From an uncultured Clostridia bacterium (GTDB taxonomy: Bacteria > Bacillota > Clostridia > Christensenellales > CAG-314): a stretch of DNA of 46,682 nt. Shown one piece after another: positions 1-46,682 of this stretch. The notes under the pieces were generated by a model that saw only the letters and a program-made list of their open reading frames with translations, was not told where the DNA came from and ran no database searches. The position numbers and the translations under genes were made by a program. Location of the stretch: assembly GCA_947629985.1 (NCBI GenBank), contig CANRFV010000011.1, positions 1-46,682 of the forward strand, in the 5' to 3' direction. How positions within the stretch are numbered: the first letter of the stretch is position 1; every line of letters starts with the position of its first letter.

Positions 1-92
1 CTTGGGAGTTGCGCGTGAACGCACGCGCGGCATTATTCCGACCTTCGCCGGGGAGTAACATGCCCCGGCATCCCCCGTAAGGACAACAAGCG
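1..92. repeat. Dispersed repeat module R1a, copy 1
   Basis: Non-coding. This block is nearly the same as 33580-33658 and shares its right half with 24452-24497. It contains a strong hairpin, GCCGGGG / CCCCGGC around a short loop (positions about 49-69), and a smaller GC-rich hairpin near 11-29. It lies in a 640-base stretch with no credible gene, together with modules R2, R3 and R1b. The repeat relation is seen directly. What the repeat does is unknown. Confidence 0.8.
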
Positions 93-99
93 CCGCGCT

Positions 100-146
100 G
101 GTCGCCGCTTGTTGACGGAATTTGAGTTGTTTCCGCTTGCGCGTAG
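100..146. repeat. Dispersed repeat module R2, copy 1
   Basis: A stretch of about 46 bases that recurs at 30201-30246 with two visible mismatches. Its first part can pair with 83-92 (CAACAAGCG with CGCTTGTTG). Its second part forms the left strand of an 11-bp perfect stem, 117-127 with 167-177 (GGAATTTGAGT / ACTCAAATTCC). No coding potential was recognised. Confidence 0.75.
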
Positions 147-212
147 TGTCCACACGCGCCACACTCACTCAAATTCCTACATATTTGAAACTTATTTGTG
201 CAATATGTATTT

Positions 213-290
213 GTTGCAGATTATTTTGCAGTGAACACACTCGCTCAGCGGGATTACAAGGTTGGGTTTAGTTAGGACTGCTTGTTGCTT
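213..290. repeat. Dispersed repeat module R3, copy 1
   Basis: About 78 bases beginning GTTGCAGATTATTTTGCAGTG-like. It recurs at 30118-30194 with few changes, as a shorter copy at 24644-24678 and as a fragment at 29979-29996. The reverse strand is open in two of the copies and reads similar peptides there. The similarity is at DNA level and no ribosome binding site is seen, so it is treated as a repeat and not a gene. The rest of 291-437 and 467-640 shows nothing recognisable. Confidence 0.75.
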
Positions 291-437
291 ATATATATTT
301 GTTGCGCCGATGCAGGGTGATAGGGACCCCGCACAATTTGAGTATACGAAAATTGTGTGGGAGAAGGCGCACCCGTGTGTCAGCGGAACCGAGTACACTA
401 TGCGTGCTTGGCGCTGACAAATAAGTGGCGCGCCGCG

Positions 438-466
438 GGCGCAGGTCCGCAGTTTGCGGAGTTTAG
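438..466. repeat. Diverged copy of repeat module R1b
   Basis: This matches the right half of the 83-bp repeat at 24452-24534 and 33618-33700 (GCGCAGGTCCG, then AGTTTGCGG and a GTTTA end) with a few substitutions. In the better copies an upstream CGCAAACT pairs with AGTTTGCG. Here that partner strand is missing, so the copy looks decayed. Confidence 0.55.
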
Positions 467-641
467 TTGAAATTCGTCAGCATACTACTTACAAAAAGGA
501 TTCGATTCGTCTACCGCGGGAGCAGAGAGAGTTCTCATACAATTGCGCTCAAATCTGCATAGATAGATTTTTTATCTGCTTGTAAAATTTCAAAACTGTA
601 ACATTGTACAAAAAAAGGGCTTTCGTTTGACCGAAAGTCCT

Positions 642-848
642 TTAATAATCTGATCGTCCCAGCAAATAATCTACCGACACATCAAATAGGTCTGCTATTT
701 TTACCAAACATTCAAGTGTGGGTTCGGATTTGCCATTTTCATAACGAATGTAAGAAGGTTGCTTTATTCCCAATTTTGCGGCTATTTCTCTTTGCGTCAA
801 TTTGTTACTTTCACGCAAATCCCGCAATTTTTCTCCGAATATTAACAT
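642..848 (-). CDS. XRE/Cro-type HTH transcriptional regulator
   Basis: A 68-residue single-domain DNA-binding protein of the Cro/C1 (HTH_3) type. The helix-turn-helix is visible as a LTQREIAAKLGI helix followed by QPSYIRYENG, then a conserved PTLECLVKIADLFDVSVDYLLG tail split here as helix 4 and 5. An in-frame TTG lies 7 codons upstream, but the ATG at 848 has GGAG at a good distance, so this start is preferred. The gene is divergent from the lipoprotein at 951. Two matching palindromes lie between the genes, and one sits inside the lipoprotein promoter. It therefore probably represses that gene and perhaps itself. The family assignment is secure; the target is inferred. Confidence 0.9.
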   Translation of the reverse strand: MLIFGEKLRDLRESNKLTQREIAAKLGIKQPSYIRYENGKSEPTLECLVKIADLFDVSVDYLLGRSDY

Positions 849-862
849 TTTTATCTCCGATA

Positions 863-891
863 TTGACAATTATAGCCGTTTGCTATATAAT
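863..891 (+). promoter_or_regulatory. Consensus sigma-A promoter of the lipoprotein gene
   Basis: TTGACA at 863-868 and TATAAT at 886-891 are separated by exactly 17 bases, a perfect match to the housekeeping consensus. Transcription would start near 898 and run into the lipoprotein gene. The spacer and the start of the -10 are filled by a 17-bp palindrome, so a bound repressor would block RNA polymerase. Confidence 0.85.
871..887. promoter_or_regulatory. Operator 1, palindrome TATAGC-N5-GCTATA
   Basis: A perfect 6+6 inverted repeat with a 5-base centre, lying between the -35 and -10 boxes. It shares its core, TAGC-N5-GCTA, with the palindrome at 903-917. The centres are 31 bases apart, about three helical turns, so dimers on both sites would face the same side of the DNA. 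Binding by the adjacent XRE protein is inferred. Confidence 0.75.
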
Positions 892-902
892 TTATTTATT
901 TG

Positions 903-917
903 ATAGCAATTTGCTAT
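903..917. promoter_or_regulatory. Operator 2, palindrome ATAGC-N5-GCTAT
   Basis: A second copy of the same half-site with the same 5-base spacing, just downstream of the predicted transcription start. The flanks extend the weak symmetry. Together with 871-887 it makes a two-site operator suited to cooperative repression. Confidence 0.72.
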
Positions 918-950
918 TAAATAAAGCAAAGTAAAATTCGGAGAGAGACA

Positions 951-2117
951 ATGGACAGAACAAAGATCAACAAAATTATTATAACGGCAATTGTTTTGAC
1001 AATAATTGCTGCGGTTGCATTGGCATTTACAGCCTGCCATAAGCACACCTATTCAAACGAATGGAGTAGCGACGCAACATCGCATTGGCACGAATCACTA
1101 TGCGGGCACGACAATGCAGATCAGGCTGCGCACGAATTCGGCGATTGGCAAACGGTTGGTTCGGCAACAGATGTGGGCGACGTTTTACAGCAGCGTGAAT
1201 GTAAAGAATGCGGTTATACGGAAAGCAAGACTACACACGTCCACAGTTATTCGGAAGAATGGAGTTATGACGCAACGTCGCATTGGCACGAATCTACTTG
1301 CGGACACGGCAATGCCGATCAGGCCTTGCACGAATTTGACGATTGGCAAACGGTTGGACCGGCAACCGATGTGGGCGACGTTTTACAGCAGCGTGAATGT
1401 AAAGAATGCGGTTATACGGAAAGCAAGACTACACACGTCCACAGTTATGCGGAAGAATGGAGTTACGACGCAACGTCGCATTGGCACGACGCGATTTGCG
1501 GTCATAGCGAAACATCGGGCAACGCCGCCCATGACTTTATATCGGTGGGCGAAGAACCTTCCACTTGTCAAGTCGCGGGCGTTGCTGCGCACAAAATTTG
1601 TAATATTTGCAAAAAGTTATTTGACGCAAACAACCAACCGTGCGAAACGGACGATTTGATTTTGCCCTTAAAGGGACACAGACTTGTTTTGATACCGGGC
1701 GATTCTCCCTATTGCGAAAATGGCGGTTTGACCGACGGTTACTATTGCGTAGATTGCGAGCAAACCATTGTGGAACAACAGCGAGTGCGCGGTCTGCATA
1801 AATTTAAGGAAGCATATTACTCAGTAGATATAGTATATGAAGACAGAGCGGAGTTTGAACATTTTGACAATGTGCACGCTACTTGTCAGGCTTGGGGTTA
1901 TGCTTCCATTGAATGCGAAGTATGTCAGCAAAAATTGGTGATAATGATAATCGGCCCGCACGAATACGAGGACGGAAGCAATGTGTGTAAAAATTGCGGA
2001 CAAATAAAGCGTTTGGAAAATACTTACGTCTCGTCCGAAGTTCCCGATTCGGCCGGTACCGTCATTGCGCTTCCGTCAAAGCGCAAACAAACGTTTTTGC
2101 AAGTTGATTTTATGTAA
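951..2117 (+). CDS. Repeat-built His/Trp/Cys-rich lipoprotein, function unknown
   Basis: A 388-residue exported lipoprotein. It has a basic start, a hydrophobic segment (residues 9-27) and a lipobox ending at Cys29 (LAFTAC). Residues about 30-165 are two near-identical units of about 64 residues plus part of a third. Each unit carries HSY..EW..DATSHWHE..CGH, then DWQTVG, then ECKECGYTE, and the DNA of the units is also nearly identical. Further CxxC pairs follow (ICNICK, CVDCE, CEVCQ, CKNCG). The spacing of Cys and His suggests metal binding, or cysteines left from a degenerate zinc-ribbon-like fold, but no function is known to me. A good GGAGAG ribosome binding site lies 5 bases upstream. 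The gene is monocistronic with its own terminator and is likely controlled by the divergent XRE protein. Confidence 0.85.
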   Translation: MDRTKINKIIITAIVLTIIAAVALAFTACHKHTYSNEWSSDATSHWHESLCGHDNADQAAHEFGDWQTVGSATDVGDVLQQRECKECGYTESKTTHVHSYSEEWSYDATSHWHESTCGHGNADQALHEFDDWQTVGPATDVGDVLQQRECKECGYTESKTTHVHSYAEEWSYDATSHWHDAICGHSETSGNAAHDFISVGEEPSTCQVAGVAAHKICNICKKLFDANNQPCETDDLILPLKGHRLVLIPGDSPYCENGGLTDGYYCVDCEQTIVEQQRVRGLHKFKEAYYSVDIVYEDRAEFEHFDNVHATCQAWGYASIECEVCQQKLVIMIIGPHEYEDGSNVCKNCGQIKRLENTYVSSEVPDSAGTVIALPSKRKQTFLQVDFM

Positions 2118-2185
2118 ATTACAATAACTGCCGACAATTTGTATTTTGCAACGTCGGCTCGGAAACATCTTTTGGGTATATTTTA

Positions 2186-2217
2186 GGCGTCGAATGTAAC
2201 GATTCGACGCCTTTTTT
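2186..2217 (+). terminator. Rho-independent terminator of the lipoprotein gene
   Basis: A 10-bp perfect stem, GGCGTCGAAT with ATTCGACGCC, has a 6-base loop and is followed by six T. It lies 69 bases after the lipoprotein stop. 2218-2405 holds nothing further that I recognise. Confidence 0.9.
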
Positions 2218-2405
2218 GTGTAATTTACTGTTATTCGGCGGATTTTATTTACAAAACATCTTGTTGTCTCGGCAAAACGCTTGTATCGAAATTTTGCACA
2301 CAATATCCTTCTTTTGGGCGTTTTTTCACTAAAGGGGCTTGCGTTTGCCGCGCGTCAAGTGCGTTTCGTATGCCGGGATTGTGCTATTTAGTGCGGCGGG
2401 CGTAA

Positions 2406-3134
2406 TTATTCGGCGGCGCTTTTGTCGTTTACGCAAATATCGTGCAATTTATTTACCTGTCGGCAAAAGTCTTGCGCAATTTGTTTGCGGTTAAGTCCTT
2501 CGTCCAGATACTGTTGCAGGTACGACGGTTTGCCTATTACCATTTTGCGCTTTTTGGAGTGGTAGTACACGGGGCAAATGGGTATATCTTCGCCGTTTAC
2601 GTGCTTGTAGTAGCGCGCAAGTTCCACAAACCCCGCAAAAAATTCCGTCAACTTTTCGTTGTAGCCGCTTGCGCTGTTTTCGGGAAAGATCATTATTGCG
2701 CGCCCCTGCTCCAGCGTGCGCATGCTTTGGCGTATGGTTTTGATAAAACGCCTGTCGTTGTAACTTGCAATAACGTTTATTCCGCGGTAGAAAAATATCG
2801 AAAAGAACGCTTCGAATACAGCCAAAAAAGTTGCGGCAAATTTGCTTTTGTGCCGTTTTTGCATAAAATACACATCGCGCAAGTAGCGGTAGCGTTCTTT
2901 GTATTTGCCCAACATAGGATATGCGCCCCAAGGCGATATGGGTACAGGCATATACAGGCTGTACCTAAGCGGCCCGAACATAGCGCTGTGATTTGCCACG
3001 TAAATGGCTTTGGACGGAATGTCGCCGCCCAAATTTACTATTTTGGGTTTGCGAAAAAACACTTTAAGTACAGCCGACGCGCATTTCCACACGGGTTGGC
3101 GACGTTGTAAAGTTTTTTGTTTGCGTTTGTTCAT
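2406..3134 (-). CDS. PlsC-like lysophospholipid acyltransferase, atypical catalytic motif
   Basis: A 242-residue membrane-associated acyltransferase of the 1-acyl-glycerol-3-phosphate acyltransferase (PlsC/LPLAT) superfamily. Such enzymes move an acyl group to a lysophospholipid. Visible blocks are VANHSAMFG (His49, motif I), a YRGI-like segment in mid-protein (motif II) and IMIFPENSASG (motif III, usually FPEG). The usual HX4D reads His49...Gly54, so the catalytic Asp is absent. The enzyme may be divergent or may use another residue. No clear Shine-Dalgarno sequence precedes the ATG. TATAAT lies only 10 bases upstream (3145-3150), as if the message were leaderless. An inner start is possible but less attractive. 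Confidence 0.75.
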   Translation of the reverse strand: MNKRKQKTLQRRQPVWKCASAVLKVFFRKPKIVNLGGDIPSKAIYVANHSAMFGPLRYSLYMPVPISPWGAYPMLGKYKERYRYLRDVYFMQKRHKSKFAATFLAVFEAFFSIFFYRGINVIASYNDRRFIKTIRQSMRTLEQGRAIMIFPENSASGYNEKLTEFFAGFVELARYYKHVNGEDIPICPVYYHSKKRKMVIGKPSYLQQYLDEGLNRKQIAQDFCRQVNKLHDICVNDKSAAE

Positions 3135-3444
3135 TTATGTTTCGATTATACGGCGCGCAACTTAAAACAAACGTAAAATAAACGTTGTTTGCAAGTCTAC
3201 GCCGCAATTATTAAGTAATTTTAGCATTATTTTGGCGCGTTGTAAATAGAATTGCGATTTAAGACGCTATTTTTTTGCGTATGATCGCATATTGTCGCGG
3301 CGGTATCGGGCAAAACGATTCTGCTCGATTTCTCATATAATTTGCGCGTGGCAACGGTCAACGGCACTTTTGTTTGCAAAACTATTTACGTTTTGCCGCT
3401 TTTGTTATAAAATATACTTGATATTTGTACGTCGGAGCGTATTT
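3135..3444. other. Divergent intergenic region
   Basis: About 310 bases between the acyltransferase and the response regulator. The only clear signals are the -10-like TATAAT on the minus strand at 3145-3150 and a GGAG at 3434-3437 in front of the response regulator. An in-frame extension of the regulator upstream to 3292 lacks any homology and a ribosome binding site, so it was not used. Confidence 0.5.
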
Positions 3445-4122
3445 ATGTTTGATATTTTAGTGGTGGAAGACAATCAAAACACGCGCAAGTTGCTTACAAC
3501 CATATTGTCAGCCGACGGCTACAACACGCTTACCGCCAACGACGGCGAAGAAGCGCTTGCCGTATTGGAACACAATCACGTCGATTTGATGGTTTTGGAC
3601 GTAATGATGCCGCGTATGGACGGCTATTCGCTTACGAAAATTCTGCGCGAAAACGGCAGTCAGATGCCGATACTTATGCTGTCCGCCAAGCAAAACGTTG
3701 CGGACAAGAAAAACGGCTTTTTGGTGGGGATAGACGATTACCTTACCAAACCGTTCGACTTCGAAGAGTTGTTGCTGCGCGTAAAGGCGCTGTTAAGGCG
3801 TTCCAAAATAGTAACCGAAAAAAAACTTACCGTGGGCAGCGTGAAACTCGATTACGACAAGTACACCGTAACCACGCCCACCTTGAGCGAGCAACTTCCG
3901 CAAAAGGAATTTTTGCTGCTGTTCAAGTTGCTGTCCTACCCCGATATGGTGTTTACGCGGTTGCAACTTATGGACGAAATATGGGGAATGGACGCCGAAA
4001 GCGACGATCACACGGTAAACGTACACATCAATCGATTGCGTACGCGGTTTGCCGATACGCCCGATTTCGAAATAGTAACGGTGCGCGGGCTGGGTTACAA
4101 GGCGGTGCGGCACGATGAGTAA
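3445..4122 (+). CDS. OmpR/PhoB-family response regulator
   Basis: A 225-residue two-component regulator. The N-terminal receiver domain has the acidic pair E8 D9, the phospho-acceptor Asp52 in LDVMMPRMDG and the K of LTKPFD. The C-terminal winged helix (about 125-222) ends with the family pattern VHINRLRTRF...VRGLGYKAV. The start was taken as the ATG preceded by GGAG. Its end overlaps the next gene by 8 bases, so it is co-transcribed and translationally coupled with its histidine kinase. The signal and target genes cannot be read from the sequence. Confidence 0.93.
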   Translation: MFDILVVEDNQNTRKLLTTILSADGYNTLTANDGEEALAVLEHNHVDLMVLDVMMPRMDGYSLTKILRENGSQMPILMLSAKQNVADKKNGFLVGIDDYLTKPFDFEELLLRVKALLRRSKIVTEKKLTVGSVKLDYDKYTVTTPTLSEQLPQKEFLLLFKLLSYPDMVFTRLQLMDEIWGMDAESDDHTVNVHINRLRTRFADTPDFEIVTVRGLGYKAVRHDE

Positions 4123-5221
4123 ACGAGTTAAAAGCAAAACGTCGGTATTTACGCGCATTACGCTCATTATTGTGCTGTGTTTGTTTGTAATGCTGGCGGT
4201 ATCTATGTTTATTACGTTGGGGTTGTCGTCCATTATTGCAAGCACGTGGAATTTGGACGAAAACAACGTGTTTATGTTCGGCTTGATAGTGCTTGTAATA
4301 AGCATTGTTTTGGGTATGGGCTTGTCGGTGGCGTATTCCGCACTTATCGTAAAAGCCAGCAAACCCTATCTTAACGCGTTGCAAAAAATTGCCGAAGGCG
4401 ACTTTTCCGTGCGCATAAAGGACAGCCTTGTATTTGCCAATTTGGACATTGCCAAAAACTTCAACCATATGGTGGACCAACTTGCCAGCGTGGAAACGTT
4501 GCGCGAAAACTTTATTTCGGACTTTTCGCACGAGTTCAAGACGCCGATAGTGTCCATTGCGGGCTTTGCCAAGTTGCTCAAATCGCCCGCCCTTACCGCC
4601 GAACAGCGCAACGATTATCTGGACGTTATTATAGACGAATCCAACCGCTTGGTGGAACTGTCCGAAAGCGTGCTGTTGCTTAACAGGTTGGAATCGCAAC
4701 CCGTTGTTACCGAACGCTACGCGCTGGACGAGCAATTGCGGCAGTGCGTGCTTATGTTCGAACAGCAAAGTGCCAAAAAAAACGTGGCTATTGAAGTGGA
4801 CCTGCAACCGATAACGGTAAATACAAGTTACAAATTGATGAGTCAGGTAGTGGTAAATTTGCTGTCCAATGCGCTCAAATTTACTCCCGAAGGCGGCAGC
4901 GTTACGGTAAAGTGCAAGACGGAAAAATCTCACGCCGTAATTACGGTAACCGATACGGGCTGCGGTATGGACGACGAAGTGCGCAGCAATATCTTCAACA
5001 AATTTTACCAAGGCGACAAATCGCATACCACGTCGGGCAACGGGTTGGGACTTAGCATTGTAAAAAAAATCGTGGACTTGTTGGGCGCGGAAATTTACGT
5101 AAGCAGTCAGGTGGGCGTAGGCAGTACGTTTACCGTTGCGCTCAGCCGCGAACAAAGCGTTACCAACAACGTTGTTGCCGCACGTTCGGCGGCAAACGGC
5201 ACCGCGCCGTCCAAAAATTGA
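4115..5221 (+). CDS. Membrane sensor histidine kinase
   Basis: A 368-residue HAMP-HisKA-HATPase kinase that partners the preceding response regulator. It has two transmembrane segments (about 14-40 and 52-75) with only a very short external loop, so it may sense the membrane or a partner protein and not a soluble ligand. A HAMP linker follows (about 78-130), then the H box FSHEFKTP with His139. The ATPase domain shows the N box (LLSNALKF), G1 (DTGCGMD) and G2 (GNGLGLSI). The last 20 residues are low-complexity. The 8-base overlap with the regulator gene fits a two-gene signalling operon. Confidence 0.93.
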   Translation: MSKRVKSKTSVFTRITLIIVLCLFVMLAVSMFITLGLSSIIASTWNLDENNVFMFGLIVLVISIVLGMGLSVAYSALIVKASKPYLNALQKIAEGDFSVRIKDSLVFANLDIAKNFNHMVDQLASVETLRENFISDFSHEFKTPIVSIAGFAKLLKSPALTAEQRNDYLDVIIDESNRLVELSESVLLLNRLESQPVVTERYALDEQLRQCVLMFEQQSAKKNVAIEVDLQPITVNTSYKLMSQVVVNLLSNALKFTPEGGSVTVKCKTEKSHAVITVTDTGCGMDDEVRSNIFNKFYQGDKSHTTSGNGLGLSIVKKIVDLLGAEIYVSSQVGVGSTFTVALSREQSVTNNVVAARSAANGTAPSKN

Positions 5222-5230
5222 CGTAAAAAT

Positions 5231-6580
5231 ATGCTTAGAGTAAACGATATTGTGGAATACACCGCCGAAAACTACTCCAATGCGGAAACGGTTGGGCATG
5301 CGGACGGTTACAGCGTGTTTGTACCGTTTGTAGCCGTGGGCGAACGTGCCCTTGTGCGGATAACTTACGTAAAAGGCAGCGTGGCGTACGGCGAAGTTGT
5401 GCGCCTGTTGCAAGTTTCGCCGCACAGAGTAAACGCGCCTTGCAAATATTTCGGCAAATGCGGCGGTTGCTCTCTTATGCATCTCGATTACGCCGAGCAG
5501 TTGCGCTTCAAGCGCGACAAAGTGGCGGCAAACCTTGCCAAAATAGGCAAGATCCAAGCCGAAGTGTTGCCTTGCATAGGCTCGGACAAAACCGTCGGGT
5601 ATCGCAACAAACTCAGTTTGCCCGTACGCGGCGTGCGCGGAAACGTTCGCGTGGGTATGTACAAGCGCAACTCGCACCAAGTAATACAAACAAACGGCTG
5701 TTTGCTGGGCGGAGACTGGGCAAATTTGTTGGTAAGCGATTTTGTGCGGTATTGCAATTCGCTTGGCGTCGCGCCTTACAACGAGCGTGATTTTACGGGC
5801 GACGTGCGGCACTTGGTTGCGCGTTTTGTAGACGGGCAGTTGTTGGTTACCGTGGTAAGCAACGGCAAGTTCGGCTACGATTTCGCTCCGTTTGCCGAGT
5901 TGCTGAGCAAACATTTTGACCGATTTGGGCTGTTTGTAAATATAAACACGTTGCGCAACAACGTTATTATGGGCGACGAAACGCAACACGTGTGCGGGCT
6001 TGAATATATCGAAAGCGAACACTTGGGGGTAAAATTCCGCTTGCAACCCGCAAGTTTCTTTCAGGTAAACGACGGCGTAAAAAACGCAATTTACACAAAG
6101 GTGCGCCAATTGCTCGATCTTGCCCAAACGGAAGTTTTGGTGGACTGCTTTTCGGGGATAGGCGTGCTTACGGCGGTGCTTGCAAGCGACCGCTACGACG
6201 CCTACGCCATCGAAATAGAGCCGTCGGCAACGTACGACGCTGACCAAATGGCGCAACTTAACGGATTGACGCGCATTACAAATATTTGCGGCGACGTAAC
6301 CGAGCAACTTCCCCGCGTTATAGCAGCCAACCGCGGCAAATGTCTGTGCGTAACGGTAGATCCGCCGCGCAAAGGTTTGGGCGACAAGATATGCCGAACC
6401 TTGTTGGACGCACGTCCCGACGCCATTGTGTACATTTCGTGCGATTCCGCAACGTTGGCGCGCGACTTGAACATGCTTCAATGCGACTACGACGTAACCT
6501 ACATTCAACCTTACGATATGTTTCCCCAAACCGACCAAGTGGAGACGGTCGCGAGTCTGAACAGACGTCAACGAGACTGA
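5231..6580 (+). CDS. RlmCD/TrmA-family 23S rRNA (uracil-5-)-methyltransferase
   Basis: A 449-residue SAM-dependent RNA m5U methyltransferase of the RumA/TrmA family. An N-terminal TRAM-like domain (about 1-65) is followed by an Fe-S cysteine cluster (CKYFGKCGGC, about 71-80). Next come the FFQVND motif, the SAM-binding D-C-F-S-G-I-G block, DPPRKGL, and the catalytic Cys of YISCDSATLARDL. The family's usual ending, DMFPQT..VE.V, is present, so the C-terminus is close to native. The last 65 bases of the gene are the founding unit of the tandem array that follows at once. Which uracil is modified (rlmC, rlmD or both) cannot be decided here, so no symbol is given. Confidence 0.9.
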   Translation: MLRVNDIVEYTAENYSNAETVGHADGYSVFVPFVAVGERALVRITYVKGSVAYGEVVRLLQVSPHRVNAPCKYFGKCGGCSLMHLDYAEQLRFKRDKVAANLAKIGKIQAEVLPCIGSDKTVGYRNKLSLPVRGVRGNVRVGMYKRNSHQVIQTNGCLLGGDWANLLVSDFVRYCNSLGVAPYNERDFTGDVRHLVARFVDGQLLVTVVSNGKFGYDFAPFAELLSKHFDRFGLFVNINTLRNNVIMGDETQHVCGLEYIESEHLGVKFRLQPASFFQVNDGVKNAIYTKVRQLLDLAQTEVLVDCFSGIGVLTAVLASDRYDAYAIEIEPSATYDADQMAQLNGLTRITNICGDVTEQLPRVIAANRGKCLCVTVDPPRKGLGDKICRTLLDARPDAIVYISCDSATLARDLNMLQCDYDVTYIQPYDMFPQTDQVETVASLNRRQRD

Positions 6581-7161
6581 GCGCCGCTTTTGCTTGCAAA
6601 ACAGCGGGCAGAAAAGTCGAGTTGCCAAGCACGCAGAGCGTGGTGTTAGCGCCGTCGGAACGGAAGACGAGTTACGCTCTCGGCGCGAGAGAGAACATAT
6701 ATGTACATATATGTTTCCCCAAACCGACCAAGTGGAGACGGTCGCGAGTCTGAACAGACGTCAACGAGACTGAGCGCCGCTTTTGCTTGCAAAACAGCGG
6801 GCAGAAAAGTCGAGTTGCCAAGCACGCAGAGCGTGGTGTTAGCGCCGTCGGAACGGAAGACGAGTTACGCTCTCGGCGCGAGAGAGAACATAAATGTACA
6901 TATATGTTTCCCCAAACCGACCAAGTGGAGACGGTCGCGTGTCTGAACAGACGTCAACGAGACTGAACGCCGCTTTTGCTTGCAAAACAGCGGCAGTAAA
7001 GTCGAGTTGTCAAGCACGCAGAGCGTGGTGGAAGCGCCGGAGGAACGGAAGACGAGTTGCGCTCTCGGCGCGAGAGAAAACATATATGTACATATATGTC
7101 CAAACCGACCAAGTGGAGACGGTCGCGAGTCTGAACAGACGTCAACGAGACTGAATGCCGC
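6516..7161. repeat. 193-bp tandem repeat array seeded by the methyltransferase 3' end
   Basis: Three full units begin at 6516, 6709 and 6902 (periods 193, 193 and 192), and a partial fourth runs from 7094 to about 7161. Each unit starts with the last 65 bases of the methyltransferase gene, including its stop codon, so it re-encodes the final 20 residues behind an ATG. About 128 further bases follow, with several small inverted repeats: GTCTG/CAGAC, CACGC/GCGTG, TCTCG/CGAGA. At each junction lies the double palindrome ACATATATGT twice. Units 1 and 2 are nearly identical and unit 3 is slightly diverged, which points to recent amplification. No recombinase gene is near. 7162-7283 holds the leader of galE. 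Confidence 0.9.
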
Positions 7162-7283
7162 GCACAAAATTTATTCGCACCGTATTATCGCAATAAATAT
7201 GTTGCAAAATTATACACAGCCTTACAAACGCGCGCTTTGCGGCGCAGCGGTAAGTAAAACAGGTAAATTTAACGGAGGTAAAC

Positions 7284-8297
7284 GTGAAAATACTCATTAC
7301 GGGCGGAGCGGGCTATATCGGCTCGCACACCGCGGTAGAACTGCTGGAACAGGGGCACGAAGTTGTAATTTTGGATAATTTTTGCAATTCTTCGCCGGAA
7401 GTTTTGCGGCGTATTGAAAAAATTACCGGCAAAAAGCCCGCTCTGTTTTGCGGCGACGTGCGCGACAGAGATATCGTCGGGCAGATTTTTGCTCAAAACG
7501 ACATCGATTGGGTAATACATTTTGCCGGGCTCAAAGCCGTAGGCGAAAGTTGCCGTTTGCCGCTTGCTTATTACGACAACAATCTGTACGGCACCATAGT
7601 GCTGTTGGAAACAATGCAGCAATACGGTTGCAAAAAAATAATTTTTTCGTCGTCGGCAACGGTGTACGGCACGCCCGAACGTCTGCCGCTGGACGAAAAT
7701 TGTCAAGTGGGGCAAACCACCAACCCCTACGGCTCGTCCAAATATTTTCAGGAAGTAATTTTGCGTGATTTGCAGCGCGCCGATAACGAATGGACGGTGG
7801 TGCTGTTGCGTTATTTCAACCCCGTGGGCGCACACCCCAGCGGACTTATCGGCGAAGATCCCAAGGGTATCCCCAACAATCTTACGCCGTACGTTGCCAA
7901 GGTTGCCATAGGCGAATTGGATTGCGTAAAGGTGTACGGCAACGATTACGACACTCCCGACGGCACGGGCGTGCGCGATTATATCCACGTTGTGGACCTT
8001 GCGCGCGGACATGCTGCGGCGCTTAACGGAATAACCGAACCGGGCACCTACGTTTACAATTTGGGTACGGGCAACGGTTACAGCGTGTTGCAGGTAATAG
8101 CGTCCTTCGAAAAAGCCTGCGGACGCCCCTTGCCCAAGGTAATTACGGGCAGGCGCGACGGAGACATTGCGTCAAGTTACGCCAACGCCGACAAGGCTCT
8201 GCGCGAACTCGGTTGGCGCGCCGAATACACGCTGGACGATATGTGTTCTTCGTTGTGGCATTGGCAAACGCTCAATCCCAAGGGCTATTCCAAGTAG
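7284..8297 (+). CDS. galE: UDP-glucose 4-epimerase
   Basis: A 337-residue cytosolic short-chain dehydrogenase-type epimerase that interconverts UDP-glucose and UDP-galactose with tightly bound NAD. The NAD-binding GGAGYIGSH is at residues 7-15, the substrate-side Ser/Thr block is SSSATVYG, and the catalytic pair is Tyr149...Lys153 in YGSSK. Length and motifs match the family throughout. The start codon is GTG, with GGAGG at 7274-7278. It ends with a strong terminator. It supplies UDP-galactose for surface polysaccharides or serves galactose use; no gal operon partner is adjacent. Confidence 0.95.
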   Translation: MKILITGGAGYIGSHTAVELLEQGHEVVILDNFCNSSPEVLRRIEKITGKKPALFCGDVRDRDIVGQIFAQNDIDWVIHFAGLKAVGESCRLPLAYYDNNLYGTIVLLETMQQYGCKKIIFSSSATVYGTPERLPLDENCQVGQTTNPYGSSKYFQEVILRDLQRADNEWTVVLLRYFNPVGAHPSGLIGEDPKGIPNNLTPYVAKVAIGELDCVKVYGNDYDTPDGTGVRDYIHVVDLARGHAAALNGITEPGTYVYNLGTGNGYSVLQVIASFEKACGRPLPKVITGRRDGDIASSYANADKALRELGWRAEYTLDDMCSSLWHWQTLNPKGYSK

Positions 8298-8332
8298 TTT
8301 ACGCTGCAATTTGTTACCGCAGGTATACAAAA

Positions 8333-8370
8333 CAAGGTATTGCAACAGTTTACGCAATACCTTGCTTTTT
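8333..8370 (+). terminator. Rho-independent terminator of galE
   Basis: An 11-bp perfect stem, CAAGGTATTGC with GCAATACCTTG, has a 10-base loop and is followed by C and five T. It lies between galE and the convergent lipid kinase gene. Confidence 0.9.
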
Positions 8371-8385
8371 ATTTTACGCCGCGCG

Positions 8386-9243
8386 TTATTGATGCGCAAG
8401 CGGCTTGTTTTTGCGCCGTTTGCGGTTGTTTAGCGGCGGTTTTACGACGTTTATGCTTTTGCTTAATGTTTGCTCGCAAAAGGTCAATTTGCCCGCCAAA
8501 ACGCGTTTTTCGCCGTCCAAACAAAAGTTTTGCGGCGTTTTCAGCGTAATTTCCAACTTGTCAAAGGGCACAAGTAACCATTTGTCTTTTTGCGCGGGAG
8601 CGTTTACTCCCATAAAAAACACTCTGAACAAAGGAAAAAATATTTTGGCGCGATTGAGCAAACAATCTTTGCCGGCGGATCTTACCGCAAGCAAATACAT
8701 TCCGCGCCGTTTGCGGTAACAGCGGTTGAAGTCGAACCCGAAACAGCGGTCGCTTTTTATTACCATCAACAGCGTGTAGTTGCCGTCGGTTTGTTTGCCG
8801 TCGATATTAAGACGCGCGGGTATATCGTGGCATTTGTAACTGCGAATAACCTGCGGCAGGTAAGCCAATGCATGCCAGCGTTTTTTGCTTTTGTCGGTGG
8901 CGGCGTAGCCTATTTCGGTAAAACTTCCGCATGCCGCAACGTATGTAAAGGGCGTGCCGTTTACGCACCCCACCGAGTTGATTTCGCCGTTTTGCGCCGC
9001 TTCGTTCAGCGTTCCGCACGGCGCGTAAATCAGTTGTTTGTCGCGGCACTTTTCCAAAGCGCAATGCAGCGTTCCGTCGCCGCCGCATACAACAACAGTG
9101 TCGTAACCGTCGGCGGACCAATCGCTGTTGCGTGAAATGCGCGTAACGTCGCACTCGCCCAAGCCGAGTTGACTGATGAGCGAATTTACGTTAAGGCAAG
9201 CGCCGTTTCCGCTGTCGGTATTTACTATTATTTTGCAAGCCAC
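8386..9243 (-). CDS. Diacylglycerol/lipid kinase family protein (DagK/YegS type)
   Basis: A 285-residue member of the DAGK catalytic-domain family, which phosphorylates lipid alcohols such as diacylglycerol with ATP. The nucleotide-binding GGDGTLH is near residue 54-60, after a short beta-alpha-beta start (IIVNTDSGNG). The second lobe is a beta-sandwich that ends in KPPLNNRKRRKNK, a basic tail. The family's usual G-T-x-N-D is read here as GTLNEAA, so the Asp is replaced by Glu. The start is GTG with GGAG 8 bases upstream. It stands alone and is convergent with galE. The exact lipid substrate is not known. Confidence 0.82.
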   Translation of the reverse strand: MACKIIVNTDSGNGACLNVNSLISQLGLGECDVTRISRNSDWSADGYDTVVVCGGDGTLHCALEKCRDKQLIYAPCGTLNEAAQNGEINSVGCVNGTPFTYVAACGSFTEIGYAATDKSKKRWHALAYLPQVIRSYKCHDIPARLNIDGKQTDGNYTLLMVIKSDRCFGFDFNRCYRKRRGMYLLAVRSAGKDCLLNRAKIFFPLFRVFFMGVNAPAQKDKWLLVPFDKLEITLKTPQNFCLDGEKRVLAGKLTFCEQTLSKSINVVKPPLNNRKRRKNKPLAHQ

Positions 9244-9336
9244 GGGGTAAACTCCTTATTTAGCAGTATACTGTCGTAAAATTATCTATGTGATAGTTTG
9301 CTTAACAGCGGTGCAAAATATGCGCGCCCGCCCGTA

Positions 9337-9365
9337 TTGACAATCGCGTGCCGCCGTGTTACAAT
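9337..9365 (+). promoter_or_regulatory. Promoter of tcdA
   Basis: TTGACA at 9337-9342 and TACAAT at 9360-9365 have a 17-base spacer. The predicted start falls at about 9372, right at the GGAGG, so the leader would be only about a dozen bases. Confidence 0.75.
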
Positions 9366-9383
9366 CGTAACGGAGGAAAAGTT

Positions 9384-10088
9384 ATGAACCGCCAATTTTG
9401 TCGCAGTGAAATGTTGATGGGCAACGACGGCGTACAACGCTTGGCAAACCGACACGTTGCGGTGTTCGGTTTGGGCGGCGTGGGCAGTTACGCGGTGGAA
9501 GCCTTGGCTCGCGCTGGAATAGGCACGCTTACCGTTGTGGACGACGACGTAATTGCCGAAAGCAATCTCAACCGTCAACTGTACGCGCTGCATTCCACAG
9601 TGGGCAAGAGCAAAACGCAGGTTGCCTGCGAGCGCATAAAGGACATAAATCCCGCTTGCACGGTATATGCCGTTGACGTGCGTTTCGACAAGGACGTTGC
9701 GGCGGATTTCCACTTTTCCGATTACGATTACGTTGTGGACGCAATAGATACGGTAACAAGCAAATTGTTGCTTATAGAATTGTGCAAATATTCGGGCACG
9801 CCCGTAATTTCCTGCATGGGTACGGGCAACAAATGGGATGCGGGCGCTTTCCGCGTGGCGGACATAACGCAAACTTCGGTGTGCCCCTTGGCAAAAGTTA
9901 TGCGGCGCGAGTTGAAAAAGCGCGGCGTTTACAACGTAAAAGTGGTGTATTCGCCCGAACCGCCGTCCACACCCGAGCAGTTGGAAAGTACATCCAAGCG
10001 GCAAACTCCGGGCAGTTTGTCCTATGTGCCGCCCGTTGCGGGAATGTTGCTTGCCGGCGAAGTGATAAAAGATATTCTCGGTAAATAG
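9384..10088 (+). CDS. tcdA: tRNA threonylcarbamoyladenosine dehydratase (ThiF/HesA family)
   Basis: A 234-residue E1-like enzyme that uses ATP to cyclise t6A to ct6A in tRNAs. The Rossmann ATP site is VFGLGGVGSYAVEALARAG (about 27-45). It is followed by VDDDVIAESNLNRQ and DAIDTVTSK, both typical of the TcdA/CsdL branch of ThiF/MoeB proteins. MGTGNKWD and the C-terminal SYVPPVAGMLLAGEVI also fit that branch. The ATG with GGAGG 7 bases upstream was chosen; an upstream in-frame ATG at 9348 lies inside the promoter. Other E1-like activities cannot be fully excluded. Confidence 0.85.
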   Translation: MNRQFCRSEMLMGNDGVQRLANRHVAVFGLGGVGSYAVEALARAGIGTLTVVDDDVIAESNLNRQLYALHSTVGKSKTQVACERIKDINPACTVYAVDVRFDKDVAADFHFSDYDYVVDAIDTVTSKLLLIELCKYSGTPVISCMGTGNKWDAGAFRVADITQTSVCPLAKVMRRELKKRGVYNVKVVYSPEPPSTPEQLESTSKRQTPGSLSYVPPVAGMLLAGEVIKDILGK

Positions 10089-10142
10089 ACCTTGCGCACA
10101 ATGCCGTGCGCTACGAAATTTATGTTTTTTTTGTATAACAAT

Positions 10143-10170
10143 GCCGCCGCGGCAATTTTACCGCGGCGGC
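10143..10170. terminator. GC-rich hairpin between convergent genes
   Basis: A 10-bp perfect stem, GCCGCCGCGG with CCGCGGCGGC, has an 8-base AT-rich loop. No T-run follows it on either strand, so it is not a classic intrinsic terminator. It sits between tcdA and the convergent ATPase gene and may stop or stabilise both messages. Confidence 0.55.
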
Positions 10171-10235
10171 AGATTATTGTACTGAATTAAACTTTTCTGT
10201 TGCAATGCGCAAGTCTCCGCGCGAGCAAAATTACG

Positions 10236-12926
10236 TTATTTTGCCGTTTTTTTGCTCTTGTTTTTGCGCAGTTTTACTATATTTACCGCCAACTTTTGAA
10301 TTTCAACCAGCGGAATTATCGCAAAAGCCAACGCCAACGCCACAAAGTATTCCGTAACCGAAATGCACGCCGCGCCGTCCGCACCCGCAAATCCGAACGC
10401 GGTATTAAGTCCGGGAATGTAAATTACTGCGGTAGTCAGCGCAAGCGAACCGAGCATCGCTCCCCACAGCACGGCATTGTGCGTTTTAAGCGTAAATATG
10501 CTCTTGTGCATACTGCGCGTGTTGTACGCGTGGAAAATTTCCGTCATGCTCATCGTAAGGAAAGCCATCGTCATGCCCTGTTCGCTGTTTTGCCAAGCGC
10601 CGCCTTCGAGATGACACCCCACAAAGTACGCCGCAAGAGTTATTCCCGCAATGAATATTCCGTGCAAAATTACGTTTACGCCCAAACCGTCGGCAAATAT
10701 GCCTTCTTTTTTGTTGCGCGGCGGTCGGGTCATCACGTCGGGCTCGGCTTTTTCCATGCCCAACGCAACCGCGGGCAACGTGTCCGTAATAAGGTTTATC
10801 CACAGCAGGTGCGACGGTTTAAGCAGTACAAATCCGCACAGCGTGGACGCAAATACCGCAATAACTTCCGCCAGATTGCCCGAAAGCAAGAACTGTATTG
10901 CCTTGCGAATATTGTCGTAAATGCGTCTGCCTTCGCCCACGGCGGTAACGATGGTGGCAAAGTTGTCGTCCGAAAGTATCATATCGGCGGTGTTTTTGGT
11001 TACGTCGGTACCCGTAATGCCCATTCCCACGCCTATATCCGCGCTTTTTATCGAAGGCGCGTCGTTTACGCCGTCGCCTGTCATTGCGCACACTTTGCCG
11101 AGTTTTTTCCAAGCGTTTACGATGCGCACTTTGTGTTCGGGCTGAACGCGCGCGTATACCGAATAACGCGCGATGTCCTTTTCAAACTGTTCGTCGGTCA
11201 ATCCGTCCAACGCCGCGCCGCTTATAGCCTGGCTTGCGTCGGTAATTATTCCCAATTGCAGCGCTATCGCAACGGCGGTGTCGATGTGGTCGCCCGTTAT
11301 CATTATGGGGCGTATTCCCGCACTGCGGCAACGCCGTATCGCTTCGGTAACTTCGGGACGCACGGGGTCGATCATACCGCACAAACCCACAAATGTAAGG
11401 TCTTTTTCTATCGCTTCGGCGCTTACGTCGTCGGGCAAGCGGTCGTATGTGCGATATGCCGCGGCAAGTACGCGCAGCGCTCCGTCTGCCATGCGTTTGT
11501 TTTGCTGTAATATTGTGTCGCGCAATTCGTCGGTCAAAACGACCGTTTTGCCGTCTAACAGCGCGTGCGAACAACGCGCGACAACTTCGTCGGGCGCGCC
11601 CTTGGTGTATTGCGTAACGCCCTGTTTTGTGCTGTGCAGCGTAGACATCATTTTGCGCATGCTGTCAAAGGGCGCTTCGGCAACGCGCGGATATGCGTTT
11701 TGCAGGTCGTTTTTGTTAAGATCGTTTTGCAAAGCGAAGTTTACCAGCGCACATTCGGTGGGTTCGCCTACCGCTTTGCCGTCGGTTACGGTCGCGTCGC
11801 AACACAGCGCCATTGCCGTAGCCAGCAAATTTACGTCGCTGGCGTAAGTGTCCACAACCGTCATTTTGTTTTGCGTAAGCGTGCCGGTCTTGTCCGAACA
11901 AATAATTTCGGCGCACCCCAGCGTTTCGACGGCGGTCATTTTGCGTATTACGGCGTTTTTCTTGCTCATATTGGTTACGCCTATCGACAGCACAATGGTA
12001 ACAACCGTCGCCAACCCTTCGGGAATAGCCGCAACGGCAAGACCTATTGCCACCAACAGCGAATCCATTACCACACTTACGTCAAACGGGCGGTTGTTGA
12101 CGCGGTTCATCAACAAATTAAAGGCAAATATAAATGCGGATATGCCTATTACTACGTAGGTAAGAATTTTGCTCAGTTGCGCCATTTTTATTTGCAACGG
12201 CGTTTTCTCTTCCTTGGCGGTGGCAAGTACGTTGGCTATCTTGCCCATTTCGGTGGACATTGCCGCTTCCACGATGACCGCTTTGGCGCGTCCGTACGCG
12301 ATGGAACTGCCCATAAAAAGCATATTTTTGCGGTCGCCCAAGGCAACGTCGCCGCTGATTGCGTCGGCGAATTTGTCTACGGGCACGCTTTCGCCGGTAA
12401 GGGCGGATTCTTCCGCTTTGCAACTTGCGGCTTCGAGTATGCGGCAATCGGCGGGCACGCTGTCGCCCGCTTCCAACAAAATAACGTCGCCCACAACAAG
12501 GTCTTGGCTGTTTACGAAAATCATATTGCCGTCCCGCAGTACTTTGCAGTGCGATTCCGTCATAGATTGCAGCGCGGCAATGGCGTGTTCCGCCTTGCTT
12601 TCCTGCACAACGCCCAATATGCTGTTAAGCAGTACCACAACGGCAATTATTATTACGTCCGCAAACGATTCGCGTTCGTTTGTCGGGTCGGCGTTGTTAA
12701 TCAAAGTAAGCACCAGGCTTACTATTGCTGCCACAAGCAAAATAATTATCATCGGGTCGGCAAGTTGTTTGAAAAACTTTACTATAACCGATTGCTTTTT
12801 GCCTTCGGCAAGTTTGTTTTTGCCGTTTTGCGCAAGTCTTTGCGCGGCTTGTTCCGAACTGAGTCCCTGTTCGGCGGATTGTACGCTTTCCAGCGTTTGT
12901 TGCGTGGTTTGTTGATAGAACTTCAT
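10236..12926 (-). CDS. P2-type Ca2+/Mn2+-transporting ATPase
   Basis: An 896-residue P-type cation pump of the SERCA/PMCR-like branch. It has an N-terminal cation ATPase domain, about ten membrane helices, the A-domain TGES loop (LTGESVPVDK), and the phosphorylation motif CSDKTGTLTQNK with Asp345. The hinge is MTGDGVNDAPSIK. Membrane segment 4 carries the PEGL motif (AAIPEGLATV) and M6 carries NLITDTLPA, both hallmarks of Ca2+ pumps. A manganese-responsive riboswitch precedes the gene, and related pumps under that riboswitch export Mn2+, so manganese (with or without calcium) efflux is the likely role. The ATG has no clear Shine-Dalgarno sequence. The C-terminus is basic (KLRKNKSKKTAK). Confidence 0.93.
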   Translation of the reverse strand: MKFYQQTTQQTLESVQSAEQGLSSEQAAQRLAQNGKNKLAEGKKQSVIVKFFKQLADPMIIILLVAAIVSLVLTLINNADPTNERESFADVIIIAVVVLLNSILGVVQESKAEHAIAALQSMTESHCKVLRDGNMIFVNSQDLVVGDVILLEAGDSVPADCRILEAASCKAEESALTGESVPVDKFADAISGDVALGDRKNMLFMGSSIAYGRAKAVIVEAAMSTEMGKIANVLATAKEEKTPLQIKMAQLSKILTYVVIGISAFIFAFNLLMNRVNNRPFDVSVVMDSLLVAIGLAVAAIPEGLATVVTIVLSIGVTNMSKKNAVIRKMTAVETLGCAEIICSDKTGTLTQNKMTVVDTYASDVNLLATAMALCCDATVTDGKAVGEPTECALVNFALQNDLNKNDLQNAYPRVAEAPFDSMRKMMSTLHSTKQGVTQYTKGAPDEVVARCSHALLDGKTVVLTDELRDTILQQNKRMADGALRVLAAAYRTYDRLPDDVSAEAIEKDLTFVGLCGMIDPVRPEVTEAIRRCRSAGIRPIMITGDHIDTAVAIALQLGIITDASQAISGAALDGLTDEQFEKDIARYSVYARVQPEHKVRIVNAWKKLGKVCAMTGDGVNDAPSIKSADIGVGMGITGTDVTKNTADMILSDDNFATIVTAVGEGRRIYDNIRKAIQFLLSGNLAEVIAVFASTLCGFVLLKPSHLLWINLITDTLPAVALGMEKAEPDVMTRPPRNKKEGIFADGLGVNVILHGIFIAGITLAAYFVGCHLEGGAWQNSEQGMTMAFLTMSMTEIFHAYNTRSMHKSIFTLKTHNAVLWGAMLGSLALTTAVIYIPGLNTAFGFAGADGAACISVTEYFVALALAFAIIPLVEIQKLAVNIVKLRKNKSKKTAK

Positions 12927-12964
12927 TTTTTGTCGAGTCGGCGCGCGTTTTAGGGGTTTTAATC

Positions 12965-12997
12965 AAAAACTCACGCAACCTTAACAAGTTGCGTGAG
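12965..12997 (-). terminator. Attenuator terminator of the manganese riboswitch
   Basis: On the minus strand a 10-bp stem, CTCACGCAAC with GTTGCGTGAG, has an 8-base loop and is followed by five T. Its first strand contains the CTCAC that also closes the aptamer, so the terminator and the aptamer stem P1 cannot form together. Ligand binding should therefore free downstream transcription. Confidence 0.85.
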
Positions 12998-13076
12998 TCT
13001 CATCTTTTCAAACATTACCAGATATTACATCGGTTGTTGGCAGTGTTCCGCGGTAGCGCGCTGATTACTCCCTCAC
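12993..13076 (-). ncRNA. yybP-ykoY (Mn2+) riboswitch aptamer
   Basis: Read on the minus strand, the element opens with GTGAG then GGAGTA and closes with GAGA then CTCAC. This matches the family's conserved GGGGAGUA on one side of P1 and the A-G-A-before-P1' on the other, the two strands that meet around the metal site. Between them an arm of 10 pairs with one mismatch (AACACTGCCA with TGGTAATGTT) can form. It overlaps a terminator and stands in front of a P-type cation ATPase, a known genomic partner of this riboswitch. Assignment is by eye, without a covariance search. Confidence 0.82.
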
Positions 13077-13105
13077 TGTATTGTTGTCCTTGCGGACTTA
13101 ACCTT

Positions 13106-13134
13106 ATAATAATACATTGCCCAACGATTGTCAA
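13106..13134 (-). promoter_or_regulatory. Promoter of the riboswitch-ATPase transcript
   Basis: On the minus strand TTGACA (13134-13129) and TATTAT (13111-13106) have a 17-base spacer. Transcription would begin near 13100, about two dozen bases before the aptamer, giving a leader of about 170 bases. Confidence 0.78.
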
Positions 13135-13197
13135 CATTATTCGGTACATTTTAATGTGCGCAAAACGGCGGATTTTTTGTTTTTTTACGCAAATTCT

Positions 13198-13226
13198 TTT
13201 ACAAATTCGTTTGCGGGTAGTATAAT
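13198..13226 (+). promoter_or_regulatory. Promoter of the acyl-ACP thioesterase gene
   Basis: TTTACA at 13198-13203 and TATAAT at 13221-13226 have a 17-base spacer. It is divergent from the ATPase promoter. Confidence 0.75.
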
Positions 13227-13272
13227 TAAACCAACATAATTATAACACGCGCTTTGCAGGAGGAAATGTTTT

Positions 13273-14001
13273 ATGCTGCCCGTAAAAACATATTATTCTT
13301 TTGACCGCAAATTGAACGAAAGCGACTTTGACGTAAACGGCGACATTCGTTTGCATCGCCTTATGGAAATATTGCAGGACGCGGCTACCGCTCACGCCGA
13401 TTTGTTGGGGTTCGGTTGGGACGAATTGGACGCGCAGGCGTGTTTGTGGGTGCTTTCCAAAATAAAAATAGTCTTTCACAAGCCCATTACGCGCAAATGC
13501 GGCGAAATAACGCTGTATTCCTGGCCGCTTAAACCCACGCGCTTTTTTGCCGAAAGATGTTTTGAAATTTACGCCGACGGCGAACATTATCTCAGTGCCA
13601 CATCGTTGTGGCTTATTATAGACAGGCAAACGCGCCGCATTGCCACTTCGGACAGGTTGGAAAGCGTGTACCGCGCGGATTTCGATACGGCGCACAGCGA
13701 TTGCACGGCGGAATTCGAGCGTGTTCGTCGCGACGACGGGTACGTTTTTGATTATTGCCGAACCATTCGCCGTACCGATCTGGACATAAACGGGCATGCC
13801 AACAACACCTATTACGTCAATTTTGCCTTGGACGCACTGCAACGAGAAATGCGCGTAACGCAGGCGGAAATTACCTATCTTAAAGAACTTACCGCGGGCG
13901 ACGAAGTAAAAATTTACAGCAAAACGCAGGGTAATTGCGTGTACGTTGTGGGCGAGCGCGACGAACCGAGTTTTACGGTAAAATTTACCTTGGCACAGTA
14001 G
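13273..14001 (+). CDS. Acyl-ACP thioesterase
   Basis: A 242-residue double-hotdog thioesterase that releases fatty acids from acyl carrier protein. The first hotdog shows DVNGDIRLHRLMEILQDAA and the LGFG(W) turn. The second carries the catalytic cluster DLDINGHANNTYYVNFALD, with the Asn-His and following Asn expected for the FatA/FatB-like bacterial family. AGGAGG lies 9 bases before the ATG. It is transcribed alone from its own promoter. In anaerobic Firmicutes such enzymes are thought to set free fatty acid pools. Its chain-length preference cannot be told. Confidence 0.88.
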   Translation: MLPVKTYYSFDRKLNESDFDVNGDIRLHRLMEILQDAATAHADLLGFGWDELDAQACLWVLSKIKIVFHKPITRKCGEITLYSWPLKPTRFFAERCFEIYADGEHYLSATSLWLIIDRQTRRIATSDRLESVYRADFDTAHSDCTAEFERVRRDDGYVFDYCRTIRRTDLDINGHANNTYYVNFALDALQREMRVTQAEITYLKELTAGDEVKIYSKTQGNCVYVVGERDEPSFTVKFTLAQ

Positions 14002-14097
14002 AGTAATGCGACAAAACGGTTGCAATTGCGCGTATAAATTCGCATATTGATTTCCGCGCCGCTTTGCGTAAAGTAATTGCGCAATATCGCCGTTTAG

Positions 14098-14253
14098 TCC
14101 CAGACACAACGTATAAAAGCGTTGTCAATAAGCGATACAAACTGTATTCCGCATACAATTGCGGAGATGGACGTGCAAAGATACGATGAATTTTTGGCGC
14201 AACGGCGCATACTGATGGCTAAACTTATCGAAAAATATTATAAAAATCTTTGA
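14098..14253 (+). pseudogene. Possible gene remnant or very small ORF
   Basis: An open frame of 51 codons with no start at its left end; the frame is stopped just before it. It reads like the C-terminus of a larger protein: a final basic amphipathic helix YDEFLAQRRILMAKLIEKYY ends in KNL. A GTG at 14173 has GGAG 6 bases upstream and would give a 26-residue peptide. I do not recognise the family. The sequence is either a decayed 3' end left by deletion or a small peptide gene. The terminator at 14311 follows it. Confidence 0.35.
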
Positions 14254-14310
14254 TTTTTTTGATATACGTTTTTACTTGACGTATAACAAAATAAAGCAAC
14301 AGCAAAATTT

Positions 14311-14348
14311 ATGGCGAATTGTCCAAACATACAATTCGCCATCTTTTT
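14311..14348 (+). terminator. Rho-independent terminator
   Basis: A 12-bp perfect stem, ATGGCGAATTGT with ACAATTCGCCAT, has an 8-base loop and is followed by C and five T. It probably ends the thioesterase transcript, about 310 bases after its stop codon and 58 bases beyond the possible remnant. This supports the idea that something was once encoded in between. Confidence 0.88.
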
Positions 14349-14449
14349 CGGGTAACAAGCGTCTGCGCGAGCGGCTTGTGTCGCGCGGACGTTTTTTTGT
14401 AAGGTTATTTGCGGGTTATTATCGGTATGTTTGCAGGTGGTGTGCGTAA

Positions 14450-14899
14450 TCAATGCGTAGGCAGGGGGTCTTTGTAACCCACAAAACTTGCAACGTAGGC
14501 AATGCAGTCGTACAGTTTGTCTATTTCGTCGTCGGTTTTTTTACGCAAAAAATATCCCAACTTGCGGTCTACTTCCGCTTTGAGTGCGGCAAGGGTCTGC
14601 TTGCCTTTGGCGGTTATTCGGGCATAATATTTGCGTTTGTTGTTGCCGTCGCGCACTCGATCCGCCATTTCGTACTCCCACAGCGCGTCCACAACTTTGG
14701 TAAGTTGCTGATTGCTCATATTAAGGCTGTCTGCCAATTCCGACATAGACAGCGTTTCGTTTTGGTTTATTATGTGCAAGCAGGTCAGTTGCGTCATAGA
14801 TATGGGAATATCTTTGATGGAAACCAAATTGCGGAAAATTTTGCGCAGTTTGGGATAGTACGCAAAAATAAGTTCTGCCAATTCCGAGATGTTTTTCAT
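14450..14899 (-). CDS. MarR-family transcriptional regulator
   Basis: A 149-residue winged-helix repressor of the MarR type. The HTH region is SMSELADSLNMSNQQLTKVVDALW (residues about 51-74), and the beta-wing is DRVRDGNNKRKYYARIT with the usual D-R/K pattern. A long C-terminal helix for dimerisation follows. It has GGGAG 7 bases before the ATG and a consensus promoter. It may control the neighbouring kinase, the nearby MATE exporter or itself. MarR proteins often govern efflux pumps, but no operator could be singled out. Confidence 0.9.
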   Translation of the reverse strand: MKNISELAELIFAYYPKLRKIFRNLVSIKDIPISMTQLTCLHIINQNETLSMSELADSLNMSNQQLTKVVDALWEYEMADRVRDGNNKRKYYARITAKGKQTLAALKAEVDRKLGYFLRKKTDDEIDKLYDCIAYVASFVGYKDPLPTH

Positions 14900-14923
14900 A
14901 GCGTTCTCCCAAGTATATACAAA

Positions 14924-14952
14924 ATTATATCTTAAATTTGCTTTGCTGTCAA
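14924..14952 (-). promoter_or_regulatory. Consensus promoter of the MarR gene
   Basis: On the minus strand TTGACA (14952-14947) and TATAAT (14929-14924) have exactly 17 bases between them, a perfect consensus match. Confidence 0.85.
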
Positions 14953-15044
14953 TATCAACGCGTTATTTGCGCGCAAGCGGTTGTAACGGAGCGTAAATTG
15001 CGCAAAATATATTTGCAACAATTTTTTGGGCGGTTATACTTGCC

Positions 15045-15073
15045 TTGCGCGGGGTTTTGTTGTAAACTATAAT
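15045..15073 (+). promoter_or_regulatory. Promoter of the P-loop kinase gene
   Basis: TTGCGC at 15045-15050 and TATAAT at 15068-15073 have a 17-base spacer. It lies 22 bases upstream of the kinase ATG and includes room for its GGGGAG site. Confidence 0.65.
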
Positions 15074-15095
15074 AAACACAATGGGGAGAATACTT

Positions 15096-15647
15096 ATGAA
15101 CAAAGCGGTTGCGGTAGTGGGAATGTGCGGCTCCGGCAAGAGCGTATTATGCGGTTATTTTACCGAATTGGGTTGGCAAAGCGTTTATTTCGGCGGAGTG
15201 GCTGTTTCGCAATTGCAAAAAAACAACATTCCCGTAATCGAAGCCAACGAGCGCGCCATACGCGAACAGTTGCGCAAAGATTTGGGCATGGGCGCGTTTG
15301 CAGTGATACTCAAAGACGAAATTATGTCCAAACTTGCCCGTTCCAACGTTGTGTTGGACGGCTTGTACAGTTGGTCGGAATACGTAATTCTCAAACAACT
15401 TTTGGGCGACGATCTGGTAATATTGGCAGTGGTAACAAATGCGGAAGTGCGCAAACAACGTTTGGCTAACCGCGCCGTCCGTCCGCTTTCGGCTGATATG
15501 GTGGACAGCCGCGACGTTGCGGAAATAGAAAATTCCGAAAAAGGCGGTCCTATAGCCAAGGCAGATTACTATGTACTTAACAACGGCACCGAACAGCAAC
15601 TAAAACAGCAATTCGAGCAGTTTATGGTATGGCTTAAAAACAAATAA
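15096..15647 (+). CDS. P-loop nucleotide/dephospho-CoA-kinase-like protein
   Basis: A 183-residue P-loop protein. The Walker A motif is VVGMCGSGKS at residues 5-14. A central VVLDGLYSWSEY strand-turn carries the Asp-Gly of a kinase core, followed by the lid arginines (KQRLANRAVRP) and a late ADYYVLNNG strand. This layout recalls dephospho-CoA kinase and the archaeal UPF0200 family, in which a G-M-x-G-S-G-K-S loop, an I-D-G-x-R-S/E block and an ADY-x-I-x-N-x-G end are typical. The start is the ATG with GGGGAG 8 bases upstream; an ATG at 15081 overlaps that site. Its substrate is unknown. It is monocistronic with a strong terminator. Confidence 0.72.
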   Translation: MNKAVAVVGMCGSGKSVLCGYFTELGWQSVYFGGVAVSQLQKNNIPVIEANERAIREQLRKDLGMGAFAVILKDEIMSKLARSNVVLDGLYSWSEYVILKQLLGDDLVILAVVTNAEVRKQRLANRAVRPLSADMVDSRDVAEIENSEKGGPIAKADYYVLNNGTEQQLKQQFEQFMVWLKNK

Positions 15648-15670
15648 AACGCCATACCCCGCAATTTATT

Positions 15671-15703
15671 CCGTACACGCGGCAGTGTACGGATATTTTT
15701 TTT
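15671..15703 (+). terminator. Rho-independent terminator of the kinase gene
   Basis: An 8-bp stem, CCGTACAC with GTGTACGG, has a 6-base loop and is followed by ATA and eight T. Confidence 0.9.
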
Positions 15704-16021
15704 GCGCATTTACCGCGGCGCACGGCAACTGTTATACAAAATTACCCGCCGAGCGGCGGGCAGATTGCGCAAGCGCAAATATTTATTTTTTTGGGGCGTA
15801 TTGTTAAAAGAGCGTTTTGTTGTAGGCTTGTTTGTTTTTATATACCGGCGCAGGCACATTTCAATAGTAATTTGCGCATTGTTGCAAGGGGTTTGCGTAG
15901 TATGTTCGCTTTTTCGCCTTGTCGCAAGCACATTTTGCCGCCGATTGATTGTATCGGGCATATTGTTGCAAACGCTTGCGAATAGGCAATTTTGACCCTG
16001 TTTACGTATCGGCGCGCGTAG
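15704..16021. other. Intergenic stretch, no gene recognised
   Basis: About 320 bases. Short open frames on both strands have no ribosome binding site and basic, low-information translations. A small GC hairpin (CCCGCC/GGCGGG) lies near 15747-15762. No clear terminator for the MATE gene is seen. Confidence 0.5.
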
Positions 16022-17476
16022 TCAATCGGTATTTTCGGGCGTGGCGTTGCCGTCGCCGTCGGGTTCGTTGTCGGGTTGCGCGTCGGGCTCGTCTTTGTCG
16101 GGCGTTTTTACAACAAAGTGTATCAAAAACGGCAAACTGATAAGCCCCGTAAGCGCGTCCGAAACGGGCTGCGCAATTTGTACGCCGATTATTTTCCACA
16201 AGGCGGTTGTCGCAAACAAAATGGGAATAAACAGCAATCCCGAACGCAACAGCGCCAAAAACGACGCCGTCCACGCCTTGCGTATGCTTTGGTACAGCAT
16301 ATTTATGGGTATAAACATAGGCACAAACAACATACCGATCATTGCGTATCGCAGCGCGGGTGCGCCTATTTTAACAACTTCTTCGGAACTCTTTAACAAT
16401 CTTACAAAAAATTCGGGCGCAATTATCATCGGAGTGGCAAGTAGCACAATGCAGCCCAAACCGATAAAGCACGTTACGGCAAGCGCGCGCTTTACGCGGC
16501 GATATTTTTTAGCCTGCCAATTAAACGACGCAACGGGTTGCAAGCCTTGACCGATCCCCAGCCCCACGCACATAACAAAGTTGGCAATACGGTTTACGTC
16601 GCTCATCGCGGCGATGGTGGCGTCGGCGGCGGTGTGCCCGTTTTCCAATATTATTTGACTGCCGTACAATCCCGCAAGGTTGTTGAGCAACCCGTTGGAT
16701 ATCGAGTTGAGTCCTTGCCGTATCAAGGACGGCAGTCCGTTACGCAATATTCCCAGATACAGTTTGACGTTTTTGCTTATGTGTTTGAACGAAATTTTGC
16801 TTTGCGCGTGCCTTGCAAACATTACAAGCAGTATTGCAAAACTTATTATTTGCGATATCGCCGTTGCCATTCCCGCGCCGAACACTTCCAAATGGCACAC
16901 GTTTATGAACAGCCAATCCATACCCATATTGAGAATTCCGCCCGATACAAGCCCTATCATTGCAAACGTTGCCTTGCCTTCGTAACGCAGATTGTTGTTC
17001 AAAATAAGCGAGCATATCATAAACGGACAGGAAATAAGCACCCACAGTCCGTAATCCTTTGCGTAGGGCAATATGTTTTCCGTAAGGTCGTTTGCGCCCA
17101 GCAATTTCATCAGCGGCTCCAATGTGCATAGCCCTATCACGGTAAAAATTATTCCTATCGCGCCGCCCAAAAAGAATGCCGACGATACGTAATCGGACGC
17201 CTTATTTGTGTTGCGGTCGGCAAGTTCCTTGCTTACGTATGTGCCCGAACCGTGCCCCAACGTAAAGGCGACAGCCTGAATTATCGATTGCAACGTAAAC
17301 AGCACGCCCACCGCACCCTGCGCGCCGTCGGCAACCGTCCCCACAAAGTAGGTGTCCACCATGTTGTATATGCTGGTGATCAGCATCGATATGGTAGTGG
17401 GTATGCCCAAACGTATTACCAACTTGGCAACGGGCGTTTTGGTCATTTTGTCGTAATAAATTTCCGATGTGTCCAT
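16022..17476 (-). CDS. MATE-family multidrug/cation antiporter
   Basis: A 484-residue 12-helix exporter of the MATE (MepA/NorM-like) family, which uses Na+ or H+ to expel drugs or metabolites. The N-terminal half has TTISMLITSIYNMVDTYFVG, and LGHGSGTYVSKELA follows TM2 as in MepA-like pumps. The second half shows LGIGQGLQPVASFNWQAKKY, the matching internal-repeat segment. The last 30 residues are acidic and low-complexity. The start codon is only 9 bases from a good -10 box and has no Shine-Dalgarno sequence, so the message is probably leaderless. A MarR gene lies 2.5 kb away, but a regulatory link is only a guess. Confidence 0.92.
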   Translation of the reverse strand: MDTSEIYYDKMTKTPVAKLVIRLGIPTTISMLITSIYNMVDTYFVGTVADGAQGAVGVLFTLQSIIQAVAFTLGHGSGTYVSKELADRNTNKASDYVSSAFFLGGAIGIIFTVIGLCTLEPLMKLLGANDLTENILPYAKDYGLWVLISCPFMICSLILNNNLRYEGKATFAMIGLVSGGILNMGMDWLFINVCHLEVFGAGMATAISQIISFAILLVMFARHAQSKISFKHISKNVKLYLGILRNGLPSLIRQGLNSISNGLLNNLAGLYGSQIILENGHTAADATIAAMSDVNRIANFVMCVGLGIGQGLQPVASFNWQAKKYRRVKRALAVTCFIGLGCIVLLATPMIIAPEFFVRLLKSSEEVVKIGAPALRYAMIGMLFVPMFIPINMLYQSIRKAWTASFLALLRSGLLFIPILFATTALWKIIGVQIAQPVSDALTGLISLPFLIHFVVKTPDKDEPDAQPDNEPDGDGNATPENTD

Positions 17477-17485
17477 ATAACATTT

Positions 17486-17513
17486 ATATTATCACTTTTT
17501 GTATATTTGTCAA
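17486..17513 (-). promoter_or_regulatory. Promoter of the MATE gene, abutting the start codon
   Basis: On the minus strand TTGACA (17513-17508) and TAATAT (17491-17486) have a 16-base spacer. Only 9 bases separate the -10 box from the ATG at 17476, so transcription should begin at or within a few bases of the start codon. Confidence 0.72.
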
Positions 17514-17613
17514 CTTTGTGCGGGGCTTTGCGCACCATATCGCGCCCCGAAAATGCCTCTTGGAAATGCCGTCCGCAATATGTTTCGTCGCGCATAAGAG
17601 AACCGTATGCGTA

Positions 17614-17642
17614 TTGATTTTCGCTTATAAAACCGTTATAAT
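17614..17642 (+). promoter_or_regulatory. Promoter of the five-gene redox operon, with structured leader
   Basis: TTGATT at 17614-17619 and TATAAT at 17637-17642 have a 17-base spacer. The leader of about 85 bases can close on itself through GCACGGT (17653-17659) and ACCGTGC (17702-17708), with GC-rich sequence inside. GGAG stands before the first gene at about 17722. No known riboswitch was recognised in it. Confidence 0.7.
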
Positions 17643-17734
17643 GGAATTGCAGGCACGGTGCGGTTGCGGCGCTTGTAGGCACGCGGGCGCTGATGGCGTC
17701 TACCGTGCAAAATAACCATACGGAGTAAGGCAAA

Positions 17735-19459
17735 ATGAGCATTGAAAAAATTGCCGCCAAGGTAGAAAAAAGATACGGCGTGCGCGTGGGCGTTTGTCAG
17801 GACGACCGCAGCATAATACTGTCCGGCGAGTGTAACGATTGGAACACGATCGTTGCCATAGGCAAAATGTTTGCGGACGCGGGTACGGGCAAGCACGTCG
17901 TAAACAAAATCACGCTTGCGGGCTACGTCGAAAAGGCGGAACGTCTGCCCGCAATACGCGACGGCGCATTGGACAACACCGATTGGGACGTTGTGGTAAT
18001 AGGCGGTGGCATAAGCGGTTGCGCCGTTGCGCGCGAACTGTCGCGGTATAACCTACGCATATTGCTCTGCGAAAAGCACAGCGACGTGGCGCGCGGAGCA
18101 AGCGGCGCCAACGACGGAATGGTACACGCGGGCATAGATTTGAAACATCGTTGCAACAAATTGCGTTACGGAGTGGCGGGCAACGCTATGTACGGCGACA
18201 TTTGCCGCGAATTGGGCGTAGAGTTCAACCGTTGCGGTCAGTACGTTATATTTACGTCCAAACTCATCAAATTTTTGGCAAAGTCAACGGTAAAACGCGC
18301 GCGCAAGCACGGCATACCGGGCGTAACGATAATAGGCAAAAAGCAAATTTGCGAAATAGAGCCGCGCGTAAAGGACTTTGCCGTGGGCGCGTTGTATGTG
18401 CCGTCCACGGGCGTTGTATCGCCTTACAAACTTACCATTGCCTATGCCGAAAACGCCGTGCAAAACGGCGTAAAAGTGTCGCTTGATACGGCTGTTTTGG
18501 GTATGAAAAAGGACGGCGACAAGGTAAGCGAAGTAATTACCAACCGCGGCACGGTTACCGCAAAGTGCGTTGTAAATTGCGCCGGCGTATTTGCGGACGA
18601 AATAGCGCAAATGGCGGACGACGAATACTTTACGATACATCCGCGCAAAGGTACCGATCTATTGATGGATACCAACGCAAGCGGACTGCCCACGCACTGC
18701 ATAAGTATGGGACCCACGCTCAAATCCGCAACGCACAGCAGCAGTACCAAGGGCGGCGGCATAATAATCACGGTGGACGACAACGTGCTTATCGGTCCGG
18801 ACGCGATAGAAGTGCCCGACCGCGAAGATACGTCCACGGTTCAAAGCAGCATAGACAGCGTGTTCCAACGTCAAAGCGCGTGCTGTCCGTCTCTGCGCAA
18901 AAACGAAATTATAGCATATTTTGCGGGAGTGCGCGCGCCCACTTACGAAGAAGATTTTATTATCGAACGCAGCGCCAAAGTGCCCAATCTGGTACACGTT
19001 GCGGGCATACAGTCTCCCGGCATTACCGCCGCGCCGGCATTCGCTAAGGACGTGGCGCAAATAACTGCGGAATATCTGGCTTCCTGCGGCGCGGACGTAC
19101 AACTCAAACCTGATTTCGACCCCGTGCGCAAGGCTCCCGTCTGCGCCAAAAAACTAAGCGACGCCGATAGGGACAAACTTATACGTTCCGACCCCGATTT
19201 CGGCAAGATTATCTGCCGTTGCGAGCAGGTAAGTCTCGGCGAAATAAAGCAGGCAATCAACAACCCCTTGGGTGTACACACCGTAGACGGCGTAAAACGT
19301 CGCGTGCGCGCGGGTATGGGGCGTTGTCAGGGCGGATTTTGTATGCCGCTGGTAACGCAAACCATTGCCAATCAAACGGGCGTGGAAGTAAGCGACGTAA
19401 CCAAGGACGACATCGGCAGCAACATCGCTGTCGGTAAAATAAAGGAATGTAATCGATGA
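17735..19459 (+). CDS. GlpA-like FAD-dependent dehydrogenase with BFD-type Fe-S domain
   Basis: A 574-residue flavoprotein of the anaerobic glycerol-3-phosphate dehydrogenase GlpA / DAO family. Residues 1-65 look like a small BON-type alpha-beta domain that classic GlpA lacks. The FAD site VVVIGGGISGCAVARELS begins near residue 87. A substrate-side GANDGMVHAGID block and a late GIQSPGITAAPAFA block fit GlpA. The C-terminal BFD-like domain has Cys494, Cys496, Cys531 and Cys536 (CRC...GRCQGGFC), ligands for a [2Fe-2S] cluster. It is the first gene of a tightly packed operon. It probably oxidises a phosphorylated polyol and passes electrons to the next flavoprotein. Its substrate need not be glycerol 3-phosphate. 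Confidence 0.85.
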   Translation: MSIEKIAAKVEKRYGVRVGVCQDDRSIILSGECNDWNTIVAIGKMFADAGTGKHVVNKITLAGYVEKAERLPAIRDGALDNTDWDVVVIGGGISGCAVARELSRYNLRILLCEKHSDVARGASGANDGMVHAGIDLKHRCNKLRYGVAGNAMYGDICRELGVEFNRCGQYVIFTSKLIKFLAKSTVKRARKHGIPGVTIIGKKQICEIEPRVKDFAVGALYVPSTGVVSPYKLTIAYAENAVQNGVKVSLDTAVLGMKKDGDKVSEVITNRGTVTAKCVVNCAGVFADEIAQMADDEYFTIHPRKGTDLLMDTNASGLPTHCISMGPTLKSATHSSSTKGGGIIITVDDNVLIGPDAIEVPDREDTSTVQSSIDSVFQRQSACCPSLRKNEIIAYFAGVRAPTYEEDFIIERSAKVPNLVHVAGIQSPGITAAPAFAKDVAQITAEYLASCGADVQLKPDFDPVRKAPVCAKKLSDADRDKLIRSDPDFGKIICRCEQVSLGEIKQAINNPLGVHTVDGVKRRVRAGMGRCQGGFCMPLVTQTIANQTGVEVSDVTKDDIGSNIAVGKIKECNR

Positions 19460-20703
19460 GTAAGCATTATCAGATAGTTGTGGTAGGCGGCGGTCCCGCG
19501 GGGCTTGCCGCGGCAATAAAGGCTTCGCAAAGCGCCGGCGTTTCGGTGTTGCTTATCGAGCGCGAAGCGCGCTTGGGCGGAATATTAAAGCAGTGCATAC
19601 ACGACGGCTTCGGCGTGGTGCGTTTCGGCGAAAAACTGTCCGGACCGGAATATGCCGAAAGATTTATCAAACAACTTGCGCAAACGGGCGTAACCGTAAG
19701 TTTGTTCAGTTACGTAACGCGTATGCGGCGCGGCGACAAGGGGTTTGACATAACTTACGTGTGCAAAGACGGTGTTCAAAACGTTACCTGCGACAAAATA
19801 ATTCTCGCAACGGGCTGTCGCGAGCGCACGCGCAACGCCATATTCATCAACGGCGACAGATGCGCGGGTGTGTATACCGCGGGCGCGGCGCAAAATCTCG
19901 TAAACATTTTGGGCGTGATGCCCGGCAAAAGGGTGGTAATACTCGGTTCGGGCGATATTGGTCTTATTATGGCGCGGCGTCTTACGTTGGAAGGCGCCAA
20001 GGTTATCGGCGTGTACGAAGCGAAGCCCACTCCCAGCGGACTTACCCGCAATATTCATCAATGCCTGCACGATTTCGACATTCCGTTGCATTTGTCCTCT
20101 ACGGTAACGCGCGTGTTCGGCACAAACCGTCTCGAAAGCGTGGAAATAAGCAAAGTGGACGACAAAATGCGCCCGATAGAAGGCACGCAAACAACAGTGG
20201 AGTGCGATTGTCTTGTGCTTGCCGTGGGGCTTATCCCCGAAAACGAACTCGCGCGCGAACTCGGCGTGCCGCTGGATAACCGCACAAAGGGCGCGATAGT
20301 GGATCAAAATTGCCAAACTCTCGCAGACGGGGTGTATGCCTGCGGCAACGCCCTGCACGTAAACGATTTGGTGGATTACGTCTCCGAAAGCGGCGAAACG
20401 GCAGGCGGCGCCGCCGTAGCCGAAAGCAAGCGCAAATTGGTGCCCGTAACCTTACAGGGCAAGTTGCTGTACGCTGTGCCGCAACGTCTGGACGTCAATT
20501 CCGACCTGAGCAAGGTAATAATGTATTTCCGCGCAAGCGACGAGTTGTCTCAACAAAGGCTTACCGTAAGCGTGGGCGGCAAAACGGCGTTTACCAAAGT
20601 GTACAACAAGTTGCTTCCGCCCGAAATGGAACGCATAACGTTGGATCTTACGGGCGTAGACCTGACCGACGGCGAAGTTACCGTCAAATTGGAGGACAAA
20701 TGA
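19456..20703 (+). CDS. FAD/NAD-dependent oxidoreductase, partner of the GlpA-like enzyme
   Basis: A 415-residue pyridine-nucleotide-disulfide-type flavoprotein. The FAD-binding VVVGGGPAGLAAAIKAS is at residues 8-24, LGGILKQCIHDGFG follows, and a second Rossmann site VVILGSGDIGLIMARRL (about 160-176) is for NAD(H). The C-terminal FAD block is GVYACGNALHVNDLVDYVSESGETAGGAA, a family signature read in two parts. It begins within the last 4 bases of the preceding gene (ATGA). In related loci this protein, the GlpA-like enzyme and a DUF1667 protein occur together and are taken to form an electron-transfer complex. Unlike E. coli GlpB it is of the NAD-binding kind. Confidence 0.88.
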   Translation: MSKHYQIVVVGGGPAGLAAAIKASQSAGVSVLLIEREARLGGILKQCIHDGFGVVRFGEKLSGPEYAERFIKQLAQTGVTVSLFSYVTRMRRGDKGFDITYVCKDGVQNVTCDKIILATGCRERTRNAIFINGDRCAGVYTAGAAQNLVNILGVMPGKRVVILGSGDIGLIMARRLTLEGAKVIGVYEAKPTPSGLTRNIHQCLHDFDIPLHLSSTVTRVFGTNRLESVEISKVDDKMRPIEGTQTTVECDCLVLAVGLIPENELARELGVPLDNRTKGAIVDQNCQTLADGVYACGNALHVNDLVDYVSESGETAGGAAVAESKRKLVPVTLQGKLLYAVPQRLDVNSDLSKVIMYFRASDELSQQRLTVSVGGKTAFTKVYNKLLPPEMERITLDLTGVDLTDGEVTVKLEDK

Positions 20704-20704
20704 T

Positions 20705-21064
20705 ATGGAAATGGTGTGCATAGTGTGCCCCAACGGTTGCCGACTCGACGTAGAGCGCGCCGACGGGCAAATAAAGGTAAGCGGAAACAAATGCAAGCGC
20801 GGCGAGATCTTTGCCGTAACCGAATTGACCAATCCCATGCGCAGCGTAACAAGTTCGGTTGCCACAACGGTGGCGGGTTACCCCGTTGTGTCGGTAAAAA
20901 CCGACGGCGAAATACCCAAAGGCAAAATATTCGATTTGATAAATTTACTTGCGCAAATTACGTTGACGCAGTCCGTCCCTTCGGGTACGGTGGTTGCGCG
21001 CGACGTTTTCGGCACGGGAGTAAACGTAATAACAACAACAGATATGGAGGTTACAAATGAGTAA
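20705..21064 (+). CDS. DUF1667 protein, small Cys-rich electron-transfer partner
   Basis: A 119-residue protein of the DUF1667 family. The N-terminus has CIVCPNGC and, later, GNKCKRG (Cys5, Cys8, Cys12 and Cys30), a pattern that suits an Fe-S cluster or metal site. The rest forms a compact domain with MRSVTSSV and VSVKTDGEIPKG, typical of the family. It lies one base after the flavoprotein gene and overlaps the kinase gene by 8 bases. It is presumably the third subunit of the dehydrogenase complex, in the place of GlpC. Its biochemical function is not established. Confidence 0.87.
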   Translation: MEMVCIVCPNGCRLDVERADGQIKVSGNKCKRGEIFAVTELTNPMRSVTSSVATTVAGYPVVSVKTDGEIPKGKIFDLINLLAQITLTQSVPSGTVVARDVFGTGVNVITTTDMEVTNE

Positions 21065-22586
21065 TGTATTGGTAATAGACGTCGGAACGCAGAGCATGCG
21101 CGGAATAATTTTCGACGACAGCGGCAATTTGCTGGTAAAGGAACAAATAAAATATCAGCCGTATTTAGCCAAAGAAAACGGCTTTATGGAGCAAACCGCC
21201 GATATGTATTGGCAAGTTTTGTGTACCATTACCAAGGCAATTGCGGACAAATACCCGTCGCTTATGCAGCAGGTTATCGCCCTGTCTGTGGATACTTTCC
21301 GCGATACTGCCGTGTTGATGGACGAAAACAACAACGTCTTGCGCGACCTTATATTGTGGAGCGACCAACGCACGGCGGATACGTCTCAGCCTATGTCGGG
21401 CAAGCAACGCTTTTTGTTCAAGTTGGCGGGCGTAACGCGCACGATAAACGCCATTCGCGGCAAGGTAAAAACGCGTTGGGTACAACAGCACGAACCGGAA
21501 CTGTGGAGCAAAGTGCGCAAAGTGGCGCACATCTCCGCTTGGCTCAATTACAAAATTACGGGCAATTTGCTGGATTCGTACGCGTCTACGATTGGACATG
21601 TGCCCTTCGACCACAAACGCAAAAAATACCTATCCGAAAAAGACATTCAGTTCGGCGTGTACGATCTGCCGCTAAGCATGATGGTGCCGCTGTGCGCCCC
21701 GGGCGACGTTATGGGTACGGTAAGCCGGGAGTGCGCAAGTCAAACGGGTTTGCCCGCGGGGCTTAAAGTTATAGCAAGCGGTTCGGACAAGGGCTGCGAA
21801 ACGTTGGGCGTGGGCTGTGTGGAACGCAATGTGGCAAGCGTGTCGTTGGGAACGTCGAGCACGGTGCAGTTTTCCACCAAAAAATATTTCGAGCCCGAAC
21901 CATTTATGCCCGCATATCCGTCCGTGTTAAAGGAATATTACAATCCCGAAGTGCAGATTTTCCGCGGATATTGGATGATAAGTTGGTTCAAACAAAACTT
22001 TGCGCGCCATCTTGAAAAGCGCGCCGCCGAAACGGGCAAAAGCGTAGAAGAAATTATGAACGCGGAAATAGAGTCCATTCCCGCGGGCAGCGACGGACTT
22101 ATTTTGCAACCGTTTTGGCAGGCGGGGCTTACTTCGCCGGAAGCGAAAGGCGCAATTATCGGCTTTTCGGATTACCATACGCGCGCGCACGTGTACCGCG
22201 CAATAATCGAAGGCATAGACTTCGCCCTGCGCGAAGGTATGGAACGTATGGAAAAGCGCGGCAAACAACATATAGATTTCGTTGCCATATCGGGCGGCGG
22301 CTCGCAAAGCGATCTTATTTGTCAAATTGCCGCGGATATATTCAACAAACCCGTCAAACGCGTTCAAACCTACGAAACAAGCGGCTTGGGCGCGGCGATA
22401 GTGGCGTTTACCGCGTGCGGCGTATTCGGTAACGAACACGACGCAATAAAGCATATGGTGCATTACACCGACACATTTGTGCCTTCGCCCACAAGTGTGG
22501 CTGTATACGACGGCATTTACCGCAACGTGTATCTCAAACTGTACAAAAAACTGCAAAGTTTTTACAAATATATGGAAAAGGAGTAA
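21057..22586 (+). CDS. FGGY-family carbohydrate/polyol kinase
   Basis: A 509-residue kinase of the FGGY family (glycerol, xylulose, gluconate and related kinases). The N-terminal phosphate loop is VIDVGTQSMRGIIFD. The central catalytic Asp-bearing block is KVIASGSDKGCETLGVG, and the C-terminal ATP site reads ISGGGSQSDLICQIAADIF. It overlaps DUF1667 by 8 bases and ends 4 bases before the next gene. In this operon it should phosphorylate the alcohol that the GlpA-like enzyme then oxidises. The typical glycerol-kinase substrate residues cannot be confirmed by eye, so the substrate is open. Confidence 0.88.
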   Translation: MSNVLVIDVGTQSMRGIIFDDSGNLLVKEQIKYQPYLAKENGFMEQTADMYWQVLCTITKAIADKYPSLMQQVIALSVDTFRDTAVLMDENNNVLRDLILWSDQRTADTSQPMSGKQRFLFKLAGVTRTINAIRGKVKTRWVQQHEPELWSKVRKVAHISAWLNYKITGNLLDSYASTIGHVPFDHKRKKYLSEKDIQFGVYDLPLSMMVPLCAPGDVMGTVSRECASQTGLPAGLKVIASGSDKGCETLGVGCVERNVASVSLGTSSTVQFSTKKYFEPEPFMPAYPSVLKEYYNPEVQIFRGYWMISWFKQNFARHLEKRAAETGKSVEEIMNAEIESIPAGSDGLILQPFWQAGLTSPEAKGAIIGFSDYHTRAHVYRAIIEGIDFALREGMERMEKRGKQHIDFVAISGGGSQSDLICQIAADIFNKPVKRVQTYETSGLGAAIVAFTACGVFGNEHDAIKHMVHYTDTFVPSPTSVAVYDGIYRNVYLKLYKKLQSFYKYMEKE

Positions 22587-22590
22587 AGCA

Positions 22591-24327
22591 ATGAGTAAAC
22601 CCTACAAAGATTTCGAACCAAAATGGTATTTACAACAACCGCCCAAGGGCAGTTATCGATCCGTTTTTAAGTGGGGCGATCCCAACTTCAACAAAGTGCC
22701 CAAAGAAGCGTTGTACAAGATGATGAAGGAAACTTTCCATCTTACCGACGACGACTTTCAACAGTATTGCGAGCCGTTGGGCTTGGAACAGGTACAATTG
22801 GACAAGCCCTGCGCGCTTTCCGAAGAAGTGCTTGACTGTTTGCGCGACATAGTGGGCGCGGACAACGTATCCGTAAGCGATTACGACCGCGTGTCGGTTG
22901 CCTACGGCAAAACCATGTTCGATTTGCTGCGCCTGCGCGAACATATTACGGACAACGTTCCCGACGCGGTTGTTTACCCCGGCAGTAAGGAAGAAATAGA
23001 GCGGATCGTAGCCCTGTGTACCCAACGCAAAATTCCGCTGTACGTTTACGGCGGCGGCTCGTCCGTAACGCGCGGGGTAGAGCCTATTTGCGGCGGTATT
23101 TCGCTGGATATGCGCAGACGTTTCAACAAAGTGATAGAGTTTAACGAAACAGACCAAACTATCACGGTGGAAGCGGGTATGAGCGGACCCGATCTGGAAG
23201 AGACGTTGCGCAACGCGCCCAAGACGCTGGGAGCCAAACGCGCCTACACATGCGGACACTTTCCGCAATCGTTCGAGTACAGTTCGGTGGGCGGTTGGAC
23301 GGTAACGCGCGGCGCGGGACAAAACTCCACCTATTACGGCAAAATAGAAGATATAGTTATCGCGCAGGAATACGCAACGCCCACGGGCGTAGTCAAGACC
23401 GAGGCGTTCCCCGCACGCGCAACGGGTCCGGATATCAACCAGATAATGATGGGCAGCGAAGGCACTTTCGGCGTGCTTACCCACGTAACGCTCAAAGTTT
23501 TCCGCTGGATGCCCGACAATCATTACAAATTTTCGTTTATGTTCAAGGATTGGCAGTCCGCAATGGACGCCGCACGCGAAATTATGCAATGCGAGTGCGG
23601 CAAACCCAGCGTTTTTCGCCTGTCCGACCCCGAGGAAACCGACATAACAATGCGTATGTACGGCGTAGACGACAGTCCGCTTGCGGGATTGCTTAACGGT
23701 ATGGGGTACAAACCGCATCAACGTTGCCTGTTTTTGGGCTTTACCGACGGCGAAAAAGGCTTTTGCAAAAACGTAGCCAAAGTCGTCAAAAAAATCTGCA
23801 AAAAACATCACGCGTTCAGCCTTACGGGCGCGGTTACGTCGGCGTGGGAAAAGGGACGTTTCAACGATCCGTATCTGCGCGATACAATGCAGGATTTCGG
23901 CGTTATGACCGATACGTTGGAATGTTCGGTAAAGTGGAGCCAAATGGAACACGTACACAAAATGGTGCGCGATTACTGCCACAGCCGCCCCGATACGATA
24001 TGTATGACGCATATGTCTCACTGCTATCCGCAGGGCGCCAATTTGTACTTCATATTTATCGCGCGTATGACCAAGTTGGAAGAATTCGTGTCCTATTGGA
24101 GCGGTATTCTCGACAATATTCAGGCAAGCGGCGCTGCAATTTCGCACCATCACGGAATAGGCAAATTTTTCGCGCCCTGGTTGGAAGGGCAGATCGGCAG
24201 CCGCCAGATGGAAATATTGAAGACATTAAAGGCGCACTTCGACCCGTACAACATTATGAATCCCGGCGGAACGTTGGGACTTGACTTGAAAGAAGAAGAT
24301 AAGCGGTTTATAAGACCAAAATGGTGA
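22591..24327 (+). CDS. FAD-binding oxidase resembling alkyl-dihydroxyacetonephosphate synthase
   Basis: A 578-residue flavoprotein of the vanillyl-alcohol-oxidase/FAD_binding_4 superfamily. The PP-loop FAD site is YGGGSSVTRGVEPICGG, and GHFPQSFEYSSVGGWTVTRGAG followed by YGKIEDIV closely matches the ether-lipid enzyme AGPS. SHCYPQGANLYF and the His-rich HHHGIGKFFAPW near the C-terminus also match AGPS active-site segments. AGPS swaps an acyl for an alkyl chain on dihydroxyacetone phosphate. Here it is the last gene of the operon, with GGAG 7 bases upstream of the ATG. Synthesis or breakdown of an ether-linked glycerol phosphate is a fair guess; a D-lactate or glycolate oxidase role is the main alternative. 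Confidence 0.82.
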   Translation: MSKPYKDFEPKWYLQQPPKGSYRSVFKWGDPNFNKVPKEALYKMMKETFHLTDDDFQQYCEPLGLEQVQLDKPCALSEEVLDCLRDIVGADNVSVSDYDRVSVAYGKTMFDLLRLREHITDNVPDAVVYPGSKEEIERIVALCTQRKIPLYVYGGGSSVTRGVEPICGGISLDMRRRFNKVIEFNETDQTITVEAGMSGPDLEETLRNAPKTLGAKRAYTCGHFPQSFEYSSVGGWTVTRGAGQNSTYYGKIEDIVIAQEYATPTGVVKTEAFPARATGPDINQIMMGSEGTFGVLTHVTLKVFRWMPDNHYKFSFMFKDWQSAMDAAREIMQCECGKPSVFRLSDPEETDITMRMYGVDDSPLAGLLNGMGYKPHQRCLFLGFTDGEKGFCKNVAKVVKKICKKHHAFSLTGAVTSAWEKGRFNDPYLRDTMQDFGVMTDTLECSVKWSQMEHVHKMVRDYCHSRPDTICMTHMSHCYPQGANLYFIFIARMTKLEEFVSYWSGILDNIQASGAAISHHHGIGKFFAPWLEGQIGSRQMEILKTLKAHFDPYNIMNPGGTLGLDLKEEDKRFIRPKW

Positions 24328-24414
24328 TCCGACCATACGCGTGCGGACTTGGTTGACGGCGGCGTACGCCTTGCAACCTTGCACTTTGTGCGCTTACGCG
24401 TCCGCACGGTCGGA
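24328..24414. repeat. Long imperfect inverted repeat after the redox operon
   Basis: TCCGACC (24328-24334) plus GTGCGGAC (24341-24348) pairs with GTCCGCAC plus GGTCGGA (24400-24414), with a 6-base bulge on the left strand. A perfect GGCGTACGCC palindrome lies inside (24361-24370). It starts one base after the stop codon. It may be a processing or stabilising structure or a mobile-element scar. Confidence 0.6.
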
Positions 24415-24422
24415 CTAACAAG

Positions 24423-24450
24423 GAAGCAACTGCCCGTTGCTTCTTTTTTT
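24423..24450 (+). terminator. Rho-independent terminator of the redox operon
   Basis: An 8-bp perfect stem, GAAGCAAC with GTTGCTTC, has a 5-base loop and is followed by seven T. Confidence 0.92.
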
Positions 24451-24451
24451 A

Positions 24452-24534
24452 GACCTTCGCCGGGGTGAACATCCCCGGCATCCCCCGTTAGGGCGCAAAC
24501 TTCGGCGCAGGTCCGTAGTTTGCGGTAGTTTAAT
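24452..24534. repeat. 83-bp dispersed repeat R1 (R1a right half plus R1b)
   Basis: Identical base for base to 33618-33700. It folds into two hairpins: GCCGGGG/CCCCGGC and CGCAAACT/AGTTTGCG. Diverged parts occur at 41-90 and 438-466. It directly follows the T-run of the operon terminator. Confidence 0.9.
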
Positions 24535-24610
24535 CGGAACAACTATTGATTTGATTTAGTTGATGTATTAACTATTTAGTTTAATGCATAACGTAATTTC
24601 AACAAATAAA

Positions 24611-24642
24611 TGTATGCCGCACCTTGTTAGGTGTGGCATACA
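24611..24642. repeat. Isolated long hairpin
   Basis: A 13-pair stem (TGTATGCCGCACC with GGTGTGGCATACA) has one G-T wobble and a 6-base loop. It is placed just before the R3 fragment at 24644-24678. No T-run follows on either strand. Confidence 0.7.
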
Positions 24643-24667
24643 CGTTGCAGATTATTTTGCAGTGGAT

Positions 24668-25062
24668 ACACTCGCTCCGAGTGTTTGCTGCGCAAACAGT
24701 TCAACATTGCCCTTGGGCAAATATTTTTCCGTCTGCGACGGAAAAGTGAGATTCGCCTACGGCGAGTGTTATTTTTCCGCCGTGGGCGGAAAAGTGTTAT
24801 TTTGCCTGACGGCAAAGTTAAGGTTGACATTATTTGAAAATAAATATTGCCGAAAGATATTCTCCTTCGGCAATTATATTTTTTATTGCATAAGCTGTTC
24901 AAATAAACAACGCCACAACTATTCGCGACAGCGAATAATCTCACTTACGCGCCTGCGCGTAAATATCACTATTCGCGACAGCGAATACTATCACTTTGCC
25001 GTTGGCAAAAATTGCCAAACGGAAAAATCTCACTTTTTCGCCGCAGGCGAAAAATAACACTT
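24668..25062. repeat. Array of about twelve short hairpins joined by a conserved linker
   Basis: A chain of short perfect inverted repeats with 2-4 base loops, for example at 24669-24683, 24683-24697, 24707-24720, 24725-24745, 24753-24765, 24773-24793 and 24801-24816 (left arm), then 24921-24936, 24945-24962, 24971-24986, 24995-25009 and 25034-25054 (right arm). Stem sequences differ, yet linkers are alike: AGTGAGATT or AGTGTTATT in the left arm, and the reverse complements AATCTCACT, ATATCACT, AATAACACT in the right arm. A longer hairpin (24846-24874) lies at the centre. The two arms are thus opposite in orientation. No gene lies inside. Function unknown. Confidence 0.9.
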
Positions 25063-25089
25063 TTCAGTTATGTTTATATATGTTATAAT
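25061..25089 (+). promoter_or_regulatory. Promoter of the esterase-dtd-sdaA operon
   Basis: TTTTCA at 25061-25066 and TATAAT at 25084-25089 have a 17-base spacer, with an extended-10 TG at 25081-25082. The -35 box overlaps the last linker of the hairpin array, so the array ends exactly at this promoter. Confidence 0.7.
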
Positions 25090-25107
25090 TAACGCGAGAG
25101 GTGTGCA

Positions 25108-26022
25108 GTGAAGAGCAAACAGTATGCGGCGTTGGAAGCGTTTATGCGCAAGGCCAAATTGTTCAAAGCGCGTACGCTCGATCTCGACGCGGAGTTGGAG
25201 CGCAAAAGAAAAATAAATTCCCACCCGTACAAGTTGCCGACAGCGGTGGCGTTGGCGTTGCACCCGACCAAACTTGCAATTGCCAAGACTACTTGCTACA
25301 AGGTGGGGCAGGGTAAGCGTATCGTTATGTATCTGCACGGTGGTTCTTATGTCGATCCGCCGTTGATATTTCATTGGCGGTTTGTTCAGCAATTAGCGCG
25401 CGAAGCCGACGTAACGGTGTATTTGCCGTTGTACGGGCGTGCGCCGCAACATCACTGTTCGCGTACGGTACCGCATATGAGCAAACTGTTTTGTGAATTG
25501 GCAGCGTTGCACGGCGCAGACAACATTACGGTAATGGGCGATTCCGCCGGCGGCGGGCTGTCGCTTGCGCTGTGCGAAAATCTGGTGCAAACAAACCGTC
25601 CGTTGCCGCACAACGTCATTTTGCTGTCGCCTTGGCTGGACGTGGATATGACGGGCGACTACGCCGAAAGCGAGCGGCTCGATCCCGTGCTTTTGACGGA
25701 TGAATTGCGCTTTTTCGGCAGAGTGTATCGCAAACAACTGCCGATAGGGCATTATATGGCAAGTCCGCTGTTCGGGTTGACCGACAAATTGCCGCCCGTT
25801 TACGTTTTTGCGGGCGAAAGCGAAATATTTTTGCCCGATTGCGTCAAACTCAAACAGTTGGCGGACCAAGCGGGCGCGGACGTAACTTTGTACACTTATC
25901 CCGATATGCCGCACGTATTTGTAATGTATCCCATACCGGAAGCCAAGCAAGCGCGCCAAACCGTGGTAAGTATACTGAATGCGCCGCCGCAAACCGCAAG
26001 CGGCGCCAAACGGGGAGAATAA
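25108..26022 (+). CDS. HSL-type alpha/beta hydrolase (esterase)
   Basis: A 304-residue esterase of the hormone-sensitive-lipase branch. The oxyanion-hole motif is YLHGGSY, the nucleophile elbow is GDSAGGG with Ser146, the acid residue lies in the late VFAGESEIFLPD strand region, and the catalytic His is in DMPHVF. No signal peptide is present, so it is cytosolic. The start is GTG with GAGAGG upstream and a good promoter. Dtd follows after 3 bases and then sdaA, so these three are one operon. Its ester substrate is unknown, and the link to serine or D-amino acid metabolism is by position only. Confidence 0.88.
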   Translation: MKSKQYAALEAFMRKAKLFKARTLDLDAELERKRKINSHPYKLPTAVALALHPTKLAIAKTTCYKVGQGKRIVMYLHGGSYVDPPLIFHWRFVQQLAREADVTVYLPLYGRAPQHHCSRTVPHMSKLFCELAALHGADNITVMGDSAGGGLSLALCENLVQTNRPLPHNVILLSPWLDVDMTGDYAESERLDPVLLTDELRFFGRVYRKQLPIGHYMASPLFGLTDKLPPVYVFAGESEIFLPDCVKLKQLADQAGADVTLYTYPDMPHVFVMYPIPEAKQARQTVVSILNAPPQTASGAKRGE

Positions 26023-26025
26023 ACT

Positions 26026-26469
26026 ATGCTCGCAACCATTCAGCGCGTAAACAGCGCGCAACTGTCCGTAAACGGCAAAACAATATCGCAAATAGGCAAA
26101 GGGCTTGTGGTGTACTTTTGCGTGGAAAAGGGCGACGACATAGCGTTGTGCGACGTTTTTGCGCGCAAATTGTCCAAATTGCGCATTTTTGCGGACGGCA
26201 ACGGCAAGATGAATTTGTCCGTAACCGACGTGGGCGGCGAAGTTTTGTTTGTGTCGCAGTTTACGTTGGCGGCGGATCTGTCGGCGGGCAACCGTCCGAG
26301 TTTCGTCAATGCCGAATCGCCGTCTCGCGCGGAACAAATGTATTTACATACGGCGCAATTGCTTGCCGAATACGGCGTTCCCGTGCAGTTGGGCGTATTC
26401 GGCGCGGATATGACCATCGTTCAAAGCAACGACGGTCCCGTAACCATCAATTGGGAGGCAAAACAGTGA
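26026..26469 (+). CDS. dtd: D-aminoacyl-tRNA deacylase
   Basis: A 147-residue cytosolic proofreading enzyme that removes D-amino acids (and glycine) wrongly loaded on tRNA. It begins with the family's QRV block (IQRVNSAQLSV). The catalytic SQFTL motif is near residue 77, and the cross-subunit NDGPVT near residue 137 is equivalent to the Gly-cisPro loop region of DTD dimers. Full length and well conserved. GGGGAG precedes the ATG. Its stop overlaps the serine dehydratase start by 4 bases. Confidence 0.95.
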   Translation: MLATIQRVNSAQLSVNGKTISQIGKGLVVYFCVEKGDDIALCDVFARKLSKLRIFADGNGKMNLSVTDVGGEVLFVSQFTLAADLSAGNRPSFVNAESPSRAEQMYLHTAQLLAEYGVPVQLGVFGADMTIVQSNDGPVTINWEAKQ

Positions 26470-27656
26470 AGAGTTTAATGCAGTTATACAAAATAGGCGT
26501 CGGACCGTCAAGTTCGCACACCATGGGGCCCGTCAAGGCGACCGAACGTTTTTTGTCCGAGTACGACGGGTGCGACGGTTATACCGTTACGCTGTTCGGC
26601 TCGTTGGCGTTGACGGGCAAAGGGCACGGCACCGACACGGCAATAAAGGCGGCGTTCGGCAAACGAAATGTAGATATCGTGTTCGATACGCAAACCAAGT
26701 GCGTACACCCCAACACGATGGAATTTTGTGCTTTTACGGACGGCAATCCCGTTGGTAAAATGCAAATTTTCAGCATAGGCGGCGGAGACATTCTTGTTGC
26801 GGGCGAAACGTATACCGATCACGAAGAAGTGTACGCTCTCAACAAGTTCGAAGATATAAAAAACTATTGCAAACAGCACAATTTGCGCTTGTGGCAGTAC
26901 GCCGTGCAGTGCGAAGGCGACAGCATACTCGATTATATGTCCGAGATATGGCAGGTTATGCAGCGGTGCGTAGACGACGGTTTGCAAGCGGACGGCGTTT
27001 TGCCGGGCGGGCTGAACGTTGCGCGCCGCGCCAAAAAATTGTTGTCCGATCAAACCGACGTAAGCCGTCAAACGCGCAAAGACCGAATAGTTGCGGCATA
27101 CGCGTTTGCTGTGGGCGAGCAAAATGCCGCCGGCGGAACGGTAGTTACCGCACCTACGTGCGGCTCGTCGGGAGTGCTGCCCGCTGTATTTACTTACGCC
27201 AAGCGGCAACAAAATTTCGACGATCGATCCATTTGCCAAGCGTTGCTTACCGCGGGAATTATCGGCAATCTTGTCAAAACCAACGCGTCGGTTTCGGGCG
27301 CGGAGTGCGGCTGTCAGGCGGAGATCGGCACGGCGTGCGCAATGGCTGCCGCCGGGCTTGCCGAACTGTACTCGATGACCTTGGACGAAATAGAGTACAG
27401 CGCCGAAGTTGCGCTGGAACATCACCTGGGGCTTACTTGCGACCCCGTAAACGGATTGGTGCAAATTCCGTGTATCGAACGCAACGCCGTGTGCGCAATG
27501 CGCGCCATCAACGCCGTAAGTTTGGCAACGTTCCTTACGGACAGCCGCAAAGTTAGTTTGGATACGGTAATATCCGCCATGTACGAAACGGGTCGGGATA
27601 TTTCGGATAAATATCGCGAAACTGCGCAGGGCGGCTTGGCAAAATTGGTGCGCTGA
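26466..27656 (+). CDS. sdaA: L-serine dehydratase, iron-sulfur-dependent, single chain
   Basis: A 396-residue enzyme that turns L-serine into pyruvate and ammonia with an oxygen-sensitive [4Fe-4S] cluster. The beta-type domain has GPSSSHTMGP at 13-22. The alpha-type domain has APTCGSSGVLPA and SGAECGCQAEIG. Cys283, Cys325 and Cys336 keep the ligand spacing of type 2 serine dehydratases (42 and 11 residues). The chain ends in GGLAKLVR without the C-terminal Cys that plugs the site in the Legionella enzyme. The start is GTG with GGGAGG 7 bases upstream, overlapping dtd by GTGA. An oxygen-labile enzyme of this kind suits an anaerobe. Confidence 0.93.
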   Translation: MKSLMQLYKIGVGPSSSHTMGPVKATERFLSEYDGCDGYTVTLFGSLALTGKGHGTDTAIKAAFGKRNVDIVFDTQTKCVHPNTMEFCAFTDGNPVGKMQIFSIGGGDILVAGETYTDHEEVYALNKFEDIKNYCKQHNLRLWQYAVQCEGDSILDYMSEIWQVMQRCVDDGLQADGVLPGGLNVARRAKKLLSDQTDVSRQTRKDRIVAAYAFAVGEQNAAGGTVVTAPTCGSSGVLPAVFTYAKRQQNFDDRSICQALLTAGIIGNLVKTNASVSGAECGCQAEIGTACAMAAAGLAELYSMTLDEIEYSAEVALEHHLGLTCDPVNGLVQIPCIERNAVCAMRAINAVSLATFLTDSRKVSLDTVISAMYETGRDISDKYRETAQGGLAKLVR

Positions 27657-27780
27657 TTTTGCTCCCATCCCGAACGTTTTGCGTTTTGCGGCGACAAATT
27701 ACAAACACAAATTTTCAATTCAGTATTTTTTAAGAGACGGGTTTTATTATTGTTACAAATCCGATTTTACGGTAGCGGCG

Positions 27781-28455
27781 ATGAAAGTTCTTGTAGTAGA
27801 AGACGAAGTAAAACTTGCCGACGCTCTCGGCGAACTGTTTAAGCACAACAAATTTTTGGTCGACGTCGTTTACGACGGTGAGGACGGCTATTTTTACGCC
27901 AAAAACGGCGATTACGACGTGGTGGTGTTGGACGTAATGATGCCGGGTATGAACGGTTACGAAGTTGTAAGCCGTTTGCGCCAAAACAAAATAAATGTCC
28001 CCGTACTTATGCTTACCGCCAAGGACGAAGTCGCCAGCCGCGTAAAAGGTTTGGATTGCGGCGCGGACGATTACCTAACCAAGCCCTTCGCAACGGAAGA
28101 ATTGCTTGCGCGGGTGCGCGCTCTTATGCGCAGACAGTCGGAAATGGTCTACGACAGCATCACTTTCGAAGATATAACGCTCAATACTTGCAATTACACG
28201 CTTACCTGCGGCAGCAAAGTGGTGTCGTTGGGCGCCAAAGAGTACGAAATTATGCGCCTGTTGATGTCCAATCCGCAACAAGTGCTAAGCAAGGACGCAA
28301 TCATATCCAAAGTGTGGGGCTTGGACAGCGACATCACCGAAAACAACGTGGAAGCGTATATGTCGTTTTTGCGCAAAAAACTGTTTTTTATCGGCAGCAA
28401 GGTAAACATCAACATTAAACGGCTGTTGGGCTACTATTTGGAGAAACAAAGTTGA
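27781..28455 (+). CDS. OmpR-family response regulator
   Basis: A 224-residue regulator with receiver (E8 D9, phospho-acceptor Asp51 in VLDVMMPGMNG, and Lys of LTKPF) and winged-helix DNA-binding domain (about 128-222). The terminal pattern is SFLRKKLFFI...RLLGYYLE. An in-frame upstream start at 27679 would add 34 residues without homology, so ATG 27781 was chosen although its ribosome binding site is weak. It overlaps the histidine kinase by 4 bases (TTGA). The pair is separate from the serine dehydratase operon by 124 bases. Confidence 0.92.
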   Translation: MKVLVVEDEVKLADALGELFKHNKFLVDVVYDGEDGYFYAKNGDYDVVVLDVMMPGMNGYEVVSRLRQNKINVPVLMLTAKDEVASRVKGLDCGADDYLTKPFATEELLARVRALMRRQSEMVYDSITFEDITLNTCNYTLTCGSKVVSLGAKEYEIMRLLMSNPQQVLSKDAIISKVWGLDSDITENNVEAYMSFLRKKLFFIGSKVNINIKRLLGYYLEKQS

Positions 28456-29663
28456 TCAACAAACTCCGCAAAAAGATAATAGCGATCAACGTAGTGTCGG
28501 TATGTATCGTGTTTTTCGTGGCGATAGTGCTTATTTTCGGCGCGGGCTATTCGCGTATCAACGAAGAGCGGCTTAACCGTATCGACGGTTTGGTCGGGCG
28601 CGAAGATTGGAGTATCGATATGCCCGCATACGACGGAGTTATGTTGATACAGTACGACAACGCGGCGCAACGTATTGTGTGGCAGCGGTGCTATTCGTGC
28701 AAGATACAGGACGACGCCGAAGCGCTTGCAGCCAAAGTAATAAGCAAAACCGACGTAAAAGGTTGGGCTTCCGTGCGCGTGCTGTATGCAAAAAAAGTTG
28801 TCGGCAACACCACTCGGATAGTGCTGTACGACAGATATTCCAACTCTCGCGTGTTGCGTTTGTACGTTGGGCTGTCGTTGGGCGCGTTGGTAATAGGTGC
28901 GTTGTGCTATCTGGCAATAAGTATGATTCTCGCCCGCATAGCGCTAAAACCCGTAGAAGAAAGTTGGAACAAACAAAAACAGTTTGTGGCGGACGCTTCG
29001 CACGAACTTAAAACGCCCTTGTCCGTAATAATGGCAAATACCGAAATTATGGCGTCGCACCCCGACGCAACCGTTGCCAGCCAAGGCAAATGGATCGAAA
29101 ATACCCGTTCCGAAACGCAACGTATGGCGGAATTGGTAAACGACTTGCTGTTTCTTGCCAAAAACGACGACGGGCTTAAAGTGCAAATGGCTTGCGTAAA
29201 CTTGTCGGACTGCGTCGAAACCACCGTACTCAGTTACGAAGCGATATTTTACGAAAACGGCAAATCGTTTTGTTACGACATAGCGCCCGAACTGTACGTG
29301 CAGGGTAACGAAGGGCAAATTAAACAATTGACGACCATTTTGTTGGATAACGCCAACAAATATTCGTCGGACGACGGCAACATAAAACTGTCTGTAACGG
29401 CTGCCGGCAAACACATTCAGTTGGCGATAGTAAACGATTGCGAACCCATCACCGACGAGCAGATGAGCCATTTGTTCGACAGGTTTTACACGATAGATCC
29501 TTCGCGCAACAAAAACACAGCCGGCAACGGTTTGGGATTGTCCATTGCGCAGATAATTTGCCGTACTCACGGCGGAAATATAACCGCCGAATACGCCGAC
29601 GGACGCATAACGTTTACCGCTACGCTGCCCGTACTTAAACAAAACAAAAACAACAACGAGTAA
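28452..29663 (+). CDS. Membrane sensor histidine kinase
   Basis: A 403-residue kinase that pairs with the preceding regulator. It has TM1 (about 9-32), an extracytoplasmic sensor region of about 105 residues (33-137), TM2 (about 138-162), then HisKA with ASHELKTPLSV (His184) and an ATPase domain with the N box LLDNANKYS and G2 box GNGLGLSI. No full HAMP is seen between TM2 and HisKA. The start is TTG with GGAG 8 bases upstream. The external domain holds two Cys close together (CYSC), possibly a redox or metal site. Confidence 0.92.
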   Translation: MINKLRKKIIAINVVSVCIVFFVAIVLIFGAGYSRINEERLNRIDGLVGREDWSIDMPAYDGVMLIQYDNAAQRIVWQRCYSCKIQDDAEALAAKVISKTDVKGWASVRVLYAKKVVGNTTRIVLYDRYSNSRVLRLYVGLSLGALVIGALCYLAISMILARIALKPVEESWNKQKQFVADASHELKTPLSVIMANTEIMASHPDATVASQGKWIENTRSETQRMAELVNDLLFLAKNDDGLKVQMACVNLSDCVETTVLSYEAIFYENGKSFCYDIAPELYVQGNEGQIKQLTTILLDNANKYSSDDGNIKLSVTAAGKHIQLAIVNDCEPITDEQMSHLFDRFYTIDPSRNKNTAGNGLGLSIAQIICRTHGGNITAEYADGRITFTATLPVLKQNKNNNE

Positions 29664-29683
29664 TATTTGCGGCGCTTGCTAAG

Positions 29684-29808
29684 CCGAACACAACCAAGTA
29701 AAATAATTTGTGGCAATTATTTTGTCGGACATTCGGTTGCGTTGCAGTTATTACATAGCCACACCTCCTTTGTGTATCCGTATGCGGGCGTCCTAACCGC
29801 ATACGGAT
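29684..29808 (-). other. Structured element with ideal Shine-Dalgarno and an ATG-stop mini-frame
   Basis: Read on the minus strand, it starts with a 12-bp perfect stem, ATCCGTATGCGG/CCGCATACGGAT (29808-29776). AAAGGAGGTG follows (29771-29762), ten bases complementary to the usual 16S rRNA 3' end. Seven bases later stands ATG at 29756, followed at once by TAA TAA. Next comes an AT stem, AAAATAATT/AATTATTTT, closed by CCGAA/TTCGG (29736-29684). On the plus strand it could serve as a terminator region for the histidine kinase. No protein is encoded. It is probably a repeat or regulatory RNA. Confidence 0.55.
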
Positions 29809-29812
29809 TTTA

Positions 29813-30010
29813 CGTTTAGTGATTCCGACCACAATACCGCTCGCATATCCCCTGCAAAAAGGCTTCGCTTCGTATGCCGCAGGAAATGGTAGAAAGCGCT
29901 CGTGCAATTGCATTCAAAACGGAGATCGCTCGTGCGGTCGCGCTCAAAACGGCTTCGCTTCGCGCACTGTGTGCGCTCGTTGCAGATTATTTTGAGTCGC
30001 GACGCACTCG
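29813..30010. repeat. GC-rich intergenic mosaic with short internal repeats
   Basis: No gene. The stretch holds repeated GGCTTCGCTTCG and CGCTCGTGC-like words, TTCAAAACGG / CTCAAAACGG repeats near 29915-29955, and an R3 fragment (29979-29996). Between 30011 and 30117 it becomes AT-rich with nothing recognised. Translations on the reverse strand look like shadows of the repeats. Confidence 0.5.
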
Positions 30011-30117
30011 GCTTCGCGTGAAAATAAGGTAGTATTTTAATTAAAACTTGTTTGTAAATATTTATAGTTGTAACAGCACTCGCGCATAAAGAAAAAAAGA
30101 TATAATGCGGCATACTC

Positions 30118-30246
30118 GTTGCAGATTATTTTGCAGTGGATACACTCGCTCGGCGGGATTACAAGGTTGGGTTTAGTCGTACTGTTTGTTGCTTGTTTGG
30201 GGTCGCCGCTTGTTGACGGAATTTGAGTTGTCTCCGCGTGCGCGTA
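30118..30246. repeat. Dispersed repeat modules R3 and R2, copy 2
   Basis: R3 (30118-30194) then R2 (30201-30246) are joined directly, the reverse of the order at 1-290, where R2 comes before R3. They match 213-290 and 100-145 with few changes. The block ends 25 bases before the nuclease promoter. Confidence 0.8.
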
Positions 30247-30271
30247 AAACAAAATTTATTTGCCAAAAGTA

Positions 30272-30300
30272 TTGAAATTACTTCAAATCAGATGTATAAT
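30272..30300 (+). promoter_or_regulatory. Promoter of the nuclease-lipoprotein operon
   Basis: TTGAAA at 30272-30277 and TATAAT at 30295-30300 have a 17-base spacer. GGAGG follows at 30322-30326. Confidence 0.8.
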
Positions 30301-30337
30301 TTTATAACACGATGTTTAGTCGGAGGCGTTTTTCTAA

Positions 30338-32875
30338 ATGAAAACAAAGAGACTTAAATTTACGTTTACATTGTTGGCGGCAATCGTTGTGTTGTGCGCC
30401 AATATTATACCGTTTGCGGTATTCGGCAATGTGGCGCATGCGGCGCCGCCCGTTGTACCCGATCCCGATACTTGGGTAAATACGTACAGCGGCAACTATT
30501 ACGACAATCTTAACGAAGATTTGACGGGTTCGCAGTTCCGTACTCAACTTGCCAATCTCATAACCACAACGCACACGCATTTAACAAGTTATGACAGTTT
30601 GTCAAGTCATTATCTCAAAACCGACTACGACCCGAACAATCCGCAAAATCTTATTATGTTTTACACGGGCACGTCCGTAAAGTGGCCGGGCAACTTTTCG
30701 GGAGTTATCAACAGAGAACACGTTTGGCCCAAAGACGCCGGCAGAGCGTTCCCCGAAAAAACAGGTCCGGGCGGAGATTTGCAGCATATACGTCCCTGCG
30801 ACAACAATCTTAACAGTACGCGCGGCAATAAATCGTACGACGAACTTACACCCGGTTCTTCGGGCGTAAAAGTAGCCGCCGAAAACGGCAGTACAAGTTA
30901 CGGCAAAGGCGAAGGACTGTGTTATACAAACAGCACATTCTTCTATCCCGCCAAGGGGTATCGCGGCGCAACGGCACGTATTTTGTTTTATTTGCAAACG
31001 CGTTGGGGCGACGCTTACAGTTTGAAGTTTGTGGACAGCGCGGGCAATTGCAAAACCATCGGCAAAATTTCCACATTGCTCAAATGGCACCTTGAAGAAC
31101 CGCCCACAGATCAGGAAATTTTGCGCAACAACGAAGCGGCAAAAATTCAGGGCAACCGCAATCCTTTCATCGATCACCCCGAATATGCCGAAATGATTTA
31201 CTGCTACGACGGCAACAGTTACAATACAGCCTTACAAAACGTGGTAGGACGTTACGGCAGTTATCTCGACAACAACAACGACCGCCCCGACGTGCAATCC
31301 ATTTCGCTGTCGCAGTCGTCCATCGAGTTGTCCGTAGGCGAACGTTCGCAACTCATTACGGTAACGGCAATCCCCACGGGCGCAAGCAACAGCGTAACCT
31401 GGAACAGCAACAACGCAAGCGTTGCCACGGTAGAAGCGGGCATTGTTACCGCGGTAGGCGAAGGCAGCGCAACAATAACCGCCACCAGCAAATTCAACCC
31501 GTCCGCAACGGCGACATTGCAGGTAACGGTAACGGACGATGCCGTGCATGTCGAGTCGCTTACTATCTCGCCCAATACGGTATCGCTGCCCAAGGGGGCA
31601 AATCAACAACTTACCGTAACCGCGTATCCCGTAGGCGCAAGCAACAGCGTACGATGGGAGAGTAAGGACGACCGCGTTGCCACCGTAACTCAGGGAGGAT
31701 TGGTATCCGCCGTAGGCGTGGGCAACACGTCGATTACGGCAACCAGCACCGAAAATTCCCAAGTTTTTGCGGCAATAAACGTAACCGTAACCGACAACAC
31801 GGTAACATTGCAATCGCTGTCCATTACGCCGTCTGCGCTTTCGTTGGACAAGGGCGCGGCAGGTAGACTTACCGTAACCGCGTATCCCGTAGGCGCAAGC
31901 AACAGCGTAACCTGGTCGAGCGACAAGCCTACGGTTGCGGAAGTGTCGTCCGACGGCGTTGTAACGGCTGTCGCTTCGGGCACGGCTGTAATAACTGCAA
32001 CAAGCACGGTAGACGGCGCAATAAAGGCAACGGCAACCGTTACGGTAAAACGTCCCGCAGTAAGTTCGTTGACGATTACTCCCAACGCGTTGTCGTTGGT
32101 GGTGGGCGCAGCGGGCAAACTGAGCGCAACGTGTTCGCCTGTAGATGCCGACAGCGGCGTAAAGTGGAGCAGTAACAACCCCGCCGTCGCCACGGTAGAC
32201 AGCAACGGGGTGGTAACCGCGGTAAGCGCGGGCAGTGCGGTAATTCGCGCCGAAAGCACAGCCGATCCGTCGGTATTTTCGGTGGCTAACGTAACCGTGC
32301 GCGAAGCGCAAAGCATTGTCGGCATACAAATCGGCGGCAATCCCACACATTTGTCCTACAAGGAAGGGCAGCGCTTCAACCCCGAAGGGCTTACCGTAAC
32401 CGTACTGTACAACGACAGCACAAGCGAAGTGGTAAGCAATCAATCCTGTTTGTGGTTGGACGCAACAACGCGCCAACAAACGCTTTCGGCGGGCACCACG
32501 GGCGTAATATGCAAGTACGGCGAAATAGAACAGCCCTTGTCATACGCCATTTTGGTGGAGCAGGCGGGCTTGCACGAAAAGAAATTTTTGCAAAAAGCGG
32601 AAGCGATAAACAGCGCAAGTTCGTTGCAAGAGCGTTTCGAAGCGATAAAACAGGCAATAAACAGTTATTCCGCGCTTAGCGATGAAGAAAAAGCCAATGT
32701 TGCGGACGCATACCAAGCCGTAAAGCAAGCGGCAATTGCGTACAATAACGACATTGCGTTACACAACGCCGAATTTGCCGACGCAACAAATCTGGCGGCG
32801 CAGTTTGTAGTAAAAGCCATTCCCGCGGCGCTTGCGTTGGCGGTAATATTGGGATTGTTGGTAACAAGGGGGTAA
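30338..32875 (+). CDS. Exported membrane-anchored endonuclease I with Big_2 domains
   Basis: An 845-residue surface nuclease. A signal peptide ends near AHA-AP (about residue 35). The endonuclease I domain (about 45-310) shows INREHVWPKDAG with catalytic His128 and GGDLQHIRPCDNNLN-type metal and substrate residues. Four Big_2 Ig-like domains follow (about 317-400, 402-487, 489-572, 574-658), each with VTAxPVGASNSVxWSS and ITATS. A Big_3-like domain (about 660-740), a helical FIVAR-like segment (about 746-820) and a C-terminal membrane helix ending in Arg-Gly come last. It would degrade extracellular DNA or RNA while fixed to the cell, for nutrient gain or biofilm control. The lipoprotein gene follows after 6 bases. 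Confidence 0.9.
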   Translation: MKTKRLKFTFTLLAAIVVLCANIIPFAVFGNVAHAAPPVVPDPDTWVNTYSGNYYDNLNEDLTGSQFRTQLANLITTTHTHLTSYDSLSSHYLKTDYDPNNPQNLIMFYTGTSVKWPGNFSGVINREHVWPKDAGRAFPEKTGPGGDLQHIRPCDNNLNSTRGNKSYDELTPGSSGVKVAAENGSTSYGKGEGLCYTNSTFFYPAKGYRGATARILFYLQTRWGDAYSLKFVDSAGNCKTIGKISTLLKWHLEEPPTDQEILRNNEAAKIQGNRNPFIDHPEYAEMIYCYDGNSYNTALQNVVGRYGSYLDNNNDRPDVQSISLSQSSIELSVGERSQLITVTAIPTGASNSVTWNSNNASVATVEAGIVTAVGEGSATITATSKFNPSATATLQVTVTDDAVHVESLTISPNTVSLPKGANQQLTVTAYPVGASNSVRWESKDDRVATVTQGGLVSAVGVGNTSITATSTENSQVFAAINVTVTDNTVTLQSLSITPSALSLDKGAAGRLTVTAYPVGASNSVTWSSDKPTVAEVSSDGVVTAVASGTAVITATSTVDGAIKATATVTVKRPAVSSLTITPNALSLVVGAAGKLSATCSPVDADSGVKWSSNNPAVATVDSNGVVTAVSAGSAVIRAESTADPSVFSVANVTVREAQSIVGIQIGGNPTHLSYKEGQRFNPEGLTVTVLYNDSTSEVVSNQSCLWLDATTRQQTLSAGTTGVICKYGEIEQPLSYAILVEQAGLHEKKFLQKAEAINSASSLQERFEAIKQAINSYSALSDEEKANVADAYQAVKQAAIAYNNDIALHNAEFADATNLAAQFVVKAIPAALALAVILGLLVTRG

Positions 32876-32881
32876 TCGGTA

Positions 32882-33484
32882 ATGAAAAAGAAATTGGTTT
32901 TGATTACCGCGGCAGTATTGGCAATATTGTGCCTGTGTATGTGCGCGTGCAACCTTGTAAGCGACAAATTGCTCAGCCGCCTTTCGGAGATGATGCGGCT
33001 CGATTACTCCGCGGTGGAAATCGGCATAACTTCCACAACGGACGGGATGGATCTTAACGGCGAATTTACGCTTACTTTCGACGGCGACGCAGTAAATGTA
33101 AAATATCGCTACGACAAACTCAATTCTTTCGGCACGGATTTCGACCTTACCGCTCCCGACGAATGGAAAACGACCGTTTCGGGCGAAGCCGTAGTAAAGG
33201 ACGGCGAAATAGTTCAAGGCGACGCCAACGCGGAATTGCCTTTTGACGCAATATCTTTTAACGGATTCAGTTTCAAACAGGCGTTTTTCGACAACGTAAA
33301 GGTAAGCGCGTCGCGTTTCGAAGCGGACGTGGTAAATCCGCAGGGATTTGTAGGCAACAACAACTTTGTGTGCAGCGATATGCATGTCAACGTCAAGTTC
33401 GGCGACTATATAGGGCGCTTGGAAATTACGTACGTTTCGACAAACGGCAGCGATATAACGTTGGTTTATAACTTTACGCGCTAA
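32882..33484 (+). CDS. Small lipoprotein, function unknown
   Basis: A 200-residue lipoprotein with a basic start, a hydrophobic stretch and a lipobox ending at a Cys (LCMCAC, about residue 23). The mature part is made of beta-strand-like repeats (MDLNGEFTLTFDGDAV, FDLTAPDEWKTTVSGEAV) and could fold as a beta-sheet wrap, somewhat like the units of the giant protein downstream. It follows the nuclease with its own GGGGG-type site, so the two are co-transcribed and probably act together at the cell surface. I do not recognise its family. Confidence 0.82.
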   Translation: MKKKLVLITAAVLAILCLCMCACNLVSDKLLSRLSEMMRLDYSAVEIGITSTTDGMDLNGEFTLTFDGDAVNVKYRYDKLNSFGTDFDLTAPDEWKTTVSGEAVVKDGEIVQGDANAELPFDAISFNGFSFKQAFFDNVKVSASRFEADVVNPQGFVGNNNFVCSDMHVNVKFGDYIGRLEITYVSTNGSDITLVYNFTR

Positions 33485-33781
33485 GTTAGCCGACCACTCG
33501 TGCGTCGGTCGATTGCTTGCTGCTGCGCTAACGCGAGCGCAATCGACACGCAGTGCGCTATCGCGCCGACGCAGTCGGACTTGGGAGTTGCGCGTGAACG
33601 CACGCGCGGCATATTCCGACCTTCGCCGGGGTGAACATCCCCGGCATCCCCCGTTAGGGCGCAAACTTCGGCGCAGGTCCGTAGTTTGCGGTAGTTTAAT
33701 TAAAACTGCCCGCTAAGGCGGGTTGTACTATGTCGGGTTTAATTGAAATTTCCGACCAAGCGCGAGTGCAATCGACGGCAT
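33485..33781. repeat. Composite repeat element with R1a and R1b inside
   Basis: No gene. It starts with GC-rich inverted repeats (TCGATTGC near 33510 with GCAATCGA near 33551), then carries R1a (33580-33658) and the exact 83-bp R1 copy (33618-33700). It ends with another GCAATCGACGGC near 33768-33779. GTCGATTGC at the left and GCAATCGAC at the right are inverted, so they could be terminal repeats of a non-coding mobile element. No transposase is present. Confidence 0.6.
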
Positions 33782-33798
33782 AATTATTCAAAATAAAA

Positions 33799-33832
33799 CA
33801 GTCAATCTTGATATGTGATTGGCTGTTTTTTT
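33799..33832 (+). terminator. Rho-independent terminator
   Basis: A 9-bp stem, CAGTCAATC with GATTGGCTG (one G-T pair), has a 9-base loop and is followed by seven T. It ends the nuclease-lipoprotein transcript beyond the repeat element. Confidence 0.85.
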
Positions 33833-34206
33833 GTTTTGTCGATTATCAATATTGTCGTGCTTACGCTTCGTTGCGAGCGAATGTCGGCGTTTTGCGTAAG
33901 TTTTATGTTGCGTTTTGTCCGCAATTTTGCGTTACGTTGTTGCGAAAACGTGCAAAAGTTCGGTCGGGCGGGGCATAGATATTTCATATTTGTAAGAAAT
34001 GTATAATATATATTGTTATTTTTGCGTAAAAAATCGCTTTTTGGGGCGTTTTTTACAGATAGTTTACTTTCAGTTTACTTAAAACTTTTACAATTGTGGC
34101 AATAGTGAAACAGTGCGCCCTGTATTTACATTGTACGGGCGGCACGTCATTACGGCGGCAAAAGCGTCTTGTTTGGGCGCGATTGCTGCGGAAACAGGAG
34201 AAAAAC
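33833..34206. other. AT-rich leader region of the giant protein gene
   Basis: About 370 bases. It holds several AT-rich -10-like boxes (for example TATAAT near 34001) and the direct repeat GTTTACTT...GTTTACTT near 34060-34080, which could be a regulator site. No single promoter is convincing. GGAG stands 7 bases before the ATG at 34207. An in-frame upstream start at 34096 lacks a ribosome binding site. Confidence 0.45.
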
Positions 34207-37200
34207 ATGTCTAAAATAAAAATAGTATGTTTGGTATTGGCAGCGGTGTTGGCTTCGGTCGGAACCGTACTCGTTATCAAAAATCTCGGCGGCGAGGACA
34301 TCGGGCATTTCGAGCGCCCCGTTCAGGACATAAACGCTTACGAGCAAGTGCCTCAGGACGTCGCTGTCGTCGAAAACGACGCTATACGCAACTTGTTTAT
34401 TGCGCATTACAAATTGTTGCAACACGGTTTCAAAGGCGTAAGCGAAGGCTACACCAACGCAATGGGCATCAAACAGCAAGTTCTTAACGTACGTTACGTT
34501 GTGGGCGATTTCGACAACAAGGACGTATTTAAGGAAATGGTAACCAAGGGCGTTGTAAGCAGTGCGTATCAACTGTATTTGCACGGCGACGATTACATTT
34601 ACCGCGACAGCAACCGCGTAAAGGGCATTGACGACGTTACTTGGAGCAATTCGGCGCAACCGCTAAGCGAAAGCGAATTTTACGACGATTTCGGGCACCG
34701 TTCGGACAGACTTACGGGTTACATACTCAATTACGACACGGTTTTGAGCGGCGAACTTGTACAGCAAACCAACGCGACGCTTGCCTACGACGGCGAAAGC
34801 GGCAGTGAAAGCGGCGTTTTGTACACTTACCGTTACGAACTCGACCCCGTTGCTTCCACGGTGTATTTGCGCCGCGAAATGGTAACCAACGGCGGTTTGG
34901 CGGAAGAGCCCACCTTTACCAAGGCGGTAATTTACGTAACAATGGACGACGAGTGGAATATTCATTCGTTGCGCACCGAAAGCGAATACAAAGCAAAAAC
35001 AATGGGCATATTTGCCAACTGTTCGGAAGACATTACCGAAACGTTTACTTATTACGACGGCGAATTGCCCAATTTGGAATTTTTCGAGCCGTATTTCGGT
35101 CAGGAAGGCGGCGACATTCAAAAGGAACAAACCGCGCTGGACGTGCTTATGAAGATTTTCGAGCCGTATCTCGGCGGCGGCGAATCTTTGCAGGTGGCGT
35201 TACAAGCGATTTTGCCCGATCAAACTTCGGTAAACGGGCTTGTTTCGATAGACAATCTGGACATTTCCGACTTGTCTCGTCTTGCCGTAAGCGCGCAGTT
35301 GGGCGATCTTGACGTAAGTTACGACAACGGCGCACAGACGGTTTACGTAAAATATCAGGATTTCCAAGGCAGTACAACCGTAGACGGCATTACTCAATTT
35401 GCGCAAACGCTTACTTCGTTGTTGGGGCAGGGCGGCGAAAGCGCGTCTCAACTCGGCGACATCAACGCCGACGAATTGTTGGCGGGGCTTACGTATTCGA
35501 TGTCGGCGGACGGCAAGGTATGCACGGTCAATTTGCCGCTCGAATTGGGCGACACGCAAATAAACGCTTGTTTGTATGCCGACGTGGACGGCGAAACTTA
35601 CACGTTTACCCATGCCGACGTGTCGGTGGGCGATATTAAACTTCAACTTGCGCCGCAATCGTGGCAAGTACCCGTTCGCAGCGGCGCTTATCCCGAAATT
35701 CTCGGCATTGCCGACATTATTTGCGACGGCAAATTGTCGCTCAACGCCGATATTCGTCTGCCTTTGGGCGACGGTTACAACGTACATGCCGACATTTTGG
35801 CGGATCTTGCCGCCCGCGCAATGAGTTTGCGCGCGGATCTCGGCAACGGCAACGGCACGTTGAACGCCGTGTTGAGCAATAATGTAATTTACGCCGATTT
35901 CGGCGAAGCAAAAGTAAAACTCGATCTCGACGACGCGCAGGCGCTTACGCAACTGTTGCAAAACTTTACGGGCAACTCGCAGGCGGCTATGCCGAGCATT
36001 TCGGCTTCGTCCGTTATTGCCGCGCTGGGTAACATTACCGCAACGCAGGTGCAGGACGGCGCCGTAACATTGCAATTGCCGCTGGGCGGCTTTGCGGTAA
36101 GCGTAGGTCTTGTACAAGACGGCAACAGTTGGCATATCAGCGGTTTGCAACTCGATTCGGACAGCGTAACCGCGGCGGTCGTTCCGTCGCAAGACGCGGC
36201 GCAACAAACCGTTACCGTCCCTGCCGACGCAGCCGATTATACCGATATTACGCCTGTGGCGGTAACTTTTGCCGAGCCCATTGCCAATATGTTAAAAGGC
36301 AACGGCTTCGGCGCCGATTTCCAATTGCAGTTGGATTTGTTCGGCGAAATTTTCGACGTGTCGGGCAATGCTGTCGTCGATAACGACGGTACGGTCATCG
36401 TTTCCGCCGATATCGCTTACGGCGCGCTCAAAGTAATACACACGCAAATAATTTACGACGACAGTGTGGTATTTTTGTACTGCGACGGCATAAACGTGGC
36501 ATTCCGCACCGACGGCTTTACGTCGGGCGACGGGTCGTTGGACGTATCCGCGCTGTTGCAAAGCGCACAAATGCAGGCTGTGCTTGCCGCCCATCCGCAA
36601 CTTAAACAGTTTGTCGAACAGGCGGTTGTGTTGGCGAACGGCATTGCGAACATATCGCCCGACAACTTGCAAAACGTCGATTTCAGCGCGCTGATTACGG
36701 AATTCGACTTTGTCGATCACGAATTACACGTTACGTTGAACCTGGAAGCGCTGGGTTTGCAAGGCATTGCGGTAGATCTCGCTTTGTACAACAACAACGG
36801 CAAACTTGCCGTACGCGTAAGCGATTTCCGCTTTGGCGGCGTAACTTTTAACGGCGACGTTACGCTCTACACCGACGTTCCGCGGTACTCTCCGCCGCAA
36901 GTGCAAGATTACGTTCTTAACCTGCGCGGCAATATCGCCGGCGCCGAAACGCGCATTACGTGCGACTTTGCCAATATGGATATATGGGCAACCGTGCAAT
37001 TGAAGGGCGGCAAGGCGTACATTCGCTATACGGACGGCTCCGTGTACGTGCAATACGGCGCAATCAAAGCCAAACTCGATACAACCGATCTCGGTAAAAT
37101 AATCAACGGCGTAACCACGCTGTTGGGCGGCGACGCGCAGTCGGACTTGGCAGCAGATTTGGACGTCAACGCGCTTTTGGACGGTTTGAAAGTCGATTTG

Positions 37201-40200
37201 TACGGCGATACGCCCAACATCACGCTTGCGTACGGCCCTGTGGTATTTACTCTCAACCTTACCGAAATAGGCGCGCAACTGTATTTCGACAGCGTTTCGT
37301 TGCAGTTGACTTTGGGCGAGCGTACCGTTACTGCCGAACTGACCGATTGCAACTCCTCGGCGGAGCAATTGTCCTTGGACGGCGAATTTGTCGACGCAAA
37401 CGCGCTTATTGACAGCGTATTGCAAACTGTAACCGCCTTTACCGACAACAGCGGTATAGCGGCGCAACTTACGGCGCAAGTAAACGTAAACGGCAAGTCG
37501 TACAATGCCGACATCGCTCTGCAATACAACGGCGGCGTATATGTATCCGTAATTTTGCGCAGCGTAACCGACGGCATAGCCTTGGCAAGCGGTAACGCGT
37601 ACTATGTGGGCAACACGCTGTACCTTGACGTAAACGGTATCAAACAGGCAATAGACTTGTCTGCAGCGCAAACTTCCGACGGCACTGCCGGTTCTTCGCT
37701 TGACGAAGCGGCAATACAACAGTTGATAGATACCCTTACGCAAATAGACGGCATAGGCGAAACCGTCGCCCAACTTGCCGAAACAATAAAACAACTTCCC
37801 GAACGGCTAAACGGCGTAAGCCTTGCGCAAATAGTCAAGTCGTTGCGCTTCGATCCGTCCGACAAACTTAATATGCAACTCGACCTTACCGAGTTGGGAC
37901 TGTCCGATGTAGACCTTATGCTCGGCTTGGGCGGCACAATTTCGCTTGCTATCGACGGCTTGGCATGGAACGGTATCGAATTGAGTGCAAATGCCGACGT
38001 TTACAGCACCTGCCCCGAAATAGCCGCCCCCGACGTTGCCGATTACAACAATCAATTGGACGTAACCGTGCGCGTAGGCGATGTGGTTTTGGACGGCATT
38101 GTCCAACTAGATTTGTACAACCGCGAGGTTGCCGGGCAACTTCAACTTACGCCCGACGACATTGTTGCCTTTAAGTATGCCGACGGCACAATTTATCTGC
38201 AATACGGCAACATTTCGGCAAAATTGGCAACGGCGGATATAGCCCAACTTGCTGAGCTGTTCGGCAAGGAAATAACTTTGCCCAACATGTCCGACTCGTC
38301 TCAAAACGGCGGCGACATTTTGGCAACCGTGGTGCAATATCTCAACAAAATATCCGTCGGTTACACGCCTACGGCAGATGGTTACGCGCTGGCAATTCAC
38401 ATCGACGGTACGGACTTGGCTCTGGGCGTCAACTTCGCTTGCACGCAGGACAGCGCGATTCTTAGCGCAATTACGGTAAATGTGCCCGGCGAAACCCCCG
38501 TTGACGTAACGGCGGCGCTGACCGGCGGCAAAACTTTCGCGCAAGTGGATACAAACTGCGCTTTTGTGGACGTAAAAGAACTTGCCAAAGCATTTGCTGA
38601 ACAAATAATAGGTTTGACAGAGGCAACGGGTTACAGCATTGCCGCGGACAAAATAACCGTAACTTTGGGCGAAGGCAAAGTATTTACGCTCAGCAACTTA
38701 ACTTTGAGTATAGTTGGCGGCAACGTCCGGGCGTCGTTTAATTTGTCGTACAACGGCGTACCCATGCTTACGGAAGTAGAGTTGTACGTTGTAAACAAAA
38801 CGTTGTATCTTACCGCAAGCGACCTTAAACTTGCCGTACCCCTTGACAGCAAGCAATCCGACGGCGAGCAATCTGCCCAGCCCGACAAACAGGGCTTTAA
38901 CGCGGCAGAGTTAAAACAAACGTTAAACGGCTTGCTGGGTTACAACGATACTCTCGACGGCGTACTTAACGCGCTGACCGAAGTAATAGACAAAATACCT
39001 ACCGAATGGAACTTGCAGACGATACTTAAAGCGTTAAATTTGCAAAAGTTGCTCAAATCTCTTACTTTTGACAATAACTCGCTTACATTGAATCTTAACG
39101 GAAGCGATTGGGGCTTGCCCGACAACGTAACGCTTACGGCTTCAAGTAATGACAACGCGCTTACCTTTGCATTGTCCAATGTGTCCTTCGGCGGAGTATC
39201 TTTGGCAATAGATGGCGGCAGCGTATCCGCCGCAACCGAACAAGAAATAACCGCCCCCGCAGGCGACAATACAACCAATCTCAAAATAACAATAGACCAA
39301 GATAACGTAATCGACGCCAAGATCGATTTATGTTCCGACGACGGCGGCTCTATTCGTCTTAAATTGGGCGAACTGAACGTACTTTACCTGATAGAGGACA
39401 AGACGATCAAAGTAAACTACAAAAAGTTGTACGTACAGGGCAACATTGACGAATTAACCGCGTGTATCGATCAGATAAAGGCTCTTGTCGATCAATTTTC
39501 CGGTACGGGTACCGACGCCGGCGTGCAAGCCATGGTGGCAATGGCTACGGAAATGTCCAACGCAATCGATCTCAAATCCATCGTCAAGTCGTTGAGCATT
39601 ACAGCCGAGCAAGATAACACCGTGCACGCAAGCGTACAATTGTTGGGGCTTACCGCAACGGCAGTGTTCGACGGTACGCTTAAATGCGTAAATATACCCG
39701 TTACTATTTCCAAACTGACGCGCAATTGCGTTGTAACAGCGGTAAGTAAAAGTGCCGCCGGCTATATCGAGTTCCCTGCCGACGATGCGAAGTACGTCGA
39801 TATCAACACCGTGTTCGACGATTTTATGCCTACAATTAAGGACCTTGTAAATACCAACAGTTGGCGGTTCGACTTCGCTTGCAACGACAAATATCGTACA
39901 ACATTCGTAATCAACGGCGACGACAACAAGCCCGCACAAACGTATGCAATTGGGGAAGATTCGTACGTGGTATTTTACTACAATCAAAGTCAGGCGGACG
40001 CGTTCAAAATACGCGCGCATATCAATTTGTGCAAGTTGGTAGGCGATAGTTATAAAGAATTTGCGCTGTTAGACCTTGTCATTGTAGACGGCAGAGTGTA
40101 CGTAACATTCGATACGCGCACCGGCGAAAACGACAAAGCCGCGTTGCACGCTACCGTATCGGTGGACGCGTTGAGCAAATGTATTGAGTTAAAGGACAAA

Positions 40201-41790
40201 CTTGTTGCGGTAATTCCGCAAATAGGCGACTTGCTTGACGGTTTGTCCGCCGCTAAAAACATTGTCGATCCCGACAAATCGGTAAGTTTGTCCGGTATTT
40301 TGCAAGATATTTCGTACACAACCGCTCAAGACGGCGCGCACGTATTCGGCCTTACACTAAACGGAAGCCCGCTTTTGAGCGGTCTGGGCGAAATCATTCT
40401 CTCCGTACAAACCAACACTATCTGCGACACCGTCGAAAACAGCGTACGCGTATTGCAACTTAACCAATTGAAGTTAAGTTACGGCAACATTACCGTAGAT
40501 CTTCAAGGCGTTACGGTCAGCCCGTCCACATCGACGAAAGACGAAGACGGCAGCAAACACTTTGCGTACGAAAAGGACATTATGGGGTACTTTGACGATA
40601 ACGCTACGGGTGCGGAAATCCAAGGCGAGTCCTTTGCCGACGGCGTATTAAATCTCGGCAACGTTTACGAGCGCAACCTTACCAATCACATCGATTTGGA
40701 CAGCGTGTACGAGTTGCTGTCGGCGCTTACGGTTACTGCCGGCAATTACGACGACAACGACCGACGTTCGTTTAAGATAGACGGAACGCTCGAACTTACG
40801 ATGAGTATACCGTATACAAACATGATAACCCATAAAGAAGAACATTTGGAATTGAAAAATATATCATTGCCTGTAACCCTTTATGTCGATATAGATGAAG
40901 TAGATAAAGAAAAGGGCAAAAAGGGCGACTCGTACTTTGCGTTGAAGTTACACCGTAATCGCGAAAAGGTTTTGGGCGACGATTTATTTGCCGATCACGG
41001 CGGCGACAGTTATCTTCTGTTCAATACCGCTCAAAATAAGGTAAAATTGGTGCGCGATTCGATTGTAGAAGTGCAACGCACAAAGACCGAAACGATAACG
41101 GAAACATTCGACTATTGTACCAACTGTAAGAAAGAAGCGGGGTGGTTGTGTTCTCGGGTGGGACACAAGATTGAACAGCGAGAACGTACTGTTGATAAAA
41201 CCACAAAGTACACCGAAGATGTACTCGAATCGGACGAATACAATATGCCGACCTACAATCCCGATCCCATATCCGGCGATGACTTTATGGCTAATTTGGT
41301 AAAAGGTCAAGGCTATCTGTTTGATTTAATCAACTTCGGCAAACCGCTTTTAATAGATGTTCGCGGTATGATTACCAAGGAAATCACAAACAGTGATCCG
41401 AGCAAAACCGCCAAGTTCGGCGAAGATTACGGTATCGAAGACATTTTGGACAGCGGCTCGGCGTATACGTACACGGCTAACGGCGACGGCAGCGGTGTGT
41501 TTAGTATAAACGCCAACCTTCAACCTGTTTCCAACGCGCTGCGTATGCTTAACGTCAATATAACTCACACAAACAAGTACGAATTGACGGCAATTAACGG
41601 TTCGTTGAAGATTGTCAATTTGATCGACATCACATTGGATCTCAACCACACAACCCCGGGTTACGGCACCGCGTACGAGTTCAACCAATATTTCTTCGGC
41701 ACCGACGGTAATGTAGACGACACCAAGTTGGCGAACTTGTGGAAGCAACTTGATTGGTGGGAAAGTGGCTACAAGCCAACTCAACCGTAA
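34207..41790 (+). CDS. Giant exported beta-rich repeat protein, function unknown
   Basis: A 2527-residue protein with an N-terminal signal or anchor helix (about 5-25), no lipobox and no sorting signal at the C-terminus. An N-terminal domain of about 300 residues is followed by long alternating-strand units. Landmarks recur: VYVKYQDF (about 379), VYVQYGAIKAKL (about 945), IYLQYGNISAKL (about 1328) and IKVNYKKLYVQG (about 1734). Each is near a short helix and a KSL-F-D...LxLxL...LGL strand set. The spacing of the last three is about 380-410 residues, so these are repeated domains. A Cys/His cluster (Cys2304, Cys2307, Cys2315 and His2320) lies near the end. The fold could be a chain of LolA/LppX-like or beta-groove units, but that is a guess. 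Confidence 0.85.
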   Translation: MSKIKIVCLVLAAVLASVGTVLVIKNLGGEDIGHFERPVQDINAYEQVPQDVAVVENDAIRNLFIAHYKLLQHGFKGVSEGYTNAMGIKQQVLNVRYVVGDFDNKDVFKEMVTKGVVSSAYQLYLHGDDYIYRDSNRVKGIDDVTWSNSAQPLSESEFYDDFGHRSDRLTGYILNYDTVLSGELVQQTNATLAYDGESGSESGVLYTYRYELDPVASTVYLRREMVTNGGLAEEPTFTKAVIYVTMDDEWNIHSLRTESEYKAKTMGIFANCSEDITETFTYYDGELPNLEFFEPYFGQEGGDIQKEQTALDVLMKIFEPYLGGGESLQVALQAILPDQTSVNGLVSIDNLDISDLSRLAVSAQLGDLDVSYDNGAQTVYVKYQDFQGSTTVDGITQFAQTLTSLLGQGGESASQLGDINADELLAGLTYSMSADGKVCTVNLPLELGDTQINACLYADVDGETYTFTHADVSVGDIKLQLAPQSWQVPVRSGAYPEILGIADIICDGKLSLNADIRLPLGDGYNVHADILADLAARAMSLRADLGNGNGTLNAVLSNNVIYADFGEAKVKLDLDDAQALTQLLQNFTGNSQAAMPSISASSVIAALGNITATQVQDGAVTLQLPLGGFAVSVGLVQDGNSWHISGLQLDSDSVTAAVVPSQDAAQQTVTVPADAADYTDITPVAVTFAEPIANMLKGNGFGADFQLQLDLFGEIFDVSGNAVVDNDGTVIVSADIAYGALKVIHTQIIYDDSVVFLYCDGINVAFRTDGFTSGDGSLDVSALLQSAQMQAVLAAHPQLKQFVEQAVVLANGIANISPDNLQNVDFSALITEFDFVDHELHVTLNLEALGLQGIAVDLALYNNNGKLAVRVSDFRFGGVTFNGDVTLYTDVPRYSPPQVQDYVLNLRGNIAGAETRITCDFANMDIWATVQLKGGKAYIRYTDGSVYVQYGAIKAKLDTTDLGKIINGVTTLLGGDAQSDLAADLDVNALLDGLKVDLYGDTPNITLAYGPVVFTLNLTEIGAQLYFDSVSLQLTLGERTVTAELTDCNSSAEQLSLDGEFVDANALIDSVLQTVTAFTDNSGIAAQLTAQVNVNGKSYNADIALQYNGGVYVSVILRSVTDGIALASGNAYYVGNTLYLDVNGIKQAIDLSAAQTSDGTAGSSLDEAAIQQLIDTLTQIDGIGETVAQLAETIKQLPERLNGVSLAQIVKSLRFDPSDKLNMQLDLTELGLSDVDLMLGLGGTISLAIDGLAWNGIELSANADVYSTCPEIAAPDVADYNNQLDVTVRVGDVVLDGIVQLDLYNREVAGQLQLTPDDIVAFKYADGTIYLQYGNISAKLATADIAQLAELFGKEITLPNMSDSSQNGGDILATVVQYLNKISVGYTPTADGYALAIHIDGTDLALGVNFACTQDSAILSAITVNVPGETPVDVTAALTGGKTFAQVDTNCAFVDVKELAKAFAEQIIGLTEATGYSIAADKITVTLGEGKVFTLSNLTLSIVGGNVRASFNLSYNGVPMLTEVELYVVNKTLYLTASDLKLAVPLDSKQSDGEQSAQPDKQGFNAAELKQTLNGLLGYNDTLDGVLNALTEVIDKIPTEWNLQTILKALNLQKLLKSLTFDNNSLTLNLNGSDWGLPDNVTLTASSNDNALTFALSNVSFGGVSLAIDGGSVSAATEQEITAPAGDNTTNLKITIDQDNVIDAKIDLCSDDGGSIRLKLGELNVLYLIEDKTIKVNYKKLYVQGNIDELTACIDQIKALVDQFSGTGTDAGVQAMVAMATEMSNAIDLKSIVKSLSITAEQDNTVHASVQLLGLTATAVFDGTLKCVNIPVTISKLTRNCVVTAVSKSAAGYIEFPADDAKYVDINTVFDDFMPTIKDLVNTNSWRFDFACNDKYRTTFVINGDDNKPAQTYAIGEDSYVVFYYNQSQADAFKIRAHINLCKLVGDSYKEFALLDLVIVDGRVYVTFDTRTGENDKAALHATVSVDALSKCIELKDKLVAVIPQIGDLLDGLSAAKNIVDPDKSVSLSGILQDISYTTAQDGAHVFGLTLNGSPLLSGLGEIILSVQTNTICDTVENSVRVLQLNQLKLSYGNITVDLQGVTVSPSTSTKDEDGSKHFAYEKDIMGYFDDNATGAEIQGESFADGVLNLGNVYERNLTNHIDLDSVYELLSALTVTAGNYDDNDRRSFKIDGTLELTMSIPYTNMITHKEEHLELKNISLPVTLYVDIDEVDKEKGKKGDSYFALKLHRNREKVLGDDLFADHGGDSYLLFNTAQNKVKLVRDSIVEVQRTKTETITETFDYCTNCKKEAGWLCSRVGHKIEQRERTVDKTTKYTEDVLESDEYNMPTYNPDPISGDDFMANLVKGQGYLFDLINFGKPLLIDVRGMITKEITNSDPSKTAKFGEDYGIEDILDSGSAYTYTANGDGSGVFSINANLQPVSNALRMLNVNITHTNKYELTAINGSLKIVNLIDITLDLNHTTPGYGTAYEFNQYFFGTDGNVDDTKLANLWKQLDWWESGYKPTQP

Positions 41791-41845
41791 TTGTTGCTCA
41801 TATGCGCACAGGCTTATATGCGGCAAAATGCAGTGGTATCTGCGT

Positions 41846-41874
41846 AAAAAAGGGCGGAGACTTGCGTCTCCGCC
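41846..41874 (-). terminator. Terminator shared by convergent genes
   Basis: A 9-bp perfect stem, GGCGGAGAC with GTCTCCGCC, has a TTGC loop. On the minus strand it is followed by six T, so it ends the GNAT transcript. It may also stop the giant gene from the other side. Confidence 0.82.
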
Positions 41875-41915
41875 TAAAATTATGCATTGTTGGCAAATTG
41901 TCAACTTAAATTTGT

Positions 41916-42383
41916 TTAATGTTCCGTTTGTACAAACCACGTTGTGTAATTATCGTCCGCCGACGAACCGCCGCGCGGAAACTTCGCCGCAAATTTGTTC
42001 CAAAATTTAACCGCTCCGGTGTTATTCGATCGTGTACTGAACGAAAACTTGCCGCCCAAAATTTCGGTTATTTTAACGGCAAAATCTATGGCGTTGTTGT
42101 CCTTTCGGAATGTCGGCGCTACGTAAAATTCGGCTATCTCGTAGTGCGCGGGTTGCAATTCTCTTACAAACGCCAAGCCGGCAAATTTATCGTCTATGTT
42201 CAGCGCAAAGGGGTACCTGCCCTTTTCCGTCCAATAGCAATCGTACCAACGATAAATCGGCACGCCGCGCTCGTCAAATCTGACAGTGGGGTCGAACTGC
42301 GCCAATTCTATTAGGTAATCGTCAAAATATTTTTTCAACCAATCCTTTTCATTAACAGATACACGTTGTATGTTCTTTTTCAT
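41916..42383 (-). CDS. GNAT-family N-acetyltransferase
   Basis: A 155-residue acetyl-CoA-dependent transferase. The GNAT core is seen as AGLAFVRELQP, then the beta-4 strand EIAEFYVAPTFR before a helix and the late FSFSTRSNNTGAVKFWNKF segment (beta-5, alpha-4), a classic GNAT ending. The usual acetyl-CoA loop Q/RxxGxG/A is replaced by FRKDNNAI, as in several RimJ-like or YhbS-like outliers. GGGGGAAG precedes the ATG at 42383, which was preferred over an upstream in-frame ATG. Substrate unknown. It is followed by a terminator. Confidence 0.85.
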   Translation of the reverse strand: MKKNIQRVSVNEKDWLKKYFDDYLIELAQFDPTVRFDERGVPIYRWYDCYWTEKGRYPFALNIDDKFAGLAFVRELQPAHYEIAEFYVAPTFRKDNNAIDFAVKITEILGGKFSFSTRSNNTGAVKFWNKFAAKFPRGGSSADDNYTTWFVQTEH

Positions 42384-42480
42384 TCTTCCCCCTGCCAAAC
42401 AATCCGCCACAGGCGCGTACAACTGCCGAAATTGTTGTTTAATTGCCCGCGTTATCGCCTGTTTTTGGCATTAAACAAGG

Positions 42481-43485
42481 TTACAAGCAGTTTTTTAATG
42501 CCGCAATGACGTTATTTGCTTGGTCAACGCAATATTCCAATTCCGCCAAACTTTTGGCAACTTCGTTGTCGGCAAGTTGCGTCGATTTCGATGTTGTTTG
42601 GGCAAGCGCACGTTTCAGATTGTAGTTTAACCAGCCGAGTTTGGGCGCCGCGTTTGCGTAAACAAGGTCGGCGTAGGCAGTGCATACGTTGCCCCGATAT
42701 TCTTTAACATAACTGTTCAGCAATGTTTCAAATTTGTGCATATCCAAATTTTCAACGTCTCCGCCCGCCCAATACCAGGCAACCTGCACAAGTTCCGCTG
42801 TGGGGTGGACAAAACCGCTTGCTTCCCAATCGATTACAAAGGGCGTAAAGCGTTGCCACATAACGTTTTTGCAGTCGAGATCGCCATGGCTTACGGTAAG
42901 CGCGCCGTTTAGGTTGTTTGTTGCGTCTGCCGACAGTTTGTTTAATGCAAGCAGCAAATTCAGGTCGTTTGCAAGGCGCAGCGCATACGGCTTGTTTTGC
43001 GCTTTTGCGGGGCAGATATAACTTTCGTAATCGAACGTCTCCGTCGGCACATTTTGCGGCTTGCAATTTTGCAAGTTTGCAAAGTTTATGTTGTGGATTT
43101 TGGCAAGCGTTTGCCCGATAATTTCGCAGTGGCGTTGTTGTACCTGTCGGGCGGTTATCGTTTGGGCGTTTAGCCAATCGAACACCATAAAATAGCCGTT
43201 TTCTATGTGCAACACGACGTCGCCGTCAAATTGCAACGCGCAGACGGCGTTTATTCCGTGTTGTTTTACCGTGCGCGCTGCTTTTTCGGAAAAAACAAAA
43301 TTGTGATACGCGGCTTTTTGGCGCATAATTGCGGGGTTCAGTTGTTTTATTGCAAGGTCGGCTTTGTCCGTTTGGACGCGATACGTTTTGTGGGACAGTC
43401 CGCCCGAAACGGGCTGTATTTTTGTTACTTGCGTACCCAAACCGTATTGCAAAATAAGTTTTTGTAGTTTTTCGTTTGTGTTCAA
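42481..43485 (-). CDS. APH/choline-kinase-family phosphotransferase
   Basis: A 334-residue kinase-fold phosphotransferase. The N-lobe has SGGLSHKTYRVQT and ADLAIKQLN (ATP lysine). The catalytic loop is SHGDLDCKNVMW, with Asp and Asn of the H-x-D-x4-N type, and the metal-binding VIDWEASGFVHP follows. The family includes aminoglycoside, choline, homoserine and methylthioribose kinases, so drug resistance should not be assumed. The start is TTG at 43485 with GGGAG 6 bases upstream; longer in-frame starts lack that signal. Its codon style is like the host's. 97 bases separate it from the GNAT gene downstream; the two may be one operon. Confidence 0.85.
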   Translation of the reverse strand: MNTNEKLQKLILQYGLGTQVTKIQPVSGGLSHKTYRVQTDKADLAIKQLNPAIMRQKAAYHNFVFSEKAARTVKQHGINAVCALQFDGDVVLHIENGYFMVFDWLNAQTITARQVQQRHCEIIGQTLAKIHNINFANLQNCKPQNVPTETFDYESYICPAKAQNKPYALRLANDLNLLLALNKLSADATNNLNGALTVSHGDLDCKNVMWQRFTPFVIDWEASGFVHPTAELVQVAWYWAGGDVENLDMHKFETLLNSYVKEYRGNVCTAYADLVYANAAPKLGWLNYNLKRALAQTTSKSTQLADNEVAKSLAELEYCVDQANNVIAALKNCL

Positions 43486-44011
43486 ATTTGTCTCCCGTTT
43501 GCGCCGAACCGTGTGCGCCCAATGTGTTTTTCCGCCGCGCAATTGCAGTATGTTTTTTGTTGTGTATAACTTGCACCGCAAATCACATTTTTGTTATTAT
43601 TGCTGCCGTACAACGAACCTGTTTTTTTGTGTTTTCACTTGCGCTTAATTTGCACCTACCTTGCCCGTTAGCGGATTGCGGATAATCGACGCGTTTATTA
43701 CGATTGATTGTAGCATACTTGTCAACTATTTTCAAGTTTAATTGCCGTTGTAACTGAGGCGTTGCTTTGCCGATGCCGTATTCGAATCATCAAGCGATAC
43801 GCTATATTTTCCAATTCAAATCACGCTATTATAATTGCAATTTTCACAAGAATTGTATTATGTTGCAAATAATTAACACTAAACTGTCGTTTTTGTTTAA
43901 TTCACTTGAAACAATTTATTTTTTGTGTATGATATGACTTAAAAATAACATTGCATTTGTTTGTTGAAAAAAACGGCTCGGGCAACCGAGTTGTCGGACG
44001 TGGAGATTAAA
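43486..44011. other. AT-rich intergenic region before the acquired pair
   Basis: About 520 bases without a recognisable gene. The right part holds the predicted promoter at 43906-43933 and a small hairpin (CTCGG/CCGAG, near 43976-43989) between it and the ribosome binding site GGAG (44002-44005). The base composition drops sharply to AT-rich, a likely insertion border. Confidence 0.5.
43906..43933 (+). promoter_or_regulatory. Promoter of the AAC(3)-MATE pair
   Basis: TTGAAA at 43906-43911 and TATGAT at 43928-43933 have a 16-base spacer. The leader has a short hairpin before GGAG. Confidence 0.6.
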
Positions 44012-44800
44012 ATGGAACGAAAAATCGTACTGAAAAAGGATCTTCTTGACGCTTTTCAAAAGGTAGGAGTGAAGGCAGGGCAGACGGTCATGGTCCACTG
44101 CTCCTTAAGCGCCCTGGGCTTCGTTTGTGGCGGGGCTCAGGTGGTGATCGAAGCCCTGATGGAGAGCGTTGGGGAGGACGGAACCATTATGATGCCCACT
44201 CAATCCTGGAAAAACCTCGATCCGTCTTCCGGCGTCCATTGGCAGGAACCGCGGGAATGGTGGCAACTTATCCGAGACAACTGGCCTGCCTACAACAGGG
44301 ACATCACGCCCACAAACACAATGGGTGCCGTGGCGGAGATGTTTCGCCGATGGCCCGGGGCAGTACGCAGCGGTCATCCGGCAAGGTCTGTGGCAGCATG
44401 GGGTCGGTATGCCGATTACCTGACGGAAAATCACGACCTATCCAACATCTTCGGCGACGGCTCGCCCATAGGTAAACTTTACGAGTTGGACGGTTATGTG
44501 CTGTTGATCGGCGTGGGCTACGACAAAAACACCTCTCTACACTTGGCGGATGTGCGGGCTGATTACCCCGGCAAACACAACACGGTGGAGAGCAGTGCGA
44601 TTATGGAAAACGGTATCCGTGTTTGGAAGTCCTATGAAACGCTATTTGTGGACGGAAAAGATTTTGAACGGATCGGCAAGGCTTTTGAGACAAGTTGTTC
44701 GGTTACCAAGGCCGCCTTGGGAAACGGAACGATAACCTTTATGCGCCAAAGGGAACTTGTAGATTTTGCGGTCGGATGGATCGAAGAAAACAGAAAATAA
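44012..44800 (+). CDS. Aminoglycoside 3-N-acetyltransferase family protein
   Basis: A 262-residue acetyl-CoA-dependent enzyme of the AAC(3)/YokD family. Visible blocks are VMVHCSLSALGFVCGGAQVVIEAL near the start, then GTIMMPTQSW, NTMGAVAEMFRRWPGAVRSGHPARS-type (read in two parts) with the catalytic His, and GSPIGKLYELDGYVLLIGVGYDKNTSLHLAD, also in parts. It would acetylate the 3-amino group of 2-deoxystreptamine drugs, but YokD-like proteins without resistance also exist. GGAG lies 6 bases before the ATG. Codon use (CTG, GGG and GCC richer) differs from the host genes, a sign of recent transfer. Its stop shares a base with the next gene. Confidence 0.9.
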   Translation: MERKIVLKKDLLDAFQKVGVKAGQTVMVHCSLSALGFVCGGAQVVIEALMESVGEDGTIMMPTQSWKNLDPSSGVHWQEPREWWQLIRDNWPAYNRDITPTNTMGAVAEMFRRWPGAVRSGHPARSVAAWGRYADYLTENHDLSNIFGDGSPIGKLYELDGYVLLIGVGYDKNTSLHLADVRADYPGKHNTVESSAIMENGIRVWKSYETLFVDGKDFERIGKAFETSCSVTKAALGNGTITFMRQRELVDFAVGWIEENRK

Positions 44801-46131
44801 TGCGTTCAAAAGGGCAATCTTTTTTCCGTTCCGTATGCGCTTTGGCTATTCCCGTGGCGTTGCAATCCATGTTGCAAGCCTCCTTCGGCGTGGTTGATCA
44901 GGTAATGATCGGACAATTAGGGAGCGTGGATGTGGCGGCTGTCGGTCTTGCGGGAAAATTCACGGGGATTTTCAATGTGATAGTCTCCGCAGTTGGTGCT
45001 GTGGCGGGAATTATGATTTCTCAATATATGGGGCAGAAAAATGTCGCCGAGACTCGGCGGAGTGTGATACTCAATCTGTGGGTTTGTCTTGTCTTCGCGG
45101 CGCTGTTCACTGTGGTTGGCGTTGCCCTGCCAAAACAGATCATGGGGCTGTACATCAACGACAGCACTACGGCAGAGGCAGCGGGTAGGTATCTCGCCAT
45201 TGTTTCCGGAACATTTCTCCCCACGGCGGCGGTCACCATTCTGTCCACCTACCTGAGGTGTAAGAAAAAAGCCTCCCTTCCGCTCTACGCGGGGATCGCA
45301 TCGGCGGCGGTCAATACGGGACTTAATTGGGTGTTGATTTTCGGCAAACTGGGCGCACCGTCTTTGGGCATAATGGGCGCGGCACTATCTACGCTGATTT
45401 CGCAACTTGTATATTTCGCGGTCATATTGATCATGTATCTGAAATATCGGGAAAGAGCGGAGAAAACTGCGCCGGAGCCTTTCAACCGCAGGCAGTATCT
45501 CTCCATGCTGCTGCCGCTGCTGGTCAGTGAATTTATGTGGGTTCTGGGCGAAAACGTGTACGCGGGTATTTACGGTCACCTGGGCACCGACGCCAGCGCC
45601 GCCATGACGCTGACGAACCCCGTGCAGTCTTTGGCAATCGGAGCCTTGTGCGGTTTGAGCCAAGCGGCGGCAATCATCATCGGCAAGCGTCTTGGAGACG
45701 GTGACAGCGAGACGGCTTACCGAGAGGCGAAAAAGCTCCTTCTCTACGGTTTGGTGGGCTCACTGCCACTATCTTTGTTGATTTTCTTTGTAAGCCATTG
45801 GTATGTACTCATTTTCAATGTGGAAACAGGCATTCGGAATCTGACGGTTCAAATTCTCGCCGCTTACGCCGCAGTTATGCCTTTTAAGGTGTTGAACATG
45901 ATCATCGGTAGCGGCATTTTGCGAAGCGGTGGAAAAACGACCTACGTCATGGCAATCGACCTGATGGGCACATGGCTTTTCGGTGTACCCTTGGGACTTC
46001 TTACCGCTTTTGTGTTCCACTGGTCCATTCCGATGGTTTATCTCAGCCTGTCTCTCGAAGAGTGCATTCGCTTTGCCGTTTCTTTGATCGTTTTCAGACG
46101 CCGCAAATGGATGAATCAACTGCAATCGTGA
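44800..46131 (+). CDS. MATE-family efflux transporter
   Basis: A 443-residue 12-helix exporter of the MATE (DinF/NorM) family. It begins with SFFRSVCALAIPVALQSML, and the FGVVDQVMIGQLGSVDVAAVGLA segment after TM1 is typical of NorM. The second half has the matching VLGENVYAGIYGHLGTDASAAM segment. Translation is coupled to the AAC(3) gene through TAATG, and no separate ribosome binding site is seen. Its codon style is as foreign as its partner's, so the two moved together. The pair may act as a resistance unit, one modifying and one exporting. It is unrelated in close sequence to the MATE at 16022. Confidence 0.92.
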   Translation: MRSKGQSFFRSVCALAIPVALQSMLQASFGVVDQVMIGQLGSVDVAAVGLAGKFTGIFNVIVSAVGAVAGIMISQYMGQKNVAETRRSVILNLWVCLVFAALFTVVGVALPKQIMGLYINDSTTAEAAGRYLAIVSGTFLPTAAVTILSTYLRCKKKASLPLYAGIASAAVNTGLNWVLIFGKLGAPSLGIMGAALSTLISQLVYFAVILIMYLKYRERAEKTAPEPFNRRQYLSMLLPLLVSEFMWVLGENVYAGIYGHLGTDASAAMTLTNPVQSLAIGALCGLSQAAAIIIGKRLGDGDSETAYREAKKLLLYGLVGSLPLSLLIFFVSHWYVLIFNVETGIRNLTVQILAAYAAVMPFKVLNMIIGSGILRSGGKTTYVMAIDLMGTWLFGVPLGLLTAFVFHWSIPMVYLSLSLEECIRFAVSLIVFRRRKWMNQLQS

Positions 46132-46645
46132 GAGCATATCTTAAAGAATTGATGACAAATATGATGTTTTGCCAAAGCAGAAGTCCCCTTTACAAATTCC
46201 AAGCATTTGACAAATATGCCACAATTCAAAATTCGGTAATGGCTATGATTTATGTTATAAATGTAAATATGGGTCGCATTTCAAAGTGGTGGTGGGGGAC
46301 TCATCTACACAATTAGAACGATTATATGTTATTGATTCTGTTTGTGGCTTTTGTTATAAAAACAAACGACGAATTGTGTGCTGTAAATGGCATATAATGC
46401 GTTTTTTGTGTGCAAATTTCACAATTTACTTTTTTGTCTTGATGTACTCCGCATCAATCGTTAGATAAAACAATACGAACCCAACATCACCTGTCGGGTT
46501 CGTATTGTTCTGCTTTGGCGGCACGTCGGCATCCGAATTTGAACTATTTGCGTTAACAGACAAAATTTGTATATTTGATTTGCATTTTCCGCCAACAATG
46601 TTAAAATAAGTTTATCACAAAATTTTACAAATTCGCAGAGGCACA
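46132..46645. other. Intergenic region right of the acquired pair
   Basis: About 510 bases with no recognisable gene. A strong 14-bp stem (AACAATACGAACCC / GGGTTCGTATTGTT, 46469-46509) has a 13-base loop. Its T-tail is poor on the plus strand and better on the minus strand. A possible promoter for the next gene is TTGCAT-N16-TAAAAT (46580-46607). Confidence 0.55.
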
Positions 46646-46682
46646 ATGAAAAAGAAAACGCTCATCATATCCGTCACTATCT
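46646..46682 (+). CDS. Start of an exported protein gene, cut by the window end
   Basis: Twelve codons are visible: an ATG with AGAGG upstream (46637-46641), then MKKKTLIISVTI. This is the n-region and start of the h-region of a signal peptide, so the product is probably a secreted or lipid-anchored protein. Its codons are again host-like. Nothing more can be said. Confidence 0.6.
   Translation, partial: MKKKTLIISVTI

Follow-up and report, generated by a model that had tools for sequence, protein, structure and literature searches.

Two-armed hairpin arrays with a conserved linker in uncultured Clostridia and their association with 23S rRNA intervening-sequence proteins

The hairpin array at positions 24682-25061 of the window (the whole stretch of 46,682 nucleotides analyzed here, from an uncultured Clostridia bacterium) is a single copy of a dispersed repeat made of two hairpin arms in inverted orientation. 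Similarly built elements, with two inverted arms, a linker of the form AGTG-NN-ATT, and stems that are free to vary, occur sporadically in uncultured Clostridia. On balance, the window array is probably a non-autonomous copy of a structure-dependent mobile class whose linker would be recognized by a cognate protein of family PF05635, the 23S rRNA intervening-sequence protein (IVP), with both binding and transposition inferred. IVP-linked hairpin-array elements are a class proposed here.

Table 1. Components of the window array and the repeat adjoining it.
Feature	Position	Strand	Description
Composite repeat adjoining array	24395..24665	+	Other hairpins and other linkers; also dispersed
Left arm	24682..24816	+	Hairpins 24682-24698, 24707-24720, 24725-24745, 24753-24765, 24773-24793, 24801-24816; plus-strand linkers between
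Linker AGTGAGATT	24745..24753	+	Left arm
Linker AGTGTTATT	24765..24773	+	Left arm
Linker AGTGTTATT	24793..24801	+	Left arm
Core between arms, AGTTAAGG...CACAACT	24816..24919	+	Imperfect terminator-like hairpin 24846-24875, T-rich tail
Right arm	24920..25061	-	Hairpins 24920-24937, 24945-24962, 24970-24987, 25034-25054; nested double palindrome 24995-25025; minus-strand linker
Linker AATCTCACT (AGTGAGATT on minus)	24937..24945	-	Right arm
Linker AATATCACT (AGTGATATT on minus)	24962..24970	-	Right arm
Linker AATCTCACT (AGTGAGATT on minus)	25026..25034	-	Right arm
Linker AATAACACT (AGTGTTATT on minus)	25053..25061	-	Right arm; right end of copy

The element lies between protein-coding reading frames. 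A preliminary description had reported about a dozen perfect short stems, and 12 (stem of at least 5, loop of 2-5) were found in 24660-25075, 11 in the arms and one in the core, against a background median of 2 per 416-base window (223 windows). It had also assigned the linker to the plus strand for the left arm and to the minus strand for the right one, which the linker coordinates of both arms bear out for the AGTG-NN-ATT form. The perfection described for the stems holds for these 12 but not for the right-arm nested double palindrome, which is imperfect, and the longer hairpin described in the middle is indeed present but is imperfect and terminator-like. No T-run follows the array hairpins, and the terminator-like hairpin lies in the core. 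The array folds strongly both as RNA (z -13.2) and as DNA (z -12.6), with 0 of 100 shuffles equaling either value, and the whole window has no Rfam match at gathering score, in agreement with the early impression that the array fits no known riboswitch pattern. In 435 kb of the genome, a hairpin starts at the last T in 68 of 121 AGTGNNATT sites, compared to 0/41, 2/35, 0/6, and 0/6 in shuffled controls (two shuffles each of contig C2 and the window). Arm-to-arm pairing of linkers is not favored as the cause of linker conservation, because the NN positions of the two arms mismatch in register in the window.

The adjoining composite repeat has 26 local matches, itself included, in the 435-kb sample of the genome (the window together with 388 kb from contigs C2 and C3), and has been seen to the left of several other array copies; it may be a separate family. 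A piece of it recurs at window positions 33618-33700. Elsewhere in the window, positions 6400-7200 hold a tandem repeat, about three full units plus a partial one, that is rich in short palindromes and in which the unit begins with the apparent 3' end of the preceding coding gene.

The genome of the window (G000; 2.37 Mb in 157 contigs, assembly 93% complete) contains many similar copies of the array, each beside different genes, and a DNA search scored 16 distinct places from 104 candidates. In the 435-kb sample the core alone has 12 matches of 77-100% identity, self included. The copies, several of which share the left arm of the window with its stems exchanged, retain the core and the linkers; the hairpins are swapped and vary in number. 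When seven further 3-kb loci of the genome are added to the sample, a perfect terminal stem of at least 4 is found in 88 of 98 inter-linker segments, 26 of which are distinct, and the 26 distinct inter-linker hairpins have 16 distinct 5' arms. By the same search, only one of 24 congeneric genomes (G022) has a match, which is weak, as does one of 16 other genomes of the order, also weakly. The 24 congeners measure 1.2-1.7 Mb, compared to the 2.37 Mb of the window genome, and repeat expansion may contribute to the difference. With copies across the genome and the order, the array belongs to a dispersed family and is not the local low-complexity region that the preliminary description had offered as the alternative. 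The same description had the array ending exactly at the promoter of an esterase operon; since the structure is one of many copies, its end at this putative promoter looks incidental. In G006, where the closest homologue of the esterase within the genus was found (58% identical), the homologue is preceded by a coding gene and lacks an array. This upstream context differs from that in the window, and no clean empty site was found for a window-type copy.

A pattern of three successive linkers was found in 27 of 396 genomes of the order, spread over 22 of 142 genera, and any match to the reversed control pattern in 2 of 396; the check that the linker be more common than chance in related genomes thus came out in favor of the array. 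Judged by eye, 21 of the 27 are hairpin arrays; the six omitted are five with non-hairpin repeats (G122, G203, G229, G315, and G359) and one borderline case (G230). For example, L030 (G315) and L044 (G203) are minisatellites with AGTG-NN-ATT at 12-base spacing and no hairpins, which mimic the linker pattern. In reference genomes, a strict AGTGATATT pattern was found in at least 116 stretches. Except for L245 and L264, which are absent from the hairpin listing of these stretches, the source titles of those listed name metagenome-assembled genomes of Clostridia, Clostridiales, Oscillospiraceae, Ruminococcus, or Bacillota, and many titles point to ruminant guts. A recurring layout has three hairpins with AGTGATATT, a center N-TATTCGCC, hairpins with AATATCACT, and a longer hairpin. 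In one 1.2-Mb genome (G399), pattern matches were grouped into 19 places, 16 of which contain this canonical element with differing stems. At L240 (4300-4710) a block of four hairpins stands in tandem four times, so that arrays can also grow via block duplication. Carriage by phages was rejected, with true hairpins only in L060 among at least 120 stretches of a virus collection that match a loose pattern. Two arrays 1.4-2.3 kb apart were likewise rejected as the ends of an autonomous element; the frames between those of L205 look like ordinary genes, and L183, the other locus with paired arrays, was read at both arrays only.

When the proteins encoded next to arrays were compared, one of about 120 residues was found at six loci. 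It is an Avd-like four-helix-bundle protein of PF05635 (23S_rRNA_IVP; E 1.5e-28 and 6.2e-27 for the two tested), and it has a solved relative, 2rld (E 2e-30). IVP genes are present in 17 of the 21 array-positive genomes and in 11 of 30 array-negative genomes, the latter a hand-picked subset of 369 (Fisher p 0.0037). Arms stand on both sides of the IVP gene in L407, L408, and L412; those of L407 carry AGTGAGATT, as in the window, and the IVP gene of L408 sits at the position corresponding to the window core. The AGTG-NN-ATT linker type of the window thus also occurs in IVP-carrying elements. At L411 (G143), an IVP gene lies between two long tandem repeats in place of a simple hairpin array.

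The linkage also holds for IVP genes collected without regard to arrays. A search by protein family gave 62 IVP loci in the order, 51 with a full 420-base 5' flank, and at least four hairpins were found in 30 of these 51 flanks; of 166 control windows taken from these loci, 20 held as many (p 2e-11). Downstream flanks reach this number in 14 of 57 cases, and 21 of the 51 genes have fewer than four hairpins on the 5' side. An older count of 34/56 against 31/240 had included six array-found IVP loci; these are excluded here, and the two sets of counts came out much alike. The share of hairpin-dense 5' flanks is equal in array-positive (20/34) and array-negative (10/17) genomes, because some of the latter carry other linkers (G040, G107, G139, and G143). 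Linkers of arrays preceding other IVP genes of the order include ATGATATA, ATTACATA, GCGATAT, GCTTCAT, and TGAATT. No IVP match at E up to 1 was found in the 93% complete assembly of the window genome, nor was IVP detected in the array-bearing G052, G225, and G277. The window array has the two inverted arms and the fixed linker of the proposed class, but since its genome has no IVP match it is filed as a non-autonomous or relic relative and not as a full member. In the phylum, 34 of 199 genomes have IVP matches, and outside the order 3 of 22 IVP loci have at least four hairpins on the 5' side, no more than the control windows (10/112, p 0.82; 8 of 30 loci were dropped, their IVP not being found by the queries). 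The linkage is therefore a trait seen in the order, and it does not extend to PF05635 proteins in general.

The class of the linker tracks the phylogeny of the IVP, and it does so across host families. For 33 of the 62 family-search loci, linker classes were assigned by eye before any tree was built, and on the tree of these 33 IVPs the 12 classes require 12 changes where 11 is the least possible; shuffled labels need 24.6 on average, and none of 200 shuffles was as low as 12. The AGTGATATT/AGTTATATT class of six lies on one side of a branch (support 89/94). Among nine classes listed, four small ones (TGAATT, ATGATATA, GTGAAGT, and ACGATG) need two changes, and two of these four are no more clustered than in shuffles. 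Adding the six array-found loci gives 13 changes, with L210, where the array is 3' of the gene, falling outside its class. This tracking of the IVP lineage bears on the alternative that IVP genes and arrays are not one element and merely share insertion hot spots at the 3' ends of tRNAs or terminators, since such agreement is unexpected of chance neighbors; the arms that flank IVP genes on both sides at three loci also count against it. Both arrays and IVP genes do lie behind tRNAs at several loci, and IVP genes outside the order are not linked to arrays, so that shared hot spots retain some probability, although we consider them an unlikely explanation.

Arrays are biased toward the 3' ends of genes. 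As determined with a simple ORF finder, the right-hand neighbor has its 3' end toward the element in 63 of 87 cases and the left-hand neighbor in 45 of 89, and in a separate count, which excluded 28 more arrays at locus ends, 7 of 59 arrays are no more than 150 nt from a tRNA gene. In G022, an array directly follows the CCA of tRNA-Ser and its terminator, and in G009 the tRNA 3' end occurs twice, with a similar array behind the second copy. When the G022 tRNA plus array is used as the query, 19 of 25 genomes, including that of the window, give a match that stops at the 3' end of the tRNA; this comparison is suggestive of an empty site, with borders that are inexact. In L486 and L466 the intact tRNA-Ser is followed downstream by a second copy of its 3' end, of the kind that integrative elements leave, and in L486 a hairpin array follows that copy.

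This placement could also be expected of an immobile 3'-UTR structure or bidirectional terminator encoded by the host, at which transcripts arriving from either side would be ended or protected, an interpretation also consistent with the proximity of some arrays to tRNA genes, the terminator-like hairpin in the window core, and the strong RNA fold. Termination, however, needs no linkers of fixed sequence, and the sporadic presence of the arrays among close relatives, the many similar copies beside different genes, and the lack of a T-run after the array hairpins of the window make it improbable.

The stems of the arrays covary strongly. The alignment comprises the 43 elements, out of 102 distinct canonical elements, that fit a strict grammar, and the consensus structure was derived from the same alignment, with its last three pairs (one weak helix) dropped before counting. 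In the remaining 41 pairs in 6 helices, 97.7% of cells are paired, compared to 83.8% in shuffled controls, which relatedness of the elements inflates, and 32-59% in slid controls, which retain the relatedness yet favor a structure taken from the same alignment. With the same two controls, cells in which both sides have changed number 230, compared to 65 shuffled and 4-29 slid. The count of pair types is hardly above that of the shuffles (42 versus 38.5, with 50 of 500 shuffles reaching 42). The left-arm stems could each be extended by four pairs, two of them G-U, between TATT before and AGTG after. Distinct 5' arms number 17 for HP1 and 24 for HP2, while AGTGATATT occupies both inner left linker positions in all 43 elements, a constancy that is in part built in, since the elements had been located and trimmed with linker patterns. 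This bias is smaller for the IVP loci found by protein family alone, where one spacer recurs between the different hairpins of each array. A long-range pair, spotted before any consensus structure was computed, joins the first base of the center to its counterpart in the last linker across 107 alignment columns, and is complementary in 42 of 43 elements (A-T 16, C-G 14, T-A 12). Together with the linker enrichment, this covariation supports the early proposal of selection on structure or of a copying mechanism that makes hairpins.

Local covariation could also be produced by template switching, which, with slippage and tandem duplication, would keep palindromes perfect in a neutral, hairpin-prone sequence without any selection. 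Block duplication as at L240 fits such a neutral origin, as does the finding that swapped halves of distinct hairpins from the window genome still pair in 34 of 116 trials, so that stems share ends. Nevertheless, copies at unlinked places, the covariation of a long-range pair that encloses further hairpins, and the recurrence of one spacer between different hairpins at IVP loci found without the linker pattern leave neutral spread with a low probability, similar to that of the terminator.

A REP/BIME family moved by a Y1 (RAYT, IS200-like) transposase would explain short, inverted, intergenic hairpins in many copies, and the window genome has 4 Y1 matches, but this origin is very unlikely and Y1 was rejected as the mobilizer, being present in only 5 of the 21 array-positive genomes and commoner (19 of 30) in the array-negative among the 51 genomes of the order compared, and a REP family is marked by a hairpin sequence, where neighboring array stems differ and no hairpin foot in the window has GTAG or GTGG. 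An RVT_1 reverse transcriptase acting in trans was also rejected, with no association found (5 of the 21 array-positive genomes have one, as do 7 of the 30 array-negative).

Several known systems share features with these elements. MITEs and BOX elements are likewise non-autonomous, intergenic, modular, and hairpin-forming, but in the arms described here one linker joins stems that differ from each other, in place of a single terminal inverted repeat. As defined in passages of one source (PMC6006769), REPs, BIMEs, and REPINs are dispersed intergenic short hairpins with inverted pairing and a patchy distribution. The arrays share with them, and with their TnpA-REP (RAYT) systems, the dispersal in many intergenic copies, the inverted arrangement, the flanking of a linked gene by hairpins, and the patchiness; they differ in having conserved linkers and free stems and in their linked protein, a four-helix bundle in place of the Y1 HUH nuclease. 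The preliminary description, which had recognized no REP pattern, agrees with these results as to the stems, whose sequences are not conserved, and the missing Y1 association, even though the dispersed inverted intergenic copies do match REPs.

Another related system is the intervening sequence of 23S rRNA, described in part of one paper (PMC4990558) as a small structured element with a PF05635-type gene, called selfish, which lies inside the rRNA and is excised by RNase III. The same passages give the function of IVP (S23p) as unknown and the Xanthomonas protein as a pentameric ring of four-helix bundles. The arrays also are small structured elements associated with such a gene; in contrast to the intervening sequences, they are intergenic, behind genes or tRNAs, multi-hairpin and two-armed, with lineage-specific linkers, and the window element neither lies inside rRNA nor carries IVP. 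Excerpts of other papers note the resemblance of PF05635 to Avd of diversity-generating retroelements in sequence and structure (PMC10053308) and its occurrence in rRNA insertions (PMC11270868); the arrays, however, have no reverse transcriptase association. IVP genes are also reported in some cas loci in a passage of PMC3936711, and PF05635 is named in a legend on CRISPR-linked proteins (PMC10910872). The alternation of constant and variable parts recalls CRISPR as well, but here the variable parts are palindromes and not spacers, and the arms are inverted, in line with the initial judgment that no CRISPR pattern fits. Among the open-access full-text matches listed, none describes such arrays or a linkage of IVP to them.

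The IVP-linked mobile class, of which the window array is probably a non-autonomous member, has two inverted hairpin arms, with a linker fixed in each family and stems free to change as long as both sides change together. Related elements in the order carry one gene, that of the PF05635 (Avd-like) protein, either within the array or next to it, and the linker tends to be specific to the IVP lineage. The lineage's IVP, likely the reader of the linker in autonomous relatives, would recognize it at its regular positions between the hairpins of a folded RNA or single-stranded DNA, either of which may be the nucleic acid that is copied. Such a complex would let the element be copied to further intergenic sites, with a preference for those immediately past the 3' end of a gene or tRNA, and IVP may be needed for this movement. 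Copies without the gene, such as those in the window genome, would have been moved in trans or would be relics of such movement.

More tentatively, the PF05635 proteins of gut Clostridia may be linker-specific partners of multi-hairpin elements, which would form a mobile class that has no classical transposase, integrase, or reverse transcriptase itself, keeping a constant linker amid freely evolving hairpins and inserting behind terminators and tRNAs. If true, this would be the first function for a family that has for decades been recognized chiefly as what rRNA intervening sequences encode. The usual rule for repeats is inverted in these elements, with the sequence between palindromes conserved and the palindromes free. 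If the linker is an address read by the cognate IVP, then the function of IVP/S23p (Avd-like) proteins becomes directly testable by binding assays, and elements of this kind could account for many of the unannotated intergenic repeats of uncultured gut Clostridia.
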